Of a stretch of DNA of 64,000 bases, positions 1-64,000 are shown piece after piece. Numbering within the stretch: the first letter of the stretch is position 1; each line of letters begins with the position of its first letter. Origin of the DNA: Xanthobacteraceae bacterium (GTDB lineage Bacteria > Pseudomonadota > Alphaproteobacteria > Rhizobiales > Xanthobacteraceae); the NCBI GenBank assembly GCA_023954195.1, contig JAMLIK010000003.1:62001-126000 (forward strand). Direction: 5' to 3'. Position numbers and translations under genes: made by a program. The notes below the pieces were generated by a model. The model had not been told where the DNA came from. It did not search any database and saw only the letters and a program-made list of their open reading frames with translations.

Positions 1-6
1 GTTTTT

Positions 7-94
7 GATGTAAGCTTGGGGATCGCGATAATATGTCCGAATGTATGCGCTTCAAGGCGATAGCGAAACAAGCCTGAGCATCGATGTAAGCTTG
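7..94. repeat. 12-bp direct repeat pair
   Basis: The 12-mer GATGTAAGCTTG occurs at 7-18 and again at 83-94, downstream of the diguanylate cyclase stop codon. No gene or other structure is visible in bases 1-96. Its meaning is unknown. Confidence 0.4.
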
Positions 95-96
95 CG

Positions 97-1323
97 CTAA
101 GTCGCAACAACGCAATTTCGGCCAGCGTCTTTTGCTTGATAAAGTGCGGCGTCCGCTCGAGACAGAATCTCATCGGTCGAATCCGTTGGTCGGATAGAGC
201 AAATTCCAGCCGACATGGTCAATCTCAAGTCTTCTGAGATTGCCGACCAATCCACCTCAGAGATAATCGATCGCAGCCGGTCCAGCATCCGAACTGCTTC
301 GTCCTGAGCAGTGTCTGGCAGAACCAAGAGAAACTCTTCTCCTCCATAGCGCCCCAGTCTGTCGATAGCCCTGATATTTGCAAAGATCGCAATCGCGAAA
401 GTGCGCAGCGCCTCATCACCTGCTGGATGGCCGAACTGATCGTTGATCTTCTTAAAAAAATCCAGATCGATAACGGCGAGAGAGCAAGAAGCTTTGGTGC
501 GTTGAACGCGCGCAATCTCCTCGCTTAAGCATTTTAGTATGTTCCGCCTGTTTCGTACTCCTGTTAGTTCATCCAGCTGGGCAAGCTCTTCGATTTGTTG
601 ATAGGCGGCCTTGAGTTCGACGGTACGTTGATGAAGCTTTCGATTTACGGAATTGCCAATGACACCGAAGTACGCACACTGACCGATTGTTGTCACGAAC
701 AGACTGGTTCCGGCTAGCCATTCGGCTGGAGTTGTCAGAGGAACGGCAATTGTCGTTTTCAAGACGAAGAGTATTGTTGCTACGCAGCCACCTGTAAGAA
801 CCCACAGCGTCGCGGCCTCTCGCGCAGTCATACGCAAGCCCGCCGATGCGAAAATCACGAAAATGACGCTAAGGAAGACAATGCCGATTTCTGGGGCTAC
901 GACCAGAAATGCAAGTTGCATCGCGATATTGGTCGCGGCCTGATAGAACGTAAGGAAATGATCGTTGGATCTGTCGCCGATCTTCATTTCCGACAGGACG
1001 GCAAAGATGGCCGTTAGCCCAGTGCCGGAAAGAACAAATGCCGCTGGAAGAGTGATCGGGATCACCCCTGCATGCACATAGAGCAACAGAATGAGAGCGC
1101 CTGCAACGTAGCTCAGGGCTTGAACTGAGAGTATTTCCCGACGTTGCTTAAGCCACCTTCTTGATTCGAGGGACGATAGTCGAGCTTGCGCAACGCTCGA
1201 TGAACTTGCTCTGTGCATTTGTACGCGATCGGCCTCTTGGGGAAACGACGACTTGACTGGTTCTCGGGGACAGTCAGAAACCTTGTGTTTGATGCCACAG
1301 TGATGAAGCACGAGGCACATCAT
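97..1323 (-). CDS. membrane-bound diguanylate cyclase (GGDEF domain)
   Basis: Predicted to make cyclic di-GMP from two GTP. The first part, roughly residues 65-235, is a run of hydrophobic segments forming an integral-membrane sensor. A short helical linker leads into a C-terminal GGDEF domain (about 245-405). The active-site loop reads GRYGGEEF, so the catalytic GGEEF signature is intact. The domain also has the typical DELTGVRNRR opening and a DLDFFKKIND stretch. No RxxD product-inhibition site is obvious just before the loop. The start is uncertain: the first 35 residues look unlike protein, and an internal ATG at 1218 would still keep the whole membrane region. The PilZ gene nearby (1556-1882) is a plausible c-di-GMP receptor partner, but the two are not in one operon. 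Confidence 0.9.
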   Translation of the reverse strand: MMCLVLHHCGIKHKVSDCPREPVKSSFPQEADRVQMHRASSSSVAQARLSSLESRRWLKQRREILSVQALSYVAGALILLLYVHAGVIPITLPAAFVLSGTGLTAIFAVLSEMKIGDRSNDHFLTFYQAATNIAMQLAFLVVAPEIGIVFLSVIFVIFASAGLRMTAREAATLWVLTGGCVATILFVLKTTIAVPLTTPAEWLAGTSLFVTTIGQCAYFGVIGNSVNRKLHQRTVELKAAYQQIEELAQLDELTGVRNRRNILKCLSEEIARVQRTKASCSLAVIDLDFFKKINDQFGHPAGDEALRTFAIAIFANIRAIDRLGRYGGEEFLLVLPDTAQDEAVRMLDRLRSIISEVDWSAISEDLRLTMSAGICSIRPTDSTDEILSRADAALYQAKDAGRNCVVAT

Positions 1324-1555
1324 ACGGCGGCGATCGAGAAAGACCTGTTGGGTGAGCTTTTGGCCGGACGTGCCCCGGATCTTTTCGGCAAGGATGGCCA
1401 GACCAGATCACTTTGTGGAGTCGTGCGCGGGCATTGGACGAACTTCCTCTAATTTGGGCGACACGGCCGAATCTCATCGTCGCTTCACCTAACGCTCCGA
1501 TCAGACAGCATTAAAGTACCGCCAAACACTCTGCAGAACGCAACAAAGCTCCGGT

Positions 1556-1882
1556 CTACTTCAATGAATCGGATGAATGCCGACTGATCGGTGGCAATTC
1601 CTTTGGCAGGAATTCTACGCCCATTTCGTTGCTCATCCTCCATCTGACTTTACATCGCCGATAGGCGCGCACACCGGCTGCGCCATTGCTTGAGAGCAAA
1701 AGGAGAAACTCCTCGATTTCCGCCATCTCGAGCAGGTTGGAGAACCAAAGCTTGGCTCCCGTTTCCGAAATGTCGATGATCTCGCACGAATGCTGCCAAG
1801 CGCCGTCAGATGCGACGATCTGCACCTTCATACCGTTTGAAAATCGAACGCGGGGCTTTTGCCGTTTATCCTGGATCATCAT
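1556..1882 (-). CDS. PilZ-domain protein
   Basis: A small, probably cytoplasmic protein of about 108 residues. It carries the two PilZ c-di-GMP-binding signatures: an arginine-rich RQKPRVRF stretch near the start and a DISETGAKL stretch (DxSxxG pattern) about 30 residues later. The reading frame stays open upstream to 1957, but the PilZ fold begins right after the ATG at 1882. No convincing ribosome site separates the choices, so the start is tentative. The gene is divergent from the winged-helix regulator at 1995. As a c-di-GMP receptor it could read out the cyclase at 97-1323 (inference). Confidence 0.8.
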   Translation of the reverse strand: MMIQDKRQKPRVRFSNGMKVQIVASDGAWQHSCEIIDISETGAKLWFSNLLEMAEIEEFLLLLSSNGAAGVRAYRRCKVRWRMSNEMGVEFLPKELPPISRHSSDSLK

Positions 1883-1994
1883 GAAGCACTGAAGCGAGAC
1901 CGATTGATTGATCAGCTTTGCCGTCGTGACAATACTTGACCTACCCATTTTGGGCATGGTGCTTTATAAGCATGAACGGCAGGAGCAAGCGTTG

Positions 1995-2474
1995 ATGGCC
2001 TTAGAAGAGAAGTCGCTGCCCGACGATCTCGTGAGAGCGGTTTCACGGCATACCTTGGCGTATGTCCTATGCTCGATCAGCGAACTATTCCGCCATTATG
2101 ATTTCGATCCACTGGATCTGCTCATCGTTCATGCGATCCTGAATGCTAACGTGCTAAACGTGATGAAAGATGACGCTTTGGATAAGCGGTTCGCGAGCGT
2201 CCATGCGACTGAACCAGACGCGGTTAAGCAGGGTGTCTCGCGAGCGACGCTGTCCCGCTTTCTAAACCTTCCGATCGAAACCATACGGCGGCGCGCGAAC
2301 CAGCTGAAGAAAAGGGGAATACTGGCGGAACGGGATGATGGGCTGCTTGTCTCTGAAACGAATCAATTCAAGTTCGGCAACAACCATCACCTTCAGCGGA
2401 TGAACATCATATTTGTCAGAAAATTGCTTCGCGATCTCGCACGCACCGGCATACATGGACCAGACGATCTCTAG
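1995..2474 (+). CDS. winged helix-turn-helix transcriptional regulator
   Basis: About 159 residues. A helical N-terminal half is followed by a recognisable HTH (residues about 75-110, VSRATLSRFLNLPIETIRRR) and a wing-like segment, KRGILAERDDGLLV, as in MarR/Crp-type DNA-binding domains. The ATG at 1995 is preferred because AGGAG lies nine bases upstream; an in-frame ATG further 5' lacks this. The N-terminal half is not recognised as a ligand domain. It is divergent from the PilZ gene, so it may control it. Confidence 0.75.
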   Translation: MALEEKSLPDDLVRAVSRHTLAYVLCSISELFRHYDFDPLDLLIVHAILNANVLNVMKDDALDKRFASVHATEPDAVKQGVSRATLSRFLNLPIETIRRRANQLKKRGILAERDDGLLVSETNQFKFGNNHHLQRMNIIFVRKLLRDLARTGIHGPDDL

Positions 2475-2540
2475 TCTAAGGAGTCATGAGTGTGCCAAAC
2501 GATGGGAGATGCTGCGATATTTGGAAGTCTGTCATTTGTG

Positions 2541-2738
2541 CTACGGCCTGGTGCCCGAACCATCGGAGCGCTGATGCTGGGCGATCTTCTCGCAGCCGCC
2601 CAGGATGACAACCTCATCGACAAAGTCCTTAACCGTCACCTCCTGGAAGCCGTAACTGGTCGACGCGGAGTAGTCGTTGACACGGTGCGGCAGCGCACCA
2701 GTATGGTCGACGAGCCCCGCGCAGCCCGCTTTTCGCAC
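2541..2738 (-). pseudogene. remnant of an IS21-family IstA transposase (C-terminal part)
   Basis: A short open stretch on the minus strand reads RVNDYSASTSYGFQEV, then VDEVVIL, then an HQRSDGSG segment. This follows the pattern of the C-terminal beta domain of IstA transposases. The intact IstA in this window has the equivalent [18 protein letters not shown] and HPRSFGRG segments at the same spacing. There is no start region, catalytic domain or istB partner, so this is a decayed fragment. It differs clearly in sequence from the complete IS21 at 44.6-47.0 kb. The rest of 2475-2801 shows nothing supportable. Confidence 0.5.
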
Positions 2739-2801
2739 CCACCTGTTTGGTCGCCTCGACCGGGTTTCGGCTAACTCTGTCGTATCAGATCGAAGATCAC
2801 C

Positions 2802-5327
2802 TTACCGTTTACAGGGCTGTCCGTTTGGTTGGACGCAACGCTTGGCGGCTTGCGGTGCCGGACGGGCCGCGGGTGGTGGCGGAGGACGAACGACTGGTCG
2901 TGCAACCGCAACTGGATGCGGAGCCGTGCGCACAACGGCCGGCGGAACAGGGCGCGACATTTGAGGCGGTTGTGGAGGAGCCGGCCGCGCCATCGGCGGA
3001 GGCGCCGGCCGTGCAACCGCCGCTCGCGGTGGGATAGGGCGGACGGCGGGCGGCGGAGCGGGGCGTGCCATCTGCGCGGGTCGCGGCGCCACCCGCGCAT
3101 TCGGCGGTGAGACGACGTGCGCCGTTGGAGGCGGAGCCGGGCGCACAATGCGTGGCGACATGGTTGTTACCGGACGCAGTCCTTGCTGAAGATGCTGGAC
3201 TGTCGGAGCCGGCCGACCGCGCTGACTGGGCAATGGCTGGACGGCAGTTTTGCTGCCCGATTGCAAGGATGGCACAGCCGGTGGCGGCAGTGTCCCATGC
3301 TGCGCCTGCGGATGCGGAGGCTGAGTCGAGGACGGCATTGTGGCGCTCGCCGGAGGCGCTGAATGTGAGCCCGCGGCGCCAGATAACGGCTGCACCGGTG
3401 GTTTGCCGCCGGTCGGTGCAAGCGGGGTTTGCGGTTTACCATTTGTTGACGGCAGCGGTTGTCCGCCGGGAGTGCCCGGCAATGGAGATGTAGCCGCTTT
3501 GCGATCCAGTGAAGCAGGCACCTGTTGGCCCGACGGGGTGGGCAGTTGGCCGGGCTGCTTGATCGTAGGTTGTGGTCCTGGCATCAGGGGCTTGGTCTGC
3601 TGCGCGGGTGTTGGCGGACTGTGCTGCGGCATGGTCATCGCCGCCTTTTTCGCCACTGTTTTCGGCAACGACGGCGCCAGCAAAGCGGCGCCGGCGACTG
3701 CGGCACCTGCCGCCGCGATCCCGACAGCGGCTCCATGCGAGGGAGCGGCCGCGACGCTCGGCATATTCGGCGTCGCATGCAGTCCCGGTGGCGGCGCGGC
3801 AGGAGAGGTTGCCGTCGGGTTCGTAGCGGCCGGTTGCGGAGCAAGCGCCTGCACCGGCGTGACCGTCTGTGCCTGGCCGCCCGGCCTGGTGATCGTAACC
3901 ATGTTGGTGGTGTTGTTGATCACGACGGTGTTGTGAATGTTGTTGTAGATGATGTTCTGCGGCGGCGGCGCGATGTATGGCGGCGGGCTGTAATATACCG
4001 GCATCGGCACGTAATCGGGGACCGGCAGGACAAACGCCGCGAAGACGGGGGGCGGTGGCGCCAGCACGACGAAGTCCGGTGGCGGCGGCGGCAGGAAAAA
4101 GACCGGTGGCGGCGGTGGCGGCGCGAAATCGTAATCCGGATCGTCAAAAACAAGCATCGGCTGACGGAAATACACCACCTCGTCCTCGGGCGGCGGCGGC
4201 ACATCATAGCTGATTGCCGCAAAGGTCGGCGGAGGCTCGAATGCCGCGGCGAGATACGCGAGGCGGCGATGGGCGTCGGCGACATGCGGGCCGCGCGGAT
4301 AGCGGCGCAGATACGACCAATAGGCCTGCGGCGTATCTACATTCCGCGTGTGCCTCCAGGTGATCGCTTCCCGGCGCGCGGCGACGATGGCGCGAACCCG
4401 TCTCGCCATCGGGTCGTCGGGATAGGCGGCGAGGAAGTCGAGATAGCCTCGTAACGTGTCGCGATCGAGAGCGGCGACATAAGCATCCTGCGCGTCGAGA
4501 TCGCGGATCGGCTTGGTGCGCATCGTTGCGGTCTGCGCGGTGGATGCCGCAGGCGGCGGTGCGTCGGGTGCGCGATCGAAGAACATCACCGGCGCTTCGA
4601 CCTTCGACGTGTCCCAGGGGACTTCGCCGCCCTTAGTTGTTTCATTGACGCGCAGACGGGTCCGATCGAACACCTCGGCAAGCGGCAGGCCGCCGGTGCG
4701 GATCATTTCCGCAAGGGCCTGAGCATAGGCGCCATACGGTCCCTGCTCCTTCGGAGCCACGGTGCCGGGCGTCGCGTTGAAGGCGATCAACATGTGCGGC
4801 TCCGGCTCCACCAGAGCGAGACCGCTGGCCAACGGCTGGCCCGATTGGGCGAACGGGTTCGCGCGCGCGGCATCGAGGACGACGATGCCCGCTTTGATGT
4901 TCAGCGCCGCCAGCGGCCGGATGTAGTCCGATAGCCGCAAGGCTTCCAACGGCACGTCGGTATCGCGCGCGAGCTTTGCATCGATCGGCACGAAGTAATT
5001 CTCACCCTCGAGCTGCACGCCATACCCGCCGAGATAGATAAAGGCGACGGTGTCGGGGCCGGACGCGCTGACCTTGTCGAGAAACTCGCGGAATGTGCGG
5101 CGCAGGGTATCCTGATCGAGATCGCGCGCGCCGACCACGTCGAAGCCGGCGGCCTGTAGCGTTTGGGCGATGAGGCCGGCATCGTTTGCCGTGGTTGGTA
5201 ATGCTTCCGGCTGATAGGCGGCGTTGCCGATGACAAGAGCAACGCGCTTTTCAGCTTGCTGCGCGTTGGCCGGGGGCAGTGATGTGAACGCGACGAGTAC
5301 GAATGCAATGCAAGCCAGGAGGCGCAT
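2802..5327 (-). CDS. secreted caspase-like (peptidase C14 fold) protein, catalytically degenerate, with proline-rich tail
   Basis: About 841 residues. The ATG at 5327 has GGAG eight bases upstream and begins a clear signal peptide ending near ANA (residue 22), so the protein is exported. Residues about 27-245 form a caspase-like domain, opening with EKRVALVIGNAAY. In active family members the histidine sits in a GHG motif and the cysteine in LDACR. Here these read GYG (Tyr102) and LDAAR (Ala154), so both catalytic residues are replaced. A middle part (about 280-390) is helical with short repeat-like segments. The remainder is very rich in Pro, Ala and Gln and probably disordered, perhaps cell-wall- or protein-binding. 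It is probably a non-proteolytic binding or scaffold protein (inference). It stands alone. Confidence 0.85.
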   Translation of the reverse strand: MRLLACIAFVLVAFTSLPPANAQQAEKRVALVIGNAAYQPEALPTTANDAGLIAQTLQAAGFDVVGARDLDQDTLRRTFREFLDKVSASGPDTVAFIYLGGYGVQLEGENYFVPIDAKLARDTDVPLEALRLSDYIRPLAALNIKAGIVVLDAARANPFAQSGQPLASGLALVEPEPHMLIAFNATPGTVAPKEQGPYGAYAQALAEMIRTGGLPLAEVFDRTRLRVNETTKGGEVPWDTSKVEAPVMFFDRAPDAPPPAASTAQTATMRTKPIRDLDAQDAYVAALDRDTLRGYLDFLAAYPDDPMARRVRAIVAARREAITWRHTRNVDTPQAYWSYLRRYPRGPHVADAHRRLAYLAAAFEPPPTFAAISYDVPPPPEDEVVYFRQPMLVFDDPDYDFAPPPPPPVFFLPPPPPDFVVLAPPPPVFAAFVLPVPDYVPMPVYYSPPPYIAPPPQNIIYNNIHNTVVINNTTNMVTITRPGGQAQTVTPVQALAPQPAATNPTATSPAAPPPGLHATPNMPSVAAAPSHGAAVGIAAAGAAVAGAALLAPSLPKTVAKKAAMTMPQHSPPTPAQQTKPLMPGPQPTIKQPGQLPTPSGQQVPASLDRKAATSPLPGTPGGQPLPSTNGKPQTPLAPTGGKPPVQPLSGAAGSHSAPPASATMPSSTQPPHPQAQHGTLPPPAVPSLQSGSKTAVQPLPSQRGRPAPTVQHLQQGLRPVTTMSPRIVRPAPPPTAHVVSPPNARVAPRPAQMARPAPPPAVRPIPPRAAVARPAPPPMARPAPPQPPQMSRPVPPAVVRTAPHPVAVARPVVRPPPPPAARPAPQAAKRCVQPNGQPCKR

Positions 5328-5831
5328 GGATCTTGCTCCGATCATCGCAGATGCCCTGTGCATCTTATCAAAGAGGCCATGAACAACCCCTGAGCGAAAG
5401 TGACCCAAATTATGGCGAGGTTTTGATGGTAGCCTGTCAGACAATCGATCAGTAAGTTGGAATTCTCCAGCTTTGCGTGGCATAGCAACTGAGCAAGCTG
5501 AGGGCGAAAACCCAGTGTGGTCAGGCGATGTTCGTCATTTGCCGATTTTTAAGACGCGATGACGACCCAGCTTCAATCCAAGCTTGCCAACTTAGCTGAA
5601 ACTTAGAAAGTCGCGCGAGTGGGCGACCCGATTCAAAGGCTTCTAACGCCCCACCCGTAGCCGACTTAGCAAATCGAACAAGCGCCGAAACGACGCGTAT
5701 GGTCGTTGGAACGCAGGTGTGGTGGCCTGTTCCGATGCCCCTCCATGTTGGATAGCCGCTGCTTTTGTGTCGGTAGGGCCATTGCGGTATAGCGAGGCGG
5801 AAGGCTCACCCCTGACTTGAGGCGTCCGCTA
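5328..5831. other. intergenic region, no gene seen
   Basis: About 500 bases between the start of the caspase-like gene and the end of the lipoprotein gene, both on the minus strand. It should contain the promoter of the caspase-like gene. Short open frames here are shadows of the upstream extension or of the lipoprotein gene. No RNA gene or clear repeat is seen. Confidence 0.5.
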
Positions 5832-6149
5832 TCAGTACCGTCCCCGGTAATAGCGTTCGTCGCATTCGGCAACATAGATGCGTCCATCAGGGGCGCGGTA
5901 GCGGCACATTGGCGGACCGCCTGGACGCGGGTTGGTTGAATCGGCGACGGCCGCTCCGAGCAAAGCACCGGCACCTGCGCCGAGGAGCGTACTTCCAGTA
6001 TTTCCGCCAATGGCCTGACCAAGGAGTGCGCCCGTGGCCCCGCCCAGAACGGCGCCAGTAGCGGTGCGCTGCTCTCCATAGGTCTGCGCGCAGCCCGCCA
6101 GGACTGCCCCGAGCAGGGCGATAAACGCTGTGGTCTTCAGATTAGCCAT
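5832..6149 (-). CDS. glycine-zipper outer-membrane lipoprotein
   Basis: 105 residues. The N-terminus is a lipoprotein signal with lipobox LAGC, so the cysteine near residue 20 should be lipidated. Residues about 30-70 form a glycine zipper (repeated GAxLGxxxG spacing), the motif that lets two helices pack in a membrane. The C-terminus carries two cysteines (MCRYRAPDG and VAECDERY). Similar small proteins are common envelope-stress lipoproteins of the 17-kDa-antigen/OmpA-glycine-zipper type. It sits next to another small exported protein. Confidence 0.85.
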   Translation of the reverse strand: MANLKTTAFIALLGAVLAGCAQTYGEQRTATGAVLGGATGALLGQAIGGNTGSTLLGAGAGALLGAAVADSTNPRPGGPPMCRYRAPDGRIYVAECDERYYRGRY

Positions 6150-6249
6150 GAATGGAGCCCCTACGATGGTGGGGCACGACGGCTACGCTGCCGTGCCAGA
6201 GAATGATGAAAGTATCTGATTGTCCGGTGAATACTTGCTTATCGGCACA

Positions 6250-6558
6250 TCAATCGTCATCGTTCCAGCGACGATGCCAGCCGCCATGCCACCCCCGATC
6301 ATGTGGCCAGCCGTAATAGCCATTCCCATGCCGGTAGCGGCGCCAACGCCAGTCATCGTCGTCGTCACGATAGTAGCGGTAAGCGCGATCGTAATCCCGA
6401 CTCCACCAGCAGCGGCCCCATTCATTACAAACCCAACGAACCTGATCCACATTGGATGCTGTGGGCAGCGCCGGAGCGACCGGCATCGCATTGGCGGCTG
6501 TCATGGGCAGGCCACCCAGGGCCGCAGCACACGTAACAACCAGAAACATCTTTCGCAT
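6250..6558 (-). CDS. small exported protein of unknown function
   Basis: About 102 residues. The chosen ATG (6558) has GGAGG five bases upstream; an ATG four codons earlier overlaps that ribosome site and is unlikely. A signal peptide ends near ANA, followed by a conserved-looking VCNEWGRCWW segment with a cysteine pair. The tail is extremely rich in Asp, Arg, Trp, Tyr and His. Proteins like this are frequent in Hyphomicrobiales genomes; their function is not known. Confidence 0.8.
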   Translation of the reverse strand: MRKMFLVVTCAAALGGLPMTAANAMPVAPALPTASNVDQVRWVCNEWGRCWWSRDYDRAYRYYRDDDDDWRWRRYRHGNGYYGWPHDRGWHGGWHRRWNDDD

Positions 6559-6802
6559 TGAAGCCTCCATCGGTTGCTAAGTGCAGCATAGAGCGTGCCG
6601 AATGAACCATGGTTGAATGGATTACGGTTCGATCGTGGTAAAATGTGGGAAAGCTGGGAGCTTTCGATAGCGCCCTCAGGGCCAGCCGAAACATTGGCCA
6701 GCAGATCTTCGATTCGATCAACAGAGCAATGCATCAACATTGGATGGACGATCACCCGTCGCTGTCCTGGTACGCGCTTTGGCCAAGCGCTCGTCACCAT
6801 CT

Positions 6803-7018
6803 TCATGAAATACTTCGATGTCTGGCCTCACGGACGGTTGCTTCGACCAGAAGTGCGAGACACCCAAGGAGAAGAACGGCACCGCCCAAAAGCGGCTCGA
6901 CATGTCCCGCGAGCAGAGCAGCCACGATCGCGACCAGTAGCAGCGTCGCTGTAGCAAGCCTCGCGTCGGCGAGGAACATGCCGAGAAGCTCCTTGGCAAC
7001 ATCGACGAGAATACTCAT
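6803..7018 (-). CDS. small integral membrane protein
   Basis: 71 residues with two hydrophobic segments separated by a short loop. Its ATG overlaps the stop codon of the FTR1-like gene (ATGA at 7015-7018), so the two are translationally coupled and probably work together. No domain is recognised. Confidence 0.7.
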   Translation of the reverse strand: MSILVDVAKELLGMFLADARLATATLLLVAIVAALLAGHVEPLLGGAVLLLGCLALLVEATVREARHRSIS

Positions 7019-7776
7019 CGTGCGGTCACCGGGCGCGGGTGGACGCGTCGAAGCGTAGCTGCCGTTGCGTGAGCGACAACCAAGAACAGCGCCGCAAAGG
7101 CAATCAGGGCGATGTCGTGACCGGGCCAATCAATGCCCAGGCCCTCGCCCGTCCAGAAAATGCCGAAGGCCGACAGCATGACTCCGACACCGAATTTCAG
7201 GGTGTTCTCGGGGACCTTCGCCAGCGGTTTGTGAACGGCGACACCCACTGTCAGGACCGCTAGGCAGGCCGCGAGGGCGCCCAATGCGGCGGGCCACAGC
7301 AAACCACGACCCGCACCAACCGCTATGACGATGAATGCAACCTCAAGTCCTTCGAGCAGCACCGCCTTGAATGCCGTCAGACCTGCGATCCAATCGAGCG
7401 AGGCTCGTCGCTGATCGGCAGTCTTGGACAATTGAGCCGACTCGGATGTGAAAATGGCGTCCTCGTTGTGCAGGGCGATGACGCCGGCCGCCCGCAGGGT
7501 CGCTTTGCGCAGCCATCCCATGCCGAACAGAAGGAGGAGCACACCGATGACAAGCTGGAGAAGCTGGATCGGGACGCGGCCCAGCAACGGGCCGAGAAGC
7601 ACGACCGCGAGGCCGAGTACGGCGAGAGCCGAAAGCGTACCGAGGGCTGCCGGTCGCCAACCGCGCAACGTGCCAACGGCCAGGACGATCGTGAACGCCT
7701 CCACCACCTCAACGAGCGAGGCGAGGAACGCGGAGCCGATAGCCGGCGCTGCAACACTCCAGGTTGCCGCATCCAT
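7015..7776 (-). CDS. FTR1-like multi-pass membrane protein (COG4280-type)
   Basis: 253 residues with about seven hydrophobic segments. It has two similar halves, each starting with an acidic motif inside a membrane helix: SLVEVVEAFTIVLA near residue 20 and LLEGLEVAFIVIA near 140. These resemble the REGLE motifs that bind iron in FTR1-type permeases, so transport of a metal cation is possible, but the exact substrate cannot be read from sequence. It forms an overlapping pair with the small membrane gene at 6803 and is divergent from a MurR/RpiR regulator, with only about 100 bases between them. That regulator may control it. Confidence 0.75.
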   Translation of the reverse strand: MDAATWSVAAPAIGSAFLASLVEVVEAFTIVLAVGTLRGWRPAALGTLSALAVLGLAVVLLGPLLGRVPIQLLQLVIGVLLLLFGMGWLRKATLRAAGVIALHNEDAIFTSESAQLSKTADQRRASLDWIAGLTAFKAVLLEGLEVAFIVIAVGAGRGLLWPAALGALAACLAVLTVGVAVHKPLAKVPENTLKFGVGVMLSAFGIFWTGEGLGIDWPGHDIALIAFAALFLVVAHATAATLRRVHPRPVTAR

Positions 7777-7792
7777 TCAACACCTCACGGCT

Positions 7793-7840
7793 TTGTAGTA
7801 TTTACGACGTTATGGTATAATTCTCGTAGTAATTATGACG
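7793..7840 (+). promoter_or_regulatory. promoter with paired 15-bp operator-like direct repeats
   Basis: A perfect -10 hexamer TATAAT lies at 7816-7821, with a weak -35 (TTGTAG, 7793-7798) 17 bases upstream, reading toward the RpiR gene. Two copies of GTAGTAwTTAyGACG (13 of 15 bases identical) lie at 7795-7809 and 7826-7840. Their starts are 31 bp apart, close to three helical turns. One covers the -35 and the other lies at the expected transcription start, a typical layout for autorepression. Confidence 0.55.
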
Positions 7841-7875
7841 GTTTCAAGGAAGCTGGCCCAAGAAAGTTGACCGAC

Positions 7876-8763
7876 GTGACGATCACGTTTGATAAACGAG
7901 TTGCAGACCGTTTCGAGCGGATGAGCCCTGCGGAGCAGCGCGTGATCCGGTTCTTTCAGGAGAATCGGGAGGAAGTGCTGATCGCTTCGGCAGCCGCATT
8001 GGCTGCCAAGGCGAAGACCAGCGACGCCACGATTGTGCGGGCAGCAAAAGCACTTGGCTTTACCGGGCTCGACGACCTACGCCGCACCCTCGCCGGCGAG
8101 TTGCGTAGTTTGATCACTCCGGCCGAGCGGTTGACGCGAACGCTCAACGAGGTCGGTCCAAATCTTTCTAACGCGTTCGAGATGACGCTCGAGATTCATC
8201 TTCGATCGCTCGAAAGCCTCCGTCGCACCATCACCGCCGATCAGTTTAAGAGGGCGGTAAGCAGCATCACCAAAGCGCGGCGCGTTCTGGTCTTCGGCCT
8301 TGGGCCGTCGAGCGCCATGGCGGCCTATCTCGTCATCCAGCTTGGGCGCTTTGGTTTGGATGCCGGGAGTCTGACCAACACAGGCCTGCTTTTCGCCGAT
8401 GACTTGCGGAAGCTGCGCGATGGCGATCTCGTCGTCATCCTGGCCTACGGGCGCGTCTATGCGGAACTGGCAGTCCTCCTCGAGGAGATCCAACGGCGCC
8501 GGCTGGCGTCGCTGCTCCTGACGGATACCCTTGCTGGCAGGCTGCGGCGCCGCGTCGATCTCGTTTTGCCCGTGGCACGAGGGCGCGCTGATTTGCTGAG
8601 CATGCATACGGCCACGCTCGGGCTGATCGAGACGCTTCTGGTCGGGGTCGCGACAACAAGGCCGCGTCAAACGCTCGCCGGCCTGAAAAATTTAAACCAA
8701 TTGCGCGAAAGACTGGCCGGAAAAGGTGCGCATTTGCCGATGCCAGGCTCGCAAACTCGCTGA
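7876..8763 (+). CDS. MurR/RpiR-family transcriptional regulator (HTH + SIS domain)
   Basis: About 295 residues. The N-terminal HTH_6 domain (about 5-80) has the usual MSPAEQRVIRFFQEN opening and a recognition segment SDATIVRAAKALGF. A SIS sugar-phosphate-binding domain covers about 125-250, with glycine-rich VFGLGPSSAMA and an ILAYGRVYAE strand-loop. In this family a phosphosugar usually sets DNA binding. Here the second SIS motif reads YGRV where many members have SGxS, so the ligand may differ. The start is uncertain: GTG at 7876 or TTG at 7867. The gene is divergent from the FTR1-like membrane protein, over a promoter with paired repeats. Confidence 0.8.
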   Translation: MTITFDKRVADRFERMSPAEQRVIRFFQENREEVLIASAAALAAKAKTSDATIVRAAKALGFTGLDDLRRTLAGELRSLITPAERLTRTLNEVGPNLSNAFEMTLEIHLRSLESLRRTITADQFKRAVSSITKARRVLVFGLGPSSAMAAYLVIQLGRFGLDAGSLTNTGLLFADDLRKLRDGDLVVILAYGRVYAELAVLLEEIQRRRLASLLLTDTLAGRLRRRVDLVLPVARGRADLLSMHTATLGLIETLLVGVATTRPRQTLAGLKNLNQLRERLAGKGAHLPMPGSQTR

Positions 8764-8983
8764 AGGATGTGCCTCGTGGTCGGGAGATGTCCGCTCAGCA
8801 GAATCGGCGGCTGATGATTTCGCTCATTTCCGGCTAACCCAGCGATCCTAGAATTGTTCACCCAATGATCGATGGACGATTGCAGTTTCACCTTCCGCCA
8901 CGTTATCCATGCATGTCGGCGACGATGCAAAGGATCTTCGAAGATATGCTATCGCACGCGTGTTCGCGCGGTCCGGAGATGAA

Positions 8984-9649
8984 ATGCGTGTTCTTTTGAT
9001 CGAAGACGACCGTATGATCGGCGACAGTCTGATCGCGGCGCTGAAGCGTGAAGGAATGACGGTCGACTGGGTTCGCACCGGAGCCGATGGCGAGGACGCT
9101 CTGGCCAATGGCGGCCATGGACTCGTTTTACTGGATATCGGCTTACCTGGTCGATCGGGCGTCGATTTGCTGAAGGATGCACGACGGGCAGGTAATTCCA
9201 CTCCTGTCCTCATCATCACCGCACGCGATGGCGTCGATGATCGGATCATCGGCCTGGATGTCGGTGCTGACGATTATATCGTGAAGCCGTTCGAAATGCG
9301 CGAGCTTCTGGCGCGGATGCGGGCGGTGTTGCGCCGCCATGCCGGCGCCGCTCAATCCATCTTGATTGCCGGTGATGTCACGCTGGATCTCGAAAGCCAC
9401 GAAGCGACCTATCGTGGGACAACGGCCGTGCTTCCGGCGCGTGAATTCGCGCTGATGCACGCCCTGGCCGAGAGACCCGGCGCAATCTTGTCACGATCGC
9501 GCATCGAGGAGCGCATTTATGGCTGGGGCGAGGAGGTCGAGAGCAATGCGATCGACTTCCTCATTCACTCGATACGGAAGAAATTCGATAAGGACGTCGT
9601 CCGCAATGTCCGCGGCGCCGGATGGATGATCCCGCGGAGCGAGCGATGA
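8984..9649 (+). CDS. OmpR-family two-component response regulator
   Basis: 221 residues: a receiver domain (1-115) followed by a winged-helix DNA-binding domain (about 125-218). The phosphorylation site is complete: acidic residues Glu7/Asp8/Asp9, phosphoacceptor Asp51 in LLDIGLPG, and Lys101 in DDYIVKPFE. The ATG at 8984 has GGAG five bases upstream. Its stop overlaps the start of the histidine kinase (ATGA), so the two form a cognate pair. It most resembles QseB/PmrA/TctD-type regulators. Targets may include the envelope genes nearby (inference). Confidence 0.92.
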   Translation: MRVLLIEDDRMIGDSLIAALKREGMTVDWVRTGADGEDALANGGHGLVLLDIGLPGRSGVDLLKDARRAGNSTPVLIITARDGVDDRIIGLDVGADDYIVKPFEMRELLARMRAVLRRHAGAAQSILIAGDVTLDLESHEATYRGTTAVLPAREFALMHALAERPGAILSRSRIEERIYGWGEEVESNAIDFLIHSIRKKFDKDVVRNVRGAGWMIPRSER

Positions 9650-10944
9650 TCTCAATACGACGGGCCGCGCTGATCTGGATGACGACCGTCTTGACGATTG
9701 TAGGAGCAGTCGCGTTCATCGCCGCATACGTGATCGCGCAACAGGAAGTGGCTGACTTTCTTGACGGCCAACTCCGGCAGATCGCCATCAACGTCGGCGA
9801 CAACGTGATGTTAACGCCTGCGCCAACTGAGCCACAGGATCCCGAGGATGAACTTGTTATCGAGGTGTGGTCCCGCGCCGGAGCGCTTTTGCGCCGAACG
9901 CCGAACGCACCTTCGGTTCCGCGCCTGAATTCGGCAGGTTTTGCGACCATCGACGCAGGGGGAGTATCTTGGCGTGTGTATCAGGCGCGAGATGCCGATC
10001 GAACGGTGCAAATCGCGCAACAGATGGAGGTTCGTCGGGAAATAGCGGCTTCGGCGGCAATCCAGGCAGGGATCCCAATCCTGATCCTTATTCCGTTGGC
10101 TTGGCTGGTTGTCGGATGGTCCGTCGGGCAATTGACCGGCCGATTGCAGCGCCTCGCAGAGAATATCGCTGGGAAAAGCCTCGACAGTCGAGCGCCCGTA
10201 CCAATAGCAGACGTGCCGGCCGAAATCGTACCGTTGGTCGAGGCGATGAATGGGCTCACCAACCGGCTGCGCGACGCCTTGGACCAACAGAAGCGTTTTG
10301 TCGCCGATGCAGCTCATGAGCTTCGCACGCCGTTGACCGCTCTTCAAATTCAGGTCGACAATCTGGATGCACGGCACAATGACACCGACCCAGCGTCAAC
10401 CACGAAACTACGAGATGGCTTGGCGCGCGCGCGTCGATTGGTCGAGCAATTACTCCGTCTTGCGCGTTCTGACGAACCAGAGAACGCCTCGACACGAGAA
10501 GTCATCGAGCTTTCGAACGTCGTTACGCAATGCGTCGCCGATGTGATTACGATAGCCGAATCCAAGGGCGTGGATCTCGGCATCGTGCAATCCGACCCGG
10601 TATCGATCGTGGGCTCACGCAGCGATCTTGCGCTTCTTTTCGGCAACCTGATCGACAATGCGGTTCGCTATACGCCGAAAGGCGGTGTCGTGAACGTCTC
10701 TATTCGGCGGCTGAACGGCAGGTTCGTCGTCGAGGTGACGGATACCGGGTCGGGCGTGGCGGAGGCTGATATTCCGCGCCTGTTCGACCGCTTCTTCCGA
10801 GCCGCGCCGTTGGACGTTGAAGGTAGCGGTTTAGGTCTGGCAATCGCAGCCTCTGTGGCCAGATGTCATGGCTTTCAAATCGAGATCGTCAACGGCCCGG
10901 ATCGCCAAGGATTGATCGCGCGCGTATCAGGCTCCGTTTCTTGA
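9646..10944 (+). CDS. sensor histidine kinase
   Basis: 432 residues, inner membrane. A first membrane helix (about 10-32) and a second (about 140-165) flank a periplasmic sensor of about 100 residues. After a HAMP-like linker comes a HisKA domain with phospho-accepting His224 in ADAAHELRTPLTA. The HATPase domain follows, with N box (NLIDNAVRYTPKGG), G1 box (VTDTGSGVAEAD) and G2 box (GSGLGLAIAASV). It should phosphorylate the regulator encoded just upstream. Its length and layout match EnvZ/QseC/PmrB-type kinases. Confidence 0.92.
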   Translation: MISIRRAALIWMTTVLTIVGAVAFIAAYVIAQQEVADFLDGQLRQIAINVGDNVMLTPAPTEPQDPEDELVIEVWSRAGALLRRTPNAPSVPRLNSAGFATIDAGGVSWRVYQARDADRTVQIAQQMEVRREIAASAAIQAGIPILILIPLAWLVVGWSVGQLTGRLQRLAENIAGKSLDSRAPVPIADVPAEIVPLVEAMNGLTNRLRDALDQQKRFVADAAHELRTPLTALQIQVDNLDARHNDTDPASTTKLRDGLARARRLVEQLLRLARSDEPENASTREVIELSNVVTQCVADVITIAESKGVDLGIVQSDPVSIVGSRSDLALLFGNLIDNAVRYTPKGGVVNVSIRRLNGRFVVEVTDTGSGVAEADIPRLFDRFFRAAPLDVEGSGLGLAIAASVARCHGFQIEIVNGPDRQGLIARVSGSVS

Positions 10945-11241
10945 CACAGCGCAGCTCGCTTATAGTTCTCGAGTGCCACAGCGTTTCGAGTAACGTTGAC
11001 TGAACTCGCCGGATCATGTCGCAGCAGTCCTTCTCGCTTAGACAAGCGGAAGATCGAGCCGCCAATTTCGCTACTGGCGGGTTGCCTCCGTAGGCTCGGA
11101 CAATCGATCCCTTGACAACCGACATTATTCGAATTCCAGCGTCTGGATCACTTTGGCGCGCGTACGTCGCTAAAGCATCTAATTCAAAACACGTTGTTTG
11201 ATGTTTTGAGTGTCGTACAGCGGTTCAGCTCCTGCTCACGA

Positions 11242-12854
11242 TCAAAATTTGCATCCTGACATCGCAGCTTGTTTGGTCTTGGCCGAGAGAGGCGGCACTA
11301 GCATCGCTGCAACCTTTCGAGACGGTCCCGGATACCCCCAGAGTCGCGTGGTCGCCTGAAATTCCAGGCAAGACCCACGACCAATGCGCTGGCGGGTCTG
11401 TTTCATCCAACTCATGCAGACTGGATCGTCGCGGAAACATAAAGCGGTCCATCCATCACTGACCATAGGCGCATCCGGCGTTTCGAGGGGCCGATTGTAA
11501 CGCGGGTGATCAGCACTGTAAAAAGCCGTTGCATAAATCAGCCCGTCGTCCCCGCCAACGCGAGATAGAGGTACGCCGAAGGCGGCACGCCAACGCTGCG
11601 TCACGACGGTGGCTGCTTCTTGATAGTAGTTGCGCCCCTCCTTGAAGGGATGCCAATTCCGGTAAAGCGCATGGAAGGGCGAGCCGACGAGGAAAATAAG
11701 CAGCAGGGAAAGCACGATCGCGGCAAGGTTCGTCGTATCTACCCGGTCGACAGGAAAACGTGTGGCGCAGACCGCAACCACGACAGGCATGAACAACGCC
11801 TGAAGGTGCCAAATCCCAGGGAGGCTACTTGAAAATGCGAGAGCGGTCGTACCCGCGAGCAGCACGGTTCCAACGAATATCATGGCCAGCAACCATAGCG
11901 ATTCATCCAAGTTGGCGAGATCGTGCAGCCATTCGTGCCAACGGAAGCGAATCATTGCGATCCACACAATCGTCGGCAAGATCATGAAACCGGCGATTCC
12001 GAGGAAAATTTCGCCACATCGGATACGGACTCGGAGAACGGAAGTCCGGCGTGATCGAGCGCGTAATGGAAAGACGGTTCACCATGGGTCCGCAGCCAAA
12101 GAATGTGAGGCGATAGAGCGATCAACCCGGCGACAATCGAAATCCAGGGCGCTTTTGAGCCGAAATATTGCGCACGGCGCGGATGGCAGAGCGCCGCAAA
12201 ACAGAAGCCGGCAAGCAGAAATACGGAATAGTATTTGCCGAGCATGGCCAGAGCGCCGAGCAGCCCCGCCAGCACTGACCAAAATATATCGCGCTTCTCA
12301 AATGACCGAAGGAATGCGTAGGTTGCCAGAGGCCACGCCGCAAGCAGGACGCTGTTGGCATTGAAGCGTTGCGCGTGAAAATCGTAGGCCGGGAGTAGAA
12401 ACAATAATAAGAGAACAATGAGCCGCTTGTCGCCCCGCACGAACCGCCTTGCGATCAAGTCCACCGACCACAGCGCGACAGCCGCGTTCACCGTTGCCAG
12501 AAGCTGGAAGGACCAGTCGGCCTTGGGAAAAATTAAGGTCCAGCCGTGGACCACCCAACCCATCAGCGGCGGATGCTTGGCGTTTCCCCAGGCCCAATCT
12601 CGACCCACCGACCAAGTCTCCAACACATCCGGGTGCAGACCGGCATTCCAGTATGCCAGCACAAGCGTCAGGGTCCAAATAGCAACAAAGCCGACCAAGA
12701 ACGCAGGAATAGCCCAACCTGGTTCAACTCCATCAAGCCAAAGCATGATATTGCGACGCCAGGCTGTGGCGTAGCGATCCGACGGATACGAGATCGCTAG
12801 GTTCGATTGATATAACAAATTGTCTGGGGGATCTTCGCGCAAGGGTGCCAACAT
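11242..12854 (-). pseudogene. GT39/ArnT-like membrane glycosyltransferase, split by a frameshift
   Basis: Two consecutive minus-strand frames make one protein: 11982-12854 (290 codons) and 11242-11985 (247 codons). The first half has membrane helices and motifs typical of GT39 enzymes: HPDVLETWSVGRDWAWG, then KHPPLMGWVVHGW, with an acidic residue in the first loop. The second half continues the helices and a periplasmic C-terminal domain. At the junction the T-run (AAAA at 12005-12008 on the plus strand) is one base short. One more base restores a continuous KFFLGIAGFMILP reading. Such enzymes move sugars from a polyprenyl-phosphate carrier onto lipid A or similar acceptors. As it stands the gene is broken, unless the gap is a sequencing error. 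Start 12854 or 12746. Confidence 0.8.
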
Positions 12855-12870
12855 TAAGGGAGGGACGACG

Positions 12871-13071
12871 ATGGGTTCAGAGATTTACCGAGACCATTGC
12901 CGGCAGAAGGTCAGATCAGTGTCTTTGCACCCGGCAGAGGCAGCCTTGCATTTGCAAACGACACAGATCGCACGATCGTATTTCCGCGATCGTGGACTCA
13001 GTCTGAAGCTGCGCGAGCGGTCAATTCGGACTCCGCGTCAGTTCGATCGCGCCGGCCTCGTCGTCCGATGA
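12871..13071 (+). CDS. possible small protein
   Basis: A 66-codon frame begins at an ATG preceded by a strong GGGAGG ribosome site six bases upstream. The product is basic and hydrophilic, with no recognised domain, signal peptide or membrane segment. It lies between the glycosyltransferase pseudogene and a small exported protein. The ribosome site is the only real support. Confidence 0.3.
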   Translation: MGSEIYRDHCRQKVRSVSLHPAEAALHLQTTQIARSYFRDRGLSLKLRERSIRTPRQFDRAGLVVR

Positions 13072-13098
13072 GATAGCGGCGACTCAGTCGGATCGAGA

Positions 13099-13401
13099 TC
13101 AATGGCAGATCCTGACGCGTGGGTAGACCCATCGGTCGCTATCGTCGTCCCAGTAGGCGCGGCCGCGGACCCAATGGCATTCTGATTCTTGCTCCGGCGT
13201 CACATAGATTTCTGCAGGAGGATCGTCGTATTCGTAGTGTGGGCCGGCTGCCGCTGCACCAAGCAATGCTCCTGCCGCCAAGCCGCCAATGACCCCGGCC
13301 GCTATTCCACCATCGTCTTCGCCGGCGTGCGCCGGGGGTGCAAAGACAGTGACCAGTGGTAACGTCGCCAAAACAAGAGCAATCCGCAGAACCCGTTGCA
13401 T
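13099..13401 (-). CDS. small exported glycine-rich protein
   Basis: 100 residues. The ATG at 13401 has AGGAG seven bases upstream. A signal peptide ends near AHA, then a glycine/alanine-rich segment (about 30-52) could form a short membrane-packing helix. The C-terminal part has acidic and aromatic residues and two cysteines (SECHWVRG and RICH). It resembles the other small exported proteins at 6250, 17160 and 5832 in layout. Function unknown. Confidence 0.8.
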   Translation of the reverse strand: MQRVLRIALVLATLPLVTVFAPPAHAGEDDGGIAAGVIGGLAAGALLGAAAAGPHYEYDDPPAEIYVTPEQESECHWVRGRAYWDDDSDRWVYPRVRICH

Positions 13402-13843
13402 TTATATTCTCCTATCGTATCGCGAATAGCTCCGGCCTGCGCTCCGTCCATCACATGTACCGCCGGCCTCGAGCGATAATCGCCTCAACAGATCAGTCAC
13501 TGATGTCCCTCGAAACTTAGCTCCGAATTAGTGCAGGGCTCCGCCGAACGATTTTCGATAGACTCCGCCGACCAGGATTGAGCTGTATGTTCGCCGAAGA
13601 TTTCAGGAGCGCATACGATAGCGTTGACGCATGGAGTAATTGCCCATGGCTCTGCGTAAACGGCGATGCCGATCCCATCACTGGCAAAATCAGGCAGGGG
13701 TCATTGGTTTGTCCGCACCTGCGGTGCGCGCGTCGCGAGATCGCCTCATCGACGCTCATTTGCGGAGGCGCTCACCCGTCGCAAGCGTCGCTCTAACGAT
13801 GGCGACAGGTGGCTCTTAAATCCGCCCGCGCAACAAGGAATGG
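13402..13843. other. intergenic region, no gene seen
   Basis: About 440 bases between two minus-strand genes. It should hold the promoter for the small exported protein. The open frames on either strand are short, have no credible ribosome site and no recognisable composition. Confidence 0.5.
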
Positions 13844-14500
13844 TTATATTCCATCGACCATCCAGCCAAGACCTCTTACGTTGCGAATAGACGATGTTCC
13901 GAGCTTCCTGCGGATCGCGTGGATCAAGAACTCGACGGCGTTACTCGCGATCCTCTCATTCCAGCCGTAGATGTGTCGTTCAAGGTCGGTGCGCGACAAA
14001 ATTGCTCCTGGACGGAGCATGAGAGCCTGAAGAAGAGCGGACTCGCGTGCCGTCAGGTATACCCTGGCGCCGTTGTGAACGACTTCGTGAGTTGCCGGGT
14101 TCAGGCTTATCAGGCCATTGGTCAAGATTAGTGGATTGCCGTTGCCCTTGTGTCGCAGGATGGCCCGCATGCGCGCCAGGAGTTCTCGGATGTCGAAAGG
14201 CATGACGAGGCAATCGGCGGCGCCGAGATCGAGCGCGTGGATTCGATCGTCAACCCCGTCACGCGTGGTCACGACGATGACGGGCAACTGAGCGTTCAAC
14301 TTCCGGAATTCGCGCAGCACCTCGGTACCCTTCGCAGCTGATAGTCCCAGGCCGAGCAACGCAAGATCGTAGGCTTTTGCACGCGCGGCTTCGATCGCGG
14401 TTTGACCGTCCGTGACCCAATCCACCACATATGTTGCCTCCCTGAGAGCCTGCATCGTAGCCTCCCCAATCATGCGATCGCCAACCACAAGAACGAGCAT
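13844..14500 (-). CDS. OmpR-family regulator with degenerate receiver domain
   Basis: 218 residues, laid out like the regulator at 8984-9649 and clearly similar to it, especially in the DNA-binding half (IYGW.E..SNA..FLIH.IR.K..........RNVRG.GWM). The receiver has lost its phosphorylation chemistry. The phosphoacceptor Asp is Gly50 (LALLGLGLS). The conserved Lys is Met100 (ADCLVMPFD). The acidic pair is reduced to a single Asp (VVGDRM). The Thr in VVTTRDG is kept. No kinase gene is adjacent. It is therefore likely a phosphorylation-independent, atypical regulator (inference). It may bind the same sites as its paralogue, since the recognition helices look alike. Confidence 0.88.
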   Translation of the reverse strand: MLVLVVGDRMIGEATMQALREATYVVDWVTDGQTAIEAARAKAYDLALLGLGLSAAKGTEVLREFRKLNAQLPVIVVTTRDGVDDRIHALDLGAADCLVMPFDIRELLARMRAILRHKGNGNPLILTNGLISLNPATHEVVHNGARVYLTARESALLQALMLRPGAILSRTDLERHIYGWNERIASNAVEFLIHAIRRKLGTSSIRNVRGLGWMVDGI

Positions 14501-14888
14501 GAAATACTCCGTGCCGACGGTGCGCTGGAACGTCTCTCGGCCAATCGTGAAACCAAATCGGCTTGTTTCAGCGGCTGCACTCCTTTCGCTTCGGGGATGG
14601 TCTCCGCCTCAGCGTTCGGAAATGGTTTCATATAAGTCCATCGAACAATTAGCGACGCCTTAGCTCCGATGGCTTCAATTTCTTGATCCATCGCTCAGCA
14701 TCTAAGTTTTCCCTAATTCGGCGGAGTTATCCGACATAGACCTTTTAGTGGCCTGAACCGAGTCCGGTCCAGGAAACCTTCCGAAGCGCCATCAACCGTC
14801 TCGTCGCTGTTATGAATCGAGTGTAACGGACCAAGCTGAGACGACGCGCGCGTGTTTGGAAACAACGATACCAATTGAGGCATCTCTC
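14501..14888. other. intergenic region between divergent genes
   Basis: About 390 bases separate the start of the degenerate regulator from the start of the COG4705 gene. It must contain two divergent promoters, but I cannot single out convincing -35/-10 pairs. No RNA gene is seen. Confidence 0.5.
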
Positions 14889-15671
14889 ATGAAAACTGAA
14901 CTCTCTGAAAGCTTGAGCAAGGTCCCCGCAGTCACACTCGGGTTCTGGATCATCAAAATTCTTGCGACGACGCTCGGGGAAACCGGCGGCGATGCGCTCA
15001 CAATGACTGTTTTCCACGCTGACAAGAATGCACACAACGGCGGATATCTGATCGGCACCGGAATATTCCTTGCCATCTTCATTGCCGCAGTTGCGGCTCA
15101 GATCTCCACGAAGAAATTCAACGCCTGGGTCTACTGGATCGCCATCGTGGCGTCGACGACCGTCGGCACGGCCATGGCGGATTTCTTCGATCGCTCCCTG
15201 GGGATCGGTTACACCGGTGGTGCGTCGATCCTCTTTTGTCTCGTCCTAGCTTCTCTTGCGATCTGGTATTTTGCCATGGGCTCCGTGGACGTCATGACCG
15301 TCGCAACGCCAAAAGTCGAAATCTTCTATTGGGTGACGATCACCTTTTCCCAGACGCTCGGCACTGCCCTCGGCGATTGGCTCGCTGATACTGGCGGGCT
15401 AGGCTATCAGGGCGGCGCGCTCGTTTTCGGTGCGGCACTGGCCGTCACCGCCGCGCTCTATTACTGGACGAACGTATCGCGCGTGCTCTTGTTCTGGGCG
15501 GCCTTTATTTTAACGCGACCGCTCGGGGCGACCGTAGGTGACTTCCTCGATAAACCGATCAGCCACGGCGGTCTCGACTTGAGCAGGCCGCTTGCTTCGG
15601 CAATGCTGGCGGCAATCATCATTGGCCTCATCTTGCTGTTGCCTCAGCGCGCCGGCCGGCACCCGGCATGA
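14889..15671 (+). CDS. COG4705-type integral membrane protein
   Basis: 260 residues with about seven hydrophobic segments. The family hallmark is a repeated motif of the form G(T/E)..(G/A)D: KILATTLGETGGDAL, VGTAMADFFD, LGTALGDWLAD and LGATVGDFLD. These repeats put acidic residues in the membrane at regular spacing. The ATG at 14889 is chosen because a GAGG lies eight bases upstream; a TTG earlier in frame is less likely. A second copy lies at 18895-19707. Function is not established; a transport role would fit the repeated membrane acids (inference). Confidence 0.8.
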   Translation: MKTELSESLSKVPAVTLGFWIIKILATTLGETGGDALTMTVFHADKNAHNGGYLIGTGIFLAIFIAAVAAQISTKKFNAWVYWIAIVASTTVGTAMADFFDRSLGIGYTGGASILFCLVLASLAIWYFAMGSVDVMTVATPKVEIFYWVTITFSQTLGTALGDWLADTGGLGYQGGALVFGAALAVTAALYYWTNVSRVLLFWAAFILTRPLGATVGDFLDKPISHGGLDLSRPLASAMLAAIIIGLILLLPQRAGRHPA

Positions 15672-15687
15672 TCATGGACGAAACGAT

Positions 15688-16497
15688 ATGCTGCCTCGCA
15701 CCGACACAAGATGGGCGTCTGCGGACATTGTGAGGAGAGCTCCAAGAAGACACATGGGGCGGCGGATCAGTTCCGCCGCCCTCGCTGCGGGGCTGACGGT
15801 CACGTGTCTCGTTCCGGCGATAGCCGGGCCGCCCTATCAATCCGACGATCCAGAGCCGACCGAGTATCGCCACTATGAAATCTACACTTTCAACAAGGGA
15901 GCCCGTTCAAAGGGTGATCTTGCGGGAGCGAGCGGCATCGACTTCAACTACGGCGCGGCCCCCAACTTGCAACTCACAGCAACGCTGCCCGTCGGCTTCG
16001 ATTTTCCTTCGAACGGGCCGGCTGCCTTCGGCCTCAGCAACATCGAACTCGCGGCAAAGTACCGGATCCTCCATCAAGATACATTTGTGTTTGACGTCGC
16101 CGTGTTTCCGCGCGTCTTTCTGCCAAGCGGTTCCCGATCGGTCGGCGATCGCCAGGCGTCTGTTCTGTTGCCGATCTGGGTGCAGAAGGACTGGGGCAAA
16201 TGGTCGGCCTTTGGAGGCGGCGGTTGCCAGATCAGTGCCGCCGGGCGTTCGCATGATTTCTGCCTCTATGGCGGCACCGTGACGCGGCAGATCGCGCCGA
16301 CATTACAACTCGGCATCGAACTTTTCCACCAAACCGCCGACGGTATCGGAAACCCGGCAACGACAAGCCTCGGCATCGGTGCGAAATACGATCTGAATGA
16401 CAATATCCATCTTCTCGGCTACGCCGCGAAGGGCATTCAGAACGCACGGACCGCAAATCGGTATTCCTGGTATACGGCGATTTTGTTCACGTTCTGA
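15688..16497 (+). CDS. exported beta-barrel outer-membrane protein, probable
   Basis: About 269 residues; an internal ATG at 15754 would start directly at the signal peptide (MGRRISSAALAAG..., ending near AIA). After cleavage the protein starts PPYQSDDPEPTEYRHYEIY and is built of alternating hydrophobic/polar strands. It ends in an aromatic residue after YSWYTAILFTF, the usual signal for outer-membrane barrel insertion. It resembles MetA/phenol-pathway-like outer-membrane proteins of unknown substrate. It follows the COG4705 gene by 16 bases and is probably co-transcribed. Confidence 0.75.
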   Translation: MLPRTDTRWASADIVRRAPRRHMGRRISSAALAAGLTVTCLVPAIAGPPYQSDDPEPTEYRHYEIYTFNKGARSKGDLAGASGIDFNYGAAPNLQLTATLPVGFDFPSNGPAAFGLSNIELAAKYRILHQDTFVFDVAVFPRVFLPSGSRSVGDRQASVLLPIWVQKDWGKWSAFGGGGCQISAAGRSHDFCLYGGTVTRQIAPTLQLGIELFHQTADGIGNPATTSLGIGAKYDLNDNIHLLGYAAKGIQNARTANRYSWYTAILFTF

Positions 16498-16729
16498 ACC
16501 GGCAACCCACTACGAATAATCCGTACCAGCGGCGGCCGGGCAGCGTTCAGCGACAGACGCTCGCTGCCCATGATCCGCGCTAAGTCCCGGCTAAGTTCGG
16601 GTGCGCAAGATGGATCGTCACACCCAGAACGATTTTCCGGCTTGCGGGTGGCAAGGGCATCTTCACCTCGATCATGGGGTGACAACCTGGAGATGCCCCG
16701 CATTGTGCCGCCAACAGGGCAGGTTTCCG

Positions 16730-16969
16730 ATGGACGAGAAGCGCAAATCAACGCGACACCGTGTTCTGAAAGCCGGCAAAATTGCGTTTAGTGGGGCAGT
16801 CGTCGACTGCACTGTTCGCAATCTGTCTGAGACCGGCGCGGCTCTTGATGTCGTCAGCTCGGTGGGGATTCCCGATCACTTCACGCTGATCATTGCGGTT
16901 GACCACGTCCAGAAACCTTGCCGTGTCGCCTGGCGTAAGGCGACACGGATTGGCGTGCATTTCGGTTAG
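16730..16969 (+). CDS. small PilZ-domain protein
   Basis: 79 residues, essentially one PilZ domain. It begins MDEKRKSTRHRVLK (RxxxR motif) and has NLSETGAALDV, matching the (D/N)xSxxG motif. Short single-domain PilZ proteins of this kind are abundant in Hyphomicrobiales. The frame is open upstream, but the ATG at 16730 fits the domain start. A hairpin follows the gene. Confidence 0.8.
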   Translation: MDEKRKSTRHRVLKAGKIAFSGAVVDCTVRNLSETGAALDVVSSVGIPDHFTLIIAVDHVQKPCRVAWRKATRIGVHFG

Positions 16970-16986
16970 GACAGATTCAACTAGAA

Positions 16987-17012
16987 AGGCGTGGTGCCAA
17001 AGTACCACGCCT
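16987..17012 (+). terminator. hairpin after the PilZ gene
   Basis: A perfect 9-bp stem, AGGCGTGGT (16987-16995) with ACCACGCCT (17004-17012), around an 8-base loop. It starts 17 bases after the PilZ stop. The following U-tract is weak (CGATATTTC), so termination may be partial. Confidence 0.55.
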
Positions 17013-17159
17013 CGATATTTCATCGAAGGCTGAAAATCGGGCTCACGCGGTGCGCCGACCGTTAATACGGACGCTATACGCGCCCGCGTATTCCCGAGGT
17101 CCTTCCATGCCGACGATTCTATTGGACGCGCCAGCGAGAAGGATCGACGTTCCAGACTT

Positions 17160-17435
17160 CTACTCCTCATCGTCGTCATCTTCATGACCGATGGCGAAGC
17201 CGAATGCCCTCGGGAGCGGCTCGTAATAGACCGGCGGGGGTGCGTAGTAGACGCGTGGCCGCTCCACATAAATCTGACCCGGCTCGGCCGAATGATGGCG
17301 ATAGCGATGCTCGCCCCGCCAATGATGCTCGCGCCATTCATGTCGTCGCCAACCATCGTCGTCGGCATGGGCGGCGGAGACACCGATCGTCGCTGCCAGA
17401 CAAAGTGAAGCCACCACCACTGAAAAAATGCGCAT
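17160..17435 (-). CDS. small exported His/Tyr/Pro-rich protein
   Basis: 91 residues. The ATG at 17435 has GGAG seven bases upstream. A signal peptide ends near AHA, followed by a His/Arg/Trp-rich part, a Tyr/Pro-rich part (YYAPPPVYYEP) and a C-terminal acidic tail of Asp and Glu. Metal binding by the His and acidic clusters is possible, but this is only compositional. Function unknown. Confidence 0.75.
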   Translation of the reverse strand: MRIFSVVVASLCLAATIGVSAAHADDDGWRRHEWREHHWRGEHRYRHHSAEPGQIYVERPRVYYAPPPVYYEPLPRAFGFAIGHEDDDDEE

Positions 17436-17834
17436 GATCCGTCTCCGTGTGTTCGATCAAGTTGCAAGATGAGCCAAAGTGATCCCGTTCGGTGACGTAA
17501 CTACGGCGTCCATCGATAAAATAAATGCGATTCACGGTGAGGCTTCTAAGTTTGTCCTAAGTCTTCCGTGTGGCCAGCAAACGCGATGAGGCGACGGCCA
17601 AGCGAACAACGTATAGCGCTATCAGAAACAGCCCTCATTCGTCCCTAAGTTCAGAGCGCTATCGTTATTTCGGTCGATGACGCGATCACTGCGTCTTGTA
17701 CATGCTCGTGAATTGTCGTCGTCGAAAGACTCCAGCCCAACCGCGGCGGGAGATACTGGCAGGCCGCGCGTCTCGCGCCTCGAAGTGTCGATACGCGCGA
17801 ACAATTATTTTGACCTCTTAGGCTCGTAAGTATC
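17436..17834. other. intergenic region between divergent genes
   Basis: About 400 bases between the small exported protein (minus) and the DedA gene (plus). It must carry both promoters. I see no reliable promoter boxes, RNA gene or repeat. Confidence 0.45.
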
Positions 17835-18461
17835 ATGATTCCTTCTATTGGCAGCTTCCTGCACCAGGCCGCGGACCTCGTCGCGCAGCAGCCGCTACTC
17901 GCTATCGGATTCGTGTTTGTTCTGGCGCTGTCCGAGTCGCTTCCGGTCGTCGGTGCTCTGGTGCCGGGCACCGCGACAATTCTGACGATTTCGGCGATGG
18001 CAGGCGTTGGACTGATACCGGTTTGGGCAGTTCTCATTTCAGCTTGCCTGGGAGCGATCGCGGGGGATGGCGCAGCGTATTGGCTGGGGCATTGCTATCA
18101 GGAGCAGGCGCTGCGGATGTGGCCAATGGCACGCTACCCGGAGGCGATCCGACGCTCGGAGGAATTCTTCGCACGCCATGGCGGCAAATCGATCACGATC
18201 GCACGCTTTACCCCCGTCGTGAGAGCATTCGTGCCACTGATCGCCGGGATTTCCGGCATGAACCCTCGACGCTTTTATACTGCAAATGTGGCCTCTGCGA
18301 TCGTGTGGGCGATCTCACACATCGTCCCGGCCGCGGCGGCAGGCGCGTCTTTCGTCGCACTCCACCAACACGCCGGTGCGATGGGCATGACCCTTCTCAT
18401 GCTTGTTGGCTTGGCGGCTTTCGCCTTGTGGAAAATACATGCAGGCCTGCGGCCAGAGTGA
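17835..18461 (+). CDS. DedA-family membrane protein (VTT domain)
   Basis: 208 residues. The family core is clear: ESLPVVGALVPGTAT in an early re-entrant loop, GDGAAYWLGH, and the long signature FFARHGGKSITIARFTPVVR followed by PLIAGISGM. The two arginines in this signature are those usually required. Members act as lipid scramblases or flippases, including recycling of undecaprenyl phosphate. In this neighbourhood, with PAP2 and GT39 genes, a role in carrier-lipid recycling or envelope modification fits (inference). Confidence 0.9.
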   Translation: MIPSIGSFLHQAADLVAQQPLLAIGFVFVLALSESLPVVGALVPGTATILTISAMAGVGLIPVWAVLISACLGAIAGDGAAYWLGHCYQEQALRMWPMARYPEAIRRSEEFFARHGGKSITIARFTPVVRAFVPLIAGISGMNPRRFYTANVASAIVWAISHIVPAAAAGASFVALHQHAGAMGMTLLMLVGLAAFALWKIHAGLRPE

Positions 18462-18894
18462 CACTAATTCAATTTGATCCGAAAGTTTTAGCGTGACCGA
18501 TATGCACACGCATTCGCCGCCTGGATGGCACGGGCGAGTCGGGGTGCATTTCGCGTTTCCAAGACAGCTTACCCCGCAGGCGACGTCATCATTTGTCACC
18601 TCGACTGCGCCAGTACATCCCGATCAATATTTAGACCGATGTCACGGCGCTAACCTATCGCGAGCATCTCGAACCGCTTCATGATGCGACTCGAATTCTT
18701 TACGAACGTCCTTCGACCAAGGCGATAGACCGGCCCACCGCTGTAGTCGCGCGCGCCAGTCCCGCATCCATCAGTGATGTGCGCTCATTCACTGCTAAGT
18801 CGCACCCGTTACCGATGGCACGCGAGATTTCATCAGATTTTGTGCAAGCGCGCCAGTGTCGGTCGACACCGAGAGGCGGCATCGGAGGAAGATC
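18462..18894. other. intergenic region, no gene seen
   Basis: About 430 bases between two plus-strand genes. It should contain the promoter for the 18895 operon. A 63-codon plus-strand frame (18493-18684) has no ribosome site and no recognisable features. Confidence 0.45.
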
Positions 18895-19707
18895 ATGACC
18901 CACAGTTCGGATGTGCGGATGCGGACGTTGCTGAACAAGGTGCCGGAAGTCACCGTCTACTTCTGGATCATCAAAATCCTTGCGACGACCGTCGGCGAAA
19001 CCGCCGCCGATTTGCTCTCCACCCGCCTCGGATTGGGGCTCACGGTTACGTCGTGGATCATGACCGGCGCCTTCGTCGCCGCCCTCGTGGTGCAGCTGCG
19101 CGCCAGTCGCTACATTCCCACGCCCTACTGGCTCACTGTCGTCCTGATCAGCGTCGTGGGAACGCTGATCTCCGACAATCTCGTCGACGGCATGGGGATT
19201 AGCCTCGTCACCACGTCGACCGCGTTCGCGATCATTCTGGCTGCGGTCTTCACGCTCTGGTATCTGAGCGAACGGACGCTCTCCATCCACACGATTGTCA
19301 CGCGACGGCGCGAATATTTTTACTGGGCCGCGATCCTGTTTACTTTCGCGCTCGGCACCTCGGCCGGCGATCTCATGGCCGAGCGGTTCAACCTCGGATA
19401 CGGTCCGGCGGCGGTCGTGTTCGCCGCGATGATTGCGGCGACCTTTGGCCTCTATCGCTTTGCCCGGATGAACGCGGTGCTCGCCTTCTGGATCGCCTAC
19501 ATCCTGACCCGCCCGCTCGGCGCATCGGTCGGCGACTTCCTCGCCAAGCCGGTCATTGCCGACGGCCTGGGATGGGGCACGGTCAACACCAGCCTGCTGT
19601 TCCTCAGCGCCATCCTTGCGTTGGTCGTCTTCCTGACCGTCACCAAGGCCGATCGCATCGAGAGTGCCCCTGCGAACGTCGGCGCGAAACGCTCCGCTGA
19701 AGCCTGA
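18895..19707 (+). CDS. COG4705-type integral membrane protein (second copy)
   Basis: 270 residues. Strong ribosome site GGAGGA five bases before the ATG. It has the same fold pattern as 14889-15671: LLNKVPEVTVYFWIIKILAT near the start, GETAADLL, GTSAGDLMAE and LGASVGDFLAKP. The two copies are recognisably homologous but diverged. The C-terminal 20 residues are polar. It is followed by a small exported protein and a PAP2 phosphatase in the same direction. Confidence 0.8.
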   Translation: MTHSSDVRMRTLLNKVPEVTVYFWIIKILATTVGETAADLLSTRLGLGLTVTSWIMTGAFVAALVVQLRASRYIPTPYWLTVVLISVVGTLISDNLVDGMGISLVTTSTAFAIILAAVFTLWYLSERTLSIHTIVTRRREYFYWAAILFTFALGTSAGDLMAERFNLGYGPAAVVFAAMIAATFGLYRFARMNAVLAFWIAYILTRPLGASVGDFLAKPVIADGLGWGTVNTSLLFLSAILALVVFLTVTKADRIESAPANVGAKRSAEA

Positions 19708-19800
19708 TCACCAGATCGAGGCTGGTGACCGGCGCCGCTCCAGCCCTGGCGCTCATGCGAGCGAAACAATCGACGGCCCATCAACAAACAGGAGACTTCA

Positions 19801-20061
19801 ATGACACAATCGCTGATCAAGACCGCCATCCTCGCCGCCGCAATCGGGATTGCCGCCACGTCGGCCGCGCGGGCCGATTGCGAAAGCGATCTCAAGCAAC
19901 TCGAGCACGCGTTCACGACGCCGAATCTCGCCGCGCCCGCCAAGGCGGCTCTCGACGCGGCGAAGACCAAGGCGGTGGCCGCGCTGAAGAAAGACGACGA
20001 CAAAACATGTCATGCGGCGGTCGCCGAAGGGCTGAGCAAGGCGGGCCTCAAGATGAAATAG
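19801..20061 (+). CDS. small exported protein
   Basis: 86 residues, with AGGAG six bases before the ATG. A signal peptide ends near ARA. The mature part is helical, rich in Ala and Lys, with two cysteines (DCESD and KTCHAAV) that could form a disulphide in the periplasm. No family recognised. Confidence 0.75.
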   Translation: MTQSLIKTAILAAAIGIAATSAARADCESDLKQLEHAFTTPNLAAPAKAALDAAKTKAVAALKKDDDKTCHAAVAEGLSKAGLKMK

Positions 20062-20106
20062 CGCCTGGGCGTTTCGCTGGTTGCACTCTTTCCAAGGTCT
20101 CGTTCC

Positions 20107-20706
20107 ATGCTCGACACTCTCAATCGGTCTTGGCTGGAATGGATGGTCGCGTCGCCGGATCTTTCCGGCGGCGCGTTTCTGCTTCCGCTCGTGCTCGCCG
20201 AGTGGGCGATTTTCACCGGCCCAGCGGCGCTAATTCTGCTTTGGGTGCTGGGCGACAGGCAGGATCGGCGTGCTGCCGTGGGAGCCTGTCTTAGTGCGCT
20301 TCTGGCGCTGGCTTTGGCCGCCGGGATTTCATCCGTCTATTTTCATCCGCGTCCTTTCATGGACGGCCTGGCGCGCAACTATTTGCATCACGCGGCGGAC
20401 AGCTCGTTTCCGAGCGACCACGCGATCGTTCTCTTTACGCTCGCCTGGTCGCTGCTCCTGACGCCACCGGGTTGGCTGAAGCGCGTTTGGCTGGCGTTGC
20501 TGCTGGTTGCCTGCGCCGTTGGCTGGTCGCGCATATATCTAGGTGCGCATTATCCGCTCGACATCGTCGGCGCTGCAGTGCTCGGCCTTGTGACCGCCTA
20601 CGGCGTCAACCGGTCCTCGTTGAATCGTTGGCGCGACCTCGGTACGGACCTGGCCGAGAAGCTCTACAGCCTTCCCCTCGACCTCCTAAGCAAACGCAAA
20701 AACTGA
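20107..20706 (+). CDS. PAP2-family membrane phosphatase (undecaprenyl-diphosphatase-like)
   Basis: 199 residues with about six membrane helices. The three PAP2 active-site motifs are present in order: HPRP near residue 77, PSDH near 100 (His is the catalytic base), and SRIYLGAHYPLD near 138-150 (Arg and His of the third motif). PSDH rather than PSGH is usual for BcrC-like undecaprenyl-pyrophosphatases. It would remove a phosphate from a lipid carrier or lipid A on the periplasmic side. It lies 45 bases after the small exported gene and may share its transcript. Confidence 0.88.
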   Translation: MLDTLNRSWLEWMVASPDLSGGAFLLPLVLAEWAIFTGPAALILLWVLGDRQDRRAAVGACLSALLALALAAGISSVYFHPRPFMDGLARNYLHHAADSSFPSDHAIVLFTLAWSLLLTPPGWLKRVWLALLLVACAVGWSRIYLGAHYPLDIVGAAVLGLVTAYGVNRSSLNRWRDLGTDLAEKLYSLPLDLLSKRKN

Positions 20707-20789
20707 GCTGCGCGCTCATTTCGTGCTCATTCTTCGTTGTTAGAGCTTCTGCATCGGCTTGTTGCGTTACGACAAAACAGGAGCTTTCC

Positions 20790-21377
20790 ATGACATCTTC
20801 GCCTCTAACCAGACGGCGCTTGCACGCGATCGGACTGGTGCTCATCCTCGCACCGGCGATTGGGATCGTCGTTCCGGCCGCAGCGCAGGAAAGAGCCATC
20901 GCGCCGGAAATCAATCCGCCAGGGGACATTCCTGACAATCAGCAGTTCGTTACTTTCGAGGCGACGCAGGGTGCGGCTTTGAAGGTTCCGGAAGGGTGGG
21001 CTCGGACGGATACGAAGGAAGGTGCGATCTTTGCGGACAAATATGGCCGCATCGAACTCACCATCCGACCATCGACATCGCCGCTTACGATCGACATTCT
21101 GCGCGCACAGCAGATTGCAGATCTCGAAAGAAGCGGGCGCGCGGTCAAGGTCCTGAGGACCGAGCAAGTGAAGCTGCCCGCAGGGTCGGCGATCAAGGTC
21201 GTCTATACGTCGAATTCGGACCCGAACCCGGTCACGAACAAGCAGATCCGGCTCGAAAACGAACGTTTTTATCTGTCGCGCAACGGGAAGCTCGCTGAAC
21301 TCACATTCTCGGCGCCGGCCGGCGCGGACAATGTCGATCAATGGACATTGATGAGTAAATCGTTTCGGTGGAAGTGA
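20790..21377 (+). CDS. periplasmic protein of the ABC operon
   Basis: About 195 residues with a twin-arginine-like start (TRRRLHAIGLVLILAPAIG) and a signal peptide ending near AAA. The mature protein starts about QERAIAPEINPPG and has a mixed alpha/beta composition; it ends just one base before the ABC ATPase gene. It resembles PsbP/DUF-type small periplasmic proteins only loosely. An accessory or substrate-handling role for the transporter is inferred from the operon. Confidence 0.75.
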   Translation: MTSSPLTRRRLHAIGLVLILAPAIGIVVPAAAQERAIAPEINPPGDIPDNQQFVTFEATQGAALKVPEGWARTDTKEGAIFADKYGRIELTIRPSTSPLTIDILRAQQIADLERSGRAVKVLRTEQVKLPAGSAIKVVYTSNSDPNPVTNKQIRLENERFYLSRNGKLAELTFSAPAGADNVDQWTLMSKSFRWK

Positions 21378-21378
21378 C

Positions 21379-22782
21379 ATGACCCTGCTGGTGGCTGACG
21401 ACCTGTATCGTTTCTTTCATGTCGGCGAAACCGAAGTGCGGGCTTTGCGCGGCGCCAGTCTCCGCGTCGATCGCGGCGAAACAGTCGCTCTCGTCGGAGC
21501 ATCTGGAAGCGGCAAATCGACTCTCATGGCGTGTATCGCAGGACTCGACGATCCAGACGGCGGACTGGTTACCATCGATGGCGAGTGCATGACACGGCAC
21601 GCCGAGGACGAGCGCGCGGCGCTGCGAGGGCGCTGTATCGGGTTTCTTGCGCAGTCGCGCAACCTGTTTGGCCACTTGAGTGTATCCGAAAACATTCGCC
21701 TGCAATTGGAACTCGGAGGCGCAAAGGATAGCGAAAAGCGGATCGGCGAGCTTTTGAGTCTTGTCGGACTGTCGGAGCGTCGCCATGCACGGCCGCAGAC
21801 CCTGTCGGGTGGTGAGGCGGCACGAGCCGGGCTTGCCGTCGCCCTCGCCAACGACCCGCCTCTGTTGATGGCAGATGAGCCAACGGCGGAGGTCGATTCG
21901 GAAACCGAACGCATGATTCTCGATGTGCTCGAAATGCGGCGACGCGACGGGGCCGCAGCCTTGATCGCCACTCACAGTCAAGCGATAGCAGCTCAAGCCA
22001 CCCGCATCGTTAGGATCGTGGACGGCCGAATCATCGCGGCGGATGTGCTCGCCGCAACAGACGGCGTTCCCAAAGTCAACCGATCGATTCGAGAGCAGCG
22101 TGACGGCGCTATCCTGGTCGCAGCGCACGACCTTTCTCGCAGTTTTGCGTCTGGCGACCGGAGTTTCAGGGCGATCTCGTCGGTCGATTTCAGTATTCGC
22201 GCAGGCCAAAGCATAGCATTGGTGGGCCGCTCTGGCAGCGGCAAATCAACTTTGTTGAATCTGATGGCGGGGCTGGTCGATGCGGACCAGCCCGGGTCGA
22301 TGAGTTGGCCGGGATTTGACGAATCACGGCCATTGCGGCCGCAACAGATCGCCATGGTCTTCCAAGCGCCTTCGCTCATTCCTGCTTTGAGCGTTATCGA
22401 GAATGTTCGTCTACCGCTCGAACTCGCCGGCAGCAACTCAGTCGATTTTCTCGATCCGATGCAAGTCTTGCATAGCTTGTCGATTTCCGATCTCGCCGAA
22501 AAGCTCCCCGATCAGTTGTCTGGCGGGCAGATGCAGCGTGTTGCGATTGCCCGCGCGCTCGTTACACGTCCCAAATTATTGCTGGCCGACGAGCCGACGG
22601 GGCAACTCGATCGCGCGACCGCACATGAGGTCGTTGGCGCTCTCTTGAAGGCGGTCGCCGCCATCGGGGCCACGCTTGTTGTGGCCACGCATGATCAGGC
22701 TGTCGCTGTCGAGATGGAGGAACAATGGACCATCGAGCGCGGCCGCGTGGCCGTCAGTCCAAATGAAAGAGATGCGGCATGA
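21379..22782 (+). CDS. ABC transporter ATP-binding protein with two fused ATPase domains
   Basis: 467 residues: two LolD/MacB-type nucleotide-binding domains in one chain. Domain 1 (about 5-215): Walker A GASGSGKST, Q-loop LAQSRNLF, Walker B LLMADEPT, but a signature reading LSGGEAARA instead of LSGGQ. Domain 2 (about 235-455): Walker A GRSGSGKST, Q-loop FQAPSLIP, standard LSGGQMQR and LLLADEPTGQLD. In this class single-domain ATPases usually dimerise; here both are supplied by one polypeptide. The stop overlaps the permease start (ATGA). Confidence 0.9.
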   Translation: MTLLVADDLYRFFHVGETEVRALRGASLRVDRGETVALVGASGSGKSTLMACIAGLDDPDGGLVTIDGECMTRHAEDERAALRGRCIGFLAQSRNLFGHLSVSENIRLQLELGGAKDSEKRIGELLSLVGLSERRHARPQTLSGGEAARAGLAVALANDPPLLMADEPTAEVDSETERMILDVLEMRRRDGAAALIATHSQAIAAQATRIVRIVDGRIIAADVLAATDGVPKVNRSIREQRDGAILVAAHDLSRSFASGDRSFRAISSVDFSIRAGQSIALVGRSGSGKSTLLNLMAGLVDADQPGSMSWPGFDESRPLRPQQIAMVFQAPSLIPALSVIENVRLPLELAGSNSVDFLDPMQVLHSLSISDLAEKLPDQLSGGQMQRVAIARALVTRPKLLLADEPTGQLDRATAHEVVGALLKAVAAIGATLVVATHDQAVAVEMEEQWTIERGRVAVSPNERDAA

Positions 22783-25427
22783 TTAGGCTCTGGTTGAAGG
22801 GCACCGTCACCGCGCGCTGGCGTCATTTATTGGCCGCCGGAGCCGGGATTGCCTGCGCCACGGCACTCATTGGTCTAATCGGCGTGTTTGGCATTTCGAG
22901 CGCGAGAACAATGACGTCCCGCGCGCTCTCCGCCGTACCCGTCGACTGGCAGGTCGCGCTTGTTCCGGGCGCAAACCCGGGGGAACTGACGAAGAAGCTG
23001 CGCGATGCCGCGCCGGTCCGCGCGGTCGCGACGATCGGCTATGCCGACACCGTCGCACTGAGTTCCAAGACCAGAGAATCAACCCAAACCACAGGATCGG
23101 GCCAGGTTCTCGGTTTGCCGCCAGATTATCAGTTGCTCTTCCCCGGCCAGATTCGACCTCTACTGGGCGCATCCAGCGGTGTGCTGCTCGCTCAGCAGAC
23201 GGCGGCCAACCTGCACGCGACGGTGGGCAGCATCGTCACTGTGGCATCGGTTGGCGCGGCGCCATTCGACGTTACTGTCGCCGGCATCATCGATCTTCCC
23301 AATGCAGATGCGTTGTTTCAGGTCATCGGCCCGCAACGCGGGGCGTCACCGACCGCTCCGCCTGATAACGTCATTATGCTTCCCGATCCAATCTGGCGGA
23401 CGCATTTTGGAGAGGCGGCCCGCCTGGCTGGCGGCGGCGCCCGGCTTCAACTTCACGTCGGTCTCGATCACGCTCGTCTGCCTGCCGCGCCGGATGTCGC
23501 ATTCGCGACGACGACCGGTATGGCGAAGAATTTTGAAGTGCGCGCGGCCGGCGAGGCCGTGGTTGGCGACAACATTTCGGCACGTCTGGACGCGGTGCGG
23601 CAAGATGCGCTGCTGGCGCGCATTCTGCTCCTGTTTCTCGGATTGCCGGGTGCGGTTCTGGCGCTCTTGCTGACGATCTCGGTCGTGCGCGCTGACAGCG
23701 TCCGTCGCCGGCACGACTTTGCGCTGCTGTCATTGCGTGGCGCGGGAGCGGCGCAGGTGGTGTCGCTGGTTGCGGTCGAAACAATGGTCGTGTCGCTCCT
23801 CGCGGTGTCTTTCGGTGTCGCGGCGTCGATAGCCTTGTCGCGACTCGCTTTGCATGTCGACGTCGGTATCTATGGAACGGCGGCTTGGCTGAGCGTGACT
23901 GCGTTTGCGGCCATTGCCGTATCCAGTCTTGCCGTGATCGGCCCCGTAGTGGCTGACTTACGCCAGTCGAGCGTTTCGGGCCGGCGGATGTGGCTTCCAA
24001 TCGAACATGCGGCCTCATGGGAGCGCGGCAAACTTGACATTGTGCTGTTGTTGCTCGCGGCGCTTATCTATTGGCGCTCGGCCTCTACTGGGTATCAACT
24101 CGTGTTGGCGCCGGAGGGCGTTGCTTCGACGGCAGTTGACTATACCGCGTTTCTTGCGCCGCTTCTGTTTTGGCTCGGCGCCGGCCTCGTGACGATACGG
24201 CTCGGCCGCGCGCTGTTGCGGCGGGCCGGCTCCTGGCTGCCAAAGATGCTATCACCGCTGTCCGGTCGTCTGTCGACGTTGACCAGTTCCTCTCTGATCA
24301 GGCAGCGGAGCAGGCTTGCCTCCGGCATGGCGCTCATCGCGATTGCGGCTTCATTTGCGGTGGCGACGACAGTGTTCAATTCGACCTATCGCAGCCAGCA
24401 GCTTGTCGACGCCCGGTTGACGACAGGCGCCGACGTGGCGGTGACCGGGACTACGGCGATCCCCGCCGGAGCGGCGTTGAGCCGCATATCGACCATTACC
24501 GGTGTTCTCGCGGCGGAGCCGATGCAGCATCGCTTCGCGTATGTCGGCAAGGATCTTCAGGATCTGTTCGGTATCGACCCTGTCAGGATTACGAACGCAA
24601 CCGATATCGTCGATGGATACTTCTCGAATATTGGCGCTCGCGAGGCGTTGGCGCGGCTTTCGCGACAACGCGATGGTATCCTCGTATCGCAAGAAACGGT
24701 GAACGACTTTCAACTCGCGATTGGCGATCTGCTCAATCTGCGCATGCGTGCCGCGGACGGTTCGGAAAAAACTGTCGCATTCCATCTCGTAGGTGTCGTG
24801 AAGGAATTTCCAACCGCGCCACGCGATAGTTTTCTGGTCGCCAACGCTCGCTACGTCGCGGACCAAACCGGTGCAAACCAGGAGGAAACAGTTCTGATTA
24901 GAGCCGACGGTTCTACAGCCGTGTTGGCTCAACGTATCCGGGAATCGCTGGGGACGTCTCCACCACTGAAAGTCACAGACATCTCTCAAGCCGCACATCT
25001 CATCGGCTCAAGTCTGACGGCTGTCGACTTGGCCACGCTCGGTGCAGTGGAACTCGGATTCGCCGCGCTATTCGTAGCAATGGCTACCGGGCTGATTCTC
25101 TGGCTTGGTCAATCAGAACGAACGAAATCGAACGCAATTCTGCTCTCGCTCGGTGCCTCACGCCGCGAGGTTCGCTCCTTCATCTGGAGCGAAACGCTGA
25201 TTGTCGCCGGCATCGGCCTTCCGGCTGGCGCGCTCATCGGTGTGATCGATGCCTGGATGCTCGTGCGGTTGCTGAGCGGGGTATTCGACCCTCCGCCAGA
25301 TTATCTGAATTTCCCATTGGGTTCCTTGAGCTTCATGTTTGTTGGCGCGATTGCTGCGGTCGCACTGTCCGTCCTCGCGCAAAGTGCCTGGACAAAGGAT
25401 GGGATAGCTCGGGAGTTGCGGAGCTGA
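22779..25427 (+). CDS. FtsX/MacB-type ABC permease
   Basis: 882 residues. An N-terminal helix (about 15-40) is followed by a large periplasmic domain. A first FtsX core of membrane helices starts near 285 (LLLFLGLPGAVLALLLTISVV), more helices lie near 425-475, a second periplasmic domain follows, and a last FtsX core lies at about 750-870. The permease is thus a fusion of two half-permeases, matching the double ATPase. Such systems act as mechanotransmission machines moving lipoproteins, lipids or peptides rather than simple transporters. Substrate unknown. Confidence 0.88.
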   Translation: MIRLWLKGTVTARWRHLLAAGAGIACATALIGLIGVFGISSARTMTSRALSAVPVDWQVALVPGANPGELTKKLRDAAPVRAVATIGYADTVALSSKTRESTQTTGSGQVLGLPPDYQLLFPGQIRPLLGASSGVLLAQQTAANLHATVGSIVTVASVGAAPFDVTVAGIIDLPNADALFQVIGPQRGASPTAPPDNVIMLPDPIWRTHFGEAARLAGGGARLQLHVGLDHARLPAAPDVAFATTTGMAKNFEVRAAGEAVVGDNISARLDAVRQDALLARILLLFLGLPGAVLALLLTISVVRADSVRRRHDFALLSLRGAGAAQVVSLVAVETMVVSLLAVSFGVAASIALSRLALHVDVGIYGTAAWLSVTAFAAIAVSSLAVIGPVVADLRQSSVSGRRMWLPIEHAASWERGKLDIVLLLLAALIYWRSASTGYQLVLAPEGVASTAVDYTAFLAPLLFWLGAGLVTIRLGRALLRRAGSWLPKMLSPLSGRLSTLTSSSLIRQRSRLASGMALIAIAASFAVATTVFNSTYRSQQLVDARLTTGADVAVTGTTAIPAGAALSRISTITGVLAAEPMQHRFAYVGKDLQDLFGIDPVRITNATDIVDGYFSNIGAREALARLSRQRDGILVSQETVNDFQLAIGDLLNLRMRAADGSEKTVAFHLVGVVKEFPTAPRDSFLVANARYVADQTGANQEETVLIRADGSTAVLAQRIRESLGTSPPLKVTDISQAAHLIGSSLTAVDLATLGAVELGFAALFVAMATGLILWLGQSERTKSNAILLSLGASRREVRSFIWSETLIVAGIGLPAGALIGVIDAWMLVRLLSGVFDPPPDYLNFPLGSLSFMFVGAIAAVALSVLAQSAWTKDGIARELRS

Positions 25428-25479
25428 ACAAAGATCGGAAACCGCAATTGCAAGGAACGAAGCGTGGGTAGGCAGCGCA

Positions 25480-26376
25480 ATGAATTCTGCTCGTAAAATC
25501 GAAATTCGTCATTTGCGCTATTTCGTAGCGGCGACAGAGCATGGCAGTTTTCGTAAAGCGGCCGACACGCTTTCGATTCAAGAATCCGCGATTAGCCGGC
25601 GTATCCGCGACATGGAAGATCTACTTGGCGCATCGTTGTTCCAGCGATATAGCGGCGGTGTATTCCTGACGCTTGCCGGCCAGCGATTTTTACGCCGAGC
25701 ACGCACGGCACTCCAGCAGATCGACGATGGCTCCAAAGAGGTTGGCGCAATTGGCCGCTCCGACGAAGGACGAATCCGGATCGGTATTTTCTCCTCGCTC
25801 GCTTCCGGCTTCTTGGCTGACCTGCTGCGCGCATATGACAGAGATCACGCAGGCGTTCTGATCGATTTGATCGACGGCAACCCGCCTGAACATGTAGCTG
25901 CCATCCGACAGCTTCGGCTCGACGTCGCGTTTATCACTGGGACATCTGAGTGGTCGGGGTGTGAGACGGAAAATCTTTGGTTTGAGCGCGTTTTTGTAGT
26001 GTTACCAGTCGACCATCCGCTAACTGCCAAAAGCAGGCTCGATTGGCCCGATCTCGCCCACGAATCCTTTATCGTCAGTGACGGTGCACCTGGGCAGGAG
26101 ATCCGCGACTATCTGGTGCAACGGCTGGCCGGTCTCGGCCATCATCCCGATATCCATCTGCAATATGTTGGACGTGACAACATGCTGGCGCTCGTAGCGA
26201 TTGGACGCGGATTGACACTGACCAGCGAAGCCACCACGGTCGTACGATTTCCCGGCATCGTCTATCGACCGGTTGCAAACGAAATCCTTCCATTTTCTGC
26301 TGTGCGGTCGCCGGGAAATGACAATCCTGCCTGCCGGCGATTGTTAAGCCTTGCACGGTCGATGGCCAATCGATGA
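25480..26376 (+). CDS. LysR-family transcriptional regulator
   Basis: 298 residues. N-terminal winged HTH (about 5-65) with LRYFVAATEHGSFRKAAD and QESAISRRIRDMEDLLGASLFQR split around the recognition helix. A periplasmic-binding-like effector domain covers 95-290. Preceded by a GGTAGG ribosome site. It lies 52 bases after the ABC permease gene on the same strand and may be in the same transcript or independently expressed. Its downstream end abuts a remnant of a DUF2274 gene. Confidence 0.9.
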   Translation: MNSARKIEIRHLRYFVAATEHGSFRKAADTLSIQESAISRRIRDMEDLLGASLFQRYSGGVFLTLAGQRFLRRARTALQQIDDGSKEVGAIGRSDEGRIRIGIFSSLASGFLADLLRAYDRDHAGVLIDLIDGNPPEHVAAIRQLRLDVAFITGTSEWSGCETENLWFERVFVVLPVDHPLTAKSRLDWPDLAHESFIVSDGAPGQEIRDYLVQRLAGLGHHPDIHLQYVGRDNMLALVAIGRGLTLTSEATTVVRFPGIVYRPVANEILPFSAVRSPGNDNPACRRLLSLARSMANR

Positions 26377-26404
26377 ATCAGGTTGAAATCAGGCGTCCTG
26401 CTTT

Positions 26405-26513
26405 GGAACCGGCGCAGCGCGCTTCGCCTTCGCAAAGCCCGATCTGTCGCAATGAACCTCTCCAGCATCGGCCCGATCAGGCGAACGGGTTCTGCGGGTG
26501 ACGAAATCAGCAA
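26405..26513 (-). pseudogene. remnant of a second DUF2274 gene
   Basis: A minus-strand frame here reads PVRLIGPMLERFIATDRA (26489 downward). The intact DUF2274 protein next to it has PIKLIGPMLERFMVTDRE in its C-terminal half, so the match is close and in register. The N-terminal half is missing. It lies directly upstream of the intact copy's 3' end and beside the LysR 3' end. Confidence 0.65.
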
Positions 26514-26541
26514 CGTGAACGCTCAACCGAGGGCTAGAAAT

Positions 26542-26781
26542 CTAGGTGGATGCCTTTGGAGACCGAGAGGAGCGTCGCGCTTTTATGAACTCCCGATCCG
26601 TAACCATAAATCGCTCGAGCATGGGCCCAATGAGCTTGATGGGGTCGGCGACAGGCTGGCTCGTGTCGCGAGCCAGGATTTCGGCATAGAGCTTCAAGTC
26701 CCGAAAGACCGTTGCAGGCAATTCGTGCGTCACTTTCACGGGTTTGTCGTCGGCGATGTGACCGAGTTTCAACTTGGCCAT
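26542..26781 (-). CDS. DUF2274 family protein of the conjugation cluster
   Basis: 79 residues. Members are found next to trbI in alphaproteobacterial conjugative elements. It begins MAKLKLGHIADDKPVKVTHE and has a helical C-terminal part, including LIGPMLERFM. The ATG at 26781 lies three bases from the trbI stop. Role unknown; possibly a small helical regulator or accessory protein of the transfer apparatus. Confidence 0.85.
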   Translation of the reverse strand: MAKLKLGHIADDKPVKVTHELPATVFRDLKLYAEILARDTSQPVADPIKLIGPMLERFMVTDREFIKARRSSRSPKAST

Positions 26782-26783
26782 GG

Positions 26784-27941
26784 TCAACTCCTGTAGGGTT
26801 CGAGGACGAGATCGCGGGTGACGACAATCCTGACCGGGAAGCCCGGCCGGATGGTGAGTGTCGGCGCGACCTGTAGCTGGCGGCGGATGATTTGCTGACC
26901 CGCATCGTTGATGGTGTCCTGACCGCCATTACGGATGGCGCGGAGCAGCCGGTTCTCGTCACTGACGGCAAGCTCGGCTCCGACCGACAACAGCGTCGAC
27001 AGGCCGGCGGCCTTGGCGAGATCCCACCAGTGATAATCGACGCCGTCCTCGAGACCGGCGTAGCCTTGGCCGTCTGCGCCCGGTTGGCGTTCCAGAACGA
27101 TGGAGCGGCCATTCGGCAGGATGAGCCTGTTCCAGACAAGCAGGACGCGGCGCTGGCCGAACTGCACGTTGTTGTCGTACTGGCCGATGACTCGCGTGCC
27201 TTGCGGCACAAGGAGGATGCGACCGGTCGGACTGTCGTAGATATTTTCCGTCACTTGCGCCGTGATCTGGCCAGGCAAGTCGGAGCGGATGCCGGTGATC
27301 AGGGCGGCGGAGATGACGGCGCCGGCCTGAAGAACATAGGGCGATGCCGGAGCCATGACGCGATCCGACGACGTCGTGCGCCGATCGACGGCGGCGTTGA
27401 GGAAAGCGAGTTGCTTATCCTGCGCGGTCTGCTGAGCCGGCTGGCCGGTCAGACCGAGTCCCGTGAGAGCCGGCATGGTCATATCTGGCTGTGTCCCGAC
27501 CGTCACCGTATGGCCCGGCGCGGTCTGGAAGAAGACGCGCGACGTCCGGGCAGCCTCTTCCTCGGCTCGTCGGCGCTGTTCGGCTTCATCGACCGCCGGC
27601 GTCGTGATGGACGGCGGCACGACAGGCTGTCCCTTGTTCTGTGCGTCGACGATCGGACGGCCGAGATCGCCGGGCAGCGGCGGGCCGAGCACCGGGCCGG
27701 TATAGTCGCGCGGCAGGCCAGCGAGACCGTCGGCGGGTTGCCGATTGGCGGTGGAATAGAGTTCCTGGCCGCTATTGCCTGCATCGCGCGTGTGAAGGGC
27801 GTAGATCAGCGCGCCGCCGATACCGAGGGACGCGACGACGCCGATGCTCCCGAGCATCTTGCGCGACAGGCGGGTGACGCGCGGCGGCTCCGCGCGAAGC
27901 CGCATCGAGGCGGCAGCGGTCGGTTCATTATTTTCGCTCAT
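26784..27941 (-). CDS. trbI: conjugal transfer protein TrbI (VirB10-like)
   Basis: 385 residues. A short cytoplasmic N-terminus and one membrane helix (about 28-47) are followed by a proline-rich linker and the VirB10 C-terminal domain. That domain has the family segments SDLPGQITAQVTENIYDS, VPQGTRVIGQYDN and RLILPNGRSIVL. It links the inner- and outer-membrane parts of the type IV secretion channel. It overlaps trbG upstream by four bases. Confidence 0.95.
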   Translation of the reverse strand: MSENNEPTAAASMRLRAEPPRVTRLSRKMLGSIGVVASLGIGGALIYALHTRDAGNSGQELYSTANRQPADGLAGLPRDYTGPVLGPPLPGDLGRPIVDAQNKGQPVVPPSITTPAVDEAEQRRRAEEEAARTSRVFFQTAPGHTVTVGTQPDMTMPALTGLGLTGQPAQQTAQDKQLAFLNAAVDRRTTSSDRVMAPASPYVLQAGAVISAALITGIRSDLPGQITAQVTENIYDSPTGRILLVPQGTRVIGQYDNNVQFGQRRVLLVWNRLILPNGRSIVLERQPGADGQGYAGLEDGVDYHWWDLAKAAGLSTLLSVGAELAVSDENRLLRAIRNGGQDTINDAGQQIIRRQLQVAPTLTIRPGFPVRIVVTRDLVLEPYRS

Positions 27942-28921
27942 GACGGCCTTCCATCGGTTCGGACGATCCTGACGGTCTGTTGCTTGTCGCCGCCACCAAG
28001 GCGCAGCTCGGCCGCGCCGAACAGGCGATCGACGATCAGGATGTTCCGATAGATGCGGCTGTTTGCGATCTGCGCCTCGCCGTCGGGGCCGATGACGAAG
28101 ATCGGCGGCATTTCGCCTTGCACGATACCGTGCGGGAATTCGACATAGACGCGCCTGCCGTCGTCATAGATTGCGATCGGCTTCCACGGCGGATTGTCAC
28201 CGGAGAGGCCGTAGCGATAGTTGCGTGCTGCTGCGGCAGGGATGACCGGCGTTGCCGGGACGCTCGCCCGCTGCCCGGCCGGCAGTTGCGGATAGGCCCA
28301 CGATACGGACGGCATGTAGGGTTTCGGGCCGGAGCGTAGCTCGAGCATGTAGGTGCGCCGGTCTGTCGTGATGACCAGATTGGTGGTGATGTCGGCGCGC
28401 GAGGGCTTCACCAGCACATGGACACGCCGCGTGTTGCCAGACCCGCTTTCGGTATCGCCGATGATCCAGCGCGCGGTATCGCCGGCGGCGATCGGTCCGG
28501 CGCCAGTCAGATTCTCGCCCGGCTCAAGCGCGATGTCGCTGATCTGGCCGGGTGCGGCATAGACCTGATAGAGCGCACCATCGCTCCAGGGATAAATCTG
28601 GATGGCGTTATAATAGCCTTCGCGGCGTGGCTGGACGCGGGCGGCGGCGTTGGCGCTTTCGACGCGCGCGGTCGGCGTGTTGGCCGCCGTTCCGCCGCGC
28701 GTCGGCGTCCAGGCCGGCGGGATATGCAGCGGCTTTGGCCGATCGGCGGTGACGGATGCGGGTACAGCCGGCAGCGGCGGCACGTCGGCGTCGTAGCTGA
28801 TCTGCGGCGGCTTTTGCGCCGTGGCGCAGCCTGCGAGCATCGAACCGGACAGCAGCAAAGCCGCGAGTGCGGATTTACGGAAAGGCGTGTTTGCGCTTTT
28901 GCAGATGGTCGTCCGGCTCAT
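27938..28921 (-). CDS. trbG: conjugal transfer protein TrbG (VirB9-like)
   Basis: 327 residues. Lipoprotein-type N-terminus with lipobox LAGC near residue 31, so it is probably anchored by lipid, as VirB7 is in other systems. The VirB9 domain has IYPWSDGALYQVYAAPGQIS, RRTYMLELRS, and YDDGRRVYVEFP with GPDGEAQIANSR. It forms the outer-membrane core complex with TrbI. Overlaps trbI and trbF by four bases each. Confidence 0.95.
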   Translation of the reverse strand: MSRTTICKSANTPFRKSALAALLLSGSMLAGCATAQKPPQISYDADVPPLPAVPASVTADRPKPLHIPPAWTPTRGGTAANTPTARVESANAAARVQPRREGYYNAIQIYPWSDGALYQVYAAPGQISDIALEPGENLTGAGPIAAGDTARWIIGDTESGSGNTRRVHVLVKPSRADITTNLVITTDRRTYMLELRSGPKPYMPSVSWAYPQLPAGQRASVPATPVIPAAAARNYRYGLSGDNPPWKPIAIYDDGRRVYVEFPHGIVQGEMPPIFVIGPDGEAQIANSRIYRNILIVDRLFGAAELRLGGGDKQQTVRIVRTDGRPS

Positions 28922-29607
28922 TGACTCATCTCCCGCGACCAGTTGACGGCGTTGACGTAGATTCCAAGCGGATTGGCCTTGAGGCGATCGGGGTCGCGTG
29001 GCGGCTGGATCACGATGGTCAGGATCGCGGTCCAGCGCTCGGTGGTGGAGAGCTGGCCGCTCTCGTAACGGCGTTCGGTCCAGGCGACACGGAAGCTATC
29101 CGGCGACGCACGAATGACGCTGGAGACATCGACGGCGATTTGCTGCTTGCCGACCTTGGCGAAGGGGTCGTTGGCGCGCGCATAGTCGTTGAGCGCCGCC
29201 GATCCGCGATCCGTCGTCCACTCGTAGGCGCGCAACCAGTTCTGCCGGACGATGACAGGATCGGCAGGGATCGAACGGACCTGCTCGATGAAGCGCGCGA
29301 GATGCCACGCCACTTGCGGATCAGTCGGCCGATAATCGGCCGTTGCTGGCGCGACGGCCTGCGCCTGGCCGAATTTATCGACCTGCACCACCCAGGGAAC
29401 GACGATCCCGCGCGCCGATTGCCAGACGAGCGCCGTGGCGAAGCCGGCCGAGAGGATCAGCGATCCGAAGGCCATAGTGCGCCAGTTGCGGGCCTGAACA
29501 CGGGCTGAGCCGATGCGCTCGTCCCAGACTTGCGCTGCACGCTGATAGGGCGTTTCCGGTTGAGGTGACTTGCCGTAATGCGTGGCGGGTCGTTTGAAGA
29601 AGCTCAT
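28918..29607 (-). CDS. trbF: conjugal transfer protein TrbF (VirB8-like)
   Basis: 229 residues. One membrane helix (about 45-70), then the periplasmic VirB8-type domain: VQVDKFGQAQAVAP, then the WHLARFIEQVRSIP helix and a C-terminal WTAILTIVIQPPRD strand. Assembly factor of the inner-membrane complex. Four-base overlaps with trbG and trbL. Confidence 0.95.
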   Translation of the reverse strand: MSFFKRPATHYGKSPQPETPYQRAAQVWDERIGSARVQARNWRTMAFGSLILSAGFATALVWQSARGIVVPWVVQVDKFGQAQAVAPATADYRPTDPQVAWHLARFIEQVRSIPADPVIVRQNWLRAYEWTTDRGSAALNDYARANDPFAKVGKQQIAVDVSSVIRASPDSFRVAWTERRYESGQLSTTERWTAILTIVIQPPRDPDRLKANPLGIYVNAVNWSREMSQ

Positions 29608-30983
29608 TTGCGATCGCTTTCGGAAAGATTGACGGAAGAGCCGGAACCATGGCTATCGCCGGAGCGGACGGCATGTGCGGTAGTCTGGACGGCATGACTC
29701 ATGTGTCCGCCGCGCCGCATACGTTGCGCCCAAGCCGGCGGAGTGTTCGGAGCGCTGGCCGATGCGCTGGCGGAGATGGAGGCGTCATTAGCGGCTGCCG
29801 CGCCGCCGCCGACCGTGCCCATGGTCGAGGAGCCGCCGGTCGCCGCGAACGAACCATTGGCACCGCCCACATAGCTTGATTTAACGCTGTCGGCGGCACG
29901 CGCGGCGGCGCGCTTAAGGGGCGAAACGGCTACGGAGCCGGCTGCGCGAGCAACACCGCCAAGTCCGGAAGCGACGCCGGCCGCGCCTGACTGCCCCAGC
30001 GAACCGAGCGTGTAAGCCGACGACGAGGCCCCTGCCGCGGCAGCGCCGCCACGCACTGCTGCCGCGCCGCCGGCAAGAGCTGCCGCTCCACCTCGCGCCG
30101 CCAGCATCGCACCGCCGCCAGTGGCAAGGGCAGCGCCTCCAACCGCAAGGCCGGTGCCGATGGCTGCACCGGCGCCGAGCTGCGGGCCGCCGGACACGAG
30201 GCCGTTGGCGATGCCGGGGCCGAAGATGCCGAGACCGAGGAGCGACAAGGCGGCAAGAACAATGGCCATCGCGTCGTCAACGGACGGCGTATTGCCCCCG
30301 AATCCTTGCGTGAACTGGCTAAACAGCGTCGAGCCGATACCGATGACGACGGCGAGCACCAGTACCTTGATGCCGGACGAGACGACGTTTCCCAGGACCC
30401 TTTCGGCCATGAAGGCAGTCTTGCCAAACAGGCCGAACGGGATCAGCACGAATCCGGCAAGCGTGGACAGCTTGAACTCGATCAGCGTCACGAAAAGCTG
30501 GATCGCCAGAATGAAGAAGGCGAGGATGACGAGCGCCCAAGCAAACAGCAGGCAGGCGATCTGGATCAGGTTCTCGAACACTGCGATCCAGCCCATCAAT
30601 GGCGAGATGGATTCGAGCAGCGGCCGCGCAGCATCGAGGCCGGTCTGCGCGACCTTGCCGGGGCGGAGCAGATCCTGCACGGTGAAGCCGGTGCCGCTCG
30701 CCTTCAGACCAAGGCCGGCGAAACTGTCGAAGATGATCTTCGCGAGATTGTTCCAGTTGGAAATGAGATAGGCGAAGACGCCGACGAACAGTGTCTTCTT
30801 CACCAATCGCGCCATGATGTCGTCGTCCGCGCCCCAGCTCCAGAACAGGGCCGCGAGCGTCACGTCGATGACGATCAGCGTGGTGGCGATGAAGCCGACT
30901 TCGCCGGACAACAGCCCGAAGCCGGAGTCGATGTATCGGGTGAATACCCCGAGGAAATTGTCGATGACGCCCGCGCCGCTCAT
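29604..30983 (-). CDS. trbL: conjugal transfer protein TrbL (VirB6-like)
   Basis: 459 residues. Seven or so membrane helices in residues 20-255, followed by an Ala/Gly/Ser-rich, low-complexity C-terminal half typical of TrbL. Forms the inner-membrane part of the translocation channel. The end overlaps the trbF start. The low-complexity tail is where homologues vary most. Confidence 0.93.
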   Translation of the reverse strand: MSGAGVIDNFLGVFTRYIDSGFGLLSGEVGFIATTLIVIDVTLAALFWSWGADDDIMARLVKKTLFVGVFAYLISNWNNLAKIIFDSFAGLGLKASGTGFTVQDLLRPGKVAQTGLDAARPLLESISPLMGWIAVFENLIQIACLLFAWALVILAFFILAIQLFVTLIEFKLSTLAGFVLIPFGLFGKTAFMAERVLGNVVSSGIKVLVLAVVIGIGSTLFSQFTQGFGGNTPSVDDAMAIVLAALSLLGLGIFGPGIANGLVSGGPQLGAGAAIGTGLAVGGAALATGGGAMLAARGGAAALAGGAAAVRGGAAAAGASSSAYTLGSLGQSGAAGVASGLGGVARAAGSVAVSPLKRAAARAADSVKSSYVGGANGSFAATGGSSTMGTVGGGAAAANDASISASASASAPNTPPAWAQRMRRGGHMSHAVQTTAHAVRSGDSHGSGSSVNLSESDRK

Positions 30984-30986
30984 GGT

Positions 30987-31274
30987 TCACCGCCTTTCGT
31001 TGGACGTCGGCGACGTGGATGCCGGCCTGTGGCCGAGGAATCTGTTGCGGGTTTCGGTCCAGACGCGCAGACATTCCGCGTCGCTCGCGGCCTGCTGGCC
31101 AAGCTCCTGGCACCGAAGCTGGCCCTCGCGCAGCGGATCGCGCTCGGGCTGGATCAGCCGTGGCGGCTGCTCTGCCGGTGCGTCGTCCTTGCGAGTAAGC
31201 TCGATCACCGTCATTGTGATGGCGGTCGCGACGAAGACGATCGCGCCGATCCGCGCCAGTAACTTGCCGTCCAT
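30987..31274 (-). CDS. putative entry-exclusion protein TrbK-alt
   Basis: 95 residues. One membrane helix near the start (LARIGAIVFVATAITMTVIE) and a periplasmic part with two conserved cysteines in RCQELGQQAASDAECLRVW. This position between trbJ and trbL and this cysteine spacing are those of the TrbK-alt family. In other elements TrbK blocks redundant transfer into cells already carrying the element. The ATG at 31274 is preferred over an in-frame extension that has no protein-like character. Confidence 0.85.
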   Translation of the reverse strand: MDGKLLARIGAIVFVATAITMTVIELTRKDDAPAEQPPRLIQPERDPLREGQLRCQELGQQAASDAECLRVWTETRNRFLGHRPASTSPTSNERR

Positions 31275-31284
31275 GCGCGCGCCC

Positions 31285-32040
31285 TCAGTTGCCGTTGAAC
31301 ATCTGCGCATTGCCAGGCTGGTAGCCCGAACCCGGCGTGAGGAAGCGGCGGCGTTGCTCGCGCCCCTGTTCGGCCGCGGTGGCACGCTCGGCCTCTGTCA
31401 GCGCGCTCGACCGGCCGTTAGCGGCGAGAAGCGCAACGAGATCGGAAAGCTGCTGCGACTGGAGCGCGAGGATCTGGTTGCCGGCCTGCGTTGCCTGCAG
31501 CGCGCCGGTCGCCCCCTGGCTCTGGGTGACGAGCGTCGACATTTGCGTGCGATTGCCGTCTATGTTGCCGACCACGCCGGCTTGCACGCGCATCGCGTCC
31601 TGCAAGCTACCGACCGTATTCTGCCAGCGGGTACGGGCATCGGCGACGAGTTGCTGATCGCTCGCCGACATCGCCACATTGCCGTATTGCTTTTGGAACG
31701 CCTGGTCGATCTGCTGCGCATTGAACGCGATGCCCTGGGCCTGACTTAGGAGCTGCTGGGTGCGCTGGACGTTCTGTTGAAGTTGCTGGAGCGCCGAATA
31801 CGGCAGGCTCGCGAGGTTGCGCGCCTGGTTGATGAGCATCTGTGCCTGATTTTGCAGGCTGGTGATCTGGTTGTTGATCTGCTGAAGAGCGCGCGCGGCG
31901 GTCAGCACGTTTTGCGCATAGTTCGACGGATCGAACACGATGAGCGCGTGTGCGGGCGTGACGAGGAAGGGCGAAATTATGATCGGCGCGGAAAGCAACG
32001 CGATGGCAAGCCGGCAGCTAAGGGACTGGCGCAGGGTCAT
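31285..32040 (-). CDS. trbJ: conjugal transfer protein TrbJ (VirB5-like)
   Basis: 251 residues. Signal peptide ending near AHA, then a start IVFDPSNYAQNVLTAARALQ and long Gln-rich amphipathic helices (coiled-coil-like) through most of the chain. TrbJ is the VirB5-type minor pilus/adhesin component. The ATG at 32040 overlaps the trbE stop (ATGA). Confidence 0.93.
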   Translation of the reverse strand: MTLRQSLSCRLAIALLSAPIIISPFLVTPAHALIVFDPSNYAQNVLTAARALQQINNQITSLQNQAQMLINQARNLASLPYSALQQLQQNVQRTQQLLSQAQGIAFNAQQIDQAFQKQYGNVAMSASDQQLVADARTRWQNTVGSLQDAMRVQAGVVGNIDGNRTQMSTLVTQSQGATGALQATQAGNQILALQSQQLSDLVALLAANGRSSALTEAERATAAEQGREQRRRFLTPGSGYQPGNAQMFNGN

Positions 32041-34475
32041 AAGGACGCCTCCTTGTTGATGAGGTTGGGAATGAGATCGACCGCCCAGCTCACATCGCGA
32101 GCGTTGAGCCATGCGGTGAGGAAACCATCGCGGCCGTGCTCGGCGACGATCTGCGCGATCAGCGTCTGGTCGGACTTGGACGACGCGGCACAGAGCGCGA
32201 GCCCGATATCGGACAGGCCCAGCTCGAACAGACGATTGCCGCGCCGCGACTGGCAGTAGTAGTCGCGCTTCGGCGTCGCCCTCGCCAGAATCTCAATCTG
32301 GCGGTCGTTCAAGCCAAACCGCCGATAAATCGAAGTAATCTGCGGCTCGATGGCGCGCTCGTTCGGCAACAGCAGCCGTGTCGGGCAGCTCTCGATGATG
32401 GCCGGCGCGATGGCGGAATTGTCGATGTCGGACAGCGACTGCGTGGCGAAAATGACGCTGGCGTTCTTCTTGCGCAGGGTTTTCAGCCATTCGCGGAGTT
32501 GGCCGGCGAACCCTTCGTCATCGAGGGCGAGCCAGCCCTCGTCGATGATGAGCAGCGTCGGGCGGCCGTCGAGGCGGTCGCCAATGCGATGGAACAGATA
32601 AGCGAGCACAGCAGGCGCCGCGCCGGTCCCGACGAGACCCTCGATCTCGAACGCTTGGCAACGCGAATTGCCGAGATGCTCGGATTCCGCGTCGAGCAGC
32701 CGGCCATAGGGACCGCCGACGCAATATGGGCGCAAAGCCTGCTTCAGGTCGTTCGACTGGAGCAGCACGGTGAGGCCGGTAATGGTGCGTTCCTCGACCG
32801 GCGCGGAGGCGAGCGAGGTCAATGTCGTCCAAAGATGCTCCTTCACCTCGGGCGTGATCGCGACGCCCTCGCGCATCAGGATCGCGACGATCCAGTCCGC
32901 CGCCCAGGCTCGCTCGTAAGTGTCATGGATGCGGGCAAGCGGCTGGAGCGCCACGGAAGCGTCGGAGCCTTCGGTCAGTCCGCCGCCGAGATCGTGCCAG
33001 TCGCCGCCCATGGCGAGGGCAGCCGCGCGGATCGAACCGCCGAAGTCGAAGGCGAACACCTGCGATCGGTCGTAGCGTCGGAACTGCAAAGCCATCAGCG
33101 CGAGCAGGACGGACTTGCCCGCGCCGGTCGGTCCGACGACGAGCGTGTGACCGACATCGCCGACATGGAGGGAAAACCGGAACGGAGTGCTTCCCTCGGT
33201 CCTGCCGTAAAGCAGCGGGGGTGCGCCGAAGTGCTCGTCGCGTTCCGGCCCCGCCCACATTGCGGAGAGCGGGATCATATGGGCGAGATTGAGCGTCGAG
33301 ATCGGCGGCTGGCGGACGTTGGCGTAAGCGTGCCCCGGTAGCGAGCCGAGCCAGGCATCGACTGCGTTCACCGACTCAATCATGGCGGTGAAATCACGAC
33401 CCTGGATCACCTTCTCGACGAGGCGCAGTTTCTCATCGGCAAGGCGAGGATCGGCATCCCAGACTGTGATCGTCGTGGTGACGTAGGCCATGCCTGCCAC
33501 ATCGGCGCCAAGTTCTTGCAGCGCGACGTCGGCGTCGGCCGCCTTGTTGGCGGCGTCGGTGTCCACGAGCACGGATTGCTCGTTGGTCATCACCTCTTTC
33601 AGGATGGCTGCGATCGACTTGCGCTTGGCGAACCATTGCCGCCTGATCTTCGTCAACAACCTGGTCGCCTCCAGCTTGTCGAGCAGAATCGCGCGCGTGC
33701 TCCAGCGATAGGGAAACGGCAGCCGGTTCAGCTCATCGAGCAGACCGGGCGTCGTCGTGGTGGGGAACCCGACGATGGTGAGGATGCGCAGATGCTGGTC
33801 GCCAAGGCGCGGCTCCAGGCCGCCGGTCAGCGGCTGGTCGGTCAGTAGCGCGTCGAGATAGATCGGCGTCTCCGGCACGCGGACGAGATGACGCTTCGTC
33901 GAAACGCAGGAATGCAGGTAGGTCAGTGTTTGCGCATCGTCGAGCCAGGCGCATTCGGGCATGAAGCCATCGAGCAGCGCCAGCACGCGGTCGGTGCGAT
34001 CGGTGAAGGCGCGCAGGATTTCATGGGGATCGACGCCTGAGCGTTCGCGTCCTTCGTAGAGCCAGGCTTCCGTGCGCGCCGCTTCCTCGGCCGGCGGCAA
34101 ATAGAGGAATGTGAGGAAGTAGCTCGACACGAAATGCGCGCCCGCTTCCTCGAAGTCGGCCTTGCGTTCGGCATCGACCAGAGCGGAAGCCGGATCGGGA
34201 AACCTGCTGTTCGGATAGGTCGCGGCTTCATGGCGCTGCGCCTCGACGAAGATACTCCAGCCCGAGCCGAGACGGCGGAAGGCGTTGTTGATGCGGCCGG
34301 CGACCGCGACCAGCTCGGCCGCCACGGCGGAATCCAGATCGGGACCGCGAAAGCGCGCCGTGCGCTGGAAGCTGCCGTCCTTGTTGAGGACGACGCCTTC
34401 AGAAACGAGCGCGACCCAGGGCAAATAGTCGGCAAGGCGAGAAGCGACGCGACGATATTCGGCAAGATTCATCAT
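32037..34475 (-). CDS. trbE: conjugal transfer ATPase TrbE (VirB4-like)
   Basis: 812 residues. N-terminal VirB4 domain, then a P-loop ATPase with Walker A GPTGAGKS at 448-455 and Walker B LLIIDEGW about residue 640, followed by the RKKNASVIFATQSLSD segment. It energises pilus assembly and transfer at the inner membrane. The first ATG (34475) has GAGGGAG eight bases upstream; a longer frame exists but is not protein-like. Confidence 0.95.
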   Translation of the reverse strand: MMNLAEYRRVASRLADYLPWVALVSEGVVLNKDGSFQRTARFRGPDLDSAVAAELVAVAGRINNAFRRLGSGWSIFVEAQRHEAATYPNSRFPDPASALVDAERKADFEEAGAHFVSSYFLTFLYLPPAEEAARTEAWLYEGRERSGVDPHEILRAFTDRTDRVLALLDGFMPECAWLDDAQTLTYLHSCVSTKRHLVRVPETPIYLDALLTDQPLTGGLEPRLGDQHLRILTIVGFPTTTTPGLLDELNRLPFPYRWSTRAILLDKLEATRLLTKIRRQWFAKRKSIAAILKEVMTNEQSVLVDTDAANKAADADVALQELGADVAGMAYVTTTITVWDADPRLADEKLRLVEKVIQGRDFTAMIESVNAVDAWLGSLPGHAYANVRQPPISTLNLAHMIPLSAMWAGPERDEHFGAPPLLYGRTEGSTPFRFSLHVGDVGHTLVVGPTGAGKSVLLALMALQFRRYDRSQVFAFDFGGSIRAAALAMGGDWHDLGGGLTEGSDASVALQPLARIHDTYERAWAADWIVAILMREGVAITPEVKEHLWTTLTSLASAPVEERTITGLTVLLQSNDLKQALRPYCVGGPYGRLLDAESEHLGNSRCQAFEIEGLVGTGAAPAVLAYLFHRIGDRLDGRPTLLIIDEGWLALDDEGFAGQLREWLKTLRKKNASVIFATQSLSDIDNSAIAPAIIESCPTRLLLPNERAIEPQITSIYRRFGLNDRQIEILARATPKRDYYCQSRRGNRLFELGLSDIGLALCAASSKSDQTLIAQIVAEHGRDGFLTAWLNARDVSWAVDLIPNLINKEASL

Positions 34476-34488
34476 GTGCGTGTCTCCC

Positions 34489-34770
34489 TCACACCGCCAG
34501 AAAAGCCGGGATGCGCAGATGCCTTCGCCCGACTTCCACGAACAGCGGATCGCGCTTCGCCGCCCAGACGGCGGCGAAGTGACCGATCGCCCAGATGACA
34601 AGGCCGACCAGCCAGAGGCGCAGGCCGAGGCCGACTGCGCCGGCGAGCGTGCTATTCATGATGGCGATACTTCTGGGAGCGCCGCCGAGCATGATGTGCT
34701 CGGTCAACGCCCGATGGACGGGAGCGGTAAATCCCGGCACGGCGTCGAGTTGTTCGAAAGCCACCGCCAT
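34489..34770 (-). CDS. trbD: conjugal transfer protein TrbD (VirB3-like)
   Basis: 93 residues with two adjacent membrane helices in the middle (GAVGLGLRLWLVGLVIWAIG) and the family start GFTAPVHRALTEHIMLGGAP. Start codon overlaps the trbC stop by one base (TGATG). Partner of TrbE at the inner membrane. Confidence 0.92.
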   Translation of the reverse strand: MAVAFEQLDAVPGFTAPVHRALTEHIMLGGAPRSIAIMNSTLAGAVGLGLRLWLVGLVIWAIGHFAAVWAAKRDPLFVEVGRRHLRIPAFLAV

Positions 34771-35102
34771 CAGACGAGCGCTCCGCCGCCGAACGAGAAG
34801 AACGACAGGAAGAAGCTCGACGCCGCGAAAGCGATCGACAGGCCGAACACGATCTGGATCAGGCGACGGAAGCCTCCGGACGAATCGCCGAACGCCAGCG
34901 TCAGGCCGGTGACGATGATGATGATGACGGCGACGATCTTGGCGACGGGTCCTTCGACCGACTGAAGGATCTTTTCCAGTGGCTGTTCCCACGGCATGGA
35001 CGAGCCGGAGGCTTGAGCGGCGGGCACAAGAACGAGGTTGACGTAGGTGAAAGCGGCGGCCGTCGTTATCAAACGGCGGACGCGCATCGTAGTGCGAATC
35101 AT
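34770..35102 (-). CDS. trbC: pilin TrbC (VirB2-like)
   Basis: 110 residues. Long signal peptide ending near AQA, then SGSSMPWEQPLEKILQSVEG and two hydrophobic segments (IVAVIIIIVTGLTLAFG and a Phe-rich C-terminal one). This is the usual layout of a conjugative pilin precursor; in TrbC systems the product is often cyclised by the TraF-type peptidase encoded at 42661. Overlaps trbB and trbD. Confidence 0.93.
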   Translation of the reverse strand: MIRTTMRVRRLITTAAAFTYVNLVLVPAAQASGSSMPWEQPLEKILQSVEGPVAKIVAVIIIIVTGLTLAFGDSSGGFRRLIQIVFGLSIAFAASSFFLSFFSFGGGALV

Positions 35103-36079
35103 TCGGATTCTCCTGTGTTCGGGGTGGCTGGAGTGATGCGGTAGTCGCCATCGGGACCGAGCCCGTCGACACGGGCCAGTTCGGCCAGCCGGCGCGCGGA
35201 GCCGCGACCTGAGAGGACGGCAACGAGGTCGACGGTCTCCGCGATCAGCGCACGCGGAACGGTGATGACGGCTTCCTGAATGAGCTGTTCGAGACGGCGC
35301 AGCGCGCCGATGCCGGTGCCGGCGTGAATCGTGCCGATGCCGCCGGGGTGTCCCGTCCCCCACGCTTTCAAGAGGTCGAGCGCTTCCGCGCCGCGTACCT
35401 CGCCGATCGGGATGCGGTCGGGGCGGAGGCGCAACGACGAGCGCACGAGATCGGAGAGTGTCGCGACGCCATCCTTCGTGCGCATCGCGACGAGGTTGGG
35501 CGCGGCGCATTGCAACTCGCGGGTGTCCTCGATGATAACGACGCGATCGGCGCCCTTCGCGACTTCGGCGAGCAGCGCGTTTGTCAGCGTGGTCTTCCCG
35601 GTCGAAGTGCCGCCGGCGACGAGGATGTTGGCGCGGGACGCGACGGCCGCGCGCAGGGTTTCCGCTTGATCGACGGTCATGATGCCGGCGGCAACATAGT
35701 CGTCGAGCGTGAACACCGCGACGGCCGGTTTGCGGATGGCGAAGGCGGGCGCTGCGACGACCGGGGGCAACAGACCCTCGAAGCGTTCGCCGGTCTCCGG
35801 CAGTTCGGCCGACACGCGCGGCGAGCGGGGATGGACCTCCGCCCCGACATGATGTGCGACCAGGCGGATGATGCGTTCGCCGTCGGCCGCCGACATCATC
35901 TCGCCGGTGTCGGCCAGCCCTTCGGACAGGCGGTCGATCCACAATCGCCCGTCCGGGTTCAGCATCACTTCGACGACGACAGGGTCTTCCAGAAACCGCG
36001 CGATCGCCGGTCCAAGCGCGGTGCGCAACATGCGCGCGCCGCGTGCGATCGCCTCCGGCTTATGGTGGTTGGAAGTCAT
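35099..36079 (-). CDS. trbB: conjugal transfer ATPase TrbB (VirB11-like)
   Basis: 326 residues. Walker A GGTSTGKT at 156-163, then ASP-box/Walker B region [12 protein letters not shown] and the His box [13 protein letters not shown] typical of VirB11 ATPases. A hexameric ATPase at the base of the secretion channel. First gene of the trb run; a hairpin just upstream carries its ribosome site in the loop. Confidence 0.95.
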
Positions 36080-36083
36080 ACCC

Positions 36084-36103
36084 GCCCCGTTTCCTCACGG
36101 GGC
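36084..36103 (-). promoter_or_regulatory. hairpin carrying the trbB ribosome site
   Basis: On the minus strand: GCCCCGT, loop GAGGAA, ACGGGGC, then four bases and the trbB ATG. The 7-bp stem is perfect and GC-rich, and the only good Shine-Dalgarno sequence (GAGGA) is in its loop. This could tune trbB translation. Confidence 0.5.
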
Positions 36104-36323
36104 GCAACAGACAGGTCCCCGGATGGGGATGACTAAAAGAGACTCAAGTCGGGTTCGTTCAACAAGTTTCGGTCGTAGTAGCAGCGTAGCGTGCAAATAC
36201 AGGAGAACGGCGGTATCGCCTGCGCCCGCGGGTCTTCGTGTGAGCGGATGGATTTCGAATCAGCGACCTGCGCGGATCTGGACTTTGTCGACAGATGGCC
36301 GAGCAACTGCGTTGCTGCGAGCA

Positions 36324-36731
36324 TCAATCCTTGGTCCAATCCTCCAGCCGCAATCCGGCGACGCGCTCGAACTCGGCGGTGTTGTTGGTGACGAGCGGCA
36401 GGCCGCGCGCCATCGCTTGACCGGCGATCAGGACGTCATAGGGGCCGACCGGCGTGCCGCGCCGCGCAAGCTCCGCCCTGATCTCGCCGGCCGCCCGCGC
36501 ATCCTCACGCTCGAGATCGAGAATTTCGAGATCCGTAAAGAGCAGCCGAAGTGTTTCGAGGTTGAAGTCCACTCTCTGGCTGCGATAGGCGCCGAAGTAG
36601 AGTTCATGGGCGACCACGGAAGAAACCGCGAGCGCGCCAGGCTCGCAGGATTCAACCTTGCGCAAGAGCGCCTCCGACCGGCGCGTCACCAACGCGATGA
36701 CAGCATTGGTGTCGAGAAGCCATGTCGTCAT
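36324..36731 (-). CDS. vapC: VapC-type PIN-domain toxin
   Basis: 135 residues, a complete PIN domain. Acidic metal-binding residues are visible: Asp7 (LLDTNAVIAL), Glu43 (VVAHELYFG) and Asp99 (GPYDVLIAGQA). It should be an Mg-dependent RNase that is held inactive by VapB. It lies inside the conjugation cluster, where such modules stabilise the element. Overlaps vapB by four bases. Confidence 0.93.
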   Translation of the reverse strand: MTTWLLDTNAVIALVTRRSEALLRKVESCEPGALAVSSVVAHELYFGAYRSQRVDFNLETLRLLFTDLEILDLEREDARAAGEIRAELARRGTPVGPYDVLIAGQAMARGLPLVTNNTAEFERVAGLRLEDWTKD

Positions 36732-36988
36732 GGAAACGCCCGGTCGAGATCGGGACGCTTCTGCTCGTCAGGCTGCTCCCGGCCTTCGGCCATGAAATCC
36801 GCGCTAAAGCCGCGCTCGACGGCCGCCCGCAGCGACGCCCAGCGTCCGGAGGCATCCGGCCGCGGACGCAGGATCACGGCGTCACCCTCGCGTGAGACTT
36901 CGACCTCATCGACGGTGAAACGAAAATCCTTCGGCAACCGCACGGCCTGAGAGTTGCCGGACTGGAAAACCTTGGCGATGTGGGGCAC
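36728..36988 (-). CDS. vapB: VapB-type antitoxin (AbrB/SpoVT fold)
   Basis: 86 residues. AbrB-like N-terminal DNA-binding domain (AKVFQSGNSQAVRLPKDFRF) and a C-terminal toxin-binding part. Starts at a GTG (36988) with GGGAGG five bases upstream. Two palindromes lie just upstream and are likely its operator. Confidence 0.93.
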   Translation of the reverse strand: MPHIAKVFQSGNSQAVRLPKDFRFTVDEVEVSREGDAVILRPRPDASGRWASLRAAVERGFSADFMAEGREQPDEQKRPDLDRAFP

Positions 36989-36996
36989 GGCAACCT

Positions 36997-37021
36997 CCCG
37001 TAGATACGGGACTGTATATAC
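36997..37021 (-). promoter_or_regulatory. vapBC promoter/operator palindromes
   Basis: CCCGTA-GA-TACGGG (36997-37010) is a perfect inverted repeat with a 2-base centre; it overlaps the ribosome-site region. GTATATAC (37014-37021) is a second perfect palindrome containing a TATATA that could be the -10 box. AbrB-type antitoxins bind such palindromes. Confidence 0.5.
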
Positions 37022-37048
37022 GCCTTAACCCCGATCCCTACAAGGCCG

Positions 37049-37495
37049 CTATCCCTCCGCTTCATGACCGGCTCCGGCCGTATCGACATCCTCCGAAATC
37101 TCCTGCCGCAGCTTCGGTCCCTTCGCCAGTCGTCTGCCGAGCGCGGTGATGAAGGCTTCATAACGCTTGCTGGCGAGGGCACGTGCGGCCTGCGCGGCGG
37201 GTTCTGGCAAGGCAGGTGTGGTGGTGGTCCAGAATCGGACGAACACCGCCAGAGTTTCGACAGCGATGCCGACATCGCGCTCCAGCCGTGCCATGCGGCG
37301 ATCGAGTTGGTCGAGTCGCTTGGCAACAACCGCTTCGCGGCGCTCGGCATCGTCCGGCGACAGGAACGAGGCGATCGCGGCTTCCGCGATCATCGACTGC
37401 GACTGATCGCGGCGCGCGGCGAAATCGGCGAGCGACCTGGTGACATCGGGATCGAGATAGACCGTGAATTTCGTTTTCTTCCTGATGTTGGCCAT
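37049..37495 (-). CDS. CopG/ribbon-helix-helix regulator of the transfer cluster
   Basis: About 148 residues. N-terminal RHH (FTVYLDPDVTRSLADFAARR) followed by a helical C-terminal part (residues 50-120). This is the standard companion of traG in alphaproteobacterial conjugative elements. The ATG at 37495 is taken; a GTG at 37504 would overlap the traG stop but has a ribosome site too close. Probable regulator of the transfer genes. Confidence 0.85.
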   Translation of the reverse strand: MANIRKKTKFTVYLDPDVTRSLADFAARRDQSQSMIAEAAIASFLSPDDAERREAVVAKRLDQLDRRMARLERDVGIAVETLAVFVRFWTTTTPALPEPAAQAARALASKRYEAFITALGRRLAKGPKLRQEISEDVDTAGAGHEAEG

Positions 37496-37500
37496 GGCGT

Positions 37501-39483
37501 TCACAACTCCATGTTGTCGCCGGGATCGAGCGAGACCTGCCGAGCGAGGCCCTGCATCTGACGGAGCATCCGTCGATTGCGCACAGCGTCGTCCTCGTCA
37601 GGATCGTCGGGCGGCTCGAACTCGTTGTCGATCGGCGCCTTCTTCTCCACCGGCTTCACGCGATGGAGTTCGTGTTGCAGCCGGCGTTCGGATTGCGTCG
37701 GGTCATCGTTGTCGGATCGTTTTGCCGATTGCGACTCATCCGGCTCCGGCCGCGCCGGGATCGGCAGGGTGCTCCAATCGTCGAGGTGGTTTGTGTTGGG
37801 ACGTTTCGGCTCTGGCGGCGACAGCACACGCTCCCGGAGGCGGGCGTCCTCGTAATAGCGCGCCTTCTTCGCCCGGATCGGCGGGATGCCCGCGACCATG
37901 ACGATCTCGTCGGTCGGCGGAAGCTGCATGATTTCGCCGGGCGTCAGCAATTGGCGGGCAGTTTCCGAGCGCGACACCATCAGATGGCCAAGCCAAGGCG
38001 ACAGCCGGTGCCCAGCATAGTTCTTCATCGCCTTCATCTCGGTCGCTGTGCCGAGGGCATCGGAGACACGTTTGGCCGTTCGCTCGTCATTGGTGGCGAA
38101 GCTCACCCTCACATGGCAGTTGTCGAGGATCGAATTGTTCGGCCCGTAGGCTTTCTCGATCTGGTTCAGCGACTGTGAGATTAAGAAACTCTTCAACCCG
38201 TAGCCCGCCATGAAGGCCAGCGCGGTCTCGAAAAAATCTAACCTCCCCAAGGCGGGGAATTCATCCAGCATCAGCAGCAGGCGATGGCGTCCGGCTTTCG
38301 CTTGCAGATCCTCGGTCAGGCGGCGGCCGATCTGGTTCAGCAGCAACCGGATCAGCGGCTTGGTGCGATTGATGTCCGATGGCGGCACCACGAGGTAGAG
38401 CGTGGTTGGCCGCTCGCCGCCAACGATGTCGCGGATTCTCCAGTCGCAGCGGCGCGTGACCTCCGCGATGACAGGATCGCGGTAGAGGCCGAGAAACGAC
38501 ATGGCGGTGGACAGCACGCCGGAGCGCTCGTTGTCGGATTTGTTGAGCAACTCGCGCGCAGCGCTGGCGACGACGGGATGCGGTCCCGCCTTGCCGAGAT
38601 GCGTGGTCCTCATCATGGCGCGCAGCGTGGATTCGACCGGGCGTTTCGGATCGGAGAGGAAGCCGGCGACGCCGGCCAGCGTCTTGTCGGGCTCGGCATA
38701 GAGAACATGCAGGATCGCACCGACGAGAAGCGAGTGGCTCGTTTTCTCCCAATGGTTCCGTTTGTCGAGTGATCCTTCCGGATCGACCAGGATGTCGGCG
38801 ATGTTTTGGACGTCCCGCACCTCCCATTCACCGCGCCGCACCTCGAGCAGCGGATTGTAGGCTGACGACTTCGGGTTGGTCGGGTCGAACAGCAGCACCC
38901 GGCCGTGCTGCGACCGGAAGCCTGCGGTTAGAATCCAGTTCTCACCCTTGATGTCGTGAACAATGGCCGAGCCCGGCCAGGTCAGAAGCGACGGCACGAC
39001 AAGGCCGACGCCCTTGCCCGATCGGGTCGGCGCGAAGCACAGCACATGCTCCGGGCCGTCGTGGCGCAAATACTCATGCTCGTAGCGGCCGAGCACCACG
39101 CCATCGGGATCGAGCAGACCCGCGGCCTTGATCTCAGGCTTCTCGGCCCAGCGCGCCGAGCCATAGGTAGCGACATTCTTCTGCTCGCGCGCTCGCCAGA
39201 CCGACATGCCGATGGCGACAGCGATGGCAATGATGCCGCCGGACGCTGCGATGATCCCGCCCGTTGCGAAGATCCCCGGCGCATAGGCGTCGTAGAAGTA
39301 CCACCACCATATAATGGCGAGGGGAAAATAGACGGGCACGCCGAGCAGCTTAAGCCACGGGTGGCCAAGCTGCGCCTGATAGCCGAGACTCCATGCGACA
39401 TATTGGGTCGCGCCCCAAGTGGTGACGAGCACGATGAGGAAGACGACGGTGATCGGTCCCCACAGGATTTTGGTACCGGACAT
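37501..39483 (-). CDS. traG: type IV coupling protein TraG (VirD4-like)
   Basis: 660 residues. Two or three membrane helices in the first 110 residues, then the P-loop domain: Walker A APTRSGKG near residue 150, Walker B LLMLDEFPALG near 410, and the KSFLISQSLNQIE segment. It brings the relaxase-DNA complex to the secretion channel. The C-terminal 100 residues are acidic and polar. Confidence 0.95.
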   Translation of the reverse strand: MSGTKILWGPITVVFLIVLVTTWGATQYVAWSLGYQAQLGHPWLKLLGVPVYFPLAIIWWWYFYDAYAPGIFATGGIIAASGGIIAIAVAIGMSVWRAREQKNVATYGSARWAEKPEIKAAGLLDPDGVVLGRYEHEYLRHDGPEHVLCFAPTRSGKGVGLVVPSLLTWPGSAIVHDIKGENWILTAGFRSQHGRVLLFDPTNPKSSAYNPLLEVRRGEWEVRDVQNIADILVDPEGSLDKRNHWEKTSHSLLVGAILHVLYAEPDKTLAGVAGFLSDPKRPVESTLRAMMRTTHLGKAGPHPVVASAARELLNKSDNERSGVLSTAMSFLGLYRDPVIAEVTRRCDWRIRDIVGGERPTTLYLVVPPSDINRTKPLIRLLLNQIGRRLTEDLQAKAGRHRLLLMLDEFPALGRLDFFETALAFMAGYGLKSFLISQSLNQIEKAYGPNNSILDNCHVRVSFATNDERTAKRVSDALGTATEMKAMKNYAGHRLSPWLGHLMVSRSETARQLLTPGEIMQLPPTDEIVMVAGIPPIRAKKARYYEDARLRERVLSPPEPKRPNTNHLDDWSTLPIPARPEPDESQSAKRSDNDDPTQSERRLQHELHRVKPVEKKAPIDNEFEPPDDPDEDDAVRNRRMLRQMQGLARQVSLDPGDNMEL

Positions 39484-39507
39484 GGCGATGTTCCTTTCCG
39501 ATTGGCG

Positions 39508-41247
39508 CTAGAGGCCGAGCCCCCGCTTGCGGCCGAAATCCCAGTCGATGCTGCCGTCGTCGCGGGCGACGCCGGCGACGTGGCGACCGAGTTGCTTTTC
39601 GAGGGAGGGCGACCAGGGCACGAGCTGGAAGCCGAGGCCGTCGTCGATCATGGCGAAGCGGCCGGAGGCGAGCGTGAAACGCTGGCGATAGAAGCCGGCG
39701 ACATATTCGCCGCTGTCCGCGCGGTTGAACGGAAGGCCGGTCTCGGCCGCGAGCTTCTCGCCGAGCGCGCTCAGTTCCCGATCACGCAAGGTGTTAAGCA
39801 GCCGGCGGGCGAAGACGACGCGCCCACTCTGGCGCTCGGCGAGCCCTTCACCGATCAGGTGCTCGGCGCGCTGGTCCATCGTCTCACGCACTTCGGCGCC
39901 GAAGCCTCCTTCGGAGAGAGCGATGGGATCGCGAGCGACAGCTTGGCGGTCGAGCCAGGTCGCACCGGTTGCATTCACCTGGGCCTGGATATCGAGATCA
40001 GCGCGCACCGCCAGCGCGACACGACGCTCGCCGCGCGCATCCTCAAAGGTGCGCAGCTCAACGATTGATCCGGGCCGGCTATCACCGGCGGCGTCGAGAT
40101 GCGGCAGCTTGATGTGATGGGTCCGGCCATCCACCCCGTCGACAACGGCGTAGGCCGTGCCCTTCAGCTCGTCATCGAGGCCGCGTTCGATGAGGCGGCC
40201 GACGATGGGTACGTCGAGGCTTTCGCCGGCCAGGACATAGTTCGCCGAGCCGCGCTCGATGCCGCGTTCGGTGAGCGCGCGGTGCATCCGCTTGATGATG
40301 TCACCGCGCTCGCCGAGTTCGCGCAGGACGGTCTCGGCTTCCGGCTTGATGAACCATTGCGAATGCCCAACCTGTCCGGCGACGCCGAGAACTTCGAGGG
40401 TGCGCAGCCGGCCGACCTTCAGCGCATGAAACTCGTCGGGCTGGCGGTCGGCGCGCGGGGCGAGATCGATGATGCCGGATTTACCGGCGTCGCGGACAAG
40501 CTGACGGTCGAGCTGCGTCCAGCGTTCGGCCTCGACCTGACTTTCGAGTGTGCGGTGGATATCGAAATCGGAGCGAAGTCCAAGTTCCTGGGTGACGAGA
40601 TCTTGCGCGCGGGCACGCATCCCCTCCTTGATGTAGTCGCGCGAGATCACGAGATCTTGGCCGTCGTCGGTGCGGCCACGCAGGATGATATGAAGGTGCG
40701 GGTTGTCGGTGTTCCAGTGATCGACGCCGACCCAATCCAGCTTCGTGCCGAGGTCTTTTTCCATCTGCCCCATCAGCTCGCGCGCGTGTGCTTTGAGGTC
40801 GGCCATATCCGCGGCGTCCTCGGGTGAGATGATGAAGCGGAAATGATGCCGGTCGTTCTCGCAGCGATCGGCGAAGGCGCGCGCGTCGATGTCGTCGCTC
40901 TCCGGGCCGAACAGCCGCGCCTTCTCCCCGTCACGGGTCACGCCGTCGCGGCGCAGATAGTTCAGATGCGCGCCCAGCGGTGCGGAGCGCGCGGTGTGGC
41001 GGACAACGCGGGTCTTGATGACGACGATGCGCGAGCGGCCGGTCAGCAGGCGATTGGCCTGGATGCTGGCGCGCTGGCCGCGCCCGAAGCGCGAGCGGTT
41101 GCCGGGCGTGATCCGGCCGGAGCGCGACACGCGGCCTCCGGCCTTCTGCGCGGCGGCCAACGCCTGTGCGATGAACGGGCGGGCCTGCTGGGCGCGTGTC
41201 GAGCGGATGCGCCCCGGACGGACACGGAACTCGCGGTCATCGGTCAT
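39508..41247 (-). CDS. relaxase (VirD2-like, DUF3363)
   Basis: 579 residues. N-terminal relaxase domain with an early basic region, the candidate catalytic tyrosine in LNYLRRDGV, and the metal-binding histidines in VDHWNTDNPHLHIILRG (three-His motif). The rest is the DUF3363 region, typical of relaxases in Rhizobium-type elements. It nicks oriT and is carried into the recipient. ATG at 41247 taken; an upstream extension in frame is not protein-like. Confidence 0.93.
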   Translation of the reverse strand: MTDDREFRVRPGRIRSTRAQQARPFIAQALAAAQKAGGRVSRSGRITPGNRSRFGRGQRASIQANRLLTGRSRIVVIKTRVVRHTARSAPLGAHLNYLRRDGVTRDGEKARLFGPESDDIDARAFADRCENDRHHFRFIISPEDAADMADLKAHARELMGQMEKDLGTKLDWVGVDHWNTDNPHLHIILRGRTDDGQDLVISRDYIKEGMRARAQDLVTQELGLRSDFDIHRTLESQVEAERWTQLDRQLVRDAGKSGIIDLAPRADRQPDEFHALKVGRLRTLEVLGVAGQVGHSQWFIKPEAETVLRELGERGDIIKRMHRALTERGIERGSANYVLAGESLDVPIVGRLIERGLDDELKGTAYAVVDGVDGRTHHIKLPHLDAAGDSRPGSIVELRTFEDARGERRVALAVRADLDIQAQVNATGATWLDRQAVARDPIALSEGGFGAEVRETMDQRAEHLIGEGLAERQSGRVVFARRLLNTLRDRELSALGEKLAAETGLPFNRADSGEYVAGFYRQRFTLASGRFAMIDDGLGFQLVPWSPSLEKQLGRHVAGVARDDGSIDWDFGRKRGLGL

Positions 41248-41490
41248 GGCGAAACCCCGCACGGTGCAAAACTGCTTGTGAAAAGAGAGAGATGAGCGCG
41301 AAGCGCACGGTGCGGGCGAGCGCCGCACGGCGCGGAACGCGCCAGAAAAACAAGCAGAAACAACCACTCGACCGAGGCGCACCGTGCGCCTTTTTATCTC
41401 GCCATCGGTCGGTTGTTGCGCCTGCCTCCACCCTCCGCGCCCTCCATGACACGCCGGCATACGCGGGGATGCGAATTGCCGCGCAGCCGG
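41248..41490. other. non-coding region upstream of the relaxase, candidate oriT
   Basis: 243 bases between the relaxase start and the end of the transglycosylase gene. It contains GCGCACGGTGCG (41303-41314) and its inverted copy GCGCACCGTGCGC about 75 bases on, each a small palindrome itself. oriT is often next to the relaxase gene, so this is the best place in the window for it. No nick-site consensus was identified. Confidence 0.4.
41376..41395 (+). terminator. hairpin with T-tract, plus strand
   Basis: GGCGCA-CCG-TGCGCC followed by TTTTT. It would stop plus-strand transcripts only, though the neighbouring genes are on the minus strand. It may instead be part of an oriT structure. Confidence 0.4.
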
Positions 41491-42261
41491 TCATGGCCGA
41501 CCTCCATCGGTACTGGGAGCGACAAACAGCCCCCTCGACTGGAGCGCGGCAAGCGCGTCGGATGTTGCCGGAACGGGTGGGCGGGCTTTGTCCGGCGAGC
41601 CTTCCCGTGGCGCGGCATTGGCGGCGGAATCGCTGAACACGCTCACGACAAAGAGTGTCGCCTCGCGCCAGTCGAACGGTCGCGCCGCCGTCGACGCACC
41701 CTTCGATGGACGCTCGCCGCGCAGCGCGGGCGCAAGAAAATCGACATAGGCGCGCGTTTCGGCAGGCAACGGGCGCCCGGTTGCACGGTGCTCATCATAG
41801 CGTGCGGGGCCGGCGTTGTAGGCAGCGAGCATCGCACCGATGTCGCCGTAGCGATCCCACATCTCGCGAAGATACGCAGCGCCCGCGAGAATGTTGTCGC
41901 GCGGTGTATAGGGATCGCGGCCGAGACCATAGCGGGTGCGCAGTTCGGCCCAGGTGTCGGGCATGATCTGCATCAGGCCCACTGCGCCGGCCGAGGACAC
42001 GGCGCGAACATCGCCTGCGCTTTCGCCGCGCATGACGGCGACGATCCAGCGCACCGGAATGCCGAAGCGCTGCGCGGCTTCGGAGAGGTGTGCGGCATGG
42101 ACGTTGATCGAAGCGGCGCGGACCGGACGAGCGTTCTGCGCCAAAGCATGAGGCGCTGCGGCCGCGGAGAAGCTCAGGCCGGAAAGAAGAAGGAGGAAGA
42201 TGCGGCGGCGGCCGCCGCATCTTCTGATCGCGAAACGAGCGCAGGAATTATCCATGGTCAT
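41491..42261 (-). CDS. lytic transglycosylase of the transfer system (VirB1-like)
   Basis: 256 residues. Signal peptide (basic start, then IFLLLLSGLSF), then an SLT domain with catalytic Glu in VAVMRGESAGD, then SSAGAVGLMQIMP, NILAGAAYLREM and LAAYNAGPARY. It opens the peptidoglycan for the secretion channel. The ATG at 42261 overlaps the DUF736 stop. The last 60 residues are low-complexity. Confidence 0.92.
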   Translation of the reverse strand: MTMDNSCARFAIRRCGGRRRIFLLLLSGLSFSAAAAPHALAQNARPVRAASINVHAAHLSEAAQRFGIPVRWIVAVMRGESAGDVRAVSSAGAVGLMQIMPDTWAELRTRYGLGRDPYTPRDNILAGAAYLREMWDRYGDIGAMLAAYNAGPARYDEHRATGRPLPAETRAYVDFLAPALRGERPSKGASTAARPFDWREATLFVVSVFSDSAANAAPREGSPDKARPPVPATSDALAALQSRGLFVAPSTDGGRP

Positions 42262-42593
42262 TCCTGCTCGTCGCGTTTCTTCTGACGGGTCCAGTGCAGG
42301 CTCCACTCGCGGCCGTCTTCGTCCGCCTGGAACAGGCGGGCGCGGATCGGCTGCTGAAAGACGGGATCGTCGAGGACAACCGAAACGAACGGGCCGGCGC
42401 GATCGCCGGTGCGCTTCCATCCCGCGCCGACTTCCGGTCCGTCCTCGTCGCCGAGATGGATGCGATAGGCCGGCGCGTTCTCGACATTGGCGTTCTCGGC
42501 CGGAACGAAGGTCAGGTCGAGATCGAGCGAGAGCGTGCGGATATGTCCGGAATAACCGGACGGGGTGCGGGTGAATTGACCAATCTGCGCCAT
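42258..42593 (-). CDS. DUF736 family protein
   Basis: 111 residues, one DUF736 domain (begins MAQIGQFTRTPSGYSGHIRT; ends near WSLHWTRQKKRDEQE). A small soluble beta-rich protein found consistently in alphaproteobacterial conjugative elements. Function unknown. Confidence 0.92.
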   Translation of the reverse strand: MAQIGQFTRTPSGYSGHIRTLSLDLDLTFVPAENANVENAPAYRIHLGDEDGPEVGAGWKRTGDRAGPFVSVVLDDPVFQQPIRARLFQADEDGREWSLHWTRQKKRDEQE

Positions 42594-42660
42594 TGAAGGC
42601 TCCTTTCATGAGCGGTGAAGTTGATGCGGGCCACTCGGACAGCCCGCAGCGCGCGCGCGA

Positions 42661-43206
42661 TCACCGCGTTGGCGCGCGCCATTCGAAGCGGCCGTCGCCT
42701 TCCTCGTCGGTCCACAGCGGGACCGCGCGGCCGATGATCTGGTCGGTGGAGAGAAGGCCGAAGTAGCGGCCATCGAGGCTGCCTTCGACCTGCCAGTTCA
42801 TCGCGAAGAACTCGCCGGTCTGGATGCGTTGGCAGCCTTGCCATTCGGGCAGATCGCGGCCGGCGCGATCGCGTTCGAGCGCATGGCCCATGTCGACGCC
42901 ATCGACAGTGATGACGAGACCCGTCCGGCAGACCACCTGTCCGGAAACCGCGAGCACGCGCTTCAGGAGCGGCACGCCCTTGGGCAGGTAGCCGCGCTTG
43001 TCGAGAAAGTCCGCGAGCGGCTCTGGCGCGTCGATGGCCACAAGGTCCGTGACCTCGAAGGGACCGTCGAAGTCGATCGTGTAGAAACCGATCGGCGCAC
43101 TGGCCGAGGCGTTCCACATCAGCTTGATCGGCATCGGCGTGAGGCCCGGATAGCCGACGCCGAACGACGCGAGCGCCGTGCAAAGGAAGAGACTGACGCG
43201 CGTCAT
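42661..43206 (-). CDS. traF: S26-family signal peptidase, TraF-like
   Basis: 181 residues. N-terminal signal/anchor, then the catalytic serine region SASAPIGFYTI and catalytic lysine in LLKRVLAVSGQ, the two residues of the S26 dyad. C-terminal part has GCQRIQTGEFFAMN and SLDGRYFG segments. In TrbC systems this enzyme trims and cyclises the pilin. ATG at 43206 overlaps the DUF2840 stop. Confidence 0.92.
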   Translation of the reverse strand: MTRVSLFLCTALASFGVGYPGLTPMPIKLMWNASASAPIGFYTIDFDGPFEVTDLVAIDAPEPLADFLDKRGYLPKGVPLLKRVLAVSGQVVCRTGLVITVDGVDMGHALERDRAGRDLPEWQGCQRIQTGEFFAMNWQVEGSLDGRYFGLLSTDQIIGRAVPLWTDEEGDGRFEWRAPTR

Positions 43207-43721
43207 GGCGTCACCCGGCGGCGCATCAGCCACGCCTCATGACGTGCCGGCGTATAGGCGGACGGCTGTTCGCCGGCGCGCAGGCAATGGTGGACATGCC
43301 GCCAGTGATCGGGATCGACGTCGGCGGGATCGATGCCGAGGCTCTCGATCGCGTCGATGTGCTGCAGCACGCGCTCGACCGTGGGCCAGCTTTCCGCCTT
43401 AAGCAGGATTTCGCCGCCCGGACGCACGAAGGGCAGCGTCTGGAACGGCTCCCCGCGCCCGATGGCCCGCACGATGTCGATGCGCGAGACGATCGTGCCG
43501 TAGTCGTTGGCGGCCCAGCGGACGAACGCGAAGACGCTGTTCGGTGCGAAGCCGACGACGCTGCGATGTCGATCGAGAATCTGTTCGTGGCTTTTGTGGC
43601 CGAACCTGATCCAGTGCTCGATCGTCTTCTGACGCCATGTCAGATGTACGAGCGTGGTGAACGGTGCTGGTGCGTCCGGCGACGGACACCAGCGCGAGCG
43701 GCGTGCCGCATTGCCGGTCAT
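43203..43721 (-). CDS. DUF2840 family protein
   Basis: 172 residues. The family pattern is present: TLVHLTWRQKTIEHWIRFG, then GFAPNSVFAFVRWAANDYGT, and VLQHIDAIESLGI with an HWRHVHHCLRAG end. Always found beside traF-type peptidase and DUF736 in these elements. Function unknown. Confidence 0.9.
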   Translation of the reverse strand: MTGNAARRSRWCPSPDAPAPFTTLVHLTWRQKTIEHWIRFGHKSHEQILDRHRSVVGFAPNSVFAFVRWAANDYGTIVSRIDIVRAIGRGEPFQTLPFVRPGGEILLKAESWPTVERVLQHIDAIESLGIDPADVDPDHWRHVHHCLRAGEQPSAYTPARHEAWLMRRRVTP

Positions 43722-43972
43722 GAGGGATCTCCTGACTTTTCGGGGAATTCGCGCGCGAGCAGGTCGCGCAGCATGTCGGCGACGGTGACGCTGCGGCTGA
43801 AGGCAGCGACCTTGATGCGGCCGCGCAGGGCTGGGGTGACGTCGATGGTCAGCCGGGCCGTATAGATCGCGGCCGCGCTGCAGCCGGCCGGCGGCGTGTC
43901 ACCCGCCTTGATCCAGCCATCGGGATCGGCGGGTCGCTGCGCGAAGACGCGCTTCTGCGTGCGCGCCGTCAT
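43718..43972 (-). CDS. ribbon-helix-helix protein (partition/regulatory type)
   Basis: 84 residues. The C-terminal half has an RHH: YTARLTIDVTPALRGRIK followed by VTVADMLRDLLAREF. It overlaps DUF2840 and the methyltransferase by four bases each. In related elements this position is annotated as a ParB-like or CopG-like protein with a parA gene next; here parA is absent. Confidence 0.75.
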   Translation of the reverse strand: MTARTQKRVFAQRPADPDGWIKAGDTPPAGCSAAAIYTARLTIDVTPALRGRIKVAAFSRSVTVADMLRDLLAREFPEKSGDPS

Positions 43973-44582
43973 GATGCGCCTGCGTCATGGAACGGCAGCA
44001 CGGCGGCGATGCGCGCGCAGGCGCGCTCGGCCATGGCGGCGTCGATCTCACAACCGAGATAGCGTCGGCCGGACAGCCGGCAGGCTTCGCCAGCGGAGCC
44101 GGAGCCGGCGAACCAGTCGCCGACCAGGCCGCCTTCGGGACAACTGGTACGAATCAGAATTTCGAGCAGCGATGACGGCTTCTCGGTCGGATGGATCGCG
44201 CGACCGTGGCAGTTGCGGACATAGATGACTGACCGCATGAGGCGCGGCCCGCCGTCGTGGCTGACATAGTGGCCGGCGTCGATCTGGCCGGTGTGGGGAG
44301 GACGTTGCTTGCGCCGAACCGTGCGCGCTGTCGCATCCGGCGTGGTCTGGACGTCGTTGTAGATGTCGCGCCAGGCCGTCTCGGCGGGATAGAACTGGAC
44401 GGCCAACTCATGCACGCGCTTGAAGCGGTCATTGTGGAAGCCGGTGCCGTTCTGCTTCTCCCAGACGATCTCCTGTGCGATCCGCAGCCCCGCCTCCGTG
44501 AACCGATCCGCGGTCGCCATGAAGCAACGGAGCGATCCGAACACCCACAGCGAGCCGGTGAGATTGAGCGTGTTATTCGGCC
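43969..44582 (-). pseudogene. DNA methyltransferase (N6-adenine/N4-cytosine type), N-terminus lost to IS21
   Basis: The readable product (191 codons from a GTG at 44544, or further to the IS border) covers the C-terminal two-thirds of a beta-class methyltransferase: SLWVFGSLRCF, then HPTEKPSSLLEILI and the AdoMet-binding motif DWFAGSGSAGEA. The catalytic DPPY/SPPY motif, which comes first in this class, is missing. The frame stays open back to the IS21 end at about 44582, with PNNTLNLTGSLWVFG preserved. It is therefore cut by the insertion and probably inactive. Confidence 0.8.
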
Positions 44583-44633
44583 TGCAATAGTGACCCCCTG
44601 AGCCGGGGGATCGGCGTCCAAAATTGACCCCCT
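44583..44633 (+). repeat. IS21 left terminal inverted repeat
   Basis: Two tandem boxes each ending in TGACCCC, the usual multiple-repeat end of IS21 elements where IstA binds. Confidence 0.7.
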
Positions 44634-44683
44634 ATAGATTGGCTGTTGCGCTGCCTGCTTTGTCATGAAGCAGGTGGTCGGGG

Positions 44684-46183
44684 ATGCTGATCGTGGAGAC
44701 GATTGCGCGGATACGGCGCGAGCACTTCATCAAGGGCAAGACGATCAAGGAGATCGCCCGTGACCTGAAGGTGTCGCGGAACACGGTCCGGAAGGTGCTG
44801 AGATCCGGAGAGACTTCGTTCGAGTATGAGCGTCAGGTGCAGCCGCGGCCCAAGCTTGGACGATGGGCGGCGGAACTCGATGAACTGCTGGCGGCGAACG
44901 CAGCCAAATCCGCGCGCGAACAACTGACGCTGATCCGGATCTTCGAAGAGTTGCGCGGACGCGGCTATGACGGCGGCTACGATGCCGTGCGGCGTTACGC
45001 CAGGCGCTGGAGCAAGGAGCGCGGGCAATCGACGGCGGCGGCCTATGTCCCGCTGAGTTTTGCGCCAGGAGAAGCCTATCAGTTCGACTGGAGCCACGAG
45101 ATCGTTCTCCTCAACGGCGTGACGGTACTCGTGAAGGTCGCCCACGTCCGGCTGTGTCATAGCCGCATGCTGTTCGTGCGCGCCTATCCGCGCGAGACGC
45201 AGGAGATGGTGTTCGACGCCCACGACCGGGCGTTCGCACTGTTCAAGGGCACCTGCAGTCGCGGCATCTACGACAACATGAAGACGGCGGTGGAGACGAT
45301 CTTCGTCGGCAAGGATCGCCGCTACAATCGCCGCTTCCTGCAGATGTGCAGCCACTATCTCGTCGACCCGGTCGCCTGCACGCCGGCGTCGGGCTGGGAG
45401 AAGGGCCAGGTGGAGAACCAGGTCGGGTTGGTCCGGGAACGCTTCTTCACGCCGCGGCTGCGGTTCAAAAAGCTGGACGAACTCAACGCCTGGCTGCTCG
45501 ACAAATGCATCGCCTACGCCAAGGCGCATCGGCATCCGGAGCTGTCCGATCAGACGATCTGGGATGTGTTCGAAGCCGAACGGCCGAAGCTCGTTCCCTA
45601 TGCCGGTCGGTTCGACGGATTCCATGCGGTGCCGGCATCGGTCTCCAAAACCTGCCTGGTGCGCTTCGACAATAACAAATACTCGGTCGCGGCCAGCGCC
45701 GTCGGACGTCCGGTCGAGGTTCAAGCCTATGCCGACCGTATCGTCATCCGTCAGGATGGACGGATCGTTGCGGAGCATCCGCGGTCGTTCGGACGCGGCG
45801 AGACGACCTACGATCCCTGGCACTACGTGCCGGTGCTCGCGCGCAAACCCGGGGCCTTGCGTAACGGCGCACCCTTCAAGGACTGGGTGCTGCCGGCCGC
45901 GATCGAACGGATCCGGCGCAGGCTCGCCAGCACCGACGACGGCAATCGACAGATGGTCGACATCCTCAATGCGGTGCTGACTGACGGTTTGTCGGCGGTC
46001 GAAGCCGCCTGCGCCGAGGCGCTTGGTCACGGCGTCCATTCCGCTGACGTCGTTCTCAACATCCTGGCTCGCCAACGCGAACCCGCTGCACCGGCCAACA
46101 TCATGACGCCGGCGGCACTGACGCTCCGCCATGCGCCGATCGCCGATTGCGCCCGCTACGACAACCTCCGGAGGACCATCTGA
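44684..46183 (+). CDS. istA: IS21-family transposase IstA
   Basis: 499 residues. N-terminal HTH ([20 protein letters not shown]), then an rve-type DDE domain: Asp in [12 protein letters not shown], Asp in IYDNMKTAV, Glu in [14 protein letters not shown]. The C-terminal beta domain follows ([11 protein letters not shown] ... HPRSFGRG). It cuts and joins DNA with the help of IstB. No frameshift; looks functional. Confidence 0.95.
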
Positions 46184-47037
46184 TGGAACGAACCCAAATC
46201 TTCGACCTCATGGGCGAGCTCAAACTCTACGGCATGAGGGCTGCCTTCGACGAGATCATGGCGACGGCCGTCAAGCGCCAGCACGAACCTCAGCGCATCG
46301 TCGGCGACCTGCTCAGCGCCGAGATCAACGAGAAGCAGGCGCGGTCGATCAAGTACCAGCTCACCATCGCCAAGCTGCCGTTGGCCAAGGATCTCGACGA
46401 CTTCCAGTTCGAAGGCACGCCGATCAATCAGACGCTCGTCAACGATCTCGCCGTCGGCGGCTTCATCGCCCAGCAGCGCAACGTCGTGCTCGTCGGCGGC
46501 ACCGGCACGGGCAAAACCCACCTGGCCATCGCAATCGCCAGAAGCTGCATCCGATCCGGCGCCCGCGGTCGCTTCTACAACGTGGTCGACCTCGTCAACC
46601 GCCTCGAGATCGAGACCCGTAACGGACGTCAGGGCCGGCTTGCCGAACATCTGACCCGGATGGACTTCATCGTGCTGGACGAACTCGGATATCTGCCCTT
46701 CGCCCAATCCGGCGGCCAGCTTCTGTTCCATCTCGTCAGTCGGCTCTATGAGCGCGCTTCCGTCATCGTCACTACCAATCTCGCCTTCGGCGAATGGCCC
46801 AGCGTGTTCGGCGACGCCAAGATGACCACCGCGCTGCTCGATCGGTTGACCCACCACTGCGACATCGTCGAGACCGGCAACGACAGCTGGCGCTTCAAAA
46901 GCCGCGACGACGATCACGCCGCCCGCGCTCGTCTCGTCTCCGCAATCCCGGCCAGCTCCGACGAGTCGAGCGCTACCCTCAAATCACGCCGCGCGAAGGG
47001 GTCAAAATTGGACGCCGATACGGGGTCAAATTTGTAA
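46183..47037 (+). CDS. istB: IS21-family helper ATPase IstB
   Basis: 284 residues. AAA+ ATPase related to DnaC: Walker [12 protein letters not shown], Walker [15 protein letters not shown], sensor [10 protein letters not shown]. Its ATG overlaps the istA stop (TGATG). The C-terminal 40 residues run through the terminal repeat of the element. Confidence 0.95.
46996..47036 (-). repeat. IS21 right terminal inverted repeat
   Basis: Mirror of the left end with two GGGGTCA boxes. The istB stop codon lies on the very last bases of the element, so the terminal codon may use host DNA. Confidence 0.7.
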
Positions 47038-47112
47038 GCCGATTGACAGCATGACGGCCGCCACGGTCATCGAGATCGCGGATCGGCGCGTGAAGAGTGG
47101 CGCAAACGTCAT
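47026..47112 (-). pseudogene. 5' end of an exported-protein gene truncated by IS21
   Basis: An ATG at 47112 overlaps the SDR stop codon (TGATG), as expected for the next gene of that operon. The host-derived part reads MTFAPLFTRRSAISMTVAA..., a signal-peptide-like start with a twin arginine, and then enters the IS21 end at 47036. The rest of the gene is absent on the other side of the IS. Confidence 0.6.
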
Positions 47113-47879
47113 CAGTGCGCTGTGAAACCGCCATCGACCGGCAGCGCGGCGCCGATCACGAAACTGGCCGCCGGGCTGCACAGCCAGAGCACGGCCGCGG
47201 CGATTTCCTCGGAACGTCCGAGGCGACCGATCGGCTGCTGCTTCATGATCTCGGCCATCGCATCCGATTGACCCTCCAGCATCGCCTGCACCATCGGCGT
47301 GTCGATCGTGCCGGGACAGATCGCATTGATGCGGATGCCGCGCGGCGCATATTCGACGCCCGCGCTTTTGGTCATCCCGATCACGGCATGTTTGGTCCCG
47401 TGATAGGCGGCGCGTCCGGGCAATCCGACCAAGCCCCCGAGCGACGAGCAATTGACGATCGCCCCCGAGCCCTGCGATCGCATCACTCTGAGTTCATGCT
47501 TCATGCAGGCCCACACGCCGCGCTGGTTGACGGCGGTGACGCGCTCGAAATTCGCCAGCGGCTCGTCCGCCGCGTCGGACGGGGGCACCTGGATGCCGGC
47601 ATTGTTGAACGCCATGTCGAGCCGGCCATATTCGGCGACCGCCAGGTCGATCATAGCCGCCACCTGCGTTTCATCGGCGACGTCGCAGGCCGTGCCGATC
47701 GCGGCGCCGCCCGCGGCGGCGATCCGCTTCGCTTCCTGCGCGGCGAGATCGCCATCGATGTCGGCCAGCACCACGGATGCGCCATTCTCGGCGAAGGCGC
47801 GCGCGGTCGCGAGCCCCATGCCCTTGGCCGCGCCGGTGACCAGCGCGACCTGATCCTTGAAAACATAGACCGGGTTCAT
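47112..47879 (-). CDS. short-chain dehydrogenase/reductase (SDR)
   Basis: 255 residues, classical SDR. Cofactor motif TGAAKGMG near residue 15, NNAG near 88, catalytic Ser in VNCSSLGG, Tyr and Lys in AAYHGTKHA, and the C-terminal GAALPVDGGFTAH. Asp in VLADIDGD after strand 2 suggests NAD(H) rather than NADP(H). Substrate unknown. The frame is open upstream into the frameshifted aldo/keto reductase, but the SDR starts at the ATG at 47879. Confidence 0.92.
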   Translation of the reverse strand: MNPVYVFKDQVALVTGAAKGMGLATARAFAENGASVVLADIDGDLAAQEAKRIAAAGGAAIGTACDVADETQVAAMIDLAVAEYGRLDMAFNNAGIQVPPSDAADEPLANFERVTAVNQRGVWACMKHELRVMRSQGSGAIVNCSSLGGLVGLPGRAAYHGTKHAVIGMTKSAGVEYAPRGIRINAICPGTIDTPMVQAMLEGQSDAMAEIMKQQPIGRLGRSEEIAAAVLWLCSPAASFVIGAALPVDGGFTAH

Positions 47880-47883
47880 GAGG

Positions 47884-48773
47884 TCAGCCCTCCCGACCGG
47901 CGGCGGCGATCTGCCGCTTCTTGCCGAACACCGGGAAGGCACCGGCCTCTCCGTAGTCGGTGCTGTTCTCCCAACCCTTGAGGGTGTCCATATCGGCATC
48001 GGAGATGACGAAGCCGATGGCGGCATTGTCGCGCATGTGCGCCGCATTGGCCGTCTTGGGTAGCGGGAGCAGGCCGAGCTGGAGGCAATAGCGGATGCAG
48101 AACTGCGCGATGCTGACCCCATAGCGCTGCGCCAGCGCGCCGAGCTGGGCGTTCCTGAGCACGGCGCCATGGGCGACAGGGAGTAGGCTTCGACCAACAG
48201 CCCCTTCGATCGCGAATAGTCGATCAGGTCGAACGGGGTGTTGCCGACATGGGCCAGGACCTGATTGACCATCGGCGCGACGTTGCCGTTGTCGAGCAAA
48301 TTGTCGAGGTCCGCGGCCTCGAAATTCGAGACGCCGATCGCGCGGACCTTGCCGGCGGCGTAGGCTTCTTCGAGCGCGCGCCATGCTTCGAGATTGCCTT
48401 CGAAGAAATGCTCGCCTTCCCGAAACTCTGCCCAGGGCTGCGGGCTGTGAATCAGCAACAGGTCGATATGATCTAGCCCGAGCGCCCGGAGCGACTTGTC
48501 GATGCGGGCGCTTGCCGCAGCGAAGGTCTTGCACTCGGCTGCCAGCTTCGTGGTCACGAAAATCTGGTCGCGGGATACGCCGCTCGCGCGAAGCCCCGCG
48601 CCCACGCCGTGCTCGTTCTCATACGCCTGGGCGGTATCAATGTGGCGATAGCCGATCTCGATGGCTTCGCGTACGACACGTCCGGTATCGGCGTCGGGAA
48701 TGCACCAGGTGCCTAGCCCCAGCTTCGGGATCTTCACCCCGTTTGCGAGAGTATATGTCTCTTCCAGTATCAT
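47884..48773 (-). pseudogene. aldo/keto reductase, frameshifted
   Basis: The N-terminal two-thirds (from 48773) has the AKR signatures: IPKLGLGTW, YRHIDTAQAYENE (Asp, Tyr), VTTKLA (Lys), LLLIHSPQP (His) and AIGVSNFEA. After VEAYS the sequence loses frame. One more G at 48179-48181 (three G instead of four on the plus strand) restores PVAHGAVLRNAQLGALA and the normal C-terminus in the next frame, ending at 47884. As read, the broken frame runs on into the SDR gene. Confidence 0.85.
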
Positions 48774-48784
48774 GCTGCTTACCT

Positions 48785-49030
48785 TCAATCTGTACCCTTC
48801 GGGCCGGGGCCGTACCCCGGCTTCTTGGTGAGCGTGCTCCATCGACCCCGAATGTCAGTCTCGTAGACCTGGGCGGTCCACGCATCGGGCTGGACCTCCT
48901 CGAAGCCGACCGACACCGCTTCATCGCCGTAATTCAGGATACGGGTGACATCCCGGACGATGGCCGCGGACAAATCGCGCTTCTGCGCGTCGGATTTGCC
49001 GGGCCAGAGCTTCACGATGACGTGGGGCAC
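48785..49030 (-). CDS. tautomerase (4-oxalocrotonate tautomerase-like)
   Basis: 81 residues. Pro directly after Met (MPHVIVKLWPGKSDAQK) is the catalytic proline of this superfamily, and the small two-layer fold fits the size. Reaction in this operon unknown; keto-enol isomerisation of a small acid is likely. Confidence 0.85.
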   Translation of the reverse strand: MPHVIVKLWPGKSDAQKRDLSAAIVRDVTRILNYGDEAVSVGFEEVQPDAWTAQVYETDIRGRWSTLTKKPGYGPGPKGTD

Positions 49031-49033
49031 GGA

Positions 49034-49522
49034 CTACTCGCTTCCCAGCGGCGCGAGATATTCCTCGTCCGTCACCTTCTCCATCCAGACGACGTTCTTG
49101 CCGTCGATCGTGTCCTGAATGGCGATGTGGGTCATGCCCTCGTGTGGGGCGGCGCCATGCCAATGCTTGTGCTCGGCGGGACACCACAGGATGTCGCCGG
49201 CGTGGAACTCCAGCTTCGGTCCACCCTCGACCTGGGTCCAGCCGACCCCTTCGGTCACGATCAGCGTCTGGCCAGCGGGATGCGTGTGCCAGGCAGTGCG
49301 AGCGCCGGGTTCGAAGTGGACGATCCCGCCACTCACGCGCGATGGATCGGGGCGCTGGAATGCGCCGGTGACAGTGACCTTGCCGGTGAAATATTCGGGC
49401 GGGCCGTCGACCGTCTTGAGGTCGGCTTTACGGGTGATGTCCATGGTCGTGATTCCTTCCTGTGCCGCGGCGGCACCTGTGGCCGACACGACAGCGGCAA
49501 GGACAATTGCGAGCTTGATCAT
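49034..49522 (-). CDS. exported cupin-domain protein
   Basis: 162 residues. Signal peptide ending near AAA, then one cupin barrel with both motifs: GARTAWHTHPAGQTLIVTEG (metal-binding His residues and Glu) and GDILWCPAEHKHWHGAA. ATG at 49522 has GGAG upstream; a longer frame is less likely. Similar proteins are found with AKR/SDR and LysR genes in quinone- or carbonyl-stress operons. Confidence 0.88.
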   Translation of the reverse strand: MIKLAIVLAAVVSATGAAAAQEGITTMDITRKADLKTVDGPPEYFTGKVTVTGAFQRPDPSRVSGGIVHFEPGARTAWHTHPAGQTLIVTEGVGWTQVEGGPKLEFHAGDILWCPAEHKHWHGAAPHEGMTHIAIQDTIDGKNVVWMEKVTDEEYLAPLGSE

Positions 49523-49629
49523 GATGGCCGGGCTCCAAATCGAGTCGCTCGCCCTAGGCATTGAGCATGGCCATCATTTAGTCGGTCGGGCCGATCCGGA
49601 TTAGCGCCCTCGCAAGCAATGAACTGATG

Positions 49630-49650
49630 AACACAGATCAACAGCGTGTT
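49630..49650. promoter_or_regulatory. candidate LysR-type operator
   Basis: AACAC-N11-GTGTT, a perfect inverted repeat with an 11-base spacer (T-N11-A type), between the divergent cupin operon and the LysR gene. It ends 11 bases before the LysR ATG. Confidence 0.45.
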
Positions 49651-49661
49651 AGTGTGATGCA

Positions 49662-50567
49662 ATGCAGCTAAGCCGGACCGATCTTGCCGATTTCCTCTAC
49701 TTCCTGGCTATCGTCAGACATTCCAATTTCCGTCGCGCGGCCTTGGAAATGGGGGTCACGACCTCGGCACTGAGCCATGCCATCACCGCACTCGAAGCGC
49801 GGCGCGGTGTTCGATTGTTGAACAGAACCACGAGGAGCGTGACGCTCACTGCCGCCGGGGCGGAGCTTCGGGCGTCAATCGAAGGTCCATTGCAGATCGT
49901 TGGCGACGCGGCGGAGAACCTCAACAGGTTCCGGGATGCGCCGATGGGCCGCGTCAGGATCAACATTCTGGAGGATGCGGTCCCGCTTCTGCTCGACCCT
50001 GTCATGCCGATCTTCGTCGACCGCTATCCAGAGGTCGAGGTCGACATCAGTGTGAGCAACCGCCTGATCGATGTCATCGCGAGCGGTTTCGACGCCGGTA
50101 TCCGCTATGGCGGCACCGTGCCGGAAGACATGATCGCGCAGCGGCTGTCGCCGGACATCCGTTGGGTTGCCGCCGCGTCGCCCGTCTATCTCGAACGCTT
50201 CGGTACGCCTACTACGCCACACGATCTGCACAAGCATCGCTGTGTCCGCATCCGCTTGGGTAATGACCAGATCTATCAGTGGGAATTTGAGCGCGGACAA
50301 GAGGCCGTCGCGGTCGCCACACCTGGCCCGCTAACGGTGGATGAAAGCCATGCGGCGATCGGCTTTGGCCTCAGCGGCGTCGGCATGATCTACGGCGCGG
50401 AACCGGTGCTCCGGCCGTATTTGGATCGTGGCAGCTTGAAGGTCGTGCTAAGCGACTGGGCGTCGATGGGCAGCGGGTTTCACGCCTATTATTCCGGTCG
50501 CCGCCAAGTCCCCACTGCATTGCGCCTGCTCATCGATCTCATCCGTGAGATTGCTCCACTCCACTGA
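49662..50567 (+). CDS. LysR-family regulator of the redox operon
   Basis: 301 residues. HTH (about 5-65) with FRRAALEMGVTTSALSHAIT and a LysR effector domain (90-295). Divergent from SDR-AKR-tautomerase-cupin, the standard layout for a LysR regulator and its target. No strong ribosome site. The effector domain resembles the DsdC/PcaQ-unlike, carbonyl-stress type regulators only in a general way. Confidence 0.92.
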   Translation: MQLSRTDLADFLYFLAIVRHSNFRRAALEMGVTTSALSHAITALEARRGVRLLNRTTRSVTLTAAGAELRASIEGPLQIVGDAAENLNRFRDAPMGRVRINILEDAVPLLLDPVMPIFVDRYPEVEVDISVSNRLIDVIASGFDAGIRYGGTVPEDMIAQRLSPDIRWVAAASPVYLERFGTPTTPHDLHKHRCVRIRLGNDQIYQWEFERGQEAVAVATPGPLTVDESHAAIGFGLSGVGMIYGAEPVLRPYLDRGSLKVVLSDWASMGSGFHAYYSGRRQVPTALRLLIDLIREIAPLH

Positions 50568-50647
50568 AGCTTACCGTGCAGGCGTATCACTGTATCACTG
50601 CTCGATCCGTCAGTTGGTTTCTGCCGACGCTCTTGCCCTTCGGGGAC

Positions 50648-50719
50648 GTTGCGGGGGTCCCCGCAGAAGGGGGTGTGTCGGCAACGAGAGTGCCGACCAG
50701 GGGGAAGACTTTTCCCCTC
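50648..50719 (+). repeat. structured intergenic repeat, copy 1
   Basis: About 72 bases closely matching 58811-58882 in the same orientation (about 90% by eye). It starts GTTGCG, contains CCCCGCAGAAGGGGG, then GTGTCGGCAACG...GTGCCGAC and CAGGGGGAAGACTTTTCCCC. Several stems are possible (GTCGGCA with TGCCGAC; GGGGGAA with TTCCCC). Confidence 0.7.
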
Positions 50720-50728
50720 CCACACTCG

Positions 50729-51007
50729 TCAGGAACGCCGGTATCCGCGCATTTCCTCGTCGACGATGGCCTCCACGACCTTCATGTCCATCTCGGCAGC
50801 GGGTAACAGGCGCGCAACCTCGGAAGCAACCTTTGCCCAATGCCAGAACTCAGGCCTGTTCCCTTGTGCGCGGCTACGGGCGGCCAGGCGCTGCGCTTCA
50901 TAATAGGCTTGGCGTTCGTGGTGCGTAATCAGGACGCGGGCGTCCTGCTGCCAGCGTTGGCGCATCCGTCGCCGGCGCTCGATCCAGTCGGTGAGGACAC
51001 GGAGCAT
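50729..51007 (-). CDS. small conserved-looking helical protein
   Basis: 92 residues, mostly helical and basic, with many Arg and Gln; segments such as HHERQAYYEAQRLAARSR and FWHWAKVASEVARLL look conserved. No signal or membrane part. It is convergent with the LysR gene and divergent from the SIR2 operon. Function unknown. Confidence 0.6.
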   Translation of the reverse strand: MLRVLTDWIERRRRMRQRWQQDARVLITHHERQAYYEAQRLAARSRAQGNRPEFWHWAKVASEVARLLPAAEMDMKVVEAIVDEEMRGYRRS

Positions 51008-51170
51008 TTAGTTGCGCTTTCCGATGCGGAAAGAACCGGCAGGAAGGGCGATCATGGTTCGGGAGCCATTCCCCTTTCGACGTCCGCCTGCGCATTCTGG
51101 ATGTACAGCCACCTAGCCGAGCAATTATGGCTCGGTTCTCTGAATGAAGTCCAAATTTCTGAGTTTTGGC

Positions 51171-51203
51171 TATAGTTTAGCAAGCGACTCGTTGGAGGGG
51201 ATA
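51171..51203 (+). promoter_or_regulatory. promoter and ribosome site of the SIR2 operon
   Basis: A TATAGT box at 51171-51176 and GGAGG at 51194-51198, five bases before a GTG. No good -35 is visible. If this box is the promoter, an in-frame ATG at 51144 lies upstream of the transcript, which favours the GTG start. Confidence 0.4.
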
Positions 51204-52790
51204 GTGAACATTTATTGCAGGGGGGCAGCTCGCATCAGGCACATGGCGACTGGCGAGATCTATGAGATCGAGAGTGACGAACTGGATTGGGATGCGGTGG
51301 GCGGCGATGAACGCCAGATGGGGCCGGAAATCCATTATGAAGCGATATTAGAGCATCCCGCGTTGGGGGAGCTTAGATGGTCGCTGTGGGAATATCCCAT
51401 AGGGGCTGAGAACCGTCATGAGACGAATGTGGGAGGGCATGGAGTCCTTGAAGATTTTGAATTCGGCCTTGAACATGATGAGCCTGAGCCGGACGATCAG
51501 GAGGGAAATTTGGACAAACCAGGAGGAGCGGAAGAGCCAAAGCAGACATTCCGTTTCATTCGAGGGAGCGACGCCGATAGTCGCGAATATGATTGGGTCG
51601 AAGGCGCCGATATTGTTCGTAAGGCTCTGGCGGAGTCGTTGAACGCGAAAAATGTCGCTTTCCTACTCGGAGCGGGGTGCTCGTCGCTACGTGTAAACAA
51701 TGCCGAGGTTGGTATTCCAACCATGGCACCGCTTGCCGCAGAATTCACGAAAACGCGCAAAGAGGATGTTGCGGACTTTCCCACGATTGCGGAGCGTAAG
51801 GTGTTCGTCGAGCAACTCGGCATTGATATCAGCGCGAAGGAATATGCTCGTAATCTCGAACGCCTGATGGAACTGCTTCACAGCCTGCGGTTTGCGCTGG
51901 AGCGAAGCGCGCTTGAAGTATCGAAAAAGCAACTGATTGCCGTGGTGTCGGTCATAAAAAAGGTTCAGGCTTTTCTGTGGGAAAAATGCACCAAAGGGGC
52001 CTTTGCCGTCGGTGATCGCGGTGTTCTGAATCTGTATGAAACTTTTTATCGGAAACTCGTTCTGCGTGACCGTTCTCTGCCGCGGCCCTGGGTGTTCACG
52101 ACCAATTATGATCTTTTCAACGAGACGGCTATGGATAGGCTTGGCCTGCCATATGCAAACGGGTTTTCCGGTGTTGTCGAACGCCGCTTCAATCCCGCGA
52201 CTTTTCGGTACGCGTTAGCCGAGCAGCTCGATCTGACAAGCCGAAAATGGTCGGCAGTCGATGGGTTCGCTTATCTCTGCAAGATCCATGGTTCGATAAG
52301 TTGGACGGAGGACGATCACGGTCTCTTCCCGATTAGAGAAACAGCGGCTTCCGAAGTGCCCGGAAAGGTCATGATTTATCCAACGCCAGGGAAGCAGAAT
52401 GCCAGCCTCGGATCGCCTTATGCCGACCTTTTCCGTGAATTCCAGTCGCGGGTCGTCCGGGAACAGAGCGTTCTGTTTACGATGGGGTACGCATTCGGCG
52501 ATGAGCATATCAACAACATCATCTATCAGGCGCTGACGATACCCACGTTCCGACTGGTTATCTTTGTAGACCCCAATCTCGATGGCGATATCGCCAAATT
52601 GAAAGCTCTCAACGATCCCCGGATTTGGATCATAGGGGGTGAAGGCCCGGAAGCGGGACGCAAGGCGCATTACTTCGATACGATTATCGAGCAGTTCATG
52701 CCTCAGCGACCGAGTGAACGCATTGATGAGGCTGTCCGCAAGGTTCTGGATGCGATGGCTCCTTCTCAGAAGAAGGAGGAACAAGAATGA
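51204..52790 (+). CDS. SIR2-domain protein of a SIR2-HerA-type defence operon
   Basis: 528 residues from GTG (start chosen by ribosome site; ATG at 51144 or 51243 also possible). Residues about 14-92 form a separate N-terminal module (MATGEIYEIESDELDWD, MGPEIHYEAILEHP, LRWSLWEYPIGAEN), then an acidic linker. The SIR2 domain follows: GAGCS (156-160), TTNYD (299-303) and KIHGS (360-364), the NAD-binding and catalytic His-bearing motifs. SIR2 proteins in such operons deplete NAD+ on phage infection; the HerA partner assembles with them. The stop overlaps the HerA start. Confidence 0.88.
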   Translation: MNIYCRGAARIRHMATGEIYEIESDELDWDAVGGDERQMGPEIHYEAILEHPALGELRWSLWEYPIGAENRHETNVGGHGVLEDFEFGLEHDEPEPDDQEGNLDKPGGAEEPKQTFRFIRGSDADSREYDWVEGADIVRKALAESLNAKNVAFLLGAGCSSLRVNNAEVGIPTMAPLAAEFTKTRKEDVADFPTIAERKVFVEQLGIDISAKEYARNLERLMELLHSLRFALERSALEVSKKQLIAVVSVIKKVQAFLWEKCTKGAFAVGDRGVLNLYETFYRKLVLRDRSLPRPWVFTTNYDLFNETAMDRLGLPYANGFSGVVERRFNPATFRYALAEQLDLTSRKWSAVDGFAYLCKIHGSISWTEDDHGLFPIRETAASEVPGKVMIYPTPGKQNASLGSPYADLFREFQSRVVREQSVLFTMGYAFGDEHINNIIYQALTIPTFRLVIFVDPNLDGDIAKLKALNDPRIWIIGGEGPEAGRKAHYFDTIIEQFMPQRPSERIDEAVRKVLDAMAPSQKKEEQE

Positions 52791-54811
52791 GCCGTGACGA
52801 CCGAAAGCGGGCTATCGGCAAGGTCGTCTCCGTTGCGGCCGATAAATTTGTCGTCGAGATGCACGCTGGGACCGACAACTTCACGGTCGTCGGATTCGAT
52901 GACGTCCACTACGTGGCTCGCCTCGGCTCCTTTTTAATGATCCCAGCGCAGACGGAGTATGTCGTCGCAGAGGTCGTCGGGCTTCGCGAGCGAGATGTCG
53001 GCAGTTCAGATCGACGCGATGGTGATATGGACAAGGCGTCATCGGCGAAGTTTCTGGATGTCGTACCTGTGGGGATGCTTCCCCAAAAACTAGACGAGAA
53101 ATTTCGGTTCGGTGTGTCTATATTCCCGTCGCTCTACGCCGATGCGCTCTATGCTCTGGACGCCGAACTCGATCGCGTGTTTGAGACGGACGTTCCAAGC
53201 GAGCCAGCTCCGAAGAGGGGAGGACACCCGCCTATCCCGCCGGAGGCAACTCGATTCCGCGCGTTGACAATTGGTCGGTCCGTTATTTTCGACGGCTACG
53301 ATGTGAAGGTTCGAATTGATGACTTCTTCGGAGGTCATACTGCGGTCCTCGGAAATACCGGCAGCGGGAAGTCCTGCACGGTTGCATCCGTGATTCAGTC
53401 GCTGTTCGATAAACCCGACGAGCATCATGCCCGTGGTGCGACGTTCGTAATATTCGACGTCAATGGAGAGTATGCTCGGGCGTTGACGCCCTTGGCGAAC
53501 GGCAACGGAATCGGCGTTTCCCACGTCGTTCTCGATGGAACCGCTGCCGAAGGCCGTTTCCGGCTACCCCACTGGTTTCTTGAACAGTCGGAATGGGAGT
53601 TGCTCCTTCAGGCGAGCGAACGCACTCAGGTGCCAATCCTGCGTATGGCGTTGGGTCTATCGACGCTGTTTTCGGGAGGGAACGCACAGGAACTCAATGG
53701 TATCAAGAATCATATCTTAGCGACCTGCCTCAGTCAGATCCTGCGTGACGACACTGGGAGTCCGTCGAAACACGATCGTATGGTGGGCCTCCTTCAGCGC
53801 TTCAATACTCAGCAAATTAATAATCCAACGATTGCACAGTTCATCAGGATTAATTTCGGCCAGATGGCCAATCCCCAAGGGCTGACAAACTACCTTCTTG
53901 GTGGAGCACAGGGAGGAGGGTTCATTATCGATGGCCTGAAGATGCCTACCTATAAGTCTCTTCCATTTGAATTTTCTGCCCTTGGCGAAGCCCTGGACCT
54001 CGCGATCCTCTATGAGGAAGCGCATGGAAACCGGCAGATACGCGACTACTGCTCCCAGATGATCACCCGATTCAAATCGCTCGAAGAGCGGGCGGAATAT
54101 GCTTTCCTGCGACACGATCTACAGGGTGGTGGTCATGATCCATCCATGGGCACCTTTCTGTCGCAGCTTTTGGGTTTGGTGCAAAATGACGCAAACTGGG
54201 TAAAGCGAAATCAGCTCATCATCATCGACATGAACTCGGTCGAAGATGAAGTGGTAGAACTCGTGGCTTCCGTTCTGGCACGGATGTCGTTTCGTCTTCT
54301 TCGCCAAGCCGATCCACGCAATCGCTTTCCTGTCCATCTGCTTCTCGAAGAGGCGCATCGCTACGTTGCATCCACTCCATCGCGCTATGCGATCGATGCG
54401 AGCCGCGTCTTCGAGCGCATTGCGAAAGAGGGCCGAAAGTACGGCCTTTTCCTCTTGGTCGCATCTCAGCGACCGAGCGAGTTATCGAAGACGGTGCTTT
54501 CGCAGTGCTCAAACTTCGTGATCCACCGAATCCAAAATCCAGATGACCTCTCACATATTCGGCAGATGACACCGTTTATCTCAGATGCCGTTCTAAAGCG
54601 ACTTCCCTCATTGCCAAAGCAGCATGCTTTGGTTTTCGGGACCTCTGTCAATCTTCCGACAACATTCAAGGTCCGCGACGCTGATCCACTTCCTGCAAGC
54701 GATGACGCTAGAATCCGCGATCTTTGGTTCCACGAACAAGGGCGCGCGGCTCAGGTGCTTATTGGCGTGGCGCCTATTCAGCAGGCAGGTGCGGGAGACG
54801 TCTTCGACTAA
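52787..54811 (+). CDS. HerA-type ATPase/translocase
   Basis: 674 residues. N-terminal HAS-barrel-like part, then the FtsK/HerA motor: Walker A GNTGSGKS (189-196), Walker B LIIIDMNSVEDE, LLLEEAHRYV, and an arginine-containing VASQRPSELSKTVLSQC motif close to the end. Strong ribosome site AAGGAGG before the ATG. Overlaps SIR2 by four bases and the exonuclease by one. Hexameric DNA translocase and partner of SIR2. Confidence 0.92.
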   Translation: MSRDDRKRAIGKVVSVAADKFVVEMHAGTDNFTVVGFDDVHYVARLGSFLMIPAQTEYVVAEVVGLRERDVGSSDRRDGDMDKASSAKFLDVVPVGMLPQKLDEKFRFGVSIFPSLYADALYALDAELDRVFETDVPSEPAPKRGGHPPIPPEATRFRALTIGRSVIFDGYDVKVRIDDFFGGHTAVLGNTGSGKSCTVASVIQSLFDKPDEHHARGATFVIFDVNGEYARALTPLANGNGIGVSHVVLDGTAAEGRFRLPHWFLEQSEWELLLQASERTQVPILRMALGLSTLFSGGNAQELNGIKNHILATCLSQILRDDTGSPSKHDRMVGLLQRFNTQQINNPTIAQFIRINFGQMANPQGLTNYLLGGAQGGGFIIDGLKMPTYKSLPFEFSALGEALDLAILYEEAHGNRQIRDYCSQMITRFKSLEERAEYAFLRHDLQGGGHDPSMGTFLSQLLGLVQNDANWVKRNQLIIIDMNSVEDEVVELVASVLARMSFRLLRQADPRNRFPVHLLLEEAHRYVASTPSRYAIDASRVFERIAKEGRKYGLFLLVASQRPSELSKTVLSQCSNFVIHRIQNPDDLSHIRQMTPFISDAVLKRLPSLPKQHALVFGTSVNLPTTFKVRDADPLPASDDARIRDLWFHEQGRAAQVLIGVAPIQQAGAGDVFD

Positions 54812-55704
54812 TGACCAACGCCTCAGATTTGGAAGCTTTCGCTGCGGCGCTCGAAGCCAGCTCGGACTATCGAGTTCTTAGGCGTCTTCGACCTCGCCCC
54901 ACGGTTGAAGGATTCGATGTTGCTGAGACACGCACGGGCCTTATGGTCGATGTTGAGACGACAGGTCTCGATCCGGATCGGGATGAGATCATTGAACTCG
55001 CGATGGTGCCGTTCCGATACGCGCTTGATGGCACGGTTGTAGAGGTCCTGGAGCCTTTCGACCGTCTCCGTGAGCCGAGCAAACCGATTTCGTCCGAAAT
55101 CACTGTGTTGACGGGGATTACGGATGCAATGGTTGCGGGAAAGTCGATTGACCCCTCGGAAGTCACGATGTTTGCTGCGCCGGCGGCTGTAGTCATAGCC
55201 CACAATGCGGCGTTCGATCGGCGCTTTCTGGAGCGCTTCAGCCCTGTGTTTTCAACCAAGCCATGGGCGTGTTCTATGTCGGAGATCGACTGGGCAGCCG
55301 AAGGGTTCGAGGGCGCGAAGCTCTCCTATCTCGCGATGGCTCTAGGCTTTTTTTACGACCGGCATCGAGCTGCGAATGACTGCTTGGCCGCCATTGAGTT
55401 GCTTGCACGCGAGTTACCTCGTGCACGAGCGCCAGCCTTGGCAAAGCTGCTTGAGCGCGCGCGGTTGCCGACCTGGCGGATCTGGGCTGAGAACTCACCA
55501 TTTGAATTCAAGGACCTCCTAAAAGCGAGGGGATATCGTTGGAATGGCGAAGAAAACGGAAAGCCGAGATCTTGGTATGTTGATGTTTCCGACGCTGAGA
55601 AAGAAGCGGAAATCTCTTACCTTGCGCGAGAAATATACCAATATGAAGTAGACGTTCGAACAGTTCGTGTCACCGCCTATGATCGGTTTTCGAACAGAGT
55701 CTAG
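54811..55704 (+). CDS. DEDDh 3'-5' exonuclease (DnaQ-like)
   Basis: 297 residues. All five catalytic residues are visible: Asp47 and Glu49 (MVDVETTGLD), Asp136 (AHNAAFDRRFL), His185 and Asp190 (DRHRAANDCLAA). After the exonuclease fold (about 40-205) comes a C-terminal domain with FKDLLKARGYRWNGEENGKP. The ATG overlaps the HerA stop (TAATG), so it is a true third member of the operon. It could degrade single- or double-stranded ends exposed by HerA (inference). Confidence 0.92.
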   Translation: MTNASDLEAFAAALEASSDYRVLRRLRPRPTVEGFDVAETRTGLMVDVETTGLDPDRDEIIELAMVPFRYALDGTVVEVLEPFDRLREPSKPISSEITVLTGITDAMVAGKSIDPSEVTMFAAPAAVVIAHNAAFDRRFLERFSPVFSTKPWACSMSEIDWAAEGFEGAKLSYLAMALGFFYDRHRAANDCLAAIELLARELPRARAPALAKLLERARLPTWRIWAENSPFEFKDLLKARGYRWNGEENGKPRSWYVDVSDAEKEAEISYLAREIYQYEVDVRTVRVTAYDRFSNRV

Positions 55705-55777
55705 CTCCCTTGGCCGCCGCCGTGATTGCTGAAAAATTAGTTTTGTTGCTGAGCTTCGTTTGTGTGCTGACAGGCAC

Positions 55778-57595
55778 TCAGAACTTAGTTGATCGAAGTA
55801 ATTGCAGCGCTCTCTCCAACCCTTCCTGGCTCTGGGCGGCGACCTCGATTGGTCGTGGGGCAACGGCATCACCCAGAGATCGTAGATGAGAGTTGCCGGT
55901 TGTCAGCCAGAGATTGCGACGCTCGTTATCTCTGATCGCTGTCTCCGCGGCAGTGCGCAGCTTGCTCTTCCTCTCCCCCTGTTGAGTTACCATGCGCATT
56001 TGACGATCTTTTTCGGCTTGGCGTCGCGCCTCTATGGCTCGTTGCTCGTCGGCCGCCTTGCGAGCCAAGTCGTCTGCAATACGTTGTTGATGTCGCTCTT
56101 CTGCTTGTCGCTGTAGTTCTTCGTGGCGGCGTTTGCGCTCCGCTTCGGCTAACTCTTCGCGTCGGCGCTCTTCGTCACGTTCTTGTTGACGTTCGGTACG
56201 TTTCGTGTCCAGCAGAGCGTCCCAAGCGGCGGCGTCAGGCGCCGGCTGCGTTACCCATCGAGCCGATGCGCCCCATCCTTTGCCGGGCAAGGGCAAGCGA
56301 TAGCGGAAGTGCTCGTCACGACCAGGCCACGCACGGAGCACCTCGTCGTCAGAGACCAAAGGATCAGGGGCGTGCTTTCCGCACGCTGGGCACTTCTGGC
56401 GGGCTCGCTTTGGTTGGAAGTATGCACTTTCACCGCCGTCGCTCAATGGCCCCAAGGGAAGACCGACTTTCCTCGATAGTGCTTCGGCTGTCGAAAGGAT
56501 CGGTTCATACCAGCGCCACTCGTCGCGCACGACTTTGACGGGAAGTGTGCGCGGTCGGCGAGGATGTCCGATGAGGAGATGGGTAATCCTGAGAAAACGA
56601 GCTTTGCAGTCTGAACATTCTTCTGCGTAATGCACGAAGGCTCCTGGCACAACCTCGGTGTGTTCCTTGCCTCGCCAGGTCTTGCTACCTTCGAGGATGG
56701 GACGGAGCTGACGCGCGAGCGAGTTGGAAAGGTCGTCGGATGCGAGCTGGAAACTCGACGCTTGGTAGCCGCGAAGATGCGGAGCATTGACGCGCAACTG
56801 TAGGATGGCGCCGGCAAATTGATCTGCGCCGATCTGTTTTCCGTCAACAGGACGAAAAATCGTCGGTAAAAGCGACGGGCCTAACTCGCCGAGCAAAATC
56901 TGTTGTCGCTTGCCCTCGTGTTGCAGTTCGAAGCAAGCCGGGATGGTTCCCTGTAGATCGATTTTGTACTTCCATCCAGGAATGGTGCGGATGAGTCGAG
57001 CAAGTTCGTTTGCCATCCCCACTTGGCGCTCAACGGCGCCGAGCAGGCCCCTGACTGCCGCCCCGACACTTGCCATCTGTTCTCGGATTGAGGTTCCGTG
57101 GACGGGAGCTTGTAGGCCGTCGCCAAAATCGTTGAAGTGATTTCTCGGACCTTTGAGCCAGAATGCGGAAACCTCCGAGGCTTCGAATCTGTCGTTACGT
57201 GCCCCAGTCCGTCGTTTTGCCTGCGCCGAAAGCTGGACTTCGATTGCGATCTTGATGCTGCCGCGTATGGCTAGAGCGTCGGCGCGCCAGCCGTCGCCTG
57301 AGACCTCAACATCTGCCTGCCATCCTACCAGAGATTGAACTGCTCTTGCCGCGGCGGCCTTCAAGGACTCATGTTCGTCAGATTCGCCGCTGGAAGAGCA
57401 GCGATCGTAGCCGGACTTGTGGGCAAAATAGCGCAGATCGAGCGGACTGTGGCTGGCATAAGCTGGGGCATCGCAGCAGGACATACGGAGCCGATTTTCT
57501 GTCCCCTTTGACGCACGCTGCGCCTCTGACCAGTCCCCGTCCGAGCAGAGGATAGAAACTATTTCGCGGCCATCGAGCTTAGCCTTCAGAGGCAT
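55778..57595 (-). CDS. CoiA-like nuclease with coiled-coil tail
   Basis: 605 residues. The N-terminal 200 residues match the competence CoiA/restriction-like nuclease family: YFAHKSGYDRC, EHESLKAAAA, WRADALAIRG and IAIEVQLSAQ (PD-(D/E)XK fold, with the E-x-Q ending typical of CoiA). A middle part has two CxxC pairs (ECSDCKARF and KCPACGKHA), a likely zinc site. Residues about 460-560 are a long Glu/Arg/Gln coiled coil. The ATG at 57595 has GGAG five bases upstream. Convergent with the SIR2 operon, 73 bases away. Confidence 0.8.
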   Translation of the reverse strand: MPLKAKLDGREIVSILCSDGDWSEAQRASKGTENRLRMSCCDAPAYASHSPLDLRYFAHKSGYDRCSSSGESDEHESLKAAAARAVQSLVGWQADVEVSGDGWRADALAIRGSIKIAIEVQLSAQAKRRTGARNDRFEASEVSAFWLKGPRNHFNDFGDGLQAPVHGTSIREQMASVGAAVRGLLGAVERQVGMANELARLIRTIPGWKYKIDLQGTIPACFELQHEGKRQQILLGELGPSLLPTIFRPVDGKQIGADQFAGAILQLRVNAPHLRGYQASSFQLASDDLSNSLARQLRPILEGSKTWRGKEHTEVVPGAFVHYAEECSDCKARFLRITHLLIGHPRRPRTLPVKVVRDEWRWYEPILSTAEALSRKVGLPLGPLSDGGESAYFQPKRARQKCPACGKHAPDPLVSDDEVLRAWPGRDEHFRYRLPLPGKGWGASARWVTQPAPDAAAWDALLDTKRTERQQERDEERRREELAEAERKRRHEELQRQAEERHQQRIADDLARKAADEQRAIEARRQAEKDRQMRMVTQQGERKSKLRTAAETAIRDNERRNLWLTTGNSHLRSLGDAVAPRPIEVAAQSQEGLERALQLLRSTKF

Positions 57596-57718
57596 TACAG
57601 CTCCGCGTCGATGACACGCCGGCGCGCGATGGTCATCGATCTCGAGCATTGTCGAATCTGGTCCGTTAACAGCAGCTTGAGCCGTAGATTCTTGTGTCCG
57701 GAGATCATGTTTGAGAGC

Positions 57719-58492
57719 CTATCTCGTGTTGAACTCCATATAGGTGGAATAGGCGCGCATTCCCTTAGCGGCATTCGATTTGGCTACGACCGTTCGATTA
57801 ATCCGCTGTTGCAGATACTCGCAAACTGCATTGAACTTCTCAATTGGTAGTAGCCGCCAAGGGGCACCGAAATTGCTCTCAATGTTCTTGGATATCGCGC
57901 CATAGCTGAATTTCGACGCGCGCATCCGGTCTGCACCGGCAAATTTATTGTATCGGTCGATTAGATATTGCACATAGCGCGTGGTTTCCTGATCAGAACC
58001 GATCGTTCCGGGTGGTGCATTAATGCTGATAGAGCGACGGGTGGTGCGCACATGGACTTGGTGCGCTTGAATGGCGCCGGGACTGTTGATCGCGATATTG
58101 CCGCTGTTCTGGCCGATCGTGATCCGGTCGAGGTCGTTCAAGAGAAGCTTTGCGAATATGAGATCTGCCGGTTGCTCGGCTCGGCCGGCGGCGCTTTCGT
58201 GAATGGTCTTCATGTCTTGCAGAACATCAACCGTATAGATCTGCGGCTCCCCGTCGACAACTTTGTGATGATGTCTGCACAAGAGGAGGAGGTTGCCAGA
58301 ATCGTTCCGGCCTTTGTCAGATTGTGAAGGATCGTAGCGAGGGCCTCCGGGGCTGCGAGCAGCGATATGACAAATTTCGCCAGTGACGTTACCCGCGGTT
58401 TCGATGATTGGCAGCGTGCATCTTGGGAATGCGCAGGTGTTTCCGGAAAGAGCGAATAATCGCTTTATGGTCTTAGCCGTCGGTTCTGCCAT
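57719..58492 (-). CDS. HNH endonuclease-like protein
   Basis: 257 residues. N-terminal HNH/zinc-finger nuclease domain: NTCAFPRC, EICHIAARSPGGPRY, LLLLCRHHHKVVDG. A linker (about 95-160) with polar, Asn- and Thr-rich repeats leads to a helical C-terminal domain (165-257) of unknown role. Same strand as the CoiA-like gene, 123 bases upstream of it, and probably part of the same defence block. Confidence 0.85.
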   Translation of the reverse strand: MAEPTAKTIKRLFALSGNTCAFPRCTLPIIETAGNVTGEICHIAARSPGGPRYDPSQSDKGRNDSGNLLLLCRHHHKVVDGEPQIYTVDVLQDMKTIHESAAGRAEQPADLIFAKLLLNDLDRITIGQNSGNIAINSPGAIQAHQVHVRTTRRSISINAPPGTIGSDQETTRYVQYLIDRYNKFAGADRMRASKFSYGAISKNIESNFGAPWRLLPIEKFNAVCEYLQQRINRTVVAKSNAAKGMRAYSTYMEFNTR

Positions 58493-58810
58493 TGTGTTCC
58501 GTTGCCTTGCATTGACAGTTGGGCTGGAAGAGTCCGCCTAGCTCTAACGATTGACGAATCGAATTTGTGGTTCAGAAAGCAGCCTAGCAACCTAAGTCCC
58601 TCGGTGTGAGTAAAGTACTCGCTCAGTGACTGAGGTAGAGCCGTCGGTGTTGTTTCTCTCGTTGAGCGTCTCAATCATTAGCGGTTAGAGCCCTGAGTTC
58701 GGCGAGGAAGGTGGTGCCGGCTTCCACAGCTTGCATTGCCGGGTCCGCGTCAATATCCACGCCAACCCGTCACGGCACACCCGGCCTGCACTCTCACTCT
58801 TAGGGGGGGC

Positions 58811-58882
58811 GTTGCGAGGGTCTCCCCGCAGAAGGGGGCGTGTCGGCAACGCAGTGCCGACCAGGGGGAAGGCTTTCCCCCG
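58811..58882 (+). repeat. structured intergenic repeat, copy 2
   Basis: Second copy of the 50648-50719 repeat, same orientation: GTTGCGAGGG, CCCCGCAGAAGGGGG, GTGTCGGCAACGCAGTGCCGAC, CAGGGGGAAGGCTTTCCCCC. Stems GTCGGCA/TGCCGAC and GGGGGAA/TTCCCCC are perfect. The rest of the 58493-58955 gap has no supportable gene. Confidence 0.7.
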
Positions 58883-58955
58883 CAAAACCACAAATGCGGA
58901 AGTCAGGATTTCAGAAGGCGAAACACCGTCTACGTGGTTGCTTCGAACCCGGCTC

Positions 58956-59477
58956 TCAAGCCTTCAGCATTTTCTCAATAACGTGCATGGGTAGCACCAG
59001 GCGCATGGAATCAGGCAGGCGCACGAAGCCGTTGCCCTCATAGAAGGCAGCGGCGCGCTCATTGATCGCGTCAACGACGAGCATCGACGAACCAACAGTC
59101 GAGGCTGACGCATACGCTCGCTGCACTGCGTCGGCGAGAAGGATTCCTCCTAGACGCTCTCCTTGCCTTGCGGCCGAAACCGCAAGACGCCCGATCAACG
59201 TGGCGCTCACTAACGGATAGCGTGGCACATATTTGCGGGCAGCGGCCGGTACGGCGCCCTGTTGCAAGCCCGTTGCGCAGAGCGTGTAATAACCAAGCAC
59301 CGTCCGGTTCGCCTCGGACTCCACAAGGATGAAGACACCATTCGCCTTGCGCCGCACGTCCTGACTCGCCTGCGTCCGCAGATACCGGTCGAGGCTGTCG
59401 ACGCCGCATGAAAAGCCATCGCGATCATGATCCGCGGAGAACGGCTCGATTCTCAAGTCCGATCGAGAGTCCGTCAT
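58956..59477 (-). CDS. GNAT acetyltransferase toxin (TacT-type)
   Basis: 173 residues. Typical start LRIEPFSADHDRDGFSCGVDSLDRYL, acetyl-CoA loop ARQGERLGGILL and tyrosine in AAFYEGNGFVRL. Toxins of this family acetylate charged tRNA and stop translation. Cognate DUF1778-type antitoxin is directly upstream. Confidence 0.92.
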   Translation of the reverse strand: MTDSRSDLRIEPFSADHDRDGFSCGVDSLDRYLRTQASQDVRRKANGVFILVESEANRTVLGYYTLCATGLQQGAVPAAARKYVPRYPLVSATLIGRLAVSAARQGERLGGILLADAVQRAYASASTVGSSMLVVDAINERAAAFYEGNGFVRLPDSMRLVLPMHVIEKMLKA

Positions 59478-59479
59478 GT

Positions 59480-59785
59480 TCAGGAAGCAATGCGACGCCT
59501 GTGCTCGGCGATCGCGCGCGTGAGTCTTTCGCTCGGTTCGGGCGGGTTCATCAGCGCGTTGAAGAAAGCCTCGCGATCACGGTTCGAGAGCACGAGCGTC
59601 TCATGTTCGGCGATCGTCCGGCGTGCGGTATCGGCGAGCGCAGTGACACAGAAGTCGCTCACCTTGCGCTGCGACAGATGAGCCGCGCGCTCGATGAGAT
59701 CCTTGGTCTCTTCATCAATCCGGAACCCGAGCCGCTCGACACGGCCGGGTACGTTTCGGGGGGATCGGGCCTGATTGCTTGACAT
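59480..59785 (-). CDS. DUF1778 ribbon-helix-helix antitoxin (TacA-type)
   Basis: 101 residues. RHH start ERLGFRIDEETKDLIERAAH, then SQRKVSDFCVTALADTARR, and a C-terminal toxin-binding tail. Two bases separate it from the toxin gene. The ATG at 59785 has AGGTG seven bases upstream. Confidence 0.92.
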   Translation of the reverse strand: MSSNQARSPRNVPGRVERLGFRIDEETKDLIERAAHLSQRKVSDFCVTALADTARRTIAEHETLVLSNRDREAFFNALMNPPEPSERLTRAIAEHRRRIAS

Positions 59786-59806
59786 AAGAATTCACCTGAT
59801 AACAGT

Positions 59807-59840
59807 TTTATAGCTTAAATGTACGTCTAATTGACGAACA
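59807..59840 (-). promoter_or_regulatory. tacAT promoter and likely operator
   Basis: On the minus strand a TATAAA box (59807-59812) lies below an imperfect palindrome CGTC-TAATT-GACG (59824-59836), with matching flanks. RHH antitoxins bind such sites to autorepress. Confidence 0.4.
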
Positions 59841-59971
59841 TTGCAAGTTAAACGTGCGGCGATTCTCGTAATGCGACACGGGATGGGTCAGGTTGAGCGT
59901 GAGGCAGTTCCGTGTTTATCCCCGAGGTCACGTGGACGGGAGCGGGCCGGAAGCGATCGGGCGGGTCACTC

Positions 59972-61339
59972 CTATGCCGCCTTCCTGACTCGCGGAACCT
60001 TTACCTCCCGCTGTTCGAAGGCCTCTCGCGCACGTGCAACCTGCCGTCGCGCGGCCCCGCGACCTAGCCAGTCGCGAAGTTCTGGTTGCGCCGTCAACGT
60101 ATTTCCGAGTGCTGAAAAGATGGTGTTGCTGATCGCCTGCTGTTGGGCGCGCAGATGATCCTCCAGCAGCTTGTGTCGCGTGATGTACCCTGAATTCACG
60201 CCGGGGACCGAATGATTCATCAGCATGCGGGCGTCGAGTTCCGAGACGCCGGCAGGGGTTGCGACAGTGCGATACGTTTGGCGTAGCTCGTTGCCCCACT
60301 TCGACAGCACCGCTCGATCTTCCTTCTGCTCGACCAGATGACCATCGGCACCATCGGCAGGAAACAGCCAGTCTTTCGCCTCATAGGGGTGCATCTGCCG
60401 GCCGAACCGAATGGAGCGCATGAGGCAATTGATCGCCTGCCGGGACAGCGGGATGTCGAAGGCACGATCGGCGCCTCCCTTCGGGCGCGGGATGTGAAGA
60501 ACCCGACGACGCAGATCGAGATGTTCGAGCCGAGCTTCTTTCAAGGCCGTTGGACGCGATGCCGAGAGGAGGGTGAACAGATGAAATTCGCGCCGTATCG
60601 GATTGTCAAGTGTCGCAGCCTCGACGAACCAGCCTTTCAAGTCGGCGACGCCCATCCCTGTATCCCGTCGCTTCTCGTGATTCCAATCGACGCTATCGAC
60701 GGGATTGTCGGGCGGCAGTTCGCGATTGGTCTTGCGGGCGTGATTGTAGATGGCGCGGAAGGTGCGCATGCTGCCATTCGCGATGTAGGGTCCATGCTTT
60801 TCACTGATGGCGTCGTGCTTTGCGGAGACCTGGCCCGGATCGTCACCAAGTTGTTTCAGAGGCGTATCCAGCCAGTCCTTGAAAATGCGCTCGACGTGAT
60901 CGCGGTAGCTCTCGATCGTCCGCGCGCTCCGGTTCTTGCGCTCCATTGCGATTTTGTATCGGGCCCACGCCTCTTTGAGGGTGATCCCGACCGGGCCGGG
61001 CTTTTGCTCGTTTGCGAGGTCAGCAATCGTCGATGCCTTCGTGGCTTTCTCGTCGCTCTTGGGGTGTATGCCGCGACTAATTTGGATCAGATATTCCTTG
61101 GCCGCTGCACGCGCCGCACGGGTCGAGAGCTGCTTAGAATCGCCAATCGCGATGCGGATGGTGGAGGCACGTTTGCCCTGTTGGCGAAGGTCGCCCTGGA
61201 CCATAAAGGTCTTCTTTCGGGCTCCGACCATCAGGAAGAAGCCCTTTTGGTCGGTATCTCGGACAATGTAGCGTCCCTTTTCGGGCAGTGGCAAACGCTC
61301 GACTGTCTTATCGTTCAAGGGGATACGCATGTCGGCCAT
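59972..61339 (-). CDS. int: tyrosine-type site-specific integrase
   Basis: 455 residues. N-terminal arm-binding domain, a SAM-like core-binding domain (about 105-200) and the catalytic domain. Visible catalytic residues: Arg in LLSASRPTALKEA, Lys in IPRPKGGADR, and box II/nucleophile region LMNHSVPGVNSGY with Tyr. The first His of the usual HxLR box is Asn here (NELRQTYRT). ATG at 61339 has GGGAG seven bases upstream. It is the last gene before the tRNA-Arg fragment, as expected for the integrase of an island inserted in that tRNA. Confidence 0.9.
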   Translation of the reverse strand: MADMRIPLNDKTVERLPLPEKGRYIVRDTDQKGFFLMVGARKKTFMVQGDLRQQGKRASTIRIAIGDSKQLSTRAARAAAKEYLIQISRGIHPKSDEKATKASTIADLANEQKPGPVGITLKEAWARYKIAMERKNRSARTIESYRDHVERIFKDWLDTPLKQLGDDPGQVSAKHDAISEKHGPYIANGSMRTFRAIYNHARKTNRELPPDNPVDSVDWNHEKRRDTGMGVADLKGWFVEAATLDNPIRREFHLFTLLSASRPTALKEARLEHLDLRRRVLHIPRPKGGADRAFDIPLSRQAINCLMRSIRFGRQMHPYEAKDWLFPADGADGHLVEQKEDRAVLSKWGNELRQTYRTVATPAGVSELDARMLMNHSVPGVNSGYITRHKLLEDHLRAQQQAISNTIFSALGNTLTAQPELRDWLGRGAARRQVARAREAFEQREVKVPRVRKAA

Positions 61340-61520
61340 TTGCGAGCTCCCGAGATTCTGAAACGGTTTTTGAAACGGTTTTGGCGGAATGGGGTGTCTA
61401 ACGGGCTCCCTACGCCACCACAAGAGAATATGCGATAATCCATTGAATTACAAATAAAAATATGTTTATTCGGAAAGTTAGAAGTGCTGCCGGATAATGC
61501 CTCGTAAGGGACTTTTTGAA

Positions 61521-61565
61521 CTACGAATCTGGGGGTCAGAGGTTCGAATCCTTTCGGGCGCGCCA
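61521..61565 (+). other. 3' fragment of tRNA-Arg(ACG), putative att site
   Basis: 45 bases matching the anticodon-to-CCA half of tRNA-Arg(ACG): anticodon loop CTACGAA, T-loop GGTTCGAATCC and 3' end GGGCGCGCCA. No 5' half with the pairing acceptor and D-arm lies upstream, so it is a fragment. Position and orientation make it the right attachment site of the island that ends with the integrase. Confidence 0.7.
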
Positions 61566-61809
61566 TCTTTATCGAGTCGGATCAGGCGCTTAGGCCGCCG
61601 GCCATCTCGGTCTCCGAGACATCGCTTCGAGCAAGTACCGGATAAGTACCGTTTTCGGTGCCTGGATTGCATACGTTGCCGTCGGTCTCAATCCAGCTAG
61701 TGATTTTGTAAACTCGAAGGTCCGGAGTTCGCCCCTCTCCGCTGGGACCAATTCCAATGCCACGGACAAGCCCTTCAACGTTCGCCAGCCGCCGCCTATC
61801 CTATATCGC

Positions 61810-62987
61810 ATGACGCTCGAGGAATTCACCGCTCAACTCAACGCCACCACGTTCTGGAAAGAATTCACCTTCTCGGAGACGCGGTTCTTCCCCCGTCCGA
61901 AGCAGCAGGTTGAGTTGGCAGACGGGATCGTCAAAATCGGCTCGTTAGCCCTTGTGTTCCAACTCAAGGAACGGACTGAGGGACGTTGGACCCCGAAACC
62001 GAGCGCCAGTGGTTTCGGAGAAAGGTGCTCGGGAAGGCGACGGATCAAATCAAGGCATCGTTGCGGTACTTGGCCGAGAATGAGAAGATTCTGCTCACGA
62101 ACGGACAAGGCCATGAGATTGCGGTGAGAGGGGGCAACCTTGAAGACATCAAAAAGATCGTCGTTTTCCTCCCTGGACGGTCGCTGCCTGAGGACTGTTG
62201 GGCGACCAAATTCCACGTCTCGACCACTGTAGGCTTCATCCACATCGTGGCAGCACATGACTATCTCGGCATCTTAGACAAACTGCGAATTCCCGACGAT
62301 GTACGGCTCTACTTTGAGTATCGAGAAACAGTGCTGCCGCGGCTGCGTGAGGCTGGAACGGTCGTGGAGGAGCCCGACATCATGGTCGCGTTCCTGTCAG
62401 AGAAGGATTTGCCAGAGCCGGGATCAATCGGGCGGTTGCGCGCCTTCGTGCAGGACCTCGACGCGTTCGATCTCTCAAATATCATGCGCGACCTCCAAGG
62501 TCATATCGTCAACCCCGAGAGAAGCTACGACTACTATCGGATCATGGAGGAGTTTGCTCGTGTTCCACGATCTGTCTGGCGTGAATTCAAAACTCGACTT
62601 GTCATCTCCCTAGAGGCCAGTAAGGCAAGAAAACCTCATCGTGCTTTCAGGTTCGCATTTCCAAAGACCGACTGCACGTTCATGGTCGCCAGCATGGATC
62701 CGGATTGGCCGGTGACGGGCGTGGACGGAACAAGGATGAGGGCAAATGCCGTTGCAATGTTCACTGAGGCGGCCAAGTACGATCTGAAGACCCGGCTCGG
62801 GGTAGGACTTTTGATATCGAAGGACGGTGAGTACTTTCAGCTCGACTGGTGTGTCGTCGACGAACCTTGGGCAGATAACCCCAAGATGGAGGACCTGCTC
62901 GCGACGACCTCGCTGTTCGGACCCGCTCGCGAGAGGATGGTGGACAGCTTTCTCTTCCGTGACGCCACTTATGGGGTTGAAGTCTAG
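61810..62987 (+). pseudogene. hypothetical protein, frameshifted, with possible nuclease-like start
   Basis: First frame from 61810 (MTLEEFTAQLNATTFWKEF) covers about 57 codons and ends with LVFQLKERTEG. A second frame takes over near 61986 (DPETERQWFRRKVLG) and runs to 62987, about 333 codons. The two join smoothly if one base is added near 61984-61987. The ELAD...FQLKE pattern at the end of the first part could be the acidic and E-x-K elements of a PD-(D/E)XK nuclease. The long second part (IVVFLPGRSLPED, HIVAAHDYLGIL, MEEFARVPRSVW) is unrecognised. The product is about 390 residues if restored. Confidence 0.6.
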
Positions 62988-63121
62988 AATCCTTGTGACA
63001 AAGACCGACGCACAGTCGCTTCCGCTTTGGTTCAAATTTGACGCACTGGTCACGGACCACGACAGTCCACTAGTGTCAATAAAGACGGCAGGTTCGGCCT
63101 TGCGGGGGCAATACGACGACG

Positions 63122-64000
63122 ATGGAAACCAAAGGTGGTGAGATCGATCTGGAAGAACTGTTCGCGCGTATGGCGCCGCCTGAAATTCCTGAGCAGGGGT
63201 TTGTTGCCGAGAACGTCGAGTTGTCGAAGATCAGTGGGTGGGACAAACAATACGCCGCCGCTGTGTTATCCGGCCTGTGCACGGTTCCCGAATTCCATGC
63301 GAATGGCATTAGGTTCGATTGGCTCTCGAGACTTGTCTTGAGTAAATCAGAAGGCACTTACAAGCCGACATCACTGGATTTCCAGCGAGCATTGAATGAA
63401 GGTCTATCGCAAGCGGGCGTAAACCGGCTGGAGGATCCGAACGAGGATTTGCTTTGCGACCTGATTGCCACGAAACAAGGCAACTTTCGAATCTTTCCGG
63501 GCCAATGGGAGCAGGCAACCGCTTATACGCAAACGCTCATTGAGGCCTTTGAAATGCTGCCCGACGCATCGGTTAAGCGCGATGCGTTGCATGCCGCGCG
63601 GTCCCTTCTGATCCTAAGCGACGTAATCGCGCAGAGAGCGCAAGTGGATCGCGGTACTCCTTCTGGAGGCGACACGTTCGGGAGCATAGCGCTGCCGGAC
63701 GATACGGCGCTCTCTCAGTTTGCTCGACGGGTTCGATTTAGCCGCGAAGATTTGGAGAGGCTTGGTGTAGAGCCCGCTTCGCTCATCCCCTTTGTATTGG
63801 ACGCAGGGACCTTTCGGTTCGTCAGCACCAGCGCGATAGGCGATACACCTCTGGAATTTCATCCGCTTATCGCGCTTTGCGACGAGATTCTGGTCGTCAG
63901 TCCTAACAACATGTCGATTGCCGTTCGGAGTGTTCTCGTCAACACCGCAATCAACGGCGGCATGGGCGAGCAATTGCAATATGAGCTAATGCATAGGCAG
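63122..64000 (+). CDS. hypothetical protein, runs past the window end
   Basis: Open from an ATG at 63122 for 293 codons to the last base with no stop, so it is partial at its 3' end. It starts METKGGEIDLEELFARMAPP; other segments include SKISGWDKQYAAAV, YKPTSLDFQRALNEG and IFPGQWEQATAYTQTL. Soluble, mixed helical, no signal peptide, no domain recognised. 134 bases after the frameshifted gene on the same strand; the two may form one module. Confidence 0.75.
   Translation, partial: METKGGEIDLEELFARMAPPEIPEQGFVAENVELSKISGWDKQYAAAVLSGLCTVPEFHANGIRFDWLSRLVLSKSEGTYKPTSLDFQRALNEGLSQAGVNRLEDPNEDLLCDLIATKQGNFRIFPGQWEQATAYTQTLIEAFEMLPDASVKRDALHAARSLLILSDVIAQRAQVDRGTPSGGDTFGSIALPDDTALSQFARRVRFSREDLERLGVEPASLIPFVLDAGTFRFVSTSAIGDTPLEFHPLIALCDEILVVSPNNMSIAVRSVLVNTAINGGMGEQLQYELMHRQ

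Follow-up and report, generated by a model that had tools for sequence, protein, structure and literature searches.

A recurrent but optional third gene for a DEDDh exonuclease behind SIR2 and HerA in a Xanthobacteraceae bacterium

Work on SIR2-HerA has treated it as a system of two genes, whose action reviews ascribe partly to NAD+ depletion and partly to DNA degradation. On contig JAMLIK010000003.1 of a Xanthobacteraceae bacterium, within the 64,000-nucleotide stretch that we analysed (the window), a SIR2-HerA pair runs without a gap into a third gene that encodes a putative exonuclease. This arrangement raises the question of whether the third gene is a genuine part of such loci and, if so, what it would contribute to defence.

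All three genes lie on the forward strand. The SIR2-family gene (51204..52790) starts with GTG and encodes 528 residues, a presumed NADase effector; the gene of the HerA/DUF87 DNA motor (52787..54811, ATG start, 674 residues) overlaps the SIR2 stop by 4 nt in the sequence ATGA (52787..52790), and the gene of the DEDDh 3'-5' exonuclease (54811..55704, ATG start, 297 residues) overlaps the HerA stop by 1 nt in TAATG (54809..54813). When junctions, SIR2, HerA and DEDDh motifs were re-read in the sequence and its translations, the description given in the earlier note, three overlapping genes with intact motifs, stood. Low dN/dS in all three genes and recurrence in distinct genera show that the trio is real and not due to chance, and the three genes are probably co-translated; scans for promoters and terminators performed no better than on shuffled sequences.

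The SIR2 motifs GAGCS, TTNYD and KIHGS lie at nt 51669, 52098 and 52281, and the protein matches Pfam SIR2_2, the PADLOC SIR2 model PDLC04090 (742.7 bits) and chain G of PDB 8yhx (E = 1.2e-39), with TTNYDLFNE and KIHGS aligned, so that the catalytic Asn and His of a SIR2-like domain are present. HerA carries a Walker A motif, GNTGSGKS, at nt 53351 and a Walker-B-like LLLEEAH at nt 54338, scores 1027.9 bits against the PADLOC HerA model PDLC04102 and matches both Pfam DUF87 and the HerA chains in the PDB. The identification of a SIR2-HerA pair is therefore secured by strong PADLOC scores and by matches to solved SIR2-HerA complexes. Since both proteins score far below the NCBIfam antiphage equivalog cut-offs (152 of 500 bits for NF042942, SIR2_antiphage, and 217 of 800 bits for NF042943, HerA_antiphage), we regard the pair as a distant subfamily of the known kind.

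Judged by these profiles, the pair itself is already known biology. As in the described SIR2-HerA systems (Nezha, GAO_19), SIR2 precedes HerA in overlapping genes with the same catalytic motifs, and the window proteins are homologous to the solved complexes 8yhx and 8j4u; in contrast to the two genes described there, a third overlapping gene for an exonuclease is present here, and the window SIR2 has an extra N-terminal region of about 100 residues. SIR2-HerA is described as a two-component complex of 12 SIR2 and 6 HerA subunits with NADase activity, besides which nuclease and helicase activities have been reported (PMC11559045, PMC12198126). HerA-DUF4297 and archaeal HerA-NurA also couple a HerA motor to a nuclease, but the nuclease here is a DEDDh exonuclease and is additional to SIR2; PADLOC, Pfam and NCBIfam profiles gave no DUF4297 or NurA match among the operon proteins. 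Searches for SIR2-HerA together with an exonuclease, DnaQ or a third gene returned no description of the trio in the open-access literature searched, which presents SIR2-HerA as two-component.

The SIR2 frame is open from 51144, and GGAGG precedes the GTG at 51204, where we set the start because the Met of a plasmid protein aligns to this codon. The TTG at 51510, which has a good ribosome site, was considered as the start and set aside in favour of the GTG on account of the upstream homology of about 98 residues, both starts being possible. The first ~100 residues of the frame fall outside the SIR2 domain; for the majority of other loci, homology to SIR2 begins at about residue 120-135 of the longest open reading frame, and the N-terminal region of about 98 residues that is fused to the SIR2 core (51204..51500, forward strand) is without counterpart in most homologues: among the 35 loci of the genome-contig scan, it occurs in three (L001, L002 and L011). 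It shares 74% identity with the first 98 residues of an otherwise unrelated plasmid protein of 286 residues (L110) and is perhaps a swappable domain. The C-terminal part of that plasmid protein contains an RHDCVH stretch reminiscent of HEPN proteins. In L011 (Rhizobium altiplani, 4415-6001), an in-frame stop interrupts SIR2 ahead of the catalytic motifs, and the HerA and exonuclease frames are intact.

The third protein belongs to family NF006615/PRK09182 (425 bits in NCBIfam, cut-off 207). Its catalytic domain (residues 45-198, 54943..55404, forward strand), matched by Pfam RNase_T and by structure, holds all five DEDDh residues previously reported, D47, E49, D136, H185 and D190, which are invariant in 29 aligned sequences. 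An AlphaFold2 model (pLDDT 89.6) matched DinG exo (Z 19.3), Pol III epsilon, PolC and TREX1/2, to which Foldseek added ExoX and ExoI; RNase T and oligoribonucleases also match in sequence comparison, more weakly. Because the closest matches in structure and sequence are for the most part exonucleases that act on DNA, DNA would be the likelier substrate, RNA or a short oligonucleotide being possible as well. The fold and catalytic residues are those of Exonuclease X, DinG-exo and TREX-type DEDDh enzymes, but identity to them is about 17-30% and the window protein adds a conserved C-terminal domain of 83 residues (215-297, 55453..55701, forward strand). W and Y/R positions of this domain are invariant in 27 sequences, five of which show a weak DUF5710 resemblance; taken alone, the domain gave no significant fold match and no sequence match in the PDB, a result that does not imply a new fold.

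To place the third gene among its relatives, we compared 35 loci from the genome-contig scan, which is biased to close relatives, and further loci from genome samples and plasmids. An intact exonuclease directly follows HerA in 25 relatives, each locus counted once. Its start overlaps the HerA stop in every exonuclease-positive locus compared, by 1, 4, 11 or 14 nt (some loci offering more than one possible start), which places it in the same operon as SIR2-HerA. Grouping HerA at 90% identity yielded 17 clusters whose identity to the window protein is 60% or more, eight with an intact exonuclease, one with a frameshifted one and eight without; four clusters at 48-54% identity all lack the gene. 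The adjacency check proposed in the earlier note thus finds the exonuclease to be not rare in homologous loci. Among the sampled genomes, 385 from the class and 397 from the order, full-length HerA at 64% identity or more was found in eight genomes, with the exonuclease intact in five, the window's own included, broken in two (L112 and L113) and absent in one; one further genome (L089) has HerA remnants only. Outer neighbours are common to 38 of 231 pairs of loci downstream and to 80 of 231 upstream, and since the flanks mostly differ, the trio is the conserved unit. Viral contigs scanned with HerA and the exonuclease contained no relatives.

Around the trio itself, one subgroup of loci has AbiEi/AbiEii-like genes added upstream. 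In L012 (9046-10914), the gene after the trio is QatA-like (496 bits), and a homologue stands after the trio in L013 and L014, which suggests a neighbouring Qat defence system in these three loci. A long open frame in L091 was considered as an exonuclease fusion and rejected, its upstream part looking like the translation of non-coding DNA.

Against relatives, dN/dS was 0.04-0.06 for SIR2, 0.03-0.04 for HerA and 0.05-0.08 for the exonuclease, rough values with dS near saturation, which indicate purifying selection on the exonuclease of the same order as on its two partners. The gene is also lost. One locus (L072) keeps a relic of residues 1-47 only, L112 combines a frameshift with the replacement of the first catalytic Asp by Gly, and L113 has two frameshifts, each beside an apparently intact SIR2-HerA; the frameshifts in L112 and L113 may be sequencing errors. 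Repeated decay or loss of this kind marks the exonuclease as an accessory rather than an indispensable third subunit. Additionally, the SIR2, HerA and exonuclease trees disagree, and in two loci (L018 and L033) the exonuclease is closer to its window counterpart (85-86%) than HerA is (71-72%), so single genes have been exchanged while order and overlap stayed. In the exonuclease tree, the SIR2-HerA-linked copies form two groups, and a group linked to Gabija lies near the smaller of them together with one DinB-linked copy. This tree hints that the exonuclease joined SIR2-HerA on two separate occasions but does not establish it, as a single SIR2-HerA group was not rejected (AU p = 0.061).

The link to Gabija comes from four alphaproteobacterial plasmids (L079, L080, L081 and L082), where the same exonuclease family provides the first gene of an exo-GajA-GajB operon, GajA being a nuclease and GajB a UvrD helicase; in L079 (7527-12394), GajA scores 1035 bits and GajB 838 bits. 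This GajA subfamily was not found at E 1e-100 in the 385 alphaproteobacterial genomes, and the link therefore rests on plasmid records. The family of the window exonuclease thus precedes gajA-gajB on these plasmids, whereas the window operon has neither gene, and its proteins match models of SIR2, HerA and RNase_T. In two gammaproteobacterial relatives of the plasmid form, a Shedu nuclease or no nuclease takes the first place, the former on an E. coli plasmid (L119, 2486-7941), where a Shedu nuclease gene precedes a related gajA-gajB pair. Exonuclease-family members are common on alphaproteobacterial plasmids in varied contexts: near NHEJ genes (Ku, LigD), PolX and DinB, after HipA, near plasmid replication genes, or alone. 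Relatives in Rhizobium phages are polymerase exonuclease subunits.

Other nucleases also occupy the place behind SIR2-HerA. Eight near-identical loci of the L004 type have a PD-(D/E)XK protein followed by a UvrD/PDDEXK protein and no exonuclease, and an HNH protein is encoded just downstream of SIR2-HerA in L032, again without the exonuclease; these amount to two events only. The remaining exonuclease-less loci have unrelated or opposite-strand genes in third place. The L004-type loci (4728-13993 in L004) span several genera, and Afipia OHSU_II-C1 has both forms, one of the L004 type (L030) and one with the exonuclease (L002). The third gene is a genuine, recurrent and optional addition drawn from a portable exonuclease family.

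The trio sits between conjugation genes, recognised by eye, and an integrase gene (59972..61423), and its G+C content of 54%, compared with 65% where the conjugation genes of the window lie, fits horizontal acquisition. Genes for a weakly CoiA-like protein (55778-57649) and an HNH protein (57719-58492) follow on the opposite strand, as does a GNAT/TacA toxin-antitoxin-like pair; the HNH protein resembles PADLOC HNH effector models at its N-terminus, and the CoiA-like and HNH genes are possibly further defence genes. A nearly identical region occurs in Afipia sp. 1NLS2 and OHSU_II-C1, the near-identity with 1NLS2 starting at position 47049, just past an IS21-like istA-istB pair at 44684-47037 (by eye). 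The cassette, together with its downstream genes, is bracketed by imperfect direct repeats at 50653-50717 and 58818-58881, a distance of 8.16 kb; contig C4 of the same genome carries a third copy, and a related stretch is found upstream of SIR2 in L012 and L018.

We give about even odds (0.5) to the reading that the SIR2-HerA module travels as cargo next to an integrated element's conjugation genes and carries an accessory DNA exonuclease that is useful but not essential. The core would consist of SIR2, depleting NAD+, and HerA, an ATP-driven DNA motor; the exonuclease, probably translationally coupled to them, would most likely remove or shorten 3' DNA ends available during infection, whether exposed by the HerA complex or belonging to phage replication, and would so add direct damage to phage DNA to the depletion of NAD+. 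Cooperation of the exonuclease with HerA and a contribution to protection are what we infer from several observations: the gene recurs as an overlapping third gene while the flanks mostly differ; it is under purifying selection like SIR2 and HerA, with invariant catalytic residues; its best matches are mostly DinG exo, PolC, Pol III epsilon, ExoX, ExoI and TREX1/2; the same family opens operons with the GajB helicase and the GajA nuclease; some loci without it have another nuclease just downstream (L004, L032); and nuclease and helicase activities have been reported for SIR2-HerA complexes. Against this reading stand the lack of the gene in half of the clusters close to the window and in every one of the four more distant ones, its decay in L072, L112 and L113, and the many family members in other contexts; the weaker RNase T and oligoribonuclease matches leave room for RNA or short oligonucleotides as its substrate.

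The overlap with HerA would equally keep in step with the motor an enzyme of control, one that trims the 3' DNA ends by which HerA-SIR2 would be activated, either sparing the cell self-toxicity or shutting the response down, and a 3' ssDNA-end trigger has been reported for another two-component system, HamAB (PMC12198126). We consider such a role unlikely: with the exonuclease missing from many loci and decayed in others beside an apparently intact SIR2-HerA, the core does not generally depend on it for restraint. The plasmid contexts near Ku, LigD, PolX and DinB and the polymerase subunits of Rhizobium phages would suit a repair or replication gene of mobile elements that travels behind SIR2-HerA by chance and has no role in defence. 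We doubt this to a similar degree, given the overlap in all exonuclease-positive loci compared, the recurrence in eight intact and one frameshifted cluster, the grouping of defence-linked copies in the exonuclease tree and the second link, to Gabija. Less probable still is that the exonuclease clears short DNA or RNA oligonucleotides made by the active complex, like the diDNases proposed in defence islands. In Gram-positive bacteria, DEDD dinucleases are located close to defence systems (PMC11706625), and this association of another DEDD subfamily with defence islands sets a general precedent. The weaker sequence matches do include oligoribonucleases, but the closest matches act on DNA ends and the protein has its extra C-terminal domain.

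Beyond this locus, the accessory-exonuclease reading extends more tentatively to the whole family, which may be a portable DEDDh exonuclease coupled to unrelated DNA-motor defences, as the last gene with SIR2-HerA and the first with Gabija, adding degradation of phage DNA in each, and which possibly joined SIR2-HerA twice. A natural three-gene form and close relatives that never had or have lost the third gene provide ready-made test pairs, which could show whether protection becomes broader or stronger with an additional DNA exonuclease and whether the same nuclease plugs into different defence motors.
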